This document shows, one piece after another, positions 1 to 34,816 of a stretch of DNA of 34,816 nt; position 1 is the stretch's first letter; the number at the start of each line of letters is the position of its first letter. Below the pieces are notes generated by a model. It saw only the letters and a program-made list of their open reading frames with translations. It searched no databases and was not told the origin of the DNA. The position numbers and the translations under genes are program-made. Origin of the DNA: a bacterium (GTDB lineage Bacteria > Electryoneota > AABM5-125-24 > Hatepunaeales > Hatepunaeaceae); assembly GCA_021734165.1 (NCBI GenBank), contig JAIPJL010000022.1, positions 1 to 34,816 on the forward strand, written 5' to 3'.

Positions 1-194
1 AGGGCGATACGGCATATTTCCTCGATAAATATGACGGAGTTTTTGCAGTTGATATAAGCCAGCCGGAAGAACCGGTTTTAATAGCAAAATATAATCTTCC
101 GGCGCCTTCAGGGATAGTTATCAGGGAAGATAATACCGTTTTTGTATCTGATCTGGATTTAGGTCTAATTGTGCTGGAATGGGTAAACAATTAA
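1..194 (+). CDS. C-terminal end of an LVIVD-repeat (beta-propeller) protein, partial
   Basis: An open frame enters from the left edge (first whole codon at 3) and stops with TAA at 192-194. About 63 residues are visible. They contain phrases such as DGVFAVDISQPEEP and DLDLGLIVLEW, which fit the LVIVD-repeat pattern (a 'G-l-x-v-v-D-i-S-x-P' blade followed by a closing 'D-x-x-x-G-L-x-v-l' blade) found in predicted surface or secreted propeller proteins. No T9SS sorting domain follows, since the protein ends right after the last blade. The start, signal peptide and full architecture lie outside the window. The repeat family is fairly clear; the function is unknown. Confidence 0.6.
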   Translation, partial: GDTAYFLDKYDGVFAVDISQPEEPVLIAKYNLPAPSGIVIREDNTVFVSDLDLGLIVLEWVNN

Positions 195-253
195 AACATA
201 AAACTAATCCGTTAGGATTTTCAAATGTTCGTCATACTGAGTAATGGAGCTTA

Positions 254-291
254 CTTAGTATATACAAGCACATGTTAGCATGTGTACTAAG
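254..291. other. Interrupted inverted repeat between the LVIVD gene and the C25 protease gene
   Basis: Outer arms CTTAGTA (254-260) and TACTAAG (285-291) are perfect complements. They enclose a second perfect pair, CACATG (269-274) and CATGTG (279-284), around a TTAG loop. Eight unpaired bases (261-268) bulge on the left side. No T-run follows, so it is not a standard intrinsic terminator. It could mark the end of the upstream transcript or be a small dispersed palindromic element. Confidence 0.45.
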
Positions 292-320
292 AGTTTAAAG
301 CAATACATCAGGGAGTTATC

Positions 321-3300
321 ATGAAAGTGAAAATAAATAGCATAGTAATAATTATGATTGCAGTTTCAATATTGCTATCAGGACAACTTTATGCTGCATT
401 GAATGTCTGGCATCCTTTGCAGCCGGAATTGTCTCCAGCTCAACCTGATATAGAGATACTTGAAGAAAGCTCTGATCACCTGATCGTCAGGATGAATATC
501 TCTGGAATCTATATTGACCAGATTACAGAGGATAAAGAAGTATATCAAAAGTTGCATTTTAGCTCTATTGGTGACGTGAGCAAATCAATAGAGGGCGAAC
601 CTCTTTTACCAATGTTAACGAAGACAATCAGCATTCCCGAGAATAAAAATGCAAGTGTAAAGATTATTAGTGTAGATTGGCAGTACTTTGGTGATTTTAA
701 TCTGTTTCCGCGTCAATTGCCTCGTAGAGATGATGGATCTCTACCTGGAGCATTCATAAAATCGGAAGACGCCTATTCGTTGAAATCAATGATACCTGAT
801 GAAAATGTGGGTATTGGAAGAATTAAGGGGTGGGGAGGAGTAGCTGTAGCTCCTTTGACAATAACACCATTGCGTTATATTCCTTCAACACAAAGGCTCG
901 AAATAGCTTCATCAATCACAGTCAGAATTGACTTTACTCCCGGCAATCCTCATAATATTGTCAAACCTAGTCGTTCAAGCGCCAGGATGAATAAGCTTCA
1001 TCAGTTGAGTATTCTCAATCCACCGGCATTAGTTGATTTACCTCTTGATTCGGATGAAAATGAACCGATTCGCATGTTGGTTATTGTCAGAGAGGAAGCT
1101 TTAGAAACTGCTCAACCTTTAATCGACTTTCACCATGAACGCGGATTGCGTACTGAGGTGTGGATTGGGGATGACATCGAGGATGAGTATGAGATTAAAG
1201 ATCGTGTGATTGAGATGTATCAGGAAGGATTAGAATATCTGTTTCTCATAGGAGATGCTTATACGCGTAATGATGATTCCGTACCTATACATTTTTGGGA
1301 TCCGGAAGATCCAGGATGGCAGGATGAAGACGACACAAGAAGTCATAGCGATAACTGGTATATTTGCCTCGATGAACCTGATGGTGACGGTTTTGAAGAC
1401 CACCTGCCTGACCTTTCAGTTGGACGATTAGTTTATGACAGAGATAGCATCAACGAGTTAGAAGTCCAGGTAAACAAGATAATGAGCTATTTAAATTGGG
1501 GTTGGGAACAAAATAATGATGGTGATTGGTTGTCAAGAGCCATTCTTGTCGCTCACAGGGAACTTGACAATCGTGAGGGTGGTCGTCATTTTATAATGGC
1601 TAAACAAGCAATTGCTGCATATAATTATTCACAACCTCACCCTGAGTTTATAACGTTCTATGGAACTGATAATAATGCGACGAATGAAGCAATAATTGAA
1701 ACAATTAATGGTGAAGGGTGCATACTCTTTAACTTCCGTGGTCATGGGGATAATAATGCTTGGTCTCCCTGGAACGCTCGGGGGCAAAGGTGGGATATTG
1801 ATGAAGTTAACCAGTTAGAGAACGCTAATTCACCTTTTATTCTTATTTCAAGCGCTTGCTGGACGGGAAATATTGCAACTCATAATGGTGAATGCCTGAT
1901 GGAGAGCTTTCAGAAGCAAGATGCTGGTGGATCAATGGCTGCGCATGGTTGTATCATCTCGACATATACAAGAGGAAATGGTTATTTTGATTCAACATTG
2001 TTTAAAGGTTGGTTTGACGAGGGTCTCAACGATATAGGCTACGCAGAAATTTGGGCGATGTCCGAGATGGTCAATCACTGGGCGGATGACTGGTATGCAG
2101 TTATTGGACGTATGAACATGCGAGCTTATGCCTGGCAAGGTGATCCTGCGCTTGAAATAAGACTGACACAACCTCAGGATATGGAAATTAATATTCCGGA
2201 ATGGTTTAATCTCGGCATTGAACGCATTAGCGCGGGTATTAACCTTAATAATGAGCCACTTGAGGATGCCAAAATATGTATCCGTGGGAACGATGATGAA
2301 ATATACGTGGTAGGCACGAGCGACGCCAACGGTAGATTAACGCTCGTATTTGAAACTCCAATCGAAGAAGCAATGCTACTGTCATGGACTGCTTATCATC
2401 GTCTTGGACTGCCAGCGAGTGGTGTTATTACAGTTCTGGATAGCGCCGGTTCAATTGAAGGTACTGTAACTTCTCTGGCAAATGAAGAGCCAATAGAAGG
2501 CGCGTTGGTAAGAATAGCAGCCTTTGATCTTGAAAGACTGACCGATGATGAAGGTAACTACAACTTCTGGAACATTCCGGCAACAGAGCATGTTATAGAA
2601 GTGAGTGCAATGGGTTATATAAGTGAAACCACTGAGGTTCTGGTAATTGAAGACAGTACACATAGCGTTAATTTTGAGCTTCGTAATAGTGTCTTTTCTG
2701 CCGATTCACTCGAAATTACACAACACCTTGAAGAAAACGAATCTCAGCGACGCCACTTTATATTTACCAACAGCGGTACCGGTGAGCTTATATGGTCTGC
2801 TGTGCTGGAATACATACAGAAATACGAGGAATTTGAAGTTATTAATGACTTCCATTTCGCTGAAGCGACCAATGATAACAAGATAAACGGCGCTGAATAT
2901 ATTAATGGAAAGTTTTATATCACTGGCAGCCATGATAATGCGGATCCGAATTATATTTATGTAATAGATGATAATTCCGGTGAGATGATCCATAGATACA
3001 ATCAACCCGATGGTTGTGGCGGCTCAGGTATTCAGGATCTTGCCTTTGATGGTGAGAATTTATACGGCGGATGCGGTAGTTATATTTATGTTATTAATCT
3101 TGAAGGTGAACTTGTCAGGAGCTTTGAAGGTACGTACAATCCTAACAGCGCATTGACGTTTGATGAAGATTATAATCTATGGGTGGGAAGCAACAATCAG
3201 GCATTATATAAGATAGATACAGATGGTAGTGTTCTTGATACTATCCCAAATGAACTGCCTGTCAAAGCGCTAGCCTGGTATCCAAATGCTGATGAAGGTT

Positions 3301-4019
3301 ATAAGCTGCTGATGTTTGTAAGTGATGCAACAGAAAATCAGGTTTTATTATACCGGGCAAATCCCGAGACACATGATGTTCGCTTTCTAACTAACCTGAC
3401 AACCGTTGACGAAAACCTGATCACAAGTAACGGTCTGACAGTATCCATGAGTTATAATCCACTTGGCTGGACGCTTTTGGGGACAGTTATTGATGGAGAA
3501 GAGAGAATTGTCCGAGCGTGGCATCTTAGCGATAACAATGACTGGCTTAGATTTAATCCTGATTCTGGTAGAGTTGAGCCAGACGAAGATGACATGATAA
3601 CATTTATATTTACCGCTCCTGATAACAGCGATGGGATGAGTTTTCGTTCCACGTTTCGGATTGAGACCAACTCATTAGACCAAACGATTGAATTACCGAT
3701 TTTACTTGAAGTAGGATTTAACAGCATTCCCGATGAAAGGGAAAAACATAATCCAGTTGCGTTTACTTTAGGTAAAGCCTATCCTAATCCGTTTAACGCC
3801 AAGACAGTTATTCCCGTTGAGCTTCCGGTAGCAGGCAGGCTTGAAGCATACATATATGACATCTCAGGCAGGCGTATTCTGGAATTAGCATCCGGTAAAT
3901 ATTTCGCAGGCAGACATGAGTTTGTCTTCACCGCTGAAGATCTCGCAAGCGGTGTGTATTTGCTGCGAGTTGATTTTAACGGTAGTCATGCTGTTCAGAA
4001 GGTGGTTTTGCTCAGGTAA
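321..4019 (+). CDS. Secreted gingipain-like cysteine protease (peptidase family C25) with T9SS sorting domain
   Basis: A 1232-residue secreted protease. Residues 1-26 form a signal peptide. The region to about 230 resembles the C25 propeptide, and about 250-620 is the caspase-like catalytic domain. The expected dyad is visible: His475 in FRGHGDNN and Cys513 in SSACWTGN, spaced much as in gingipain R. A carboxypeptidase-regulatory-like beta-sandwich follows (about 710-785), then a propeller-like segment (about 850-1090) and a T9SS type A sorting domain (about 1150-1232, beginning AYPNPFN and ending QKVVLLR). A GGGAG site at 311-315, five bases upstream, supports the ATG at 321. The protein is probably exported by Sec, carried across the outer membrane by T9SS and anchored or released at the surface, where it would digest external protein. 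Cleavage specificity cannot be read from the sequence. The family assignment is strong. Confidence 0.88.
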   Translation: MKVKINSIVIIMIAVSILLSGQLYAALNVWHPLQPELSPAQPDIEILEESSDHLIVRMNISGIYIDQITEDKEVYQKLHFSSIGDVSKSIEGEPLLPMLTKTISIPENKNASVKIISVDWQYFGDFNLFPRQLPRRDDGSLPGAFIKSEDAYSLKSMIPDENVGIGRIKGWGGVAVAPLTITPLRYIPSTQRLEIASSITVRIDFTPGNPHNIVKPSRSSARMNKLHQLSILNPPALVDLPLDSDENEPIRMLVIVREEALETAQPLIDFHHERGLRTEVWIGDDIEDEYEIKDRVIEMYQEGLEYLFLIGDAYTRNDDSVPIHFWDPEDPGWQDEDDTRSHSDNWYICLDEPDGDGFEDHLPDLSVGRLVYDRDSINELEVQVNKIMSYLNWGWEQNNDGDWLSRAILVAHRELDNREGGRHFIMAKQAIAAYNYSQPHPEFITFYGTDNNATNEAIIETINGEGCILFNFRGHGDNNAWSPWNARGQRWDIDEVNQLENANSPFILISSACWTGNIATHNGECLMESFQKQDAGGSMAAHGCIISTYTRGNGYFDSTLFKGWFDEGLNDIGYAEIWAMSEMVNHWADDWYAVIGRMNMRAYAWQGDPALEIRLTQPQDMEINIPEWFNLGIERISAGINLNNEPLEDAKICIRGNDDEIYVVGTSDANGRLTLVFETPIEEAMLLSWTAYHRLGLPASGVITVLDSAGSIEGTVTSLANEEPIEGALVRIAAFDLERLTDDEGNYNFWNIPATEHVIEVSAMGYISETTEVLVIEDSTHSVNFELRNSVFSADSLEITQHLEENESQRRHFIFTNSGTGELIWSAVLEYIQKYEEFEVINDFHFAEATNDNKINGAEYINGKFYITGSHDNADPNYIYVIDDNSGEMIHRYNQPDGCGGSGIQDLAFDGENLYGGCGSYIYVINLEGELVRSFEGTYNPNSALTFDEDYNLWVGSNNQALYKIDTDGSVLDTIPNELPVKALAWYPNADEGYKLLMFVSDATENQVLLYRANPETHDVRFLTNLTTVDENLITSNGLTVSMSYNPLGWTLLGTVIDGEERIVRAWHLSDNNDWLRFNPDSGRVEPDEDDMITFIFTAPDNSDGMSFRSTFRIETNSLDQTIELPILLEVGFNSIPDEREKHNPVAFTLGKAYPNPFNAKTVIPVELPVAGRLEAYIYDISGRRILELASGKYFAGRHEFVFTAEDLASGVYLLRVDFNGSHAVQKVVLLR

Positions 4020-4038
4020 AAATCGACTACCTTTTTTT
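3981..4038 (+). terminator. Intrinsic terminator after the C25 protease gene
   Basis: GGTAGTC (3981-3987), inside the end of the gene, is a perfect complement of GACTACC (4025-4031), which is followed directly by seven T (4032-4038). A shorter alternative stem, AGGTA (4014-4018) with TACCT (4028-4032), would use the same T-run and overlaps the stop codon. Either fold gives a rho-independent terminator shape, though both stems are modest. Confidence 0.5.
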
Positions 4039-4094
4039 ATAAAATTCAAGAACATTTTAACATCAATCATTTTGAGTTAACAACCATTTTGAAT

Positions 4095-4098
4095 GGAG
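4095..4098 (+). promoter_or_regulatory. Ribosome binding site that fixes the start at 4104
   Basis: GGAG lies five bases before the ATG at 4104. The earlier in-frame TTG at 4089 lies upstream of this site and would add only five non-signal residues, so the ATG is preferred. Confidence 0.6.
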
Positions 4099-4103
4099 TA
4101 GTA

Positions 4104-5138
4104 ATGAAAACAGTTTTCACAATCACATTGACTTTGTTTCTTTTAACGAGTTTAACTGCATACGCTGATAATGATCGAATTCTTCGCACAACGGATCAAC
4201 AAATTAATAATCCTGGAATTTTCTCCGCTGATGAAGATTCGCTGATCGGATATTGTCATGCCGATCAGCAGCTTTATTTCTGGTTAGATCCCAGTGAATA
4301 TGGTGATAAATATTACAACGTTCGATTTACTTCGCCATTTCCAGACTATAAGTTACTTGAAGTACATATTCCACTCTCTGATATGAAGGATGAAGACGGT
4401 GTTTCGTATGGTGGTCCTATTGGCGAACCGGGCATGCGTTTAATATTCTGGTGGAGCGGTGAATGGGCAGATTTATCTGGTTACCCTGTAGAATTAATTG
4501 ATTCAATAGATATATTAAATGAGGATCTTTCGTTTGGTCTTGATGATGAGAATCATGAGATCATATTAAATGTGATTGACATTAGTAATCTTAATATCTC
4601 AGCACAGCAGCAGGAAGAGCCTCTTGATTTTCACGTTGGCGTTGAAGTCATCCAGAATGAGGAAAACGAACAGGTTGATACACTTGCAATTTGGTCAGAT
4701 TTTGTTAATGGTGAAGATCGTAGTAAGTGGTGGGATAGCGCAAATAATCAATGGAAGACAACGCATGATATAAGCGCTAATGGTTTGCACCGCTATTTTA
4801 ATTATGCTATCTGGGTTTTAGTAACAAACGAATGGAACAGTACACCAATAATTCTTGAACCTGATGGAACCGTAAGGTCGATTTTGATCGATCCTGCCTT
4901 TCCAAATCCATTCAATCATCAGGTTAACGTTAATTTCTCTGTGAAACCAGGACTGCCTTATACTGCGATTTTATTTGATAATCAAGGACGTGAGTTACAA
5001 TTAATCGACAAAGGTATTGGTGGTGTAGGTGAGCGCAATCTTATGATTACCGGAAACGGACTTGCGGCTGGAACATACTACCTCCGAGTTTTTGCTGGTA
5101 ATAATAGTGTATCCCAAAGGTTGATTTATCTGAAGTAG
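4104..5138 (+). CDS. Secreted protein of unknown function with T9SS sorting domain
   Basis: 344 residues from the ATG at 4104, beginning with a clear signal peptide (MKTVFTITLTLF..., cleavage near YADND). The middle (about 25-255) matches no family I recognise. It is rich in acidic and aromatic residues with beta-strand-like spacing, suggesting a lectin- or sandwich-like fold. From about 263 to the end is a T9SS type A sorting domain: an AFPNPFN opening, then an LFDNQGRELQ strand, GTYYLRV and a basic-hydrophobic end (RLIYLK). It follows the C25 protease by 84 bp and may be a co-secreted surface component. The short MKTVF leader is shared with the T9SS protein at 26491. The export route is well supported; the function is not. 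Confidence 0.75.
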   Translation: MKTVFTITLTLFLLTSLTAYADNDRILRTTDQQINNPGIFSADEDSLIGYCHADQQLYFWLDPSEYGDKYYNVRFTSPFPDYKLLEVHIPLSDMKDEDGVSYGGPIGEPGMRLIFWWSGEWADLSGYPVELIDSIDILNEDLSFGLDDENHEIILNVIDISNLNISAQQQEEPLDFHVGVEVIQNEENEQVDTLAIWSDFVNGEDRSKWWDSANNQWKTTHDISANGLHRYFNYAIWVLVTNEWNSTPIILEPDGTVRSILIDPAFPNPFNHQVNVNFSVKPGLPYTAILFDNQGRELQLIDKGIGGVGERNLMITGNGLAAGTYYLRVFAGNNSVSQRLIYLK

Positions 5139-5168
5139 TAATGTGAACTTTTGAATATAATTAGTGGC

Positions 5169-5192
5169 GTCATCTCACCCTTGTGAAATGAC
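5169..5192. repeat. Stem-loop downstream of the T9SS cargo gene
   Basis: GTCATCTCAC (5169-5178) pairs with GTGAAATGAC (5183-5192) around a CCTT loop, giving ten positions with one C-A mismatch. There is no T-run, so it fits a small palindromic element better than a terminator. Confidence 0.4.
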
Positions 5193-5249
5193 ACATAAGT
5201 CATTGCTTTTCCGTTAAGCGATGAAACGTGATAGCGCTATAGACAACCC

Positions 5250-5284
5250 GTGATTGTCGGGTTTGTCTCAAACCCGACAATCAC
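5250..5284. repeat. Long perfect palindrome, copy 1 of a related pair
   Basis: A 16-bp perfect stem (5250-5265 with 5269-5284) closes on a three-base TCT loop. The inner arms GTCGGGTTTG and CAAACCCGAC closely match the palindrome at 26431-26454 (arms GTCGGGCTTG and CAAGCCCGAC). The two copies differ by a compensated T-A to C-G pair and by the loop. This suggests a dispersed palindromic repeat that may also slow or stop transcription. Confidence 0.6.
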
Positions 5285-5308
5285 ATTAAATCATGAATTA
5301 ATAACTTC

Positions 5309-5345
5309 CACGACAGGTAAATATTATATTACCTGTCGTGTTTAC
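5309..5345 (+). terminator. Candidate intrinsic terminator before the cpgS-like gene
   Basis: A 12-bp perfect stem, CACGACAGGTAA (5309-5320) with TTACCTGTCGTG (5329-5340), has an eight-base loop and is followed by TTTACTTTT. It most likely ends transcription from the T9SS cargo gene. The arms are symmetric, so a role as an operator cannot be excluded. Confidence 0.5.
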
Positions 5346-5389
5346 TTTTGAGCATAATTAGAAGTTTATCAAATTTTGTGAATTAACGG

Positions 5390-5418
5390 TTGATAGACAG
5401 AGTCTTATGTGCTATATT
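5390..5418 (+). promoter_or_regulatory. Candidate promoter for the cpgS-carbamate kinase-suc-kor cluster
   Basis: TTGATA (5390-5395) and TATATT (5413-5418) are separated by exactly 17 bases, a good match to the sigma70 pattern, and lie about 60 bp before the first gene. FCB bacteria often use a different promoter consensus, so this could be chance in AT-rich DNA. Confidence 0.35.
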
Positions 5419-5480
5419 TTAATCTTACATTTTAATTCCTGCTTAAAATAGCATCAAAACCTGACATAGGACATAAATAG

Positions 5481-6794
5481 ATGGAACAAAAACGAATAGT
5501 GATTATGGGCGCTGCCGGGCGCGATTTTCACAACTTTAATACAGTTTATCGCGGGCGTACTGACGTCAAAGTGGTTGCTTTCACAGCGGCTCAGATTCCG
5601 GACATTGATGATCGACGCTATCCTGCTGAACTTGCTGGCGCTGAATACCCGAATGGAATTCCGATTGTACCAGAGGAAGACCTATTTACGCTAATAACAA
5701 GAGAGAACATACACGAAGTCGTTTTTTCGTATAGCGATATTCCTTATCAGCATTTAATGAATAAATCGGCGCTTGCAATGTCTGCCGGTGCAGATTTCAA
5801 GCTGCTTGGTCCTCGTGAAACCATGCTGAAATCATCCAAACCTGTTATTGCGATTACTGCGGTTCGCACTGGGTGTGGTAAAAGCCAGACTACTCGACGC
5901 GTGGCGGAGCTTCTCACGGATGCCGGTAAAAAGGTTGTCGCTATTCGTCATCCCATGCCTTACGGCAATCTCGTGGAACAGAAAGTTCAGCGTTTTGCTT
6001 CACTTAGTGACCTGAAAAAACATAATTGCACAATTGAGGAAATGGAAGAATACGAACCTCATATCGTGCGTGGTAATGTAGTTTATGCAGGTGTTGACTA
6101 TGAAGCAATATTAAGAGAGGCTGAAAAAGAAGCTGATATTATTCTCTGGGATGGCGGTAATAATGATCTATCGTTCTACCTACCTGATTACCAGATAACC
6201 GTAGTGGATCCGTTACGTCCGGGTCATGAGTTGGCATACTATCCTGGTGAACTTAACCTAAGATTGGCAAATGCTGTTGTAATCAATAAAATTGTCAGCG
6301 CCAATCCTGAAGATGTTGAAGAAGTACGCGATAATATTCGCTTTTTGAATCCGAAAGCAATTGTTATTGATGCAGCTTCTCCTGTAATTGTTGATAAACC
6401 GGAAATGTTAAGAGATGCTCGTGTTCTTGTTGTTGAAGACGGTCCAACTGTAACACACGGTGAAATGACGTTTGGAGCTGGTGTGGTTGCGGCTGAGAAA
6501 TTTGGCGCTGCTGAGCTTGTGGATCCGCGTCCATTTACAGTTGGTAAGATTTCAGAAACATTTCGGATATATCCTAACATCGGCAGTATCCTTCCTGCGA
6601 TGGGATACGGAGATGAGCAACTTGCCGATCTTGAGAAAACAATTAATGCTTCTGATGCTGATGTGGTTGTAATTGGTACTCCTATTGATCTGAGACGCAT
6701 CATAGAAATTAACAAACCGACCGTGAGGGTCACTTATGATCTCCAGGAAATCGGTAGACCTACTATTGCCGATGTTCTCGGCTCATTTCTCTAA
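5481..6794 (+). CDS. cpgS: Cyclic 2,3-diphosphoglycerate synthetase family protein (P-loop nucleotide-binding)
   Basis: 437 residues, close to the roughly 460 of the archaeal enzyme. The N-terminal part (1-120) begins with a nucleotide-binding-like strand and turn, IVIMGAAGRDFHNF. A P-loop follows at 127-135 (AVRTGCGKS, Lys134), then a conserved-looking DGGNND acidic turn at 224-229. The archaeal family founder closes 2,3-bisphosphoglycerate into the cyclic compound with ATP, a thermoprotectant in hyperthermophilic methanogens. No companion 2-phosphoglycerate kinase is seen here, so the bacterial protein may act on another acid or have a regulatory NTPase role. It heads the cluster and ends 21 bp before the carbamate kinase gene. 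Family membership is recalled from sequence character and is fairly secure; the substrate is not. Confidence 0.7.
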   Translation: MEQKRIVIMGAAGRDFHNFNTVYRGRTDVKVVAFTAAQIPDIDDRRYPAELAGAEYPNGIPIVPEEDLFTLITRENIHEVVFSYSDIPYQHLMNKSALAMSAGADFKLLGPRETMLKSSKPVIAITAVRTGCGKSQTTRRVAELLTDAGKKVVAIRHPMPYGNLVEQKVQRFASLSDLKKHNCTIEEMEEYEPHIVRGNVVYAGVDYEAILREAEKEADIILWDGGNNDLSFYLPDYQITVVDPLRPGHELAYYPGELNLRLANAVVINKIVSANPEDVEEVRDNIRFLNPKAIVIDAASPVIVDKPEMLRDARVLVVEDGPTVTHGEMTFGAGVVAAEKFGAAELVDPRPFTVGKISETFRIYPNIGSILPAMGYGDEQLADLEKTINASDADVVVIGTPIDLRRIIEINKPTVRVTYDLQEIGRPTIADVLGSFL

Positions 6795-6800
6795 GCTATA

Positions 6801-6805
6801 GGGAG
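6801..6805 (+). promoter_or_regulatory. Ribosome binding site supporting a TTG start (carbamate kinase)
   Basis: GGGAG lies ten bases before the TTG at 6816. No in-frame ATG occurs between the previous stop and the conserved GGN motif, so TTG is the likely start. Confidence 0.55.
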
Positions 6806-6815
6806 ACAATTAACC

Positions 6816-7775
6816 TTGTCATCTCTTAGCGCACGAAGAGCTGTCGTAGCCTTCGGTGGCAATGCAATCTCACCGCCTGAAAAGGTTGAGAGTGTTGCCA
6901 GAGAATTTGAATATACTTATCGAAGCCTCGGTGGTATAGTTGAATTGCTTAAGCGGGGATATAACCTTGCTATAACGCACGGCAACGGACCTCAGGTTGG
7001 TATAGCTCTCCGTCGAACTGAATTAGCATCATCTGAGCTACCAACAGTTCCATTGGAGTTGTTGGTAGCAGATACACAGGGCGCAATCGGCTATATGATT
7101 GAACAGTCCCTCCAAAACCGTATTATGTGGGAAGGTCTCAACAGACGAGTTGTGACATTAATTTCACAAGTACTCGTTGATGAGCATGATCCTGCATTTT
7201 CAGATCCAACCAAATACATCGGTCGTATCTATTCGCGTGAAGACGCTGAAAAGTATATGAATGACGAAGGGTGGACTATGAAACCCTTCGATACTAAAAA
7301 GGAAAAGTGGCGCAGGGTTGTAGGTTCACCCAAACCGCTGGGAATTGTTAATCGAACCGCTATGAGAGAGCTTGTTCAATCAGGAGTAATAGTTATCGCC
7401 GGTGGTGGCGGTGGAATTCCGGTTTATAGAGATCCCGAAAAAGGCTTAAAAGGCGTAGATGCTGTTATCGATAAAGATCTTGTTGCAGCCATACTTGCTC
7501 ATGAGATAGAAGCGGAAGAGCTTATCATTTTGACGAATATAGATGCTGTCCGGATCAACTATGGTGAAGCTGATGAGCAGGTTTTGCGTAAGATTCGCAT
7601 ACATGAAGCGCGGGAATACATGAAACAGGGTCAATTTCCACCTGGCAGTATGGGTCCAAAGGTTGAAGCTGCCGTAAGATTCGTTGAGCAGGGTGGAGAA
7701 CGATCAATAATTTGCGCAGTAGAGCAGGTCGATGCTGCTATCCGCGGTGATGCGGGTACCGAATTTGTTCCATAA
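6816..7775 (+). CDS. arcC: Carbamate kinase
   Basis: 319 residues, the usual family length. The enzyme interconverts carbamoyl phosphate + ADP with carbamate + ATP in the cytoplasm, usually as the ATP-yielding last step of arginine, agmatine or purine breakdown. Amino-acid-kinase-fold motifs are visible: AFGGNA (12-17), HGNGPQVG (55-62) and a Gly-rich loop followed by IPV (196-203), then TNIDAV near the C-terminus. The start is TTG with a GGGAG site upstream. No ornithine or putrescine carbamoyltransferase or arginine deiminase is in the window, so the source of carbamoyl phosphate is unknown. The gene sits between the cpgS-like gene and sucCD, with 35 bp to sucC, implying cotranscription with other ATP-forming steps. 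Confidence 0.9.
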   Translation: MSSLSARRAVVAFGGNAISPPEKVESVAREFEYTYRSLGGIVELLKRGYNLAITHGNGPQVGIALRRTELASSELPTVPLELLVADTQGAIGYMIEQSLQNRIMWEGLNRRVVTLISQVLVDEHDPAFSDPTKYIGRIYSREDAEKYMNDEGWTMKPFDTKKEKWRRVVGSPKPLGIVNRTAMRELVQSGVIVIAGGGGGIPVYRDPEKGLKGVDAVIDKDLVAAILAHEIEAEELIILTNIDAVRINYGEADEQVLRKIRIHEAREYMKQGQFPPGSMGPKVEAAVRFVEQGGERSIICAVEQVDAAIRGDAGTEFVP

Positions 7776-7810
7776 CAGAAGTTAATCATAAACACTATTA
7801 AAAGGTTGAT

Positions 7811-8971
7811 ATGAAGATACACGAATATCAGGGTAAAGAAATCCTTCGCAAATACGGCGTTGCCGTTCCCGATGGCGGCGCTGCTTTTACGCCGGATGAA
7901 GCCGTTGAAGTGGCAAAAAAACTTGACAGCAAGGTATTTGTCGTTAAAGCACAGATTCATGCTGGTGGTAGAGGTAAAGGCGGTGGTGTAAAAATCGCTA
8001 AATCGCTCGAAGAAGTTCGTAGTCTTGCCGAGCAATTACTTGGTATGAATCTTGTAACCCATCAAACCGGACCGGGTGGTCGTATAGTAAAACGACTGTT
8101 AGTTGAACAGGGTGTTGATATTGCCCGTGAGCTGTATGCTGGGGTCGTCCTTGATCGCGAAAGCGCCATGGACGTGATCATGGTTTCGACAGAGGGTGGT
8201 GTTGAAATTGAAAAGGTTGCAGCAGAGACGCCCGATCTTATTTTTAAAGTAAAAGTTGATCCGGCAGTTGGACTACGTCCGTTCCAGATCAAACAGATGG
8301 TTTATGCGTTGAAATTAGAAGGCAGTCAGGTAAAATCCGCTGTGAAGTTCATTAGCGCTCTTTATCGTGCTTACAAGGAAACTGACGCTTCAATGGCTGA
8401 GATCAATCCTCTGGTAGTTACAGGATCCGGTGATGTAATGGCTCTTGATGCAAAACTGAACTTCGACGATAATGCCTTGTATCGTCATAAGGATATTGTT
8501 GAATACCGCGACCTTGCTGAAGAGGAACCTGCTGAAATCGAAGCTTCGAAGTTTGATCTGAATTACATTAAGCTGGATGGTAACGTAGGCTGTATGGTTA
8601 ACGGCGCTGGTCTTGCTATGTCAACAATGGATATAATCAAGCTAACCGGCGGTGAACCCGCAAACTTCCTTGATGTCGGTGGCGCTGCTAATGCAACAAC
8701 TGTAAAAGCCGGTTTTGAAATCATCATCAGCGATCCCAATGTCAAGGCCGTCTGGATAAATATTTTCGGTGGTATTGTACGTTGCGACCGCGTTGCGCAG
8801 GGCGTTATTGATGCGCTTAGCGCGCTCGATGTCAAAGTCCCTGTTGTTGTCAGGCTTGCAGGCACGAACGCCATTGAAGCGGCAAAAATGCTGCGTGATT
8901 CACCGCTTGAATTCATTGTTGCAGATGATTTCAAAGACGGCGCTGAAAAAGTTGTGGCAGCGGTAGTTTAA
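7811..8971 (+). CDS. sucC: Succinyl-CoA synthetase (ADP/GDP-forming), beta subunit
   Basis: 386 residues, matching the family. With SucD it converts succinyl-CoA + phosphate + NDP to succinate + CoA + NTP, or the reverse. The N-terminal ATP-grasp domain (about 1-235) begins with the hallmark [12 protein letters not shown] and has the nucleotide loop [14 protein letters not shown] (46-59). The C-terminal CoA-ligase domain (about 250-386) has NGAGLAM and FLDVGGAA, then [13 protein letters not shown] versus GTP preference cannot be told safely by eye. An AAAGG site lies just upstream of the ATG. The gene is followed 34 bp later by sucD and then the kor genes, whose product is succinyl-CoA, so a direct metabolic link is likely. 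Confidence 0.94.
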
Positions 8972-9005
8972 AAATTCTGAACTAATTCAAATCTGGAAAA
9001 TATAA

Positions 9006-9878
9006 ATGAGCATTTTAGTAGATAATAATACACGCGTCGTAGTTCAGGGCATTACCGGCAGTGAAGGTACTTTTCACTCCACGCAGATGCTTGAATACGG
9101 CACTAAAGTTGTTGCAGGCGTCACACCAGGCAAAGGTGGCACAACACACCTTGATGTCCCCGTATTTAATACTGTTGCTGATGCAGTTAAAGAAACCGGC
9201 GCTAATACTTCCTGTATCTTCGTACCGCCTCCATTTGCAGCAGACGCTCTAATGGAAGCTGCTGATGCTGGCGTTAAACTGGCGATCTGCATTACGGAAG
9301 GCATCCCCACCAGAGATATGCTTGAAGTGAACGAGTACATGAAAAAACGTACTACCCGTTATATCGGACCAAACTGTCCTGGCGCAATCTCACCCGGCAA
9401 GGCGAAAGTGGGAATTATGCCTGCGTTCATTCATAAACAAGGCTCCATAGGCGTAATTTCGCGCTCAGGAACGTTGACTTATGAAGCTGTTGGTCAACTG
9501 ACAGCGCTTGAACTTGGTCAGTCCACATGCATTGGTATCGGAGGTGATCCTATAATTGGAAGTACTTTTATCGATTTATTAGAGCTGTTTCAGGATGATC
9601 CTGATACAGAAGCAATGGTCATGATTGGTGAAATTGGCGGTAATGCTGAGGAAAAGGCTGCTCAGTTTATCACTGATTATGTAACAAAACCCGTTGTAGC
9701 GTTTATTGCAGGTCGCACAGCACCTCCCGGACGCAGGATGGGGCATGCAGGGGCAATAATTGCAGGTGGTAAAGGTACAGCAGAGGATAAAATTAGCGCC
9801 TTGAATGAAGCTGGCGTCCATGTAGCTGAAAGCCCTGCTGAAATCGGTATCACAATGCAAAAAGTGCTTCGCAAGTAA
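9006..9878 (+). CDS. sucD: Succinyl-CoA synthetase, alpha subunit
   Basis: 290 residues, the normal length. It carries the CoA-binding Rossmann domain near the N-terminus ([13 protein letters not shown], 12-24) and the active-site histidine that is phosphorylated during catalysis (His247 in [10 protein letters not shown], with GKGTAEDK following). [11 protein letters not shown] and the [10 protein letters not shown] turn are also typical. It pairs with the upstream sucC in an alpha-beta complex. The ribosome site is weak. 103 bp with a small stem-loop separate it from korD, so some internal control of the kor genes is possible. Confidence 0.95.
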
Positions 9879-9925
9879 TTACATTTGAATATTTAGTTGT
9901 TGTAAGGTTTGATAATTCGTCGCCC

Positions 9926-9944
9926 TGCCGGTACTTTTCCGGCA
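9926..9944. other. Small stem-loop between sucD and korD
   Basis: TGCCGG (9926-9931) pairs with CCGGCA (9939-9944) around a seven-base loop (TACTTTT). It is GC-rich but short, and no T-run follows. It might stabilise or attenuate the transcript between the suc and kor genes. Confidence 0.3.
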
Positions 9945-9981
9945 AAGCTCAACAAAATTCCTCAAAGCTTGGATTTGCTTA

Positions 9982-10326
9982 ATGAGTGATAATAAAAAAA
10001 TGGCTCCGGTAACACCAGTTATCAGTGATGAATCGGAAGTCCATGCTGAAGACACGGTTAAAACAACAACCAGTGACGGACAAACTACAATAGTGATTCA
10101 CAGACATTACTGTAAAGGCTGTGAACTATGTGTTGAAGTTTGTCCAAAAGATGTCTTGCACATGGTAACTGCCACCGATAGGTGGGAGGGAGCAATTGTC
10201 GAAATTCTAAATATGGATAACTGCAACGCCTGCATGTTGTGCGAGGTTCAATGCCCTGATTTTGCTATTGAAGTGTACAACATAAAGAAAGAGGCAAAAA
10301 AGAAGGAGAAGAAGACAGTTGGATAA
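9982..10326 (+). CDS. korD: 2-oxoglutarate:ferredoxin oxidoreductase, delta (ferredoxin-like) subunit
   Basis: 114 residues with two 4Fe-4S ferredoxin motifs. Cys44, 47, 50 and 54 form CKGCELCVEVCP; Cys81, 84, 87 and 91 form CNACMLCEVQCP. It would pass electrons from the thiamine-diphosphate site of KorAB to external ferredoxin. The first 40 residues are a flexible, polar extension and the end is Lys-rich (KKEAKKKEKK). No clear ribosome site precedes the ATG at 9982, and a second in-frame ATG six codons on is possible. The frame overlaps korA by eight bases, indicating translational coupling. The delta-alpha-beta-gamma order is typical of four-subunit 2-oxoacid oxidoreductases. Confidence 0.88.
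   Translation: MSDNKKMAPVTPVISDESEVHAEDTVKTTTSDGQTTIVIHRHYCKGCELCVEVCPKDVLHMVTATDRWEGAIVEILNMDNCNACMLCEVQCPDFAIEVYNIKKEAKKKEKKTVG
10303..10308 (+). promoter_or_regulatory. Ribosome binding site for the TTG start of korA
   Basis: AAGGAG lies inside the end of korD, ten bases before the TTG at 10319. It supports a TTG start overlapping the korD stop rather than a later ATG, which would remove the conserved N-terminal strand. Confidence 0.6.
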
Positions 10327-11470
10327 AAACAAAAATATCGAACGCAAAGTCGTCTTCTGGCCCGGTAATATAATAGTTGCCGAAGCGGCAATTGCTGCAG
10401 GATGCAGATTTTTCGGAGGTTATCCGATTACTCCTTCTTCAGAGATTGCCCACGTGATGTCAAAAAGACTTCCAGAAGTCAAAGGCAAGTTTATTCAGAT
10501 GGAAGATGAGATCGCAGCGATGGGAGCAGTTATTGGCGCATCCTTAACCGGCATGAAAGCAATGACCGCCACAAGCGGACCTGGCTTCTCACTCAAGCAG
10601 GAAAACATTGGTTATGCCTGCATGATAGAAGCTCCTTGTGTCGTCGTTAATGTAATGCGCGGAGGACCTTCTACCGGCTTACCCACTGCAATTGGTCAAT
10701 CTGACATTATGCAGGCAAGATGGGGTACCCACGGTGACCGTCCGGTTATAGCGCTTACGCCTGCATATTCAGATGAAGTCTATAGCGAAACAATCAGAGC
10801 TTTCAATCTCGCGGAGAAATTCCGTACACCGGTATTCCTTCTCATAGATGAAGTCCTTGGACATCTCTCGGAGCGTCTTGAAATTCCGGATCCATCGGAA
10901 TATGAGTTGATAGAACGTCCACGTCCTACGGTAAAACCGGAGGATTACAATCCTTATGATCCTTCTTTTGGAGACGTTCCGCCCATAGCAGATTATTTCA
11001 GTGGTTATCGCTATCACACCACCGGCTTAAACCATGATATGACGGGATTTCCGACAACCAGCCAAGAACTTGGACAATCGGAGCAGGAAAGAATGATCCG
11101 AAAAGTCATGAGTAAAGTTGATGAGTTTGAAAGTTATGAAGAATACATGACAGAGGATGCAGATATACTTATCGTAACATTCGGTTCGACTGCTCGTGCT
11201 GCAATGGTTGCTGTCAGTGACGCCCGTGCTGCCGGAATAAAAGCCGGACTATTTAGACCAATAACGCTTTGGCCCTTCCCTGAAGATAAGCTGCGAGAAT
11301 TAAGTAAAAATATCAAAGGAATTGTGGTTCCGGAAGCAAATCTTGGGCAGTTGATTTATGAGATTCAACGAGTTGCTCATTGTGACGCTCCGATAGTTGG
11401 AGTTAATAAGGTTGGCGGCGTACCAATTTATCCGAATGAAATTCTTGTTAAGATCAAGGAGCTGGTATAA
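10319..11470 (+). CDS. korA: 2-oxoglutarate:ferredoxin oxidoreductase, alpha subunit
   Basis: 383 residues. The subunit carries the pyrimidine-binding side of the thiamine-diphosphate enzyme that converts 2-oxoglutarate + CoA + oxidised ferredoxin to succinyl-CoA + CO2. Typical KorA features are GGYPITPSSE (33-42), the GPGFSLKQE turn, RGGPSTGLPT (about 118-127) and a C-terminal transketolase-like domain (from about 275). The start is TTG, overlapping korD by eight bases; the stop overlaps the korB start by one base (TAATG). Pyruvate- or branched-chain-oxoacid-specific relatives look similar. The 2-oxoglutarate call rests on sequence type plus adjacency to sucCD. Confidence 0.88.
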   Translation: MDKNKNIERKVVFWPGNIIVAEAAIAAGCRFFGGYPITPSSEIAHVMSKRLPEVKGKFIQMEDEIAAMGAVIGASLTGMKAMTATSGPGFSLKQENIGYACMIEAPCVVVNVMRGGPSTGLPTAIGQSDIMQARWGTHGDRPVIALTPAYSDEVYSETIRAFNLAEKFRTPVFLLIDEVLGHLSERLEIPDPSEYELIERPRPTVKPEDYNPYDPSFGDVPPIADYFSGYRYHTTGLNHDMTGFPTTSQELGQSEQERMIRKVMSKVDEFESYEEYMTEDADILIVTFGSTARAAMVAVSDARAAGIKAGLFRPITLWPFPEDKLRELSKNIKGIVVPEANLGQLIYEIQRVAHCDAPIVGVNKVGGVPIYPNEILVKIKELV

Positions 11471-12291
11471 TGACAATACGATTAGCACATTATCTAAGAA
11501 TGAACCACATGCCGCACATGTGGTGTCCAGGTAGCGGAATCGGAATCATCGTAAAGGGAATTCTCACCGCATTCGATGAACTGAGCATAAATAAAAATGA
11601 TCTTGCATTCATTTCCGGTATCGGTTGCACATCACGGGCGCCTGGATACCTTGATATGTACACTTTACACACAACACACGGAAGAGCGTTGAGCTTTGCT
11701 ACCGGTGTGAAATTTTCAAGACCCGATAAAAATGTTGTCGTAATTTCAGGTGATGGAGATTCTACTGCTATCGGCGGGAACCATCTCATTCATGCCTGTC
11801 GTAGGAATATTGACATTACGATGATTATCGTTAATAATAATATTTACGGCATGACCGGTGGTCAATATTCACCTACAACACCAACCGGAGCCAAAGCAGC
11901 TACTTCACCTTGGGGCAATGCCGATCATCCCTTTGACGTCTCTGCATTGTGTAAAGCAGCAGGTGCTACCTATGTTGCTCGCGCTCACGTTGGATCTGGT
12001 GTTCAATTGCAACGCCTTATCAAAGGTGGATTGGAGCACAAAGGATTTGCGGTAATTGAAGTTCTGTCCAATTGTCATACTCAATATGGTCGCCGTAACA
12101 GACTTGCTGATCCGATTGATTTAATCAATGATGTCGCGAAAAAGACTGTTAATGTCCGTCAGGCGGTTAAGATGAGTGAAGAGGAGCTTGAAGGTAAATA
12201 TGTTGTCGGCTTAATTCATAAAGACGAAAGTCGTAAAGAATACTGCGAAGCCTACGACGAAGTTATTAAACGGGCAACTGCCTCACGTTAA
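11470..12291 (+). CDS. korB: 2-oxoglutarate:ferredoxin oxidoreductase, beta subunit
   Basis: 273 residues, the usual length. This subunit binds the thiamine diphosphate. The cofactor motif is clear: ISGDGDST (Asp95-Gly96-Asp97) followed by NNNIYGMTGGQ about 30 residues later. Family members usually hold a 4Fe-4S cluster with four Cys. Here Cys19, Cys53 and Cys202 are present, but the second Cys of the usual CPGCG motif is Ser22 (WCPGSG). An AAGGAG site eight bases before the ATG and the one-base overlap with korA indicate coupled translation. The subunit identity is secure; the cluster state is uncertain. Confidence 0.9.
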   Translation: MTIRLAHYLRMNHMPHMWCPGSGIGIIVKGILTAFDELSINKNDLAFISGIGCTSRAPGYLDMYTLHTTHGRALSFATGVKFSRPDKNVVVISGDGDSTAIGGNHLIHACRRNIDITMIIVNNNIYGMTGGQYSPTTPTGAKAATSPWGNADHPFDVSALCKAAGATYVARAHVGSGVQLQRLIKGGLEHKGFAVIEVLSNCHTQYGRRNRLADPIDLINDVAKKTVNVRQAVKMSEEELEGKYVVGLIHKDESRKEYCEAYDEVIKRATASR

Positions 12292-12307
12292 ACTTAAGAG
12301 AGAGAAA

Positions 12308-12862
12308 ATGAGTGGTCATTACGAAGCGCGTTTCGCCGCTGTCGGCGGTCAGGGAATTCTTCTTGCAGGTGACGTTCTTGCTGAAGCTGCAATAAATTAT
12401 GAAGGCTTATATGCCGCAGACAGCCCAACATATACCGCCCAGGTTAGAGGCGGACCTACAAAAGTTGATGTAATAATTGACAATAAAAGAATAGAATTTC
12501 CACGCACAACGGCAATTGATTTCATGCTTTGCCTAGCGCAGCGTTCGTGGGATAGATTCGCTAAGGATCTTAAGGACGATTGTATTGTTCTGATAGACCC
12601 ATCATTAGTCCATGAAGTTGACGAGAAATACCGCGTTTACAGACTTCCAGTCATTGAGATTACTAAGAAGAAAATGCGCAAAATGGTCTTTACCAGCGCT
12701 GTATCACTTGGCGCTATGGCAGGTCTGACTAATATTGTCAAACCGGAATCACTTAGAAAAGCTCTGCTGAAAAAAGCCCCTCGTGGAACTGAAGATGCAA
12801 ATAAAAAAGCTTTCCAACTTGGTTACGATGCTGCTCTTGAATTATTAGGAAAATCCGGTTAA
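12308..12862 (+). CDS. korC: 2-oxoglutarate:ferredoxin oxidoreductase, gamma subunit
   Basis: 184 residues, matching the gamma subunit (CoA-binding, pyruvate-ferredoxin oxidoreductase domain III). The N-terminal GGQG (13-16, in AAVGGQGILLAG), the SPTYTAQVRGGPTKVDV strand pair and the FTSAVSLGAMAGL helix near the C-terminus are typical. It lies 16 bp after korB, completing the korDABC set, with a purine-rich ribosome site (GAGAGAG) before the ATG. The ndk gene begins 18 bp after its stop. Confidence 0.9.
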   Translation: MSGHYEARFAAVGGQGILLAGDVLAEAAINYEGLYAADSPTYTAQVRGGPTKVDVIIDNKRIEFPRTTAIDFMLCLAQRSWDRFAKDLKDDCIVLIDPSLVHEVDEKYRVYRLPVIEITKKKMRKMVFTSAVSLGAMAGLTNIVKPESLRKALLKKAPRGTEDANKKAFQLGYDAALELLGKSG

Positions 12863-12880
12863 CTAAGGTTTCTCAATATA

Positions 12881-13303
12881 ATGGAAAAAACATTAGCAAT
12901 CATTAAACCCGATGGTGTTCAAAGGAATATTATTGGAGATATACTGCACAGAGTTGAAGATTCTGGATTGGTTATCTTATCGATTCGAATGCTTCAACTC
13001 GATAGGAAAACCGCCGGAAGGTTTTATGAAGTTCATCGTGAAAGACCTTTTTACCAGAGTCTGATTGAATATATGACGTCCGGTCCGGTGGTTGTAATAG
13101 CACTTGAAGGCAGTAATGCGGTGAACAGATGGCGTCAGCTTATTGGAGCTACCGATCCAAGTAAAGCTGAAAAGGGTACGATCAGGAACAAATACGGTGA
13201 AAGCGTTGAGAGGAATACTGTGCATGGTTCCGATTCACCAGAAAACGGCTCTATTGAAACAGCATTCTTCTTTAGCTCATCTGAACTTAAAATGAAAGCC
13301 TAA
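12881..13303 (+). CDS. ndk: Nucleoside diphosphate kinase
   Basis: 140 residues, a normal size. It transfers the gamma phosphate between nucleoside di- and triphosphates through a phosphohistidine. The active-site His115 (NTVHGSDSPE), the nucleotide-site Lys9 (IIKPDGVQRN) and the YMTSGPVVVIAL strand are all present. The position directly after the suc and kor genes makes sense if succinyl-CoA synthetase yields GTP, since Ndk would convert it to ATP. An AAGG sits 12 bases upstream of the ATG. The next gene starts 10 bp later. Confidence 0.95.
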   Translation: MEKTLAIIKPDGVQRNIIGDILHRVEDSGLVILSIRMLQLDRKTAGRFYEVHRERPFYQSLIEYMTSGPVVVIALEGSNAVNRWRQLIGATDPSKAEKGTIRNKYGESVERNTVHGSDSPENGSIETAFFFSSSELKMKA

Positions 13304-13313
13304 GGATAAAATA

Positions 13314-14273
13314 ATGAGTGAGGAAGATCTAATCAACCTTGTTGAGGGAAACGCTTCAGCCAACGATAACCAGTTTATGGATAATATTGTTATTGTTGGC
13401 GGTGGAACAATGGGACGAGGTATCACCATTGTTGCAGCTAAACGAGGAATAGAAGTTCTACTAATCGAGAAGAATGAAACATCATTGGCACAGTCTCTCG
13501 ATTTGATCAAGGAAAGCCTTGATAAAGAGATTTCACGTTGGTCTATGACAGAATCAGAGAAAAAAGCAATTCTGTCTCGTATCAAAGGAGTCGTAGAATT
13601 CAGCGAAATAACAAGTCAGCAGTTAATAATTGAAGCGCTGAATGAAGACTTTGAACTGAAAAAAGCTGTTTTTAAAGAACTTGATAAGTATTGTCAGGAT
13701 AAAGCAATTCTAATAACGAATACTTCGACATTATCCATAACAGAACTTGCATCCGTGACAGGACGACCAGACAAGGTCATTGGAATGCACTTTCTAAGCC
13801 CTGTCCAGAAAATCAAGCTTATTGAAGTAGTAAAAGGTTTAAATACTTCTGCCGATACATTCCAAAAAGTAATGGCTTTTGCGAAAAAACTGGAACGTAC
13901 ACCAATTGAGGTATTTGAATCTCCAGGTTATGTTACAACCAGAGTTTTTATCCCTTTGGTAAATGAAGCTATTCAGGTGCTGATGGAAGGCATTGCATCT
14001 GCGGAAGATATTGACACTGCAATCAGAATCGGTTACGAAATCCCAACTGGTCCACTTGCAATGGCTGATTCTATTGGTCTGGATCAAGTCCTTAAGTGGA
14101 TGGAAACATTGTTTCATGATCTTGGTGACGCTAAATATCGACCATGCCCATTACTTAGAATGCTTGTACGCGCAGGTCATCTGGGCGTCAAAACAAGTCA
14201 AGGCTTCTTCAAGTACAATGAGAATGGTGAGATTATTACCGGATCCGGACGCAATAGCAATAATATCAAGTAA
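13314..14273 (+). CDS. hbd: 3-hydroxyacyl-CoA (3-hydroxybutyryl-CoA) dehydrogenase
   Basis: 319 residues, longer than the roughly 280 usual for single-domain Hbd because of about 24 extra N-terminal residues. AAGGA at 13302-13306 supports this upstream ATG, although an in-frame ATG at 13377 would give the standard start. The enzyme oxidises 3-hydroxyacyl-CoA with NAD+, or reduces acetoacetyl-CoA. The Rossmann loop is VGGGTMGRG (28-36). Catalytic-type residues are Ser138 (NTSTLS), His159 (GMHFLSP) and Glu171. The Asn expected in PGFxxNR is Thr209 (PGYVTTR). The C-terminal domain is standard, with GPLAMADSIGLD and YRPCPLLRMLVRAGHLG. It is the last gene before a strong terminator. Confidence 0.88.
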   Translation: MSEEDLINLVEGNASANDNQFMDNIVIVGGGTMGRGITIVAAKRGIEVLLIEKNETSLAQSLDLIKESLDKEISRWSMTESEKKAILSRIKGVVEFSEITSQQLIIEALNEDFELKKAVFKELDKYCQDKAILITNTSTLSITELASVTGRPDKVIGMHFLSPVQKIKLIEVVKGLNTSADTFQKVMAFAKKLERTPIEVFESPGYVTTRVFIPLVNEAIQVLMEGIASAEDIDTAIRIGYEIPTGPLAMADSIGLDQVLKWMETLFHDLGDAKYRPCPLLRMLVRAGHLGVKTSQGFFKYNENGEIITGSGRNSNNIK

Positions 14274-14303
14274 ATTTGAATTTTCGATTTTACTATGTGA
14301 ATA

Positions 14304-14343
14304 AATAATAAACCCGTCCATGTATTTGGGCGGGTTTATTATT
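14304..14343. terminator. Strong intrinsic terminator at the end of the metabolic cluster
   Basis: A 16-bp stem (14304-14319 with 14328-14343) with one G-T wobble and an eight-base loop. The core CCCG/CGGG is flanked by A-rich left and T-rich right arms, so it could end transcription in either direction. It lies 30 bp after the 3-hydroxyacyl-CoA dehydrogenase stop. Confidence 0.85.
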
Positions 14344-14421
14344 AGCGAAATACATCAATTACTCTAAAAAAAGCATAGGCGTTGGTTTTGTCATAAGAAC
14401 CTGAAACATATCTCTAATTTG

Positions 14422-14449
14422 AAAGTCTAATTAGTTAAATAGACTTTTT
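14422..14449 (+). terminator. Second stem-loop with T-run before the RND operon
   Basis: AAAGTCTA (14422-14429) pairs perfectly with TAGACTTT (14440-14447) around a ten-base loop, and the T-run extends to 14449. It could be a back-up terminator or part of the 5' leader of the RND genes. Confidence 0.45.
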
Positions 14450-14488
14450 AAGGTATCCTACGTTTGATTTATACACACAAGGTACTCT

Positions 14489-15592
14489 GTGAATGAATTA
14501 AAAAAGAAAAATGAATCTAATATTTACTGTCTTTGTAAATATTTACTTCAACTGACTTTTCTTTTATTGCTTCTAATTTCAGCGGTTAGCTGCGAAATAA
14601 AAATAGGAGGAAAAAAGAAAAAAAAGAATGATAACACTGAAGCCGTTTCATCTCCTGTTGTTATTTGCCCTTCCTGGATAGGGGATATATCGAGGTTTCT
14701 CAGACTTGACGGTGTGCTTGAAGCAGACCGTGATGTCGCAATATTCTCAAAATCTATCGGCAGGGTGGTAAAACTTTCCATTGAAGAAGGCAGTGAAGTC
14801 TCTGCCGGTCAAGTTTTAGCTCAACTTGAAAACGATGAACAAGCCCTTGCACTTCAAAGAGCAAAAAATACTCTCGAAACAGATCGGGCAAGTCTTAAAA
14901 GAGCGGAAAAATTATATACTAAACAAGGCGTCTCAACAGATGACATTGATAAACTGAGATCAATAGTCAAAGATGACGAATTACGAGTACAACAGGCAGA
15001 GCTTGCATTATCGCAAACCAATATCACTGCGCCGTTCTCAGGTGTTATCTCTGAGAGATATATCAGCTTAGGAGACCGTATAGATATTTCAAGACCTTTG
15101 TTTAAACTCGTAGATAACAAAATACTCCATGTGGATACTTGGGTCTCAACTAATGACGCTTCTAAGTTAAAAGTTGGTCAATTTGTATCTTTATTCGAGA
15201 AATCTTATTCTGAAAAGAGATACCAGGCTTCACTTGTTAGAATTAGTCCAGTTGTTGATCCAGGATTCAATAAAATAAAGGCGACATTTGAGCTTTCAAA
15301 TATAAACAGAGAGCTTAAACCAGGTCAATTCATTGAATTGGAACTTACCCTTGAGACTCATCATGATGTACAACAAATACCCCGTAAAGCACTTGTCTAT
15401 GAAGCTGGTATTCCTATTGTTTTTCAATCTGTTGATAGTCTTGCCTTAAAGAAAAAAGTCGAGCTTGGTCTTGAAGCCGGTGATATTGTTGAGATAATCA
15501 AAGGTATCAGCCCTGGTGATAGCATTATAGTTGAAGGTCAGGCTACACTTCGCGACTCTGCGAAGATCATGATAGTTAATCCAACAAGATAG
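14489..15592 (+). CDS. RND efflux adaptor (periplasmic membrane-fusion) lipoprotein
   Basis: 367 residues with a GTG start and AAGG six bases upstream. A long N-terminal hydrophobic stretch ends at Cys35 (SAVSC), a plausible lipidation site, followed by a basic patch of five Lys. The mature protein has the HlyD/AcrA layout. A biotinyl-lipoyl-like half domain begins near 75 (GRVVKLSIEEGSEVSAGQ), then comes an alpha-helical hairpin (about 105-160), the second lipoyl half (NITAPFSGVIS), a beta-barrel (about 205-285) and a membrane-proximal domain. It would bridge the two RND permeases encoded just downstream to an outer-membrane channel not found in this window. The gene ends nine bases before the first permease start. 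Confidence 0.88.
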   Translation: MNELKKKNESNIYCLCKYLLQLTFLLLLLISAVSCEIKIGGKKKKKNDNTEAVSSPVVICPSWIGDISRFLRLDGVLEADRDVAIFSKSIGRVVKLSIEEGSEVSAGQVLAQLENDEQALALQRAKNTLETDRASLKRAEKLYTKQGVSTDDIDKLRSIVKDDELRVQQAELALSQTNITAPFSGVISERYISLGDRIDISRPLFKLVDNKILHVDTWVSTNDASKLKVGQFVSLFEKSYSEKRYQASLVRISPVVDPGFNKIKATFELSNINRELKPGQFIELELTLETHHDVQQIPRKALVYEAGIPIVFQSVDSLALKKKVELGLEAGDIVEIIKGISPGDSIIVEGQATLRDSAKIMIVNPTR

Positions 15593-15594
15593 GG

Positions 15595-15613
15595 AGGAGG
15601 TATGCTTCCTCCT
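15595..15613 (+). promoter_or_regulatory. Ribosome site paired with early codons of the first RND permease
   Basis: AGGAGG (15595-15600) is a perfect complement of CCTCCT (15608-15613), with the ATG (15602-15604) inside the seven-base loop. If formed in the mRNA, this GC-rich stem would hide the ribosome site and could tie translation of the permease to translation of the adaptor just upstream. Confidence 0.4.
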
Positions 15614-18600
15614 GAAATAAAAAAATCCCCATTCCATTTTTCGATAAGAAGACCTGTTTCGGTTACAATGATTGTAATTACTATGACGGTCTTCGGAATT
15701 CTATCCTACCGTTTGCTTTCAATCAATATGATGCCTGAAATCTCCTATCCATCGTTAACAGTTCGTACAGAATATCCGGGCGCTGCGCCTGAGGAGGTTG
15801 AGGATGCCGTTACACGTCCGATAGAACAATCACTTGGTGTTGTTCGTAATCTTGTCGAAATGTCATCTTCATCAAGAGCGGAAGTCAGCGATGTTCTATT
15901 TGAATTTGATTGGGATACGGATATGAATCGCGCAACACAGGATGTTCGCGAGAAATTAGATGTTACTTTTCTTGCTGAGGATGTAAAACCGCCTCTTATA
16001 CTTAGATATGATCCTTCATTAGATCCGATAATTCGCATTGGTTTAACTTCGGATTCGCTGAGTCTTCTTCAACTTAGAACAATATCAGATGAGATTGTAA
16101 AAAGAGAGTTAGAAAAACTATCCGGTGTTGCAGCAATTAAAGTAAAGGGTGGGGAAGAGGCTGAAATCTGGGTTTCAGTTGATCCGGTAAAGCTTGATCT
16201 TCTGAATCTCTCTATGGAGATGATCAATCGACGTCTTGCCTCTGAAAATGTAAATATTGCCGGCGGACGACTTCAGGAAGGTGAAACCGAATTTATTCTG
16301 AGAACGCTGAATGAATTCCGCAGTGTTAATGATATTTCCGATGTGGTCATCTACTCAGATAATAATAAAATTATAAGACTTGGTGATATAGCTATCGTAG
16401 AAAGGAGAGCCGGAGAGAAACAGACAATTGCAAGAGTAGGAGGCTTGGAAGCTGTAGAAATTGAGATATATAAAGAATCCGATGCAAATCCCATTATAGT
16501 ATCAGATTTGGTTAAGAAGCGGATTTTTGGTCTTGATGATAAAATGAAAAAAAAGCAAATCACTAAGTCGAAGGAAAAGAATAAGAAAGAAAATAGAAGA
16601 CGAGGACCTCAACCGCTTGCAGAAATGCTTACCGATCGTGTTCAAATTCATTTCTTATCTAATCAAGCTGAATTTATTGCACAATCAATAAATAACGTTA
16701 AGTCAGCCGCCTTGATTGGTGGAATACTTGCTGTAATTGTCCTGCTGTTTTTCCTTGGACGCTTGAAAGACACTCTTGTTGTAGCAGTTGTCATACCGGT
16801 TTCGTTGATCTGCGCTTTCGCTGCCATGCACCTTGCTGGTGTAAGTCTGAATATCATGTCACTGGGAGGTTTAGCGCTCGGCGTCGGTATGATGGTTGAT
16901 AATGCGATTGTAGTTATAGAATCGATACATCGACGGCGTGAAGAAGGTGAAGAGGCAGTGATTTCTGCTGTAAAGGGCGCTAAAATTGTTGGAGGCGCAG
17001 TAACCGCTTCAACACTGACAACAGTAGTTGTATTTTTCCCAATAGTTTTTGTTAGTGGTATTGCCGGACAAGTTTTTGGTGATATGGCTTTAACGGTTAT
17101 AATTGCGCTAAGTGTATCAGTAATAATGGCTTTGTTTTTTATACCAATGCTGTTAACGCTTAGAATTAACACTAATGATGAAGGTGAAGATTGGCATTCT
17201 CCTAAATCAACGCCTGTTTCAGTATGGAATGATTTCATATATGATTATCAGAGATGGAAGAGTTCATCCGGAATAAAGCGTATCTTGTCATTTTTGTTCT
17301 ACATCTCTTATCTATTAATCAAACTGATTCTAAGCTTCATCTTGAATTTGCTGTTTTGGTCGATTTACTATGAATTGAAATTGGTTCGCTGGCTTATTTA
17401 TAAGGCTGCCTCACCTGGAATTAGCAGTAAATTTTCCTTTATTGCTATGATAGGCACATCTTTCAGAAATGGTATTTCTCATTTAACAGATCTTTATATC
17501 AGTGTTCTGAGAAGACTCTTGCATCGACCGGGCGTAGTTATCTTTTGTGTAATTATTCTCTGCTTTGTATCATATTTTATCTTGCTTCCAAAATTAGGCG
17601 GCGAGTTAATACCTAATGTAAGTCAAGGAATGTTTGACATAGAATTGACACTACCTGTAGGAACATCGCTTGAGAAAACAGCGGATATAATTCATCCTAT
17701 TGAAATGGAATTAACGCAAATATCAGGCGTCATAAAGATTTCCAGCAGAATTGGCGGCGAGCTTATGTCTGCGGAGCAATCAACCCGTGGACCAAATAAA
17801 GCTGTAATTTCGGTTTTAATGGAACAGGGAGGTAATACTGAGCAGCGAGAAGCTTTTATTGTACAACAGGTTCGCAAAATCGTATCTGTCATTCCTTCTC
17901 TTGAAATACTGATAACACATCCAACACTTTTCTCGTTTAAACAGCCTTTTGAAATAATACTCAAAGGTAATAATCTTGATAAACTACGAAAACTTGGCAT
18001 TGAAGTAGAAAACCGTTTATCAAAGCTTCCAATGCTTGCAGATGTTAAATCATCTGTGCGAACCGGTCATCCTGAAGTTATAATAAGATTTGATCGCGAT
18101 AAACTGGCGCGTCTTGGTTTCAGCGCTCGTGTAATTGCTGAAAGGGTACAATCTGAAATACTTGGCAATGTACCAACACGCTTTAAAGAGCACGAAAGAC
18201 GAATAGATATCAGAATTAAAATTGCTGAAGAAAAGAGAGAAAGTATAGATGAATTACGCAGGTTGGTCATTAATCCTGATCAGAAAATACCTGTCACGCT
18301 TTCTGATATTGCTTCCTTGGAACTGGTCGAAGGTCCAGCCGAAATAACCAGGGTTGGTGGTGTTAGATCTGCAATTGTAACTGCTGATGTAATAGAATCA
18401 GACCTTAAAACCGCTGATGCTGTTATAGGGGAATCACTTGGTGAAATGAATCTTATCGAAGGTTATGATTATGTGATCTCCGGACAAAAACGCGAAATGG
18501 AAGAGTCACTCGCTAGTTTGAAATTTGCATTTCTCCTTGCAATATTCCTCGTTTATGTAGTAATGGCGTCGCAGTTTGAATCATTTCGTCATCCATTTCT

Positions 18601-19027
18601 TATCCTGTTGACAATACCGCTTGCTGTTGCCTGTATTTTGCCTGTTTTATGGAGCTTGCACATCTCTCTCTCGGTAATGGTATTCCTGGGATTGATTGTA
18701 CTTGCTGGAATCGTAGTGAATAACTCTATTGTTTTGGTTGATTATACCAATCAATTAGTTCAGGATGGTAAACCGGTTTATGAGGCTGTATTAGAATCCG
18801 CAGCAGCTCGTATCCGTCCAATATTGATGACTTCACTGACAACAATACTTGCATTATTGCCAATGGCGCTGGGTGTTGGCGAGGGAGTTGAGATCCGTCG
18901 TCCAATGGCAATAACAGTTATTTTTGGACTCAGCTTTGCGACCTTGATCACTCTGATCATTATCCCTTTGTTTTATAATATTATCAGTAAGAACAAAAGT
19001 AAAAAGGATCTCAGTGAAACCGTGTAA
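15602..19027 (+). CDS. RND efflux transporter permease, first subunit (AcrB/MdtB type) with extra hydrophobic block
   Basis: 1141 residues, about 100 longer than AcrB. The inner-membrane pump uses the proton gradient to drive export. It opens with FSIRRPVSVTMI and TM1, has two large periplasmic loops, and ends with the TM10-12 block containing VNNSIVLVDYTN. In TM4, VDNAIVV keeps one relay aspartate (Asp433), with Asn434 where AcrB has a second Asp. There are two oddities. A very basic insertion of alternating Lys lies at about 313-337, in the first periplasmic part. A long segment between TM6 and TM7 (about 530-640) holds a strongly hydrophobic stretch at 560-592 that could form one or two extra membrane helices. 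A second RND permease follows 74 bp later. Confidence 0.88.
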   Translation: MLPPEIKKSPFHFSIRRPVSVTMIVITMTVFGILSYRLLSINMMPEISYPSLTVRTEYPGAAPEEVEDAVTRPIEQSLGVVRNLVEMSSSSRAEVSDVLFEFDWDTDMNRATQDVREKLDVTFLAEDVKPPLILRYDPSLDPIIRIGLTSDSLSLLQLRTISDEIVKRELEKLSGVAAIKVKGGEEAEIWVSVDPVKLDLLNLSMEMINRRLASENVNIAGGRLQEGETEFILRTLNEFRSVNDISDVVIYSDNNKIIRLGDIAIVERRAGEKQTIARVGGLEAVEIEIYKESDANPIIVSDLVKKRIFGLDDKMKKKQITKSKEKNKKENRRRGPQPLAEMLTDRVQIHFLSNQAEFIAQSINNVKSAALIGGILAVIVLLFFLGRLKDTLVVAVVIPVSLICAFAAMHLAGVSLNIMSLGGLALGVGMMVDNAIVVIESIHRRREEGEEAVISAVKGAKIVGGAVTASTLTTVVVFFPIVFVSGIAGQVFGDMALTVIIALSVSVIMALFFIPMLLTLRINTNDEGEDWHSPKSTPVSVWNDFIYDYQRWKSSSGIKRILSFLFYISYLLIKLILSFILNLLFWSIYYELKLVRWLIYKAASPGISSKFSFIAMIGTSFRNGISHLTDLYISVLRRLLHRPGVVIFCVIILCFVSYFILLPKLGGELIPNVSQGMFDIELTLPVGTSLEKTADIIHPIEMELTQISGVIKISSRIGGELMSAEQSTRGPNKAVISVLMEQGGNTEQREAFIVQQVRKIVSVIPSLEILITHPTLFSFKQPFEIILKGNNLDKLRKLGIEVENRLSKLPMLADVKSSVRTGHPEVIIRFDRDKLARLGFSARVIAERVQSEILGNVPTRFKEHERRIDIRIKIAEEKRESIDELRRLVINPDQKIPVTLSDIASLELVEGPAEITRVGGVRSAIVTADVIESDLKTADAVIGESLGEMNLIEGYDYVISGQKREMEESLASLKFAFLLAIFLVYVVMASQFESFRHPFLILLTIPLAVACILPVLWSLHISLSVMVFLGLIVLAGIVVNNSIVLVDYTNQLVQDGKPVYEAVLESAAARIRPILMTSLTTILALLPMALGVGEGVEIRRPMAITVIFGLSFATLITLIIIPLFYNIISKNKSKKDLSETV

Positions 19028-19101
19028 AGTCTCATTTTATTTACGTGTGGCACAATCAGCTAATGAAAAGGTAAAGTGTGAATTTGTGATTTACAAAAAC
19101 A

Positions 19102-22100
19102 ATGTCTGAATTATCTAATAAATCCACAAACTTAGGCAAAGGTGGTCTTCCGGGTTTTGCTATCAGACGACCGGTCACAATGATTATGTTATTTCTATCG
19201 CTAATCGTTGTAGGTATAGTCGCTTGGCGCGGTATTCACCTGGAACTTTTCCCTGAAGGTTTTAATCCACCATTCATGCATGTCTGGCTCGCATATCCTA
19301 ATTCCAGCCCAATTGAAAATCAGGAGCGTGTTGGTATTCCTACTGAGGAATACCTTTGGACTGTAAAGGGAATTAAGACAATTCGCACTGAATCAAGAGA
19401 AACCGGATGTTCTATAAGACTGGAGTTTAATCAGTCTGTAGATATGGATGTAGCCTATCAGGAAGTACGTGACAGACTGGAGAGAGTAAAACCTGAACTG
19501 CCTGAAGACCTGAGATATATTTATATATGGCGATATTCCGAATCTGAGGAGCCTATAACCTATTTCAGTATATCAATTACAGGCAATTATGAAGATCCAT
19601 ACAGGCTTATCAATGAAAGCGTTGTTAAAAGATTAGAACGGCTGGATGGCGTCGCTAAAATTGAGATTTGGGGCGATAAAACTAAACAAATTAGAATCGA
19701 ATTTATCCTTGAAAGACTGAAGGCATGCAATATTGATGTTGGTGTTCTAATCCGTGAATTGCAAAGCGCTGATTTTACTCTTGCATGTGGAAGCATCGAT
19801 GATGGTGAGAAAAAACTTATTATGAGAGCTGATGGCAGAATTAAAAATATTGATGAATTACGTAGATTGCCTATCGGTACCGCAAATCTACATCTCGAAG
19901 ACGTTGCTGATATTACCTATTCAACGCCGAGAAGAAATTGGATTCAGCGTATTGGCAGAGGTGAGGCTGTTGAAATCACTGTTTTTAAAACATCCGATGC
20001 TAATACTGTCGAGCTTAGCGAAAATGTAAAAAATCTGATCAATGAGATAGCAGATGATCCACAGATGGCTGGTTTGCAATTTGACATTCTTTTTGATCAG
20101 GGTGAATATATTACATCGTCTCTTGATAACCTAAAGCAGGCAGGATACTGGGGTGGATTATTTGCTGTTATTGTATTATTTCTTTTCCTGCGACGTCTTA
20201 GAATGACACTCTTTATAACAATGGCGATACCTATCTCATTGCTCGTAACAATTACATGCCTTTATTTCATGGATTGGTCGCTGAACATTATTACCTTATC
20301 AGGTTTGATGCTGTGTGTGGGGCTTGTAGTTGATAATGCTATTGTGGTAGTAGAAAGTATTCACACCAATAGTCAATATGGAATGAGTAGGAAACAGGCT
20401 GCTATCTATGGCGCTCATGAAGTAGGATTGGCTATTACTCTGGCAACAATGACCACTATGGTAGTATTCCTTCCGATTATGTTTATGAGTGGTGACAGGA
20501 TGACTTCTTTCTTTCTTATCAGAATCGGGATGCCTGTAATAATAGCTTTGCTGGCAAGTTTAATGACAGCTTTACTTTTTATACCGTTGGCAGTCAATCG
20601 TTTTGCCATGTCAGGCGCAGCATCTGAACCTCGAATTATATCCAGAGCATCGGAATACATTGAGAATATGGTGCGCAAGCTTTTGAAAAATCGCGCGCAC
20701 ACACTGTTGATAATGCTGCTATTACTTTCATCAATAGCTATTCCAATGAAACAGGTAATCTCAACTGATCAGGAAAACGGTAACATCAATGACGTGTATT
20801 TCTCATTTAGATTTCCTGCCTATTATAGTATTGATGCTGTTGATTCAACGATGCAGTACTATGAAAATCAAATATATGAAAGATCTGAAAAGTACGGAAT
20901 TAAGACAATTGTAACAGGACTAAGACGAGGATATGGCAGGCTGCGGATATTTCTGCAGGATGAAAAAGAGAGAATGTGGCTGATCGCAGGGTTAAGAAGG
21001 ATAGCGCGCAAAATCGGTATTCTTAAAACGGAAAGGTTGACCCACAAAGAGATTGTTGAAGACCTAAAAGGATGGTTAAAACCACCGCCGGACGTTGACA
21101 TGCGCGCCGACTGGAGGCGGGGAAGTGAAGATGAATCAGTGTATGTAACCATTTATGGTGATGATACTATAAAATTGCTGGATATTGCAAATAGTGTCAA
21201 ACGCAGACTGGAGATGATACCGGAAGCGTTGACTGTCGATCTTGATCTTGAATCAACTTCTGATGAAGTATGGATTCGTTTTGATCGAGAAAAAACCTCA
21301 AGATTAAAGGTTGATCCATTAATGGCCGCTACAGGGCTTATTAGCTTAGTCAGAGGAATCAGCTTGCCTGATGTGCGAATTAACGGTCACGAAATTGAAG
21401 CCAGCGCAGAACTGCGGGAAGAAGACCGTGAAACTTTAGCGCAGGTATTAAATCTTCCGGTCACTGGAGAGAAGGGGAGAGTCATTTGTCTTGATGATGT
21501 TGCCGGAGTTAATTACGGACGCGGTTTAGGCTCAATTACGAGAGAGAACAGACGCACAAGAATACGTATTGAAATCAGTACTACTGAAGACGATCTTGAA
21601 AAACTATCCGATGCAATCAGCGCAAGCCTTTCCGATGTTGCGCTTCCACCAGGTTACGAATGGAATAAAGGCGAACGGTTTCAGTCAATTGAAGATGCTG
21701 CGCGTGAACGAAACCAATCCTGGATGTTGGCGGTAGTCTTTGTGTTTCTAATACTTGGAGCGTTGTTTGAATCATTTCTGCTGCCATGGTGTGTTATTGT
21801 TACCGTACCTTTTTCATTTTTCGGAGTTTATTGGTTTCTATTTTTAACAGGAACACAATTCGGATTAATGGCAGGTATTGGTGTGATAATACTAATTGGT
21901 GTAATTGTAAACAACGCTATCGTTCTCGTTGACAGAGTAAACAGGCTTCGTATCCAGGGAATGGAACGTAATGAAGCCCTTGCGCTTGCGTCAAAACAGC
22001 GTTTCAGACCGATAGCCATGACTGCTATGACAACAATTATGGGACTGGTTCCAATGGCAGTAGGTGATGCAAATTTGATAGGAATCCCTTATGCACCGAT

Positions 22101-22242
22101 GGGAAGAGCTATAATAGGGGGGATGTTGGCTGCAACTGCTACAACGCCTATTATCGTCCCACTTGCGTATAGTTTTATAGACGATTTAAGTAAATGGGTG
22201 AAAAGCTACGCAATGTCAATAGATATAGCACATAGAGGTTGA
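19102..22242 (+). CDS. RND efflux transporter permease, second subunit
   Basis: 1046 residues, the standard AcrB length, and clearly different from the preceding permease. It begins with GFAIRRPVTMIM and TM1. TM4 carries VVDNAIVVVES (Asp411, Asn412), and the C-terminal half has VNNAIVLVDRVN followed by MTAMTTIMGLVPMA. Two unlike permeases with one adaptor recall MdtABC, where MdtB and MdtC form a mixed trimer, so a hetero-oligomeric pump is a reasonable inference. No outer-membrane factor or local regulator is visible. No good ribosome site precedes the ATG at 19102, which may mean low or coupled translation. Substrate unknown. Confidence 0.87.
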   Translation: MSELSNKSTNLGKGGLPGFAIRRPVTMIMLFLSLIVVGIVAWRGIHLELFPEGFNPPFMHVWLAYPNSSPIENQERVGIPTEEYLWTVKGIKTIRTESRETGCSIRLEFNQSVDMDVAYQEVRDRLERVKPELPEDLRYIYIWRYSESEEPITYFSISITGNYEDPYRLINESVVKRLERLDGVAKIEIWGDKTKQIRIEFILERLKACNIDVGVLIRELQSADFTLACGSIDDGEKKLIMRADGRIKNIDELRRLPIGTANLHLEDVADITYSTPRRNWIQRIGRGEAVEITVFKTSDANTVELSENVKNLINEIADDPQMAGLQFDILFDQGEYITSSLDNLKQAGYWGGLFAVIVLFLFLRRLRMTLFITMAIPISLLVTITCLYFMDWSLNIITLSGLMLCVGLVVDNAIVVVESIHTNSQYGMSRKQAAIYGAHEVGLAITLATMTTMVVFLPIMFMSGDRMTSFFLIRIGMPVIIALLASLMTALLFIPLAVNRFAMSGAASEPRIISRASEYIENMVRKLLKNRAHTLLIMLLLLSSIAIPMKQVISTDQENGNINDVYFSFRFPAYYSIDAVDSTMQYYENQIYERSEKYGIKTIVTGLRRGYGRLRIFLQDEKERMWLIAGLRRIARKIGILKTERLTHKEIVEDLKGWLKPPPDVDMRADWRRGSEDESVYVTIYGDDTIKLLDIANSVKRRLEMIPEALTVDLDLESTSDEVWIRFDREKTSRLKVDPLMAATGLISLVRGISLPDVRINGHEIEASAELREEDRETLAQVLNLPVTGEKGRVICLDDVAGVNYGRGLGSITRENRRTRIRIEISTTEDDLEKLSDAISASLSDVALPPGYEWNKGERFQSIEDAARERNQSWMLAVVFVFLILGALFESFLLPWCVIVTVPFSFFGVYWFLFLTGTQFGLMAGIGVIILIGVIVNNAIVLVDRVNRLRIQGMERNEALALASKQRFRPIAMTAMTTIMGLVPMAVGDANLIGIPYAPMGRAIIGGMLAATATTPIIVPLAYSFIDDLSKWVKSYAMSIDIAHRG

Positions 22243-22257
22243 TTATTCGATAATCAA
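22239..22257. other. AT-rich stem-loop over the end of the second RND permease gene
   Basis: TTGATTAT (22239-22246) pairs with ATAATCAA (22250-22257) around a TCG loop and overlaps the stop codon. It lacks a T-run. It may protect the RND transcript end or mark a boundary before the tRNA gene. Confidence 0.3.
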
Positions 22258-22283
22258 ATATTAACTTAAAGATTCATATTAAT

Positions 22284-22359
<76 letters not shown>

Positions 22360-22369
22360 TGAAGATTGC

Positions 22370-22400
22370 ACCGCTATACCTTAGAAAGTCTGGCGGTTTC
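22370..22400 (+). terminator. Weak stem-loop between tRNA-Pro and leuS
   Basis: ACCGC (22370-22374) pairs with GCGGT (22393-22397). A further imperfect inner stem has one wobble and one mismatch. A short TTTC follows. It could be a terminator or processing signal for the tRNA; the stem is short and the T-run poor. Confidence 0.25.
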
Positions 22401-22424
22401 TCAGCTAAAGTACAGAAGTAGAAG

Positions 22425-24887
22425 ATGAACGACAGTTATCCATTTAAAAGAATAGAAAAGAAATGGCGTAAAAATTGGGAAGCGCAAGGTACATACCGTT
22501 TCGATCCCAACGATAAAACCAAATCTAAAAAATACATCCTCGTGATGTTCTCTTACCCATCCGAAAAGAAACTGCACATTGGTCACTGGTGGAACTATGG
22601 CGGAGTCGATACATACTCAAGATTTTTGCGTCTTAGAGGATATAATGTCTTTGAACCAATGGGCTTTGATGCTTTCGGACTACCTGCTGAGAATTATGCT
22701 ATCAAACACGGAATACCTCCGGCAAAAACAACTGAAAACAGCATTAATTCAATCAGAGAACAACTCAAAGCTATAGGCGCTATGTATGACTGGAATTATG
22801 AGATTAATACTTCGAGACCGGAATACTATAAATGGACACAATGGCTGTTTTTGCAATTGTACAAAACAGGCGCTGCTTACCAAAAACAAGCGCCGGTAAA
22901 TTGGTGTCCAGATTGTCAGACTGTTCTCGCTAACGAACAGGTTGAATCTGATGGAAGCTGTGAAAGATGCGGTACATCTGTAATTATTCGCGATTTGAAA
23001 CAATGGTTTTTCCGAATTACGGATTTTGCCGATGAACTAATAACCGACTTGGATAATATTGATTGGCCTGAAGCTACAAAAACAAGACAAAAGCATTGGA
23101 TTGGTCGCTCGGAAGGTACTGAGATTGATTTTCGCATTGATGGTAGCGATAAAGTGATTCATTGCTTTACAACCAGACCGGATACATTGTTTGGTGTTAC
23201 TTATATTGTTTTAGCTCCTGAACATGATTTAGTTAACGAGATAACAGTTGATTCTCAATCGGATGAAATAAACGAATATATTGCCAAAGCACGAATTCTT
23301 AAAGAATACGAAAGACAGGCAACCGATAGGGAGAAAACCGGAGTATTTACAGGCTCATATGCTATAAATCCAGCTACAAATAAAAAAATACCTATCTGGA
23401 TTGCTGACTACGTTCTTGGCGGCTATGGTACTGGAGCTGTAATGGCAGTGCCAGCTCACGATCAGAGGGATTTCGAGTTCACTCAAAAATATAATCTACC
23501 TATAAAATGGGTCATTAGATCTGCTAATGAACATGATACACAGTTTGTAGATCATGCTTTTGAAGATTATGGAATTATGTATAATTCGGGCGAATTCAAT
23601 GATCTCCGTTCTGATGACGGCAAGAAAGCTGTTACTAAATGGCTGGAAAATAAAAAACAGGGTAGGGCAGTTGTTAGTTTCAGGCTTCGTGATTGGTTAA
23701 TCTCAAGGCAGCGTTACTGGGGCGCTCCAATCCCTATTGTGCACTGTCCTAATTGCGGAACAGTACCTGTTCCAGAAGATGAATTACCGTTATTGCTGCC
23801 AGAGAAAAATGTCGATTTCAAACCACAGGGATCCTCGCCACTCGGCTCTTGTCGAGAATTTATCGACGTAAAATGTCCCAAATGCGGAATAAGCGCAAAA
23901 AGAGATCCTGATACTATGGATACGTTCGTTTGTTCCAGTTGGTATTACTATAGGTATTTAACACCGAATTTAAATGAGTATGCATTCAGTGAAGAACTTG
24001 TCAATAAATGGCTGCCTATTGACTTGTATGTCGGAGGACCTGAACATGCCACAGGTCACTTGATTTACGCAAGATATATAAACAAATACTTAAAATCTAT
24101 CGGTCTGATTAATTATAATGAACCATTTTCAAAGTTGATCCACCAGGGGATTATAACCCATAAAGGTCAACGAATGTCAAAATCAAAGGGAAATGTTGTT
24201 AATCCCGATGAATTTGTCAATAAATACGGTTCTGATTGTTTCAGGCTTTATTTGCAGTTTATGGGTGATTTTCGTACAGGTGGTGACTGGTCTGATGAAG
24301 GAATTGTTGGTATCAGACGTTTTCAGAATAGAATTTGGCGGTTAGTGAATAATTATGTAGATAAGATAGTTCCTTTAGAATCAAAATCATACGATGTTGA
24401 GCCTCAATATAAAAGGCTAATACATTATACTATCAGAGAAGTAACTCAGGATATTGAGAATTTTACATTCAATACTGCAATATCAAGATTGATGGAATTT
24501 GTGAATGAGATGTATAAATATACTGCTGATAATGAAAATGTTAATTTAAGTTTTATGAAAGAATCGTTAAATATCCTGATAATTCTTCTTGGACCATTAG
24601 CGCCTCACATGGCTGAAGAGCTTTGGCAAAAACTTGGCAATAATGGAAGCTTGTTTGATCAGCAGTGGCCAGACTATAATGAAGACGCCATTGAAAAGAA
24701 AATGGTAATTGTTGTTATACAGGTGAAGGGGAAACTAACCGAAAAGTTTTCCGTTCCAAAAGGAACATCGAAAGTAGAAATTCATAAACTCGCGATGTCT
24801 TCGAAAAAGGTTATCGGAAAGATAACGGGTAGAGAAGTAAAGAAGGTAATTTACATTCAAGATAAGATATTCAACATAGTTGTTTAA
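22425..24887 (+). CDS. leuS: Leucyl-tRNA synthetase
   Basis: 820 residues, within the bacterial range. The cytoplasmic class I synthetase charges tRNA-Leu. The HIGH motif is exact (His51-Ile-Gly-His54) and the KMSKS loop is RMSKS (583-587), with FDAFGLPAENYAIKHG near the N-terminus as in bacterial LeuRS. A Cys zinc-binding pair (CPDC and CERC, about 164-186) and the CP1 editing domain (about 225-420; TTRPDTLFG and AVPAHDQRDFEF) are intact, so mis-charged tRNA should still be hydrolysed. A tRNA-binding C-terminal domain ends the protein. No T-box leader was seen. The glnA gene follows after 61 bp. Confidence 0.96.
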   Translation: MNDSYPFKRIEKKWRKNWEAQGTYRFDPNDKTKSKKYILVMFSYPSEKKLHIGHWWNYGGVDTYSRFLRLRGYNVFEPMGFDAFGLPAENYAIKHGIPPAKTTENSINSIREQLKAIGAMYDWNYEINTSRPEYYKWTQWLFLQLYKTGAAYQKQAPVNWCPDCQTVLANEQVESDGSCERCGTSVIIRDLKQWFFRITDFADELITDLDNIDWPEATKTRQKHWIGRSEGTEIDFRIDGSDKVIHCFTTRPDTLFGVTYIVLAPEHDLVNEITVDSQSDEINEYIAKARILKEYERQATDREKTGVFTGSYAINPATNKKIPIWIADYVLGGYGTGAVMAVPAHDQRDFEFTQKYNLPIKWVIRSANEHDTQFVDHAFEDYGIMYNSGEFNDLRSDDGKKAVTKWLENKKQGRAVVSFRLRDWLISRQRYWGAPIPIVHCPNCGTVPVPEDELPLLLPEKNVDFKPQGSSPLGSCREFIDVKCPKCGISAKRDPDTMDTFVCSSWYYYRYLTPNLNEYAFSEELVNKWLPIDLYVGGPEHATGHLIYARYINKYLKSIGLINYNEPFSKLIHQGIITHKGQRMSKSKGNVVNPDEFVNKYGSDCFRLYLQFMGDFRTGGDWSDEGIVGIRRFQNRIWRLVNNYVDKIVPLESKSYDVEPQYKRLIHYTIREVTQDIENFTFNTAISRLMEFVNEMYKYTADNENVNLSFMKESLNILIILLGPLAPHMAEELWQKLGNNGSLFDQQWPDYNEDAIEKKMVIVVIQVKGKLTEKFSVPKGTSKVEIHKLAMSSKKVIGKITGREVKKVIYIQDKIFNIVV

Positions 24888-24935
24888 ACAGCTACATTAG
24901 TTTACATAATATATCTTATCAGACATTACATACAT

Positions 24936-24940
24936 AGGAG
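24936..24940 (+). promoter_or_regulatory. Ribosome binding site supporting the TTG start of glnA
   Basis: AGGAG lies eight bases before the TTG at 24949. It gives the expected N-terminus (MNIDQVIQFAQDN), whereas the next in-frame ATG would delete part of the first conserved domain. Confidence 0.6.
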
Positions 24941-24948
24941 ACACAGAA

Positions 24949-26364
24949 TTGAACATCGATCAAGTAATCCAATTTGCGCAGGACAATTCTGTCGCTAATA
25001 TAGATATTAGGTTTACAAACCTATTTGGTGGATCTCATCATATTACGATTCCTGTCCAAATGCTTGATAAATCACTTTTTGTAAACGGTATCGGTATAGA
25101 TGGTTCCTCTATTCCAGGTTTTAAAACTGAAAATACAAGCGATATGGTTCTTTTGCCTGATCCGGAAACCGCTGTCTTGGATCCGTTTTGGGAAAAAACA
25201 ACACTTAGTTTGATCGGAAGCGTATTTGAAACAGATTCAAAGGATGCTTTCAAACTTGATCCGAGACAGATCTGCCAAAAAGCATGCAATTATCTTAAAT
25301 CGACCGGCTTGGCAGACAGAAGTTTTTGGAGTCCGGAATTCGAATTTTACATCTTTGATTCAATTGTATTAAATAACGATGTGAATGCTTCTTCATCAAT
25401 TATCACTTCGCTCGAAGCGGGTTTTGGCTCCGCTGCACAAGGTGATATTTATACAATTGAACACGAAAGCGGCTACCATAAAACACCACCTAATGATAGG
25501 TATTTCAACATACGCGATCAAATGAGTTCAATGTTACAGGATTTCGGTTATCCTGTTAAATATCACCACCATGAAGTTGGCGGACTTGGTCAATCAGAGA
25601 TCGAAATCAAGCTATTACCTGCTCTTAAAGCCGGAGATGCTGCTATGGCAATGCGTTATATCAGCAAGAACATTGCTCGTCAGACTGGAAAGTGTGTTAC
25701 TTTCATGCCCAAACCTCTTTACAACGAAGCTGGTAACGGTATGCACTTCCATCAACATTTATTCAATGGTGACACACCTGTTTTTTACGATAAAGACGGC
25801 TATGCAGGATTGTCTCAAACTGCGCTTCATTATATAGGCGGATTACTGAAACATGGTCCTGCTCTTCTCGCGATTACCAATCCCTCAACAAACAGTTATA
25901 AGCGGCTTATTCCTGGATTTGAAGCTCCAGTCAAAGCAATATTCGGACTTGGTAATCGTTCTGCTGCAATCAGAATACCAAAGTACGCTAAAGCTCCTGA
26001 TAGAAAGCGCATTGAATTTCGTCCACCTGATGGTACCTGCAATGTGTATCTTGCAATAGCTGCACAGCTTATGGCTGGTATTGATGGGATATTGAATAAA
26101 ATTGATCCTTCTGAGCATGGCTTCGGACCTTATGATATTGATATTACAGGACTACCGAAAGATCAACTCGACGAAATTCCCGGATTGCCAACTTCACTTT
26201 ACGAAGCGTTAGAAGCTCTCGATTCCGACCATGAATTTCTGTTTACAGGTGATGTTTTCTCAGAAGATTTTATAATTAACTGGACAAAGAAGCTGCAATC
26301 AGACTTAAAAGAAGTCAGCCAGCGTCCACATCCTTACGAAATGCAGTTATATTTTGATGCTTAA
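24949..26364 (+). CDS. glnA: Glutamine synthetase, type I
   Basis: 471 residues, the length of dodecameric GSI. It makes glutamine from glutamate, ammonia and ATP. It begins at TTG with a good ribosome site. Conserved GSI motifs are present: GIDGSSIPGF (about 49-58), the metal and substrate strand EFEFYIFD, a His-rich HHHEVGGLGQSEIE, AGNGMHFHQHLF and NPSTNSYKRLIPGFEAP. By alignment with the E. coli NLYDLP loop, the tyrosine that is adenylylated there is Thr400 here (DITGLP), so that control is probably absent. No PII or ammonium-channel gene is adjacent. The protein ends RPHPYEMQLYFDA. Confidence 0.93.
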   Translation: MNIDQVIQFAQDNSVANIDIRFTNLFGGSHHITIPVQMLDKSLFVNGIGIDGSSIPGFKTENTSDMVLLPDPETAVLDPFWEKTTLSLIGSVFETDSKDAFKLDPRQICQKACNYLKSTGLADRSFWSPEFEFYIFDSIVLNNDVNASSSIITSLEAGFGSAAQGDIYTIEHESGYHKTPPNDRYFNIRDQMSSMLQDFGYPVKYHHHEVGGLGQSEIEIKLLPALKAGDAAMAMRYISKNIARQTGKCVTFMPKPLYNEAGNGMHFHQHLFNGDTPVFYDKDGYAGLSQTALHYIGGLLKHGPALLAITNPSTNSYKRLIPGFEAPVKAIFGLGNRSAAIRIPKYAKAPDRKRIEFRPPDGTCNVYLAIAAQLMAGIDGILNKIDPSEHGFGPYDIDITGLPKDQLDEIPGLPTSLYEALEALDSDHEFLFTGDVFSEDFIINWTKKLQSDLKEVSQRPHPYEMQLYFDA

Positions 26365-26386
26365 ATTATAAATATTACTTGAGTTC

Positions 26387-26419
26387 CTGCCATGTTTCAA
26401 ACGAAGAGTAACATGGCAG
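26387..26419 (+). terminator. Stem-loop after glnA
   Basis: A 10-bp perfect stem (26387-26396 with 26410-26419; arms CTGCCATGTT and AACATGGCAG) with a 13-base loop, 23 bp after the glnA stop. There is no T-run, so it could be a terminator of unusual type or a repeat element. Confidence 0.4.
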
Positions 26420-26430
26420 TATCCATTGTA

Positions 26431-26454
26431 GTCGGGCTTGTTCCCAAGCCCGAC
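26431..26454. repeat. Palindrome, copy 2 of the pair with 5256-5278
   Basis: Perfect 10-bp arms GTCGGGCTTG (26431-26440) and CAAGCCCGAC (26445-26454) around TTCC. The same element, with one compensated base-pair change, sits at 5256-5278. Both copies lie in intergenic DNA next to genes for T9SS proteins. Confidence 0.6.
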
Positions 26455-26490
26455 ATCGTAATGAATTACTTTAAAGCACATGAGGTAATC

Positions 26491-29151
26491 ATGAAAACTG
26501 TTTTTTCATTGTTTCTTTTTATACTGATCACCATCCTGATACTACTGCCCATAAAAGAGACTAAAGCTACTCCCCCACCCCAGCCTAACCTAATTCAAAA
26601 CTGGATTAAACCGGATGATCCTTTCGTACCCGCAGACAGCATTCGTCATTGGCTATTAAAACCACGACGCGACATGGATAATTACATCGGATGCTTTATT
26701 AGCGCTTGTCGTTTTCTGGATGATATGCAGGAGCATGATGAAAACAGCGATGACTTTGGTGGTATGCACGAAGGAGAAGGCGATGACTTATGGCGCATCG
26801 TTCAAACCGATAACACACAGGAAGCAATAGTTGACTGGTGTATTTACGCTGATTTCTTTGATGATCCCGATACATACCACGAGGATGTCGAAGCAGCCTG
26901 GATATACAACAACAACTTCCCTGCCTGGGAAGAAGAAGGCGGTGATGGATACTACCGGATACATAATTCCGGTTGGGGACTAATGGCGGAAATGTATTAT
27001 AGAAATATATATGGAGATAGTCAAAGGGAATATGGAACCCAGTGTGCAGAATACATTATGGAACACACACCTGATATTGAACCAAACCATGAAGATGCGC
27101 TGATGCCTTTGGCTGCCGGTTTGGGCGCAGGCATGCTTTATAAGTATGGATTATTTGAAGAAAACAACGAATATCTTGAAGCTGCAGTAAGAATATCCGA
27201 ACAATTAAAAGACTGGATTGATGCTGATCCTGACAGGCTTAACTATAACGAAGTCTGGGCTTTATGTGGTGGTACTGCAATGTGGGGAGTTTTAGTAGCA
27301 TTAGGACATTCTGATTCAGCAACGACTGCAGAATGGGCAGTTGAACCGCTTGAAAGAATGGATGTGTTCGCTGGTGAAAATAACTGGAACAATTCCTTGA
27401 ATATCTGGTATGCGCACGCCTGGGTAGCAGCATGGAAGTTGCTAAATAGTGATGAATACCAGGCAAATGTTGAGATTATTGTTGACAGTCTTCTCGCTCA
27501 GGATCATGATTATGACGGTGGCATTCCTGCGACTATTGGTGATGGTGACGACCTCGATCAATCCTGGGTTACAGCATATACGGGCTGGATGGGACTTAAC
27601 AATCTCTTTGAGATACTACCTGAATTTGATGCCAGAGTTGTCAGTCTTGCTTCACCCTTAACTACTCGAGCCTATCCGGTTGGTGAACCGTTATCGTTCT
27701 CAATTGAATTACTTAATGCGGGAGCTGCTGAAACACTTGACATCCCCTTCTTCATTAGAGGAGGATTCCATATTGATTCAACCATACATGTTGAAGGCTG
27801 GGAAAGTCAATATGTTGTCTTAAATCAAATCTGGTGTCCTGATGAAGCAAGTGACTACAATTTCATTACTTTTTCTCGCCTTGAAGAAGATGCAAACCCT
27901 TTTAATGATACTCTTCACTTTACAATAGAAATACTCCCTGTTGGCAATATTCAGATAAGCACATCTAACCTTAATCAAGAATCAATCGGATGTCTATTTG
28001 AATTTTACAATCTTGATATTGATTCAGCTTTAATATTCCGAGAGATACAAACGGATCCGCAATCAGGCCAAGCTGAGTTCGACTTAATGATTGGTAATTA
28101 TCGGGTTGAAATAACCCCTGATTTCCCATATCCTTTGATGTCGATCGATTACTTTGAAGTTACTGAAGATAATAATCCTATCAATCTAAGTTTTGAGCAA
28201 CCGCCTGTTCTGCTTATTGATAGAGATGCTGATTCATCATCTACAAATTTTGAGTATTATGAAACCGTTCTTAGTGATATTTATAGACCATATCGTCGCT
28301 TATGTCTGACTAATGAAGTATCGCTTGAAGGAATGAGAAATGGTTTTCATACCTTGCTTTACTTCACGGGAGACAGAGAAAGTGAAACATTAAATGAAGC
28401 CGATCAACAGGAAATAGCAAATCATTTATCTGAAGGTGGTTGTCTATTCATAACTGGACAGAACATCTCTGATGATCTTGCAGATGATGTATTTTTAACT
28501 AATGTTCTTCATGCACGACACCTGTCAGACCGTATAAGCAGTTCAATGGTCGTAGGAATTGAGAATGATCAATTGTTTAACGGTATGCAGATGCTCACTA
28601 TCGGCAATAATGGAGCCGCTAATCAGACTTCACGTTCAGGATTATCTCCCGTTAATGGCGGTATAACCTGCGCCGAATACAGAGACAAACCTGACACTTC
28701 TGCAGCCATCCGCTGGGAAGAAGAATCTGGTGGCAAGGGAGTATTCTTTGCTTTCGGATTTGAAGCGATCAGTGGACAAGGCAATACCACTACTCGAGCT
28801 GAAGTACTGACTTCCATCTTTGATTGGTTTGGAACTCCAAGCAACGGTGTATCTGATGATAATGTTGTCACTTTCCCAATCGCTTTTAGTTCAATAGTCT
28901 ATCCAAATCCAACCAACGGAGCGGTAACTATCAGATTTTCTAAAGCCTTCAGTCAATCAGGAATGATAAATATTTTTGATCTGTCTGGCAGGTTAGTAAG
29001 GCGGTATAATAATTTCAAGGGAGACATTTTAATATGGGATGGTGCTGATAATAAGGGATTTGCAGTATCATCAGGCGTGTATATCATTCAAGCTGATCAA
29101 AGAATGTTTGGCAAGCAAAAGAATGTCGGTGTAGTTACGTTTATCAGGTAG
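26491..29151 (+). CDS. Secreted multidomain protein (alpha-toroid, CARDB-like and ThuA/GATase-like domains) with T9SS sorting domain
   Basis: 886 residues from the ATG at 26491; the frame stays open upstream through the palindromes, but only this ATG gives a signal peptide (MKTVFSLFLFILITIL). Residues about 57-370 look like an alpha/alpha toroid: repeated helix pairs with Trp and Gly turns (WGLMAEMYYRN, ALCGGTAMWGVLVALG, AYTGWMGLNNL), as in some glycosidases and lyases. About 384-487 resembles a CARDB-type adhesion module. About 570-784 resembles a ThuA or class I amidotransferase-like flavodoxin fold (LLYFTGDRES, GGCLFITGQNISDD, KGVFFAFGFEAISG). A T9SS sorting domain (YPNPTNG..., about 803-886) ends it. 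It may be a surface polysaccharide-acting or adhesion protein. Domain calls are by eye and no catalytic residues are assigned. Confidence 0.75.
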   Translation: MKTVFSLFLFILITILILLPIKETKATPPPQPNLIQNWIKPDDPFVPADSIRHWLLKPRRDMDNYIGCFISACRFLDDMQEHDENSDDFGGMHEGEGDDLWRIVQTDNTQEAIVDWCIYADFFDDPDTYHEDVEAAWIYNNNFPAWEEEGGDGYYRIHNSGWGLMAEMYYRNIYGDSQREYGTQCAEYIMEHTPDIEPNHEDALMPLAAGLGAGMLYKYGLFEENNEYLEAAVRISEQLKDWIDADPDRLNYNEVWALCGGTAMWGVLVALGHSDSATTAEWAVEPLERMDVFAGENNWNNSLNIWYAHAWVAAWKLLNSDEYQANVEIIVDSLLAQDHDYDGGIPATIGDGDDLDQSWVTAYTGWMGLNNLFEILPEFDARVVSLASPLTTRAYPVGEPLSFSIELLNAGAAETLDIPFFIRGGFHIDSTIHVEGWESQYVVLNQIWCPDEASDYNFITFSRLEEDANPFNDTLHFTIEILPVGNIQISTSNLNQESIGCLFEFYNLDIDSALIFREIQTDPQSGQAEFDLMIGNYRVEITPDFPYPLMSIDYFEVTEDNNPINLSFEQPPVLLIDRDADSSSTNFEYYETVLSDIYRPYRRLCLTNEVSLEGMRNGFHTLLYFTGDRESETLNEADQQEIANHLSEGGCLFITGQNISDDLADDVFLTNVLHARHLSDRISSSMVVGIENDQLFNGMQMLTIGNNGAANQTSRSGLSPVNGGITCAEYRDKPDTSAAIRWEEESGGKGVFFAFGFEAISGQGNTTTRAEVLTSIFDWFGTPSNGVSDDNVVTFPIAFSSIVYPNPTNGAVTIRFSKAFSQSGMINIFDLSGRLVRRYNNFKGDILIWDGADNKGFAVSSGVYIIQADQRMFGKQKNVGVVTFIR

Positions 29152-29166
29152 GTGAAGTTTAGAGTT

Positions 29167-29180
29167 CACGCTTCAGCGTG
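29167..29180. terminator. Small stem-loop at the convergent junction
   Basis: CACGC (29167-29171) pairs with GCGTG (29176-29180) around TTCA, between two convergent genes only 67 bp apart. It could serve both transcripts but has no T-run on either side. The surrounding bases have the look of a dispersed palindromic repeat. Confidence 0.3.
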
Positions 29181-29218
29181 TTCCAACAGACTGTATTGTT
29201 ACGCCCTTTCAGCGCTTA

Positions 29219-29722
29219 CTAAAACTTCATACTTAAATCCCAAACTCCAATAAAACCCTGGCAGGCAAGTGTTACTACTATTCCGGCTACGCAAATCCCT
29301 GCTGCAATACAGATTAATGCACGCCAGAACTTTATCCCAAAAATATGAGCAGCAACCGAGCCCGTCCAGGCTCCTGTTATCGGTAATGGAATAGCCACGA
29401 ACATAATTAGACCTAATGCTCTGTATTTTTCAATAACTCTTCCTCTTCTCTGAGTTCTTGAGTATAACCATTGAAAGAACAATTCAAAAAACTCCCACCT
29501 GCTTAGAATATGCTCAGCTTTCCTGAGGAATTTAAGGATAATTGGCACAGGAAGAAAATTACCGATGATACTCCATAAATAAGCCTGATACCAAGGCATA
29601 TCAAGCGCGAATGTTGCCCATGGTATAGAGCCGCGCAACTCAGTTACAGGCAGCATTGCCAATAAAAGCGTTACGGCTTCCTTTGGCAATCCTATAAAAA
29701 GTCCGGCAATTTGTTCAGTCAT
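29219..29722 (-). CDS. COG2426 / small multidrug export family membrane protein
   Basis: 167 residues with about four to five membrane segments. The family signature PVTELRGSIPWA near the N-terminus and the AIPLPITGAWTGS re-entrant-like turn (about 112-124) match the Sm_multidrug_ex family (COG2426). That family's name comes from early reports and its true activity is not established; it also resembles DedA/VTT-like membrane proteins in its paired Pro-Gly turns. The start codon overlaps the end of pcm by four bases (ATGA), so the two are translationally coupled. It is the last gene of the minus-strand operon. Confidence 0.75.
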   Translation of the reverse strand: MTEQIAGLFIGLPKEAVTLLLAMLPVTELRGSIPWATFALDMPWYQAYLWSIIGNFLPVPIILKFLRKAEHILSRWEFFELFFQWLYSRTQRRGRVIEKYRALGLIMFVAIPLPITGAWTGSVAAHIFGIKFWRALICIAAGICVAGIVVTLACQGFIGVWDLSMKF

Positions 29723-30360
29723 TTACTCCAACCCTCTTCACCTATTAACGGTACGAATATACAACGACTTCTATTCTCAACTTTCATTTCTCCATTTTCC
29801 GTTTTTATTACGAGTTTTAATTCCTGCGAATATCTTGAACCAACCGGAACTGCCATCATCCCCCCTATAGTAAGTTGATTAAATAATCTGAGTGGTATTT
29901 CAGGTGCTGCTGCTGTTACAATAATCCTGTTAAAAGGCGCTTTTTCATCCCATCCAATTGTACCGTCACAAACCTTAAAAAATATATTATTATAATTCAG
30001 CTTCTTAAGTACATTCTTTGCATCATTCTGTAAAGATGATATACGTTCAATTGTGTAAACTTCTTTGCCTAATTCTGCAAGTATTGCAGTCTGATAACCG
30101 GAACCTGTGCCTATCTCTAATATTTTTTCATTTCCTTCAAGCGCGAGTGTTTCCGTCATTATTGCAACCATGAGAGGTTGAGATATAGTTTGTCCGCATC
30201 CTATAACTAGCGGTCGGTCATCATACGCAACATCAATATCACTTTTATTAACAAAGAGATGTCGCTCAACCTTACTCATCGCAGATAACACACGCTCGTC
30301 AACAATTCCACGCTGTTTGAGCTGTTGCTTAACCATAATTTTAAGTCTCTCATCAATCAT
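29719..30360 (-). CDS. pcm: Protein-L-isoaspartate O-methyltransferase
   Basis: 213 residues, the usual size. It methylates isoaspartyl residues in damaged proteins with S-adenosylmethionine, starting their repair. The AdoMet loop is LEIGTGSGYQTA (81-92). The substrate motif IGCGQTISQP (53-62) has Cys55 where the E. coli protein has Gln. The N-terminal helices (MVKQQLKQRGIVDERVL) and the VTAAAPEIP strand are typical. It begins one base after the glycosyltransferase stop and overlaps the next gene by four bases. The tie to a TRAP operon has no obvious functional logic. Confidence 0.92.
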   Translation of the reverse strand: MIDERLKIMVKQQLKQRGIVDERVLSAMSKVERHLFVNKSDIDVAYDDRPLVIGCGQTISQPLMVAIMTETLALEGNEKILEIGTGSGYQTAILAELGKEVYTIERISSLQNDAKNVLKKLNYNNIFFKVCDGTIGWDEKAPFNRIIVTAAAPEIPLRLFNQLTIGGMMAVPVGSRYSQELKLVIKTENGEMKVENRSRCIFVPLIGEEGWSK

Positions 30361-30361
30361 A

Positions 30362-31054
30362 TTATATTTTCTTTCTTTCTACTACAAACTTAACAACCAC
30401 TTTAAGAAATCTTACAATATCTCTAAAACGTTTGATCGAACTGGGCGCTCCGCTGTAATGCGTCGGAATATCGATCCAGGCGATCTTTGCTCCCGAATGC
30501 AACATCTTTAATAGACATTCCGTTTCAAATTCATAGCCGTTTGAATCACAGTTTATCTTTGTAAGTTTGTTGCATCGAATCAATCTGTAGCCGCATTGAC
30601 TGTCACGGATTTCCTTTCCGTTTAAAAGAGTTAGAATTTTACTGGTGGACCAATTAGAAAACCTTCTATCCCAAGGCATATTACTATTCTTACGGTTTCT
30701 TGCGCCGATTACAAGATCATAATCCGTTTTTTCGGCAAACCTGATAAATTGTGGTAATAATTTCGGATCGTGCTGTAAATCACCATCAATTGTGATAATC
30801 CAGTCATAGCCTTGTTTTAGAAAGTAATCAAATCCGGTCATTAATGCAGCGCCTTTACCAAGATTATTTTCGTGTGAGATCAATCCAACTTCATAAGTAC
30901 TCGCAATCTCTGCCGTATTATCAATAGATCCATCGTTAACAACAAGAATTTTCCCCGCTTTGAAATACTTAAATGCTGCATCAAGCAATACAGGCAAATA
31001 CTTCTCCACATTATAGGCTGGTATTAACAGTCCAATGCTATTTTTATTATCCAT
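30362..31054 (-). CDS. Family 2 glycosyltransferase (dolichyl-phosphate mannosyltransferase-like)
   Basis: 230 residues from the ATG at 31054, which overlaps the dctM stop by one base (TGATG). A TTG one codon earlier is possible, but the ribosome-site spacing favours ATG. The GT-A fold is clear: LLIPAYNVEKYL (9-20), NDGS (40-43), the metal-binding Asp90-Gly-Asp92 (TIDGDLQHDP) and DSQCGYRL, the QxxRW-equivalent region of polyprenyl-phosphate sugar transferases. No membrane helices follow, so it is probably a soluble or membrane-associated enzyme moving a sugar from a nucleotide donor to a lipid carrier or protein. Substrate unknown. Confidence 0.88.
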   Translation of the reverse strand: MDNKNSIGLLIPAYNVEKYLPVLLDAAFKYFKAGKILVVNDGSIDNTAEIASTYEVGLISHENNLGKGAALMTGFDYFLKQGYDWIITIDGDLQHDPKLLPQFIRFAEKTDYDLVIGARNRKNSNMPWDRRFSNWSTSKILTLLNGKEIRDSQCGYRLIRCNKLTKINCDSNGYEFETECLLKMLHSGAKIAWIDIPTHYSGAPSSIKRFRDIVRFLKVVVKFVVERKKI

Positions 31055-32322
31055 CAATGACCTAATAATTGAACCGGATAAAGAGTTAAAAACGGAATAT
31101 ATGTAATAAGAGCCAGAATTATCAATTGGATTAAGAGAAATGGCAACGCCGCTCTGTATAATGATATAATAGGCTTCTGAAACCTGACACTTGCAATGAA
31201 CAGGTTAAGTCCTACAGGTGGCGTACAATAACCAATTTCAAGATTAGCAAGGAATATTATACCCAAATGGATAGGATCAATGCCATAATCTAATGCTAAT
31301 GGTAATATCAAGGGTACGACCACAACTAATGCTGAAAAAACGTCCATCAAGCAGCCCACGATCAGGAGAAAAACGTTAAGTAAAAGCAGGAAACCTATTT
31401 TATTTGTTACTAAAGATTTAATCCACTCTAATATTATCATAGGAATTTCTGCATATACGAGGAAATTCGTCAAAGCTAATGCTGATCCAAGTATCAATAG
31501 AATGCTGCCTATTAGGACACAGCTTTCTTTCAGTACTTGAGGCAGTTTCCGAAGCGGGTGAATATCACCTATAATAAAACATTCGATTATTATCAGATAG
31601 GATGCTGTGATAACTGCCGCTTCGCTGGCGGTAAAGAAACCTCCGTAAATACCTCCAATCACAATTATCGGCAGGGGAATTTCCCAGATAGCAGCTTTAA
31701 TTGCAGGCAGCAGTCTTATCTTTTCATGCTTATCGTTTTGACTGACAACTTTTTCGCTTTTAATGCTGTACAACGCCATACCTGTCACAAGCAGCAGCCC
31801 GGGAATGAATCCGCCAATGAACAGGTTATTGATGGATGTTTCTGCGACGATTCCATAGAGTATTATTGGCAGACTTGGCGCAAATAGCAATCCAATACTG
31901 CCTGATGCTGTCAGCAAACCAAGCGAGAACTTCTCCGGATATCCATATTTCAGAAGCGCAGGTAAAAGAAGTCCTCCCATCGCTATAATCGTTATACCTG
32001 AAGCGCCCGTAAAAGATGTAAAAACAGCCATCACAATTAATGCTACAATCGCCAACCCACCCGGAAGTCTGCCTATAATAGCATTTGCCAGGTTAACAAG
32101 TCTTTCCGGAGCATTGCTTTTCGCTAAAATGAAACCGGCAAGTGTGAAAAGTGGAATCGCTATAAGCGTTGGGTTGCTTGTTAAGCGTAAGAGTTCACCA
32201 AAGTAAATTACAGGATTTAAATCTGCGGATATATAGCCTATAATGGCAAGAACTGAAAGCACCAGAAAAAGCGGCAGCCCTGCCAAAGCGGTGAGAGCGA
32301 GGATAATATAGAGAATGCCCAA
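31054..32322 (-). CDS. dctM: TRAP transporter large permease (DctM)
   Basis: 422 residues with about 12 membrane segments, the normal size for the large TRAP permease. Typical features are the GLPLFLVLSVLAIIGY opening, IPLFTLAGFILAKS (about 56-69), an FTGASGITIIAMGGLLLPAL segment, and near the C-terminus a YCTPPVGLNLF loop (NLEIGYCTPPVGLN). It imports a solute bound by DctP, driven by a sodium gradient in characterised homologs. It starts five bases after the dctQ stop and is followed without a gap by the glycosyltransferase gene. Confidence 0.93.
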   Translation of the reverse strand: MGILYIILALTALAGLPLFLVLSVLAIIGYISADLNPVIYFGELLRLTSNPTLIAIPLFTLAGFILAKSNAPERLVNLANAIIGRLPGGLAIVALIVMAVFTSFTGASGITIIAMGGLLLPALLKYGYPEKFSLGLLTASGSIGLLFAPSLPIILYGIVAETSINNLFIGGFIPGLLLVTGMALYSIKSEKVVSQNDKHEKIRLLPAIKAAIWEIPLPIIVIGGIYGGFFTASEAAVITASYLIIIECFIIGDIHPLRKLPQVLKESCVLIGSILLILGSALALTNFLVYAEIPMIILEWIKSLVTNKIGFLLLLNVFLLIVGCLMDVFSALVVVVPLILPLALDYGIDPIHLGIIFLANLEIGYCTPPVGLNLFIASVRFQKPIISLYRAALPFLLIQLIILALITYIPFLTLYPVQLLGH

Positions 32323-32327
32323 AGCCT

Positions 32328-32828
32328 TCAGTTTCCTTCTAACTGTTCAGGCATTTCTTTCACAGGCACGAGGAAATACAGCGCCATCAACCAGAAACTC
32401 ATCGGGATGATAAGTTCCACAATCCAGATTGGTGTAGTCATACCAAAGAATACACTATCAAGCATTACATCAGCGCTCTTCTCGCTGGTAATAAAACTAA
32501 ATGACAAATACCCAAGTAACCCAGAACAGGTTGCTGCAATGATTGATATTAAACGTTGAATGATAAATTTCGTTTTACCACTCAGGTAATGCTCAATTAC
32601 GTCAATTCGTATATGACGGTTTTCAGCAGCAGCGAGGACTCCACCAAGCAACGCCAGCCATAGGAGTAATTGCCTGAGTTGAATATCTGCCCACGGGATG
32701 CCTTGTGATAGCGTCCAGCGCAATAATAATTGAAGCAATGCCAGCACGACCATCCATGCAAGAAGAAATACAACAACCCAGCCGACAGTCTTTTTAATTA
32801 TTGAGGAAAGTTTATATACAAAATTCAT
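32328..32828 (-). CDS. dctQ: TRAP transporter small permease (DctQ)
   Basis: 166 residues with four predicted membrane helices. The family signature is present: WADIQLRQLLLWLALLGG (about 48-65) followed by RHIRIDVIE (about 73-81), matching the conserved 'H-i-x-v-d' after TM2. It partners with DctM to form the transport complex. Its start overlaps the dctP stop by one base (TAATG), so the two proteins are translationally coupled. Confidence 0.9.
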   Translation of the reverse strand: MNFVYKLSSIIKKTVGWVVVFLLAWMVVLALLQLLLRWTLSQGIPWADIQLRQLLLWLALLGGVLAAAENRHIRIDVIEHYLSGKTKFIIQRLISIIAATCSGLLGYLSFSFITSEKSADVMLDSVFFGMTTPIWIVELIIPMSFWLMALYFLVPVKEMPEQLEGN

Positions 32829-33856
32829 TATTTATGAGCATTTTTTATTCGATAGTCTTTTAGAATTAACAGTAATTGTTCAAGTAATTCACGAGGATAA
32901 AGATCATCAGCCAGCCTATTATAAACACCAATGCTCACTTTACGCATGGCTTTTCTTTGTTCATCGGTTGATATTGTTACTTCAAGCCCTTCCTGAGTCA
33001 AATATTGATAAGCCTCATTATTGTCTTTACGGGATTTCAGAAGCAATTGACGTAAATATTTACTTGATATTTCAAGTAAAAAAGTTTGATGATCATAATC
33101 AAGTTTATCAAATGTTTTCCGATCTATCAGTACTGCGCCGATGGCATTAGTAAATGGTATATCAGAAATATACTTAACTTTTGTAAACCATTGCATTACC
33201 AATGCAGCAAGCGGTGAACAGTAAACTGTATTGATCAATCCGGTTTGTAACGACATGTGAACATCGGTAATGGACAGTTGAATTGGCGTCTTATCAAGCT
33301 CTTTAAAAAAAGCATCAGCCAGTGGATCACCTGCCCATGACCAGACTTTCTGTTTTTTCAAATCATTAGGTTTTAAGACAGGTTGATTTGAAAGAAAATA
33401 AACCCATCCAACATCCGCCCAACCGAGTAAAACAAAACCTCGGTCAACAAGTTTCTTTTCAAAATATGGCGTCAACTCAGAAACGGCATAATCTATTTCT
33501 GCTTCATTATTAAATATGTATGGCAGCTCAAGGATACGCAATTCGGGCAGGATTTCACCTAGACCATTGCCTGTAAAACCCGCTCCATTTAGTTGTCCTA
33601 ATCGCATCTTTCTTATTACATCCTTTTCATCACCCATTGACATATTAGGGTAGAACTTAAAAGCAACCTCTCCCCCACTCTGTTCATTAAGCTCCTTATC
33701 AATTGTATGCATGGTTTCCATCCAGGCTGAGCCTTCAGGCGCTATAGTTGCAAATCTGATAATTGTTTTTCCATAGCAGATGTTTGAAAATATCAGAAGA
33801 TATAGTAATGCGTTTGTGAAGGTCAGTATGTAAATATGTTTAAAGTATCGTTTCAA
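32828..33856 (-). CDS. dctP: TRAP transporter periplasmic substrate-binding protein (DctP/TatP type)
   Basis: 342 residues with a signal peptide (hydrophobic 9-25, cleavage near CYG-KT). The mature protein has the DctP fold: IRFATIAPEGSAW near the start, a GEVAFKFYPNMSMGDEKD strand and helix, and TDVHMSLQTGLINTVY in the second lobe. Most DctP proteins hold the ligand carboxylate with an Arg in a KxR motif (for example SiaP). Here the aligned site reads QKVWSW, with Trp172 in place of that Arg. Together with the TatT-like lipoprotein gene 25 bp upstream, this points to the TatP branch (Treponema pallidum Tp0957), thought to handle a non-standard, perhaps hydrophobic, ligand. Substrate unknown. 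Confidence 0.88.
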   Translation of the reverse strand: MKRYFKHIYILTFTNALLYLLIFSNICYGKTIIRFATIAPEGSAWMETMHTIDKELNEQSGGEVAFKFYPNMSMGDEKDVIRKMRLGQLNGAGFTGNGLGEILPELRILELPYIFNNEAEIDYAVSELTPYFEKKLVDRGFVLLGWADVGWVYFLSNQPVLKPNDLKKQKVWSWAGDPLADAFFKELDKTPIQLSITDVHMSLQTGLINTVYCSPLAALVMQWFTKVKYISDIPFTNAIGAVLIDRKTFDKLDYDHQTFLLEISSKYLRQLLLKSRKDNNEAYQYLTQEGLEVTISTDEQRKAMRKVSIGVYNRLADDLYPRELLEQLLLILKDYRIKNAHK

Positions 33857-33881
33857 GTTTCTACCAGAATTAATTTTCTTG

Positions 33882-34769
33882 TTAGAATAAATCTTCAGAT
33901 TGCTTTAACAATTCTTGAGCTTTCAATGAAGCAATCCTGTTCAGCAATCTAAGATCTTCCGGTTCATTTTCAGCGCCACTAACAATTTGTTTCAATTGCT
34001 CCTTAAATAATCCCTGATCTAATACTTGAACAGCATATGTTTTAGCATATAATAACCTACCCCAGAGAAATTTATCACCATCGGCTTTCAAAGCGCGCTG
34101 AAAATATTCGTTTGATTTCGCAGAACTCCCTCCCAACATTGGTGGTAACGAAGCATAATAAGTACCGAAATACCAAAGAGGCGCTGAATAGTAAAAATGC
34201 GGATCAGTATTTAGAACCCACTGCATCAGGTTTACCGCCCTAGGTGATTCCATCATTGCCTTTGGTGAACTTTTCTCAAGGTTTATCCGCGACGCCCAGG
34301 CAGCCGCTGTCCAATATGCAGCCGGAATATCGTTATCTTCAAGTTCTTCTATCAATAAATTAAATTCATCAAGCTTTAATCTTTCATCCATAAATTCAGA
34401 AATACTTAAAGATAAAGCTCTCATTCCAAATTTTTGACCGCGTTCGTATAGCGCTCTTGCTCTATTTTGATCTGTGTCTTCAACAAACATCATCGTATAA
34501 CCCGTAAATCCCTGCGCAGCTAACTCCAATAATTCACGATCATTAGGACGAGTAACTATCATACCTTCAAGCAGTTTAAGCTCAGACTCTAAACCTGTTT
34601 TAGCAAGTTCAATATCTGTTTCAGATAACAATGATTGAATCGCTCCTTCCACAACAGGCTTGGCAGCCCAGATTACCATCCGCTCTCTGAATGAGCAACC
34701 GGTAAAGAGGTTTAACAAAACTGCAAACGTAAATCCTAATATACTTAATCTTATTATCTTATTATTCAT
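33882..34769 (-). CDS. TatT-type lipoprotein associated with a TRAP transporter (TPR-like)
   Basis: 295 residues. A lipoprotein signal ends at Cys25 (LFTGC). The mature part is alpha-helical with TPR-like helix pairs (ERGQKFGMRALSLS and YFQRALKADGDKFLWGRLLYAK are typical pieces) and a conserved-looking PLWYFGTYYASLPPMLGG turn. The pattern and the gene order tatT-dctP-dctQ-dctM match the TRAP-associated TatT family, described first in Treponema pallidum (Tp0956), where TatT is a pore-bearing trimer that binds the substrate-binding protein. Here it would probably sit in the periplasm, anchored by lipid, and deliver or hold ligand for DctP. No clear ribosome site precedes the ATG at 34769. It is the first gene of the minus-strand operon in view. 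Confidence 0.85.
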   Translation of the reverse strand: MNNKIIRLSILGFTFAVLLNLFTGCSFRERMVIWAAKPVVEGAIQSLLSETDIELAKTGLESELKLLEGMIVTRPNDRELLELAAQGFTGYTMMFVEDTDQNRARALYERGQKFGMRALSLSISEFMDERLKLDEFNLLIEELEDNDIPAAYWTAAAWASRINLEKSSPKAMMESPRAVNLMQWVLNTDPHFYYSAPLWYFGTYYASLPPMLGGSSAKSNEYFQRALKADGDKFLWGRLLYAKTYAVQVLDQGLFKEQLKQIVSGAENEPEDLRLLNRIASLKAQELLKQSEDLF

Positions 34770-34816
34770 AAAAGAGTGTTCAAAAAAGGGTTAAAGCTTT
34801 TCTCAAGTCCTACAGT

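Follow-up and report, generated by a model that had tools for sequence, protein, structure and literature searches.

In the TRAP binding protein SiaP the carboxylate of the ligand is bound by Arg147 and Arg127, and a network of Arg127, Glu186 and His209 has been proposed to shift upon closure (PMC4089482). A minority of DctP proteins are described as having lost the carboxylate-binding Arg; Fischer 2015 reported its replacement in 199 of 6142 proteins, with Phe as the commonest substitute (PMC4646407). Among the published cases is Tp0957 of Treponema pallidum, which has Ala at this position, a pocket described as hydrophobic and a ligand considered likely to be hydrophobic (PMC4646407, PMC5812351). 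Tp0957 belongs to the TPAT system TatT-TatP(T)-TatQM (Tp0956, Tp0957), and according to a review the pore of Tp0956 was seen to contain a linear hydrophobic molecule (PMC5812351). The Bst sterol system of Methylococcus capsulatus contains another member of the T-component superfamily, BstC, which binds C-4 methyl sterols; the same study suggests that other T-components may function in lipid trafficking (PMC10942540). The ligand of the TatT-linked TRAP class is still called unknown in these accounts (PMC4646407, PMC10942540).

Here we describe a TatT-linked TRAP locus from a bacterium of the Electryoneota (assembly GCA_021734165.1, contig JAIPJL010000022.1, positions 1 to 34,816 of the forward strand); this whole stretch of 34,816 nucleotides is referred to below as the window. 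The source genome (3.4 Mb in 169 contigs, 86% complete) yielded a single DctP-family match, that of the window.

The tatT-dctPQM gene row and its products

The locus lies at the end of the contig and comprises seven genes on the minus strand:

33882..34769 (-), TatT, the T-component of a TPAT/TatT-TRAP system, 295 aa, with lipobox LFTGC and Cys25 (PF16811, E 3.2e-63)
32828..33856 (-), DctP/TatP substrate-binding protein, 342 aa, TTG start (PF03480, E 6.4e-40; NF037995 TRAP_S1, 288.6 bits)
32328..32828 (-), DctQ, small membrane subunit (PF04290, E 4.2e-19); its start overlaps the dctP stop by 1 base
31054..32322 (-), DctM, large membrane subunit (PF06808, E 1.6e-82; TIGR00786, 344 bits)
30362-31057 (-), GT2 glycosyltransferase behind dctM, with a 4-base overlap with the dctM stop
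29719-30360 (-), protein-L-isoaspartate methyltransferase, in the same gene row
29219-29722 (-), small putative multidrug-export protein (PF06695), last in the same gene row

The order is tatT-dctP-dctQ-dctM-GT2-isoaspartate methyltransferase-export gene, with gaps of 25, -1, 5, -4, 1 and -4 bases, and we infer that the row forms one transcription unit because these gaps are so small. The tatT start codon is 47 bases from the contig end, and the other side of tatT is outside the contig.

The TatT-like partner proposed for this DctP in an earlier note, made from the sequence alone, is real, based on the PF16811 match and on the AlphaFold2 model of the protein (pLDDT 96.3), which matches Tp0956 (4di3_A) at Z 30.5 over 254 residues at 1.9 A. 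A structure titled 'bacterial TPAT family transporter' (8g52_A) follows at Z 30.1, while 7t1s_B, titled as a bacterial sterol transporter, reaches Z 19.8; the latter match is just above background because the next helical-repeat proteins reach Z 18.6 and below. By its motif, LFTGC, TatT is a putative periplasmic lipoprotein, and of 60 aligned TatT proteins, that of the window among them, 58 have Cys in the Cys25 column. The window TatT and BstC share a superfamily but differ in their partners, which for BstC are BstA and the phosphonate-binding-type BstB (PF12974) (PMC10942540) and for the window TatT, on the side that the contig covers, are DctP, DctQ and DctM.

The window DctP, which reads LKKQKVWSWAGDPL, scored well above the NCBIfam TRAP_S1 cut-off of 50 bits. 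Its AlphaFold2 model (mean pLDDT 96.7, pTM 0.90) has the predicted fold of a complete TRAP binding protein, with Z values of 33-36 (top 35.9) over the 50 entries listed by VIA-align re-ranking. The list consists of ordinary TRAP binding proteins and does not include Tp0957, although Foldseek placed the Tp0957 structure 3u65 at rank 9, with TM 0.77/0.83. The fold and PF03480 are common to the window DctP and the classical binding proteins SiaP, DctP and TeaA. It is not of the TAXI type, as only PF03480 matched at E <=0.001 and Q and M are separate.

The closest described counterpart is the T. pallidum system, whose T-component has the same predicted fold as the window TatT and is described as having its pore open toward the cleft of the P protein in the complex of the two. 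The two systems differ in that T. pallidum has a dctQM homologue (PMC5812351) whereas dctQ and dctM are separate genes beside dctP in the window. They also differ in that Tp0957 is described as a lipoprotein (PMC5812351), whereas no lipobox was seen by eye in the window DctP. A pattern search found a lipobox in 3 of 95 DctP frames of the non-Arg class defined below (one gene, that of G219, being counted twice).

Residues at the carboxylate-relay positions

The earlier note had pointed to a segment QKVWSW in DctP with Trp in place of the carboxylate-binding Arg. We confirmed this, and located the equivalents of the other SiaP relay residues as follows:

33341..33343 (-), Trp172, at the SiaP Arg147 position (HMMER alignment, 95-relative profile)
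33335..33337 (-), Trp174, kept in the non-Arg branch in 85 of 94 proteins (alignment of sampled DctP)
33401..33403 (-), Val152, at the SiaP Arg127 position (alignment)
33221..33223 (-), Tyr212, at the SiaP Glu186 position (alignment)
33152..33154 (-), Phe235, at the SiaP His209 (hinge) position (alignment)

The segment had been placed at 33336-33347, a span that actually extends from the final base of the K170 codon into the W174 codon, of which it includes two bases. In the HMMER alignments Trp172 pairs with the R of KIR in 4ng7, 4x04 and 4xfe. In Tp0957 it pairs with Ala; as the comparison proposed in the note has now shown, that protein likewise lacks the Arg but does not share the Trp. A profile of 95 relatives again put Trp172 at the Arg column against its five best matches (4p47, 4xfe, 4ng7, 4n8y and 4x04). 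In the AlphaFold2 model Trp172 is on strand 171-174, which fits the placing of the carboxylate-binding Arg on 'beta-strand 6' (PMC5812351).

The spacings of the relay residues are equal in the two proteins, 127-147 and 186-209 in SiaP (20 and 23) corresponding to 152-172 and 212-235 in the window DctP. Unlike the classical proteins, then, the window DctP has the equivalents of Arg147, Arg127, Glu186 and His209 all replaced and has a tatT gene adjoining it; by alignment it has neither the Arg147 equivalent nor the Arg127-Glu186-His209 network of the carboxylate-binding, SiaP-like class. The possibility that another Arg occupies the same pocket had been raised against the note's reading, but the mapped carboxylate-relay positions hold Val, Trp, Tyr and Phe. 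All four are uncharged, in a sequence mapping limited to these ligand and hinge positions. Tp0957 is alike in this respect, having no Arg and uncharged residues at the other three relay positions: its residues at the four positions are L, A, L and I, as read from an alignment to a TatT-linked Phe-type relative (E 5e-31) that spans most of the length of Tp0957. Based on the shared TatT gene and uncharged relay, we assign the window system to the known TPAT (TatT-TRAP) class, in its commonest sampled form, and the window DctP is a new member of this class.

The absence of the network that SiaP is proposed to use for closure (PMC4089482) would also be expected if the DctP cleft no longer captured a periplasmic solute, with DctP mainly docking TatT or the system working outward. 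This we consider highly improbable, since the protein has the fold of a complete TRAP binding protein and has DctQ and DctM encoded beside it, and since G75, P112, G140, G150, L203 and G290, the residues most conserved across both the Arg and non-Arg classes, are kept at at least 90% of 95 rows.

The non-Arg branch and its association with TatT

The survey covered 291 genomes, of which 79 were over the cut-off for the TatT family and 108 for TRAP_S1. We fetched 140 stretches, which, with the window counted, contain 148 DctP and 69 TatT frames. As one gene of G219 was present twice (L096 holding a truncated copy of the L142 gene), there were 147 distinct DctP proteins, from 94 genomes. The Arg147 column of these proteins held W in 79, R in 52, F in 9, Y and C in 2 each, and H, P and G in 1 each; as DctP matches were listed down to 175 bits, the counts for the Arg type are minimum values, and there may be non-Arg genes beyond those counted. 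The recurrence of Trp in 79 of the 147 distinct genes excludes chance or sequencing error as its source. All seven named relatives of the window protein, including Nitrospirae, Planctomycetota and KSB1 records, have Trp at this column, and five of their seven stretches have a TatT match.

In trees the non-Arg proteins fall together on the same side of one old split. FastTree, run on the 148 frames (the G219 gene twice) with the Arg147 column removed, separated them from 53 others (R 52, G 1) with support of 100, and the same split (SH-aLRT 100) was recovered by IQ-TREE under a mixture model from 77 thinned rows without the four relay columns. A single origin of the non-Arg form would be the simplest account. 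The non-Arg class was sampled from 47 family codes, the window row being counted with its own family, and seems to include Treponema Tp0957, which was placed by match ranking rather than in the tree. On the non-Arg side, 89 of 94 proteins had neither charge nor His at any relay position and the remaining 5 had a single such residue, while on the Arg side charged residues or His occupied all four positions in 41 of 53 proteins, three in 10, two in 1 and none in 1. Since charge and His are nearly absent from all four positions across the non-Arg side, the relay appears to have been lost as a unit. The Asn187 position follows a similar division, with N in 11 of 94 non-Arg proteins versus 43 of 53 on the Arg side.

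Loss of the Arg is tightly tied to TatT. Of the 94 sampled non-Arg genes, 65 had a tatT gene no more than 4 kb away on their own strand, versus 3 of 53 on the Arg side. Expressed by residue, the 68 of 147 DctP proteins with such a neighbor had W in 55, F in 8, R in 3, and Y and H in 1 each, and the 79 without had R in 49, W in 24, C in 2, and F, G, P and Y in 1 each. The pattern held when the set was thinned to <50% identity, leaving 98 proteins: those with TatT in the stretch had W in 32, F in 7, R in 2, and H and Y in 1 each, and those without had R in 34, W in 16, and one each of Y, F, P, C and G. By genome, an aromatic or His form was found in 67 of 69 with a strong TatT match versus 1 of 25 without (Fisher p 5e-19, a value not to be taken literally because the genomes share ancestry). 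The strong category omits weak or partial matches over the cut-off (G054, G077, G138, G187, G222, G276) as well as matches under it (G013, G022, G027, G072); only G077 of these has a sampled DctP, an Arg type, and counting it gives 67 of 70. Of the genomes that had no strong TatT match, the one with an aromatic or His form is G003, whose contig stops 93 bases upstream of dctP. Six genomes had both classes among their fetched DctP proteins; in five of them (G251, G091, G120, G281 and G095) only the stretch with the non-Arg gene contained TatT, and in G086 TatT was by both genes. As the non-Arg proteins form one side of the tree, the TatT association is that of a subfamily and not of many independent gains.

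Judged from these sequences, Trp is not special to the window protein; within our survey no other residue is as common in the TatT-linked class. That Trp is commonest here, versus Phe in Fischer 2015, may reflect our sampling by lineage and by TatT. We found no description of Trp as the majority form of TatT-linked DctP proteins, or of the joint four-residue loss, in the portions of the literature that our search covered (Deka 2012 and Brautigam 2012 lay outside it), and we make no claim of priority for either.

Several loci have other arrangements. Three Arg-type DctP genes adjoin a tatT gene (L099 of G086, L100 of G081 and L101 of G226), and their proteins fall on the Arg side of the tree. 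One locus (L055, G051:C6) has one tatT, then two tandem Trp-type dctP genes, then one dctQ and one dctM, a layout suggesting that two binding proteins might share a single transporter. Seven TatT-linked Phe-type loci (L036, L038, L044, L047, L048, L050 and L104) have a DctM match and no separate DctQ match; these may either encode QM as a fused subunit, as is described for T. pallidum, or have a DctQ so divergent that the search missed it.

Candidate ligands

The ligand predicted in the earlier note was one without a carboxylate, or a hydrophobic one. The loss of the Arg, the presence of TatT and the fact that Arg loss tracks TatT across phyla are consistent with this prediction, but its two halves are not equivalent, as a fatty acid is both carboxylated and hydrophobic. 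By analogy with Tp0956, Tp0957 and BstC we infer a hydrophobic ligand, and the window DctP probably carries greasy molecules rather than small acids. Our preferred reading, which we hold to be reasonably probable, is a TPAT-type TRAP importer in which TatT takes up a hydrophobic or amphipathic ligand, the relay-less DctP receives it and DctQM imports it. In such a system TatT, a lipoprotein formed as a ring of helices, would take the molecule in the periplasm and would presumably pass it to DctP. The cleft of DctP, in which Trp, Val, Tyr and Phe jointly take the place of Arg147, Arg127, Glu186 and His209 of the clamp and hinge relay, would hold it, and DctQM would move it inward, presumably driven by an ion gradient, with both the direction and the driving ion expected from the class. 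We count against this reading the 29 of 94 non-Arg genes that have no tatT within 4 kb, the three Arg-type genes beside tatT, the tracing of the TatT association to one old event, the gene neighborhood and the branch-specific basic residues treated below, and the structural re-ranking, whose 50 listed entries did not include Tp0957.

The strongest rival is that the ligand is an acid-bearing amphiphile, such as a fatty acid, whose carboxylate is held by a relocated basic residue specific to the branch. The basic residues of the window DctP that are peculiar to the branch are R82, K83, R85, R276 and R336. On the non-Arg side R82 is found in 81 of 94 proteins, R276 in 81 and R336 in 74, versus 1, 9 and 3 of 53 on the Arg side, and K83 is in 72 of 79 Trp-type proteins; R82, R276 and R336 could serve a carboxylate. 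The source genome also encodes a FadL-family outer-membrane protein (PF03349, E 5.0e-41), which equally speaks for the preferred reading, and has five acyl-CoA dehydrogenase matches. In the AlphaFold2 model, however, R82-R85 belong to helix 77-85, R276 to the long helix 254-288 and R336 to the final helix, and none of them is among the mapped SiaP ligand positions. We consider a relocated carboxylate grip unlikely, though worth keeping in view. R82 was also considered as a plain replacement of SiaP Glu67, an idea that was dropped because Glu67, which we presume from counting on from the conserved GDE motif to lie near window T95, falls nearer that residue.

Acidic residues offer a different possibility. 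One of them is a one-residue insertion of the non-Arg branch:

33326..33328 (-), Asp177 (D in 74 and E in 11 of 94 non-Arg proteins; a gap in 53 of 53 on the Arg side)

The other is at position 77, where 80 of 94 non-Arg proteins have E and 13 have D. The pocket could accordingly be imagined as an aromatic cage that holds an amine-bearing ligand by cation-pi contacts, with Asp177 or Glu77 balancing the charge. The uncharged, often aromatic residues that replace Arg, Glu and His and the acids kept at 177 and 77 would suit such a cage, as would the binding of ethanolamine by Csal_0678, a TRAP protein reported to have no Arg (PMC4646407). However, BstC, the T-component homologue with a tested ligand, binds sterols (PMC10942540), and acids at position 77 are also common on the Arg side (E 29 and D 8 of 53). 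Asp177 itself directly precedes helix 178-185 in the AlphaFold2 model, the expected site of a cap. Asp-Pro before a helix is an ordinary helix cap, and Asp177 may be only that. We regard the amine cage as doubtful, and as less likely than the fatty acid gripped by a relocated residue.

Gene neighbors were tried as a clue to the ligand and rejected. The GT2 gene is behind dctM in six of nine genomes of the window's own family (the TRAP stretches of G002, G004 and G008 are cut by contig ends), and outside this family a GT2 relative occurred in only one of the fetched stretches (L062), on the other strand. The other neighbor clusters, obtained with overlapping frames removed, were small and mixed (Thy1, TPR, ABC ATPase, pentapeptide, AMP-binding and 3-hydroxyacyl-CoA dehydrogenase), and fatty-acid genes were rare. 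A 3-hydroxyacyl-CoA dehydrogenase relative was found in 3 of 86 non-Arg stretches versus 0 of 53; one of these three is the window, which is far longer and whose match is weak (49 bits). An AMP-binding enzyme was found in 3 of 86 versus 1 of 53. The comparison of these 86 and 53 stretches thus gave no lipid signal in the gene neighborhood. Elsewhere in the window are a 3-hydroxyacyl-CoA dehydrogenase N-domain protein (13314-14273, plus strand; PF02737, E 1.6e-56), some 15 kb away from where the TRAP row ends, and a membrane-fusion protein together with two tandem AcrB-type RND pump genes of 1141 and 1046 aa (14489-22242, plus strand).

Returning to the TPAT-type importer, we tentatively propose, as something possible rather than probable, that the Trp/Phe branch consists of widespread secondary lipid importers of single origin, in which the relay was replaced once as a unit by a pocket of aromatic and aliphatic residues and TatT was recruited as a lipid chaperone. 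The absence of charge at SiaP positions 127, 147, 186 and 209 provides a sequence mark of the TatT-linked class, and our survey suggests that 'C4-dicarboxylate' labels on proteins with this mark are probably wrong. The Arg-type DctP proteins beside TatT in G081, G226 and G086 are the best place to ask whether a TatT may serve a carboxylate-binding TRAP system, and the survey as a whole points to proteins of non-pathogens with which the ligand question can be tested.
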